Both the position numbers and the translations under genes were made by a program. Shown piece by piece: positions 1 to 5,546 of a stretch of 5,546 nucleotides of DNA. Numbering within the stretch: position 1 is the first letter of the stretch; every line of letters begins with the position of its first letter. This DNA comes from Chloroflexota bacterium. GTDB taxonomy: Bacteria > Chloroflexota > Limnocylindria > Limnocylindrales > CSP1-4. The stretch is taken from the NCBI GenBank assembly GCA_021785115.1, contig JAJYGO010000031.1, positions 1 through 5,546 of the forward strand, in the 5' to 3' direction. The notes below the pieces were generated by a model. That model was not told where the DNA came from. It ran no database searches and saw nothing but the letters and a program-made list of their open reading frames with translations.

Positions 1-123
1 GAACCGGATCGTTCCCTGCGCCCGCGCGATCGCGACGCTCCCCTCCTCGAGCGGCTGTCGCAGCGCCTCGAGGACGTCGCGGTCGAACTCGGCAAGCTCG
101 TCCAGAAACAGGACGCCGCAGTG
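1..123 (-). pseudogene. comM: comM/yifB 3' portion, cut off by element insertion (continues past the left edge)
   Basis: Reading the minus strand from 120 to 1 gives [20 protein letters not shown] followed by [20 protein letters not shown]. This is the Walker B segment (LFLDE) and downstream part of the AAA+ domain of ComM/YifB, the Mg-chelatase-like helicase that in transformable bacteria helps branch migration of incoming DNA (family knowledge). The frame continues off the left edge. Upstream the homology stops abruptly at about 120: the expected PGE.SL.H residues are replaced by unrelated codons, and the frame runs back to the TGA at 208-210 without any ATG, GTG or TTG. This half therefore has no start of its own. 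The missing 5' half lies at 5431-5546. Very sure of the family; the gene is disrupted only while the element is integrated. Confidence 0.9.
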
Positions 124-153
124 GGGGAGGATCGCGGAATGTATCTCGGAGGC
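98..153. other. attL: left attachment junction
   Basis: The comM half-site lies to the left (up to 121), the proposed crossover dinucleotide is TG at 122-123, and the element half-site lies to the right. The element arm has AATGTA at 138-143, exactly 14 bases after TG, which is the inverse complement of TACATT at 5427-5432 in attR. The left and right junctions share GCA(G/A)TG. Two-base non-palindromic cores are the rule for large serine integrases. Assigning TG, rather than GC or CA within the shared block, rests on the arm symmetry. Confidence 0.75.
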
Positions 154-207
154 GGCCCTGCTATGCGGAACGAGCCTTGCGCGTGCGCTTGCGCCCCCCG
201 GTGGGAG

Positions 208-558
208 TCAGGGCTTGAACTCGGTTGGGAAGGCGAGATAGAGGAGCGGCGCCATGTCGAGGATGGTCGCTACCTGTCCGGCCGGAGCAGCGCACATGTC
301 GGACATGTCGAGCGCAAAGGCCCCGATCATCTGATCGCTTGGCAGGCTGCCATCTCCATCGTGCTTCCGGAGCGTCACCAGGAGATCGCCCGCGGCCACG
401 AATCGCTGCTGATTGCTCATGCTGTCGCGCCAGTCATTGCACGTCGTGACCCTGTAGTCGCGGGGCCACGTCTGGACATACTTGGTCGAAGTGGGCGCGC
501 CACTGCACGCCCCGATCAGGAGCACTGTCGCTAGCGTCGCCCCCGTGAACCGTCGCAT
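208..558 (-). CDS. Small two-cysteine lipoprotein (cargo)
   Basis: This is a 116-residue secreted lipoprotein. It has a short basic start (MRRF), a hydrophobic stretch and a lipobox LIGAC with the lipidated Cys at residue 18, followed by a Ser/Thr-rich spacer. The mature domain has two cysteines (C40 in TTCNDW and C89 in SDMCAAP), which could form a disulfide around a mostly helical core. The pattern C-x-D-W, MS..QR, LL..LR, then C, recalls small HdeA-like or actinobacterial-type lipoproteins, but I cannot name the family. Start ATG 556-558 is preceded by GGGAGG at 4-5 bases. It lies 51 bases behind the DUF3761-like lipoprotein, so the two probably share a transcript. Its TGA (208-210) is followed in the same frame by the headless comM 3' half. 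Confidence 0.82.
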   Translation of the reverse strand: MRRFTGATLATVLLIGACSGAPTSTKYVQTWPRDYRVTTCNDWRDSMSNQQRFVAAGDLLVTLRKHDGDGSLPSDQMIGAFALDMSDMCAAPAGQVATILDMAPLLYLAFPTEFKP

Positions 559-609
559 GTTCCTCCCTTCCGGAACGCTCGTGAGTCCGCGCCACAGGGG
601 GCAGGGTTG

Positions 610-1062
610 TCAGTGCCCACCCGGCCCGGCTGGACCGAGGTTGCCCGTCCACCAGTGGACTCCCCCATGGCGGCTACACGTACCGGAGCGATGCTGGCTG
701 TACGACCATGTCCTGTCCGCACAAACGGCAGTTGCTCCTGCTGCTGTGGCCGCGGCGTATGGGTCGTTCGCGGTAGGGATGGGCTTGAGAGTGGGGGCCG
801 GCGTTGGCTGAGGTGTGGGACGCGGGGTGGGCCTTGCGGTGGGGCTGGGGGTCCGTTTGATGGCGGGCTTCGGCGTGAGGGCCGGGGTAACTACGGGCGG
901 CAGGGGCGCGACGGTGGTGGCGGGCAGACCCGAAGGGACGACCGGCGCCGTGCTCGTCGGTGCTGGGTTCCCCTGCGTCTGCATGTGCGAACCCGGCGCG
1001 GCGGCTGTCGAGCAGGCGGCCACGGTAACGGAGAGCAGTAGGACCGCAAGTACGCGTCGCAT
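610..1062 (-). CDS. DUF3761-like lipoprotein with Pro/Thr-rich stalk (cargo)
   Basis: This is a 150-residue predicted lipoprotein. The signal peptide is MRRVLAVLLLSVTV followed by lipobox VAAC (Cys 17). Residues about 35-95 are a low-complexity linker rich in Pro, Thr and Ala with TPRPTPQPTPAP-type repeats, typical of a cell-wall-spanning stalk. The C-terminus (about 109-137) has ATAVCADRTWSYSQHRSGTC followed by SRHGGVHWW. This matches my memory of the DUF3761 signature (AxCxDGTxSxSxxxxGTCSxHGGVxxW) with two conserved Cys; its function is unknown. The ATG at 1060-1062 was chosen over the longer frame reaching 1203 because GGGAGG sits 4 bases before it and the signal peptide begins there. It is probably the first gene of a two-lipoprotein transcript from a promoter near 1105-1132. 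Confidence 0.85.
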   Translation of the reverse strand: MRRVLAVLLLSVTVAACSTAAAPGSHMQTQGNPAPTSTAPVVPSGLPATTVAPLPPVVTPALTPKPAIKRTPSPTARPTPRPTPQPTPAPTLKPIPTANDPYAAATAAGATAVCADRTWSYSQHRSGTCSRHGGVHWWTGNLGPAGPGGH

Positions 1063-1104
1063 TGGACCTCCCTCATGGGACGCGCTAACGAACCAGACAG
1101 AGCC

Positions 1105-1132
1105 AGTGTACGAACGGGGCAAGAGCGTGCAA
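1105..1132 (-). promoter_or_regulatory. Candidate sigma-70-type promoter for the lipoprotein pair
   Basis: On the minus strand, TTGCAC (1132-1127) and TACACT (1110-1105) are separated by 16 bases. The -10 matches 4 of 6 consensus bases and the -35 has the TTG core. Transcription would start near 1098, giving a leader of about 36 bases before the ATG at 1062, with the SD GGGAGG in it. The placement fits well but the match is modest. The rest of the 1063-1272 gap shows no gene or clear terminator. Confidence 0.4.
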
Positions 1133-1272
1133 GTCGCCGTGGGTACTACGCGGCGGCAGGCTTCCTGCGGGGGCGAGACTGACATTTCCCGACACGCCCC
1201 CACGGAGGGCTACAAGGTCGCAGGCGGGACGTTCGCGGAGCTGCGTGCGAGAACTCTCCTCCCTCGGATCGA

Positions 1273-2502
1273 TCAGCGACGCCGGCGGCCGGAGCGACCA
1301 CGTGTGCGGGACGCGACCGCATCGCGTCGCTCCCGCAGGATCGACTGCTCGTAGGCTCCGCCGACGGTGACAATGGGCCTCTGGCCTATGCCCACATACT
1401 CGCGCACATCCACGGTGACCTGTGCGACCAGTCTCGGGCGAATGATGCCGCCTTGGTTGACCTGTTCTTCGAAGACCTGAACACCGAGTACGCGCGGGTC
1501 ACGCCCGATGGTCGCCAATACCTCGTGAGCGACGTCCGTGTGATGCGCCCATGCGATCAGATAGACGCGGGGGTAGGCACGCGCGATCTTGTGCTTGACT
1601 GCGTCGATGTACGCGGCGGTCCCCCTGGCGGAGAGGACGTCCGAGGTCGCCGTTAGAACCAGTCCGCAGTGAATCCACGTGCCATCGAAATCGGTGTGCT
1701 CGTACTGCTGTATCGCAACGCAGTACAGATGATCGACGAAGGCGGCGGTCTCGCTGGCAACGGCGTCCGTGGGGAGATCGTTGATTAGGCGTGCGCCCAG
1801 CCGGGAGAACTCCTCCAGCAGCACTGGTCCGAAGAGTCGATCCTGTTCGAGGTAGTCGAGCTTCGCCGTGAGCTGTCTAAGCCGATCCTCGCTCTTGATT
1901 TCGGGCTGCCAAGTGCCAGTTATGAACTCGTTGACGGCGCGCGCGTCTCGCTTGCTGAGAAGCGACTTCGCAACCGTGAAATCGATTCCACGTGATACGT
2001 CCGGGTCGAGGTGGCGGCGCGCAAGGGGCAGCACACCGTGTCGCGCGTAGGCCCATGCTGCGGCGACCAGATTGCGAGTCCGGTCGGCGTGCGGGGCGAT
2101 GCCGATTACGAGCGTGCCGTCAGGGAGCTGTTGAGCTTCTTCGGCCGATCGGACGAAGTTGATCCGGACGCGCCCAATGGCGGCAGTCGGACAGGCGCGA
2201 ACGAGCTCGTTGACGCCAGCCGAGACCGTACCTTCGATGTCCTGCCTGATCGACTCGCGCTCAACGCTCTGGTTCGTCCAAGCGAGGTACGCGAGGAAGC
2301 GGCCCGCGAGCTGCTTCACTTCGTTCGGATACTTCGACACGAGAAAGACAGCCGCGGCACCGGGCAACGCGACGAGGCCGCCTAGCTGGCCGAGGGGCGG
2401 GAACAGCCAGTAGAGAGACGCTAGGACAACGACAACAACGACAGCCGTGATGGCCGCGCGCCTAGGCGAGCCTATCAGGGCCGTCGAGATCCGCGTCGCC
2501 AT
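1273..2502 (-). CDS. Membrane-anchored protein of unrecognised family, two N-terminal helices (cargo)
   Basis: This is a 409-residue protein. Two hydrophobic helices (about 16-34, with a run of valines, and about 38-55) are joined by a very short PPLGQ turn, so a hairpin in the membrane is likely, with both the N-terminus and the long C-terminal part (about 57-409) in the cytoplasm. The soluble part is mixed alpha/beta with motifs such as RINFVRSAEEAQQLPDGTLV, YLIAWAHH and a basic tail RTRGRSGRRRR. No Walker A, HUH or protease motif is visible, so it is not a Zot-type ATPase. ATG 2500-2502 has GGAG 7 bases before it. The start lies inside the 3' end of the zinc-ribbon gene (41-base overlap), which suggests translational coupling. 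Base composition is lower in GC than the integrase. I do not recognise the family; a defence or membrane-effector role is only a guess. Confidence 0.85.
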   Translation of the reverse strand: MATRISTALIGSPRRAAITAVVVVVVLASLYWLFPPLGQLGGLVALPGAAAVFLVSKYPNEVKQLAGRFLAYLAWTNQSVERESIRQDIEGTVSAGVNELVRACPTAAIGRVRINFVRSAEEAQQLPDGTLVIGIAPHADRTRNLVAAAWAYARHGVLPLARRHLDPDVSRGIDFTVAKSLLSKRDARAVNEFITGTWQPEIKSEDRLRQLTAKLDYLEQDRLFGPVLLEEFSRLGARLINDLPTDAVASETAAFVDHLYCVAIQQYEHTDFDGTWIHCGLVLTATSDVLSARGTAAYIDAVKHKIARAYPRVYLIAWAHHTDVAHEVLATIGRDPRVLGVQVFEEQVNQGGIIRPRLVAQVTVDVREYVGIGQRPIVTVGGAYEQSILRERRDAVASRTRGRSGRRRR

Positions 2503-2686
2503 TCTTCTGCTCCAGCAGACAACGGAAGCAGATAGGCCTTAGTTCGCCGGCGTGTTTCACGAACGCCGCGGGGAGGCCTTCGCACTGTCGCTGACAAAGG
2601 GCGCAGTGCCATTTGTCAGGGAGGGGTTCGCCAAGGACAGCGGCCAAATCTGCCTGATGGATCGCCGGTAGCTTGCGCTCCGCCAC
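2462..2686 (-). CDS. Small zinc-ribbon protein (cargo)
   Basis: This is a protein of about 74 residues with two CxxC pairs: C28-A-L-C31 (in WHCALCQRQC) and C53-F-R-C56 (in RPICFRCLLEQ). The spacing suits one zinc ion held by a treble-clef or ribbon fold; an extra Cys is at 35. It could bind nucleic acid or be a scaffold for its partner; the sequence does not say which. The start is taken as GTG 2684-2686, because CGGAG lies about 8 bases before it. A GTG three codons earlier (2693-2695) abuts the same SD with no spacer. The stop (2462-2464) lies inside the two-helix membrane protein gene, so the two form a tight, probably co-translated pair. A small basic recombination directionality factor is another possibility, but nothing specific supports it. 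Confidence 0.7.
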   Translation of the reverse strand: MAERKLPAIHQADLAAVLGEPLPDKWHCALCQRQCEGLPAAFVKHAGELRPICFRCLLEQKNGDADLDGPDRLA

Positions 2687-2794
2687 CGTGTGCACTCCGA
2701 GATGCCGCTACGCGCAGGCTCCAGGCCAATACGCCACGAGCCCAAGGACGAGCCGGCTGACCGTCATGATAGGAGGTTCCAAACCACAGGTATT

Positions 2795-2818
2795 GGCCGG
2801 TACGACGTGTCGCCGGCC
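2795..2818. repeat. Near-perfect 24-bp palindrome
   Basis: GGCCGG (2795-2800) pairs with CCGGCC (2813-2818). Inside, CGAC (2803-2806) pairs with GTCG (2809-2812), leaving only a TA bulge and a two-base tip. It could be a hairpin in single-stranded DNA or RNA, or a dimer-binding operator. Confidence 0.6.
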
Positions 2819-2826
2819 CATCACTG

Positions 2827-2879
2827 CCGTCAAGGGCCGCCGCACGCGGGCGCCGCAGGCGCGGACCCTTGACGGGTCC
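2827..2879. repeat. Overlapping stem-loops that exclude each other
   Basis: CCGTCAAGGG (2827-2836) is a perfect 10-bp inverted repeat with CCCTTGACGG (2866-2875). The loop between contains its own hairpin, GCGCC-GCA-GGCGC (2850-2862). The right arm also takes part in another perfect stem, GGACCC (2863-2868) with GGGTCC (2874-2879) around a TTGAC loop. The two outer stems cannot form together, a pattern seen in attenuators and in rolling-circle nick-site cruciforms. Confidence 0.6.
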
Positions 2880-2900
2880 CGATGCCGAGGATGGAGGCGT

Positions 2901-2918
2901 CCGGGCCGAATGGCCCGG
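2901..2918. repeat. Perfect 7-bp stem-loop
   Basis: CCGGGCC (2901-2907) and GGCCCGG (2912-2918) flank a GAAT tetraloop. The stem is strong, but no T-tract follows on either strand, so a factor-independent terminator is doubtful. It fits better as part of the palindrome cluster. Confidence 0.55.
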
Positions 2919-2931
2919 GTTACTTGATCAG

Positions 2932-2952
2932 AACGGCCGTTCACCTGAGGTG
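2932..2952. repeat. Two adjacent palindromes
   Basis: AACGGCCGTT (2932-2941) is a perfect 10-bp palindrome. It is followed immediately by CACCT-G-AGGTG (2942-2952), a palindrome with 5-bp arms. They could be operator-like or origin-associated sites. Confidence 0.45.
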
Positions 2953-3079
2953 GCCGGTGAGCCGAGGCTATGGATGCCCGCCGTCACCAAGCGGGTGCAC
3001 ACACCCACACCACAGCCCGCGACCCACAGCGCAGCACCGTCACCACCGCCCCGACCGCACGGCCCCGCCGATGAGGTAC

Positions 3080-3085
3080 GGGGAG
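3080..3085 (+). promoter_or_regulatory. Shine-Dalgarno that decides the Rep start
   Basis: GGGGAG lies 6 bases before TTG 3092-3094, which is in frame with Rep. The alternatives fit less well: ATG 3071 has no SD, and ATG 2882 would add about 70 residues of non-coding-like sequence. Confidence 0.5.
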
Positions 3086-3091
3086 TTTGCA

Positions 3092-3889
3092 TTGGAGGGA
3101 TGGACAACAACAGACAACCGAAGAGCTTCACTTGAATCCCCAACGAAACTCGACCGGGCGCGTCCTCCCCGGGGAGTCGAGGGCCGCTGGCGTCTGACGC
3201 TCTACCCGGAGGCCCGGGAGGCGGGCGGGTGCTTCGTGTCGGGGTCAATGCCCCGGGACGTCGGCCAGGTGCCGGAGCCGAGCGGGGATCGTGCGGCCGA
3301 CGAGGCGGCACGGCGGGCGCGGGGCAAGGTGCGCCGGTACTGCGCGGCGAACCGGCTCAACCGCCTCGGGACGCTGACGTACGGGCCGCCGTTCTGCCGA
3401 GATGCTGACGCGCTGCGGGAGGACGTCGGGACGTTCTTCCGGCACCTGAGGCGGCGCACCGGTCCCCTGCCCTATCTGTGGACTCCTGAGCTGCACTCGG
3501 ACGGCGAGCGCTACCACGTGCACTTCGCGGTCGGACGCTTCGTGCACTACGCATGGATCCGTGAGGCGTGGGGGCGCGGGCACGTCCATATCAAGCTGCT
3601 CGGGGACCTGCCCGTAGGCTCCGGGTCGCTGGGCGAAGCTCGCCTCGCGGCGCGGTACCTCTCGAAGTACATCGGCAAGGCACTCGATGCCTCGCCGTAT
3701 GCCCTGCACCGGTACGAGGTCGCGGAGGGCTACCAGCCGCAATCCGTGCGGATCGAGGCGTCGTCGCTGGGAGAGGTCTGGGCCGAGGCCGCCTATGCGA
3801 TGGCCGGCGAACCGGAGTACCGCTGGGACTCGGGGACTGACCCAGGGTGGCGTGGGCCGCATGCCGTGTGGGCGTCGTGGGCGGACTGA
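3092..3889 (+). CDS. HUH rolling-circle replication initiator-like protein (Rep)
   Basis: This is a protein of about 265 residues. Motif 1 is LGTLTY (about 92-97). The metal-binding HUH motif is YHVHFAVGR, with H-V-H at about 142-144. The catalytic-tyrosine motif is AARYLSKYIGK, with Y at about 189 and K-Y at 192-193. Such enzymes nick one strand at an origin, stay covalently attached through Tyr, and start rolling-circle replication. The surrounding text (RGKVRRYCAANRLNRLGTLT, EAWGRGHVHIKLLGDLPVGS) resembles Rep-like proteins annotated in actinobacterial and other high-GC integrated elements. No helicase domain is fused, so a host helicase would be needed. The first 30 or so residues have poor codon bias and the start is uncertain: TTG 3092 is chosen for its SD, while ATG 3071 or ATG 3248 remain possible. 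A relaxase-like transfer role is an alternative to replication. Confidence 0.85.
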   Translation: MEGWTTTDNRRASLESPTKLDRARPPRGVEGRWRLTLYPEAREAGGCFVSGSMPRDVGQVPEPSGDRAADEAARRARGKVRRYCAANRLNRLGTLTYGPPFCRDADALREDVGTFFRHLRRRTGPLPYLWTPELHSDGERYHVHFAVGRFVHYAWIREAWGRGHVHIKLLGDLPVGSGSLGEARLAARYLSKYIGKALDASPYALHRYEVAEGYQPQSVRIEASSLGEVWAEAAYAMAGEPEYRWDSGTDPGWRGPHAVWASWAD

Positions 3890-4173
3890 GCGACAAGCGG
3901 CTCCGCGAGCTGGCCCGGGAGTGGGCCGCGCGGACGTGCGCCGCGCAGGGCGTCGCGGTGGCCGTTCAGGACGGAGTGGCCGTCGCGCGGCTGGCCACGC
4001 TGCTCGGTCAGACGCGCCAGAGCGGGGCGAGGCGATCCGGGTCGAACGTGTTGCGGCCCTTGACAGCGGGGCCGACGGTGACGCGGTCGAGGACGGCGGC
4101 GACCACGGCGCGCTGGCGCGGAAGCGAGAGGGAGTCCCAGGCTTCGCGCAGCGCGGCTGCGTTGCCCAAGTAG
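3877..4173 (+). CDS. Small protein of unknown function, overlapping Rep and the integrase gene
   Basis: GTG 3877 overlaps the last 13 bases of Rep in another frame. The N-terminal 45 residues (LSDKRLRELAREWAARTCAA, then VARLATLLGQTRQSG) look like a real helical protein, with almost every third base G or C over 3890-4010 and no competing gene there. From 4008 on it runs antisense to the 3' end of the integrase gene until TAG 4171-4173, and that tail is Arg/Ser/Ala-rich and less convincing. It is probably co-translated with Rep. I do not recognise a named family; an accessory to Rep or a directionality factor for the integrase is a guess. A GTG at 3868 is another possible start. Confidence 0.5.
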   Translation: MGGLSDKRLRELAREWAARTCAAQGVAVAVQDGVAVARLATLLGQTRQSGARRSGSNVLRPLTAGPTVTRSRTAATTARWRGSERESQASRSAAALPK

Positions 4174-5420
4174 GGGGCGACGGCGGCGGTGCGGGACTGG
4201 CGCGAGAGGGCGCGCTTGGCGGCGTCCATGCGGGCCTCGATCGGCTTCCGGGCAGCGAGGTACTCGGCGAAGGTGATGAGCCGCTGCCCGTACGCGGTGG
4301 CGAGCTCCTCGAGCTGGGACTGGCTCGCGGCCAGCTCGCCAGCTGCCGCGATGCCGACCTCGCTCGGCGCGTCGGCGCCGTCGAGGGCGGCGCGCAGCTG
4401 CGGCGTGTCGATGCGGTGCAGGACCGCCTCGCGGATGAAGCGCTCCAGCGGGTCGGAAAGGATCGCGATCCCGCCGCAGCCCGGCAGCCCGGGCCCCTTC
4501 GCGCAGATGTACCGGCGTTCCCCGTCGCCTCGCGGACGGGCGATGAGGACGGAATCGCAGATGCCGCAGCGGAGGAGCCCACCGGAGAGGAGGTAGCGGC
4601 GGACGGTGCGGCGCGTGAGGCGGTCCGGATTGGCGAGGATGGCGCGGAGGCGCGCGGTTTCGTCGGGGGTGATGATGCCGGGCCAATCCGCGCGGCCGAC
4701 GATCTCGCCGTGGTAGTCGCGCTGACCGCTGATACGCCCCGAAATCAGCATGGTGCGGAGGACGGTTGTCGTCCAAGGGCGACCGGTCACGGTGGCGATG
4801 CCGCGTCTGTTCCAGTCGATCGCGACGGACCGGAGGCTGTCGCCGGCGAGGATGCGCGAGGCCGCCTCCCGGACGTGGGGCAGCTCTTCGTGATTGAGGG
4901 AGCGCCGGTCGCGGAGGTACCCGAACGGGCGCGTGCCGCCCCCCGAGACCCTCCCGAGCTGGGCCAGCTCTTCGTGCTTGCGCCGGATGCGGCGGCTCTT
5001 GTCGTCGCTCTCCTTGCGAGCCACGGCGCCGAGCATACGGGCGATAAGCTGCCCGTCGCTCGTCGTGAGGTCGATGTCGGACGAGGCGACCTGGATGGTG
5101 GGGACGCTGCGCGGCTGGCAGACCTCGATGTACTCCTCCAGTTCCTTCGGGTGGCGGTGCAGTCGGTCGAGGTGCCACACGAGCACCGCGTCGATGCACC
5201 CCTCGCGGATGTCGTCGAGCATGCGTCGATAGCCCGACCGGGGTTTGGCGGACCACGCGCTGACGTCATCGTCGACGTACTCCTCGGCGATGCGCCAGCC
5301 TTTCCGTGCCGCGAGCGCGCGGCAGTCCTGCAACTGCCGTCCGACGCCCAGCTCGTCGTGGTCTGGGTCGGAGCTGATACGGGCGTAGATGCCGACAGCG
5401 GTTGGCATTGATCCGAGCAT
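4008..5420 (-). CDS. Large serine recombinase, integrase of the element
   Basis: This is a protein of about 470 residues. The N-terminal resolvase domain (about 9-150) has YARISSD with the catalytic Ser at about 16, VWHLDRLHR, and DLTTSDGQLIARMLGAVARK. A recombinase domain follows (about 164-267; GTRPFGYLRD, GRPWTTTVLRTML). Then comes a zinc ribbon with C285-G-I-C288, C306 and C315, a coiled-coil-like stretch (about 362-412), and a C-terminal AVVAAVLDRVTVGPAVKGRN tail. This enzyme class integrates DNA by cutting attP and attB with a two-base stagger, and excises with a directionality factor. The frame is open to 5489, but beyond 5443 it reads comM DNA, so the start is ATG 5418-5420 or ATG 5406-5408; both have weak SDs. 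It lies directly beside attR and is codirectional with the interrupted comM. Confidence 0.93.
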   Translation of the reverse strand: MLGSMPTAVGIYARISSDPDHDELGVGRQLQDCRALAARKGWRIAEEYVDDDVSAWSAKPRSGYRRMLDDIREGCIDAVLVWHLDRLHRHPKELEEYIEVCQPRSVPTIQVASSDIDLTTSDGQLIARMLGAVARKESDDKSRRIRRKHEELAQLGRVSGGGTRPFGYLRDRRSLNHEELPHVREAASRILAGDSLRSVAIDWNRRGIATVTGRPWTTTVLRTMLISGRISGQRDYHGEIVGRADWPGIITPDETARLRAILANPDRLTRRTVRRYLLSGGLLRCGICDSVLIARPRGDGERRYICAKGPGLPGCGGIAILSDPLERFIREAVLHRIDTPQLRAALDGADAPSEVGIAAAGELAASQSQLEELATAYGQRLITFAEYLAARKPIEARMDAAKRALSRQSRTAAVAPYLGNAAALREAWDSLSLPRQRAVVAAVLDRVTVGPAVKGRNTFDPDRLAPLWRV

Positions 5421-5472
5421 GCTAGGTACATTAGCAGAGCCTGCAATGCGAGAGGCTCGCCTCCCCGGGTGC
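5417..5472. other. attR: right attachment junction
   Basis: The element arm is on the left, with TACATT at 5427-5432 ending exactly 14 bases before TG 5447-5448. The comM half-site is on the right (5449 onward). Joined with the attL element arm, the hypothetical attP also matches symmetrically at several inner positions (GA.CCT.C) and outer ones. The start codon of the integrase lies within this arm. Confidence 0.75.
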
Positions 5473-5546
5473 GAGGCGCGGGCCGCCACCGACGAGCGCC
5501 GCGTACGACGCGGTGTGGTGGGGTGCGCGGAACGGCCGCTGGCGGC
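5431..5546 (-). pseudogene. comM: comM/yifB 5' portion, truncated by insertion (begins past the right edge)
   Basis: The minus strand from the right edge reads [19 protein letters not shown], then [13 protein letters not shown]. This is the ComM region just before Walker B (family form [24 protein letters not shown]). After TGC 5443-5445 it enters the element, adds R-L-C and stops at TAA (5433-5431). The truncated product would lack Walker B and everything after it, so it should be inactive as an ATPase. The stop lies 10 bases before the integrase ATG at 5420, so ribosomes finishing the stump could re-start on the integrase (inference). Confidence 0.9.

Follow-up and report, generated by a model that had tools for sequence, protein, structure and literature searches.

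Insertion of a small serine-integrase element into comM of an uncultured Chloroflexota lineage, and comM-like half-sites beside related integrases

The window analysed here, meaning the whole stretch of 5,546 bp, holds a comM gene interrupted by an element of 5,325 bp (124..5448), its length being the distance between the two crossover cores. Both comM parts lie on the minus strand and run off the window: the 3' part (Walker B onward) occupies positions 1..123 and the 5' part (downstream of Walker A) positions 5447..5546. Each is 100 % identical to comM of genome G076 (locus L120).

The element encodes a large serine integrase of 466 aa (4008..5408, minus strand), which starts 38 bp away from the attL core. 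This protein matched the Pfam families Resolvase (PF00239, E 3.7e-29) and Recombinase (PF07508, 3.3e-8) as well as PHROG 95 (integrase, 1.7e-93), while its match to Zn_ribbon_recom (PF13408, E 5e-5) reached 24.0 bits, below the cut-off of 25.3. Resolvase, Recombinase and zinc ribbon were thus gathered in one long protein, as in large serine integrases, and the Pfam and PHROG families bear out the earlier note in its description of a serine-integrase element.

Four further minus-strand genes were considered. The first (208..558) encodes a cargo protein of 116 aa, a putative lipoprotein by its N-terminus, for which neither Pfam nor PHROG gave a match up to E 1. The second (610..1062) encodes a putative lipoprotein of about 150 aa with a DUF3761 domain (PF12587, E 1.7e-11, obtained on the 197-aa reading that results from use of the first start). 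The third (1273..2502) encodes a 409-aa cargo protein with N-terminal hydrophobic helices. Its predicted structure had a pLDDT of 88.5, and the best Foldseek hits were Alba proteins at an E value of only 1.3e-2, with nothing below 0.001; hence no function is claimed for it. The protein collection contained 36 such proteins, itself included, two of which were named as Chloroflexota / Ca. Limnocylindrales; three of the 126 genomes of the order gave a match, and all three had the small partner as well. This partner is a cysteine-bearing protein of 77 aa (2462..2695), and the pair was also present in loci L237, L238 and L239. According to our own reading of the translations, which is to be taken as a hint, the pair adjoins restriction-modification-like genes in L238 and L239. 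A defence role of the cargo was considered and dropped, as PADLOC returned no match. No resistance gene was recognised in the element, and no recombination directionality or excision factor among the ORFs scanned. An inovirus-type or other phage was likewise rejected, no structural or morphogenesis gene being recognised (eight ORFs against Pfam, six against PHROG), and viral contigs scanned with the integrase alone yielded no confirmed relative.

A rolling-circle replication initiator (Rep) is encoded on the plus strand (3071..3889, start codon chosen by us). It matched PF23343 (E 5.9e-12) and PHROG 3419 (E 7.4e-17), which place it among HUH-type Rep proteins, and its sequence displays an HVHF motif that we take to be the HUH-type signature. 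Relatives were numerous (2773 proteins at E 0.001 or better); one was found in IMG/VR, while 72,556 plasmid and 50,697 phage records yielded none, a further reason for setting a phage aside. The 126 genomes of the order contained four strong Rep matches, every one adjoining an integrase, and a fifth, weak one in G039 (E 2.4e-11). Upstream of rep, a hairpin with arms GTCAAGGG...CCCTTGAC (2826..2876, plus strand) is a candidate replication origin. It recurred in the elements of G112 and G012 (L186 and L188) and on the contig of G001 bearing the 3' half of comM (L180); only its right arm was present in L187 (G002), where the contig starts inside the hairpin. As folded DNA, the hairpin outdid shuffled versions only to a moderate degree (z -1.96), 6 of 200 shuffles equalling it. 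A known RNA was rejected as its identity, with no Rfam match up to E 1. Judging from the family of its Rep, the element may replicate autonomously.

The insertion was precise, and its empty counterpart was found. Positions 1-123 and 5447-5546 of the window, together 223 bp of flank, aligned without mismatch to the intact comM DNA of G076, a genome that encodes an intact ComM of 525 aa and belongs to the same order as the Chloroflexota MAGs with the nearest integrases. The 73-aa peptide obtained by joining the two parts had its best match in G076 ComM, with 100 % identity across the junction. Only CA in comM sense (TG on the plus strand) fits attL, attR and the empty site of G076 as the overlap, which defines a 2-bp core at positions 122..123 (attR) and 5447..5448 (attL), within the His codon preceding GVLFLDEL. 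The triplet TGC, one base further, is common as well, but there attL already departs from the empty site. A 2-bp overlap common to attB, attL and attR is again a trait of large serine integrases. G076 was absent both from the 22 genomes (out of 126) with an integrase match and from the five (out of 126) with a Rep match, so that it looks like a true empty site. With an insertion inside comM and an intact allele in close kin, the element was classed as comM-targeting.

These results settle several claims of the earlier note. That comM is split by the element and that the junction restores the frame was confirmed by the empty allele with its identical flanks, and the intact comM with the predicted attB, which that note had wished to see in related genomes, is the one of G076. 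It was also correct that no residue is lost; the cysteine of the "SLSHC" reading appears in attL only because the first bases of the element after CA are TTGC. The insertion site was likewise rightly placed in a conserved stretch just before Walker B, where the same codon is cut in three further genomes (see below). The joined peptide matched 107 of the 126 genomes of the order of G002 and, by our own count from the table, the match spanned the insertion site in 105 of these 107, the exceptions being G001 and G128. In G128 the comM match stops at a contig end.

Judged by its position, the insertion separates Walker A of ComM from Walker B, so that the gene should simply be knocked out, and ComM inactivated, as long as the element is integrated.

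Elements at the same comM codon were found in G001, G003 and G624, with integrases 67 %, 55 % and 42 % identical to that of the window, respectively. Both comM halves and an element of 6,076 bp lie on one contig in G624, while the halves are on different contigs in G001 and G003. Deduced from the two junctions, the frame and the arms rather than from an empty allele of the same species, the putative cores were AG in G001, CA in G003 and again CA in G624, where it closes an 8-bp identity. An alternative alignment at GCGA is possible in G001, but would leave comM out of frame. In G001, G003, G010 and G624, whose assemblies may lack parts, comM was seen in split or partial form and never intact. 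G008 also has two comM halves that stop at contig ends at the insertion site, so that an insertion may be present there too. G009 was tried as a pair of occupied and empty sites and rejected, because the comM fragment by its integrase does not have the same sequence as its intact comM. The earlier suggestion that the same integrase could use many hosts was right in kind; yet core and flank differ between hosts (putative AG in G001, CA in the others), so that one enzyme need not serve all of them.

The attP deduced from the junctions displays inverted arms centred on the CA core, an arrangement shared with large serine integrases. In the attR region (100..150), which leads from the P arm of the element to comM 3', the P arm GATACATT stops 14 bases short of the core; in the attL region (5424..5473), which leads from comM 5' to the P' arm, the P' arm AATGTACC begins at the same distance from the core, 14 bases. 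Summed over the four elements, arm symmetry reached 25 of 32 at 15 nt and 24 of 32 at 14 nt, against a background with a mean of 9.5 and a standard deviation of 3.9 over 182 offsets. Taken singly, the window and G624 each gave 7/8, while G001 and G003 gave only 5/8 at 14 nt, a value equalled or exceeded at other offsets. The shared codon and the inverted arms are thus supported by comparison among elements.

A total of 136 distinct related integrases were gathered, 121 of them with at least 150 bp of upstream sequence. Thirteen of the 136 lay directly beside comM sequence, at several points of the gene: four, including that of the window, were in forward orientation at the site described here, two were inverted at this site (L114 and L208), five were at a site in the comM N-terminal domain (L014, L016, L017, L018 and L069), one was slightly before the latter (L154) and one was after Walker B (L059). 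L068 was left out of this count, its comM match being some 500 bp from the integrase. In Blastococcus saxobsidens (L014), the comM halves are about 10.3 kb apart; by our own reading of the translation, the insert contains a terminase-like ORF. According to a quick tree of 114 integrases, the targeting of comM required seven changes, at least six of which were forced by starred branches; the count is approximate, since long branches meet in places. Among the 25 integrases at least 50 % identical and with 350 bp of upstream sequence, 22 were located outside comM, which indicates that regulation of comM is not essential to this integrase family.

The surroundings of these other integrases provided the freshest result of the analysis, namely sites that look like the comM half-site. 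A matrix was built from 38 intact comM half-sites and run over the 350 bp upstream of 112 of the 136 integrases, that is, all those gathered for which this length was available. Of the integrases at least 50 % identical and outside comM, 14 out of 22 had their best half-site no more than 60 nt from the integrase start, whereas 4.1 were expected (binomial P 4.6e-6, a value that treats related loci as independent), and 12 of these 14 half-sites were at 22-26 nt from the start. On the reverse strand, the same set gave 5/22. At 40-50 % identity the best half-site was near the start in one of ten cases, and below 40 % in six of 70. Among ten integrases in comM, three had it near the start, and these were the three in forward orientation at the present site. 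Three of the 14 had low or negative scores (L152, 1.5; L217, -3.5; L221, -6.1). The converse matrix, a weaker test, was made from 11 half-sites picked by eye at non-comM loci with integrases 50-57 % identical. With it, the comM site took one of the top two ranks in 12 of the 16 intact comM loci tested and ranks 3, 5, 7 and, in G076, 19 of 23,952 in the remaining four; in L014, where comM is split elsewhere, the site ranked 447 of 42,716.

The simplest reading of these sequence comparisons is that the clade recognises a half-site encoded by comM, of which imperfect copies would exist elsewhere. Alternatively, the look-alikes may stem from comM sequence that an earlier excision took with it. A bolder proposal, which we consider unlikely, is that an integrase clade with a half-site defined by comM (PGE-x-T/S-L-A-H) moves repeatedly between comM and the look-alikes, so that phases in which comM is knocked out would alternate with phases in which it is spared, the loss of comM protecting the element from removal by transformation.

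Taken together, the locus is best explained, at a probability of about 85 %, by a small integrative mobile element that circularises, is replicated by a rolling-circle mechanism through Rep, and is inserted by its serine integrase at an attB in comM, thereby presumably disabling ComM. We infer that the element would circularise and replicate by rolling circle by means of its own Rep, and that the large serine integrase would then insert the circle at the His codon before Walker B. Integration would part Walker A from Walker B and should inactivate ComM, and precise excision would restore the gene. The site would be used because DNA recognition by the integrase fits the conserved comM half-site encoding PGE-x-T/S-L-A-H. 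The disabling of comM would either be tolerated or favour the element through less removal by transformation. Three results speak against this account: no excision factor was recognised among the ORFs scanned, the Rep had no match in the annotated phage and plasmid records, and the intact comM site of G076 came only 19th with the converse matrix.

Elements that interrupt a gene and restore it precisely are well known, the skin element in sigK and prophage A118 in comK being serine recombinase elements that excise on cue. The interruption and the exact restorability are the same here; the cue-driven excision is theirs, while no cue was seen for the present element and no excision factor was recognised among its scanned ORFs. 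The TIGER study is said to list yifB, which belongs to the same gene family as the present target, among its candidates for regulated gene integrity.

The earlier note had proposed just such an on/off switch, in which excision on cue would restore comM as with skin in sigK or the prophage in comK. There is indeed an intact allele, and the frame is restored without error at the junction, but such exact restoration, the sole basis of the idea, is what any site-specific integrase produces. ComEC-type PF03772 was detected in 11 of 12 tested genomes of the order, as against 10 of 14 control genomes, and is therefore of little use as a sign of competence. The ORFs scanned revealed neither an excision factor nor a regulator, the comM match crosses the site in nearly all matching genomes of the order (105 of 107), and the close relatives of the integrase mostly sit outside comM (22/25). 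A regulated switch is thus quite improbable, and the element rather resembles selfish mobile DNA through which comM is disabled. Still less credit, practically none, is due to an old decayed comM duplicate or an assembly chimera: the 223 bp of flank are identical to an intact allele, G001, G003, G010 and G624 contained only split or partial comM (in possibly incomplete genomes), and the same codon and symmetrical arms recur in other genomes. The empty allele, the three genomes cut at the same codon and the inverted arms argue against both chance and chimerism.

Two explanations of why a mobile element would enter comM deserve more weight. To one of them, that comM is struck only as a widespread and slowly changing DNA site whose loss is cheap, we give roughly even odds. 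Recurrent insertion next to a conserved ATPase motif is in line with it, as are the comM-like half-sites beside integrases outside comM; a weak point against it is that serine-integrase targets are reported to be enriched in competence genes (PMC10083194), an enrichment that was relative to background genes of the same contigs, the passages considered here containing no control for conservation. The other explanation, possible though doubtful, is that insertion into comM is selected because loss of ComM lowers element-deleting transformation. Integrases of the family entered comM at several points, with the seven changes on the tree mentioned above, and the same competence enrichment speaks for such a benefit, as do published reasoning and data on the comM islands of Acinetobacter, at least in the passages of PMC11472951 considered here. 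Against it, 22 of the 25 close relatives are located outside comM, and a conserved gene would be expected to be chosen repeatedly even in the absence of any benefit.

Integrases that enter comM are already known, and the present element is a further case. In the part of Durrant et al. 2022 (PMC10083194) considered here, homologues of magnesium chelatase / ATP-dependent protease serve as targets for 12.4 % of the site-specific serine integrases predicted there; those large serine recombinases, like the one described here, insert into a comM-type gene. That part gives no position within the gene, whereas codon and core are defined here, for a small Rep-bearing element of an uncultured lineage. 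The AbaR and AbGRI resistance islands of Acinetobacter likewise split comM in its Mg-chelatase domain; according to the same passages of PMC11472951, inactivation of comM lowers transformation and its loss is proposed to hinder the removal of mobile elements. AbaR differs from the present element in being Tn7-like rather than a serine-integrase element, and no resistance gene was recognised here. An island of Acidithiobacillus ferrooxidans is of Tn7 type too: the legend of a table of integrated elements names comM beside Tn7 (PMC10322971), and the passages considered mention no serine integrase, unlike the case here. No description of the present element or of look-alike sites was found among the titles and abstract openings listed, in a literature that did not extend to most subscription journals.

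The analysis thus provides base-exact attB, attL and attR, and a deduced attP, for a small Rep-bearing element of an uncultured Chloroflexota lineage, and indicates that one comM codon is used by integrases as far apart as 42 % identity. The look-alike half-sites suggest a testable reason for integrations outside comM, and the findings bear on why mobile elements so often break comM.

One and the same N-terminal comM site was split by related serine integrases in four Blastococcus and Geodermatophilus genomes (loci L014, L016, L017 and L018), and a search of these genomes for an intact comM copy found none. The comM insert of L014 was about 10.3 kb long and included a terminase-like ORF; the comM halves of L018 lay about 90 kb apart on the same contig, the larger half displaying stops. 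Genome G003 harbored two related integrases (L198 and L211), one inside comM and the other elsewhere, at a look-alike of the comM site.

The hairpin upstream of rep (window 2826-2876), a putative replication origin, was common to several elements, and an Rfam search with it returned no match.

As for cargo genes, a match to the element's putative DUF3761 lipoprotein was encountered at 2729-2983 of L190, roughly 2.4 kb away from where genome G076 carries its intact comM. Homologues of the 409-aa and 77-aa proteins were found at two loci (L238 and L239), where the neighbours, as read from their translations, appeared to be a ribonucleotide-reductase-like gene on one side and restriction-modification-like genes on the other.
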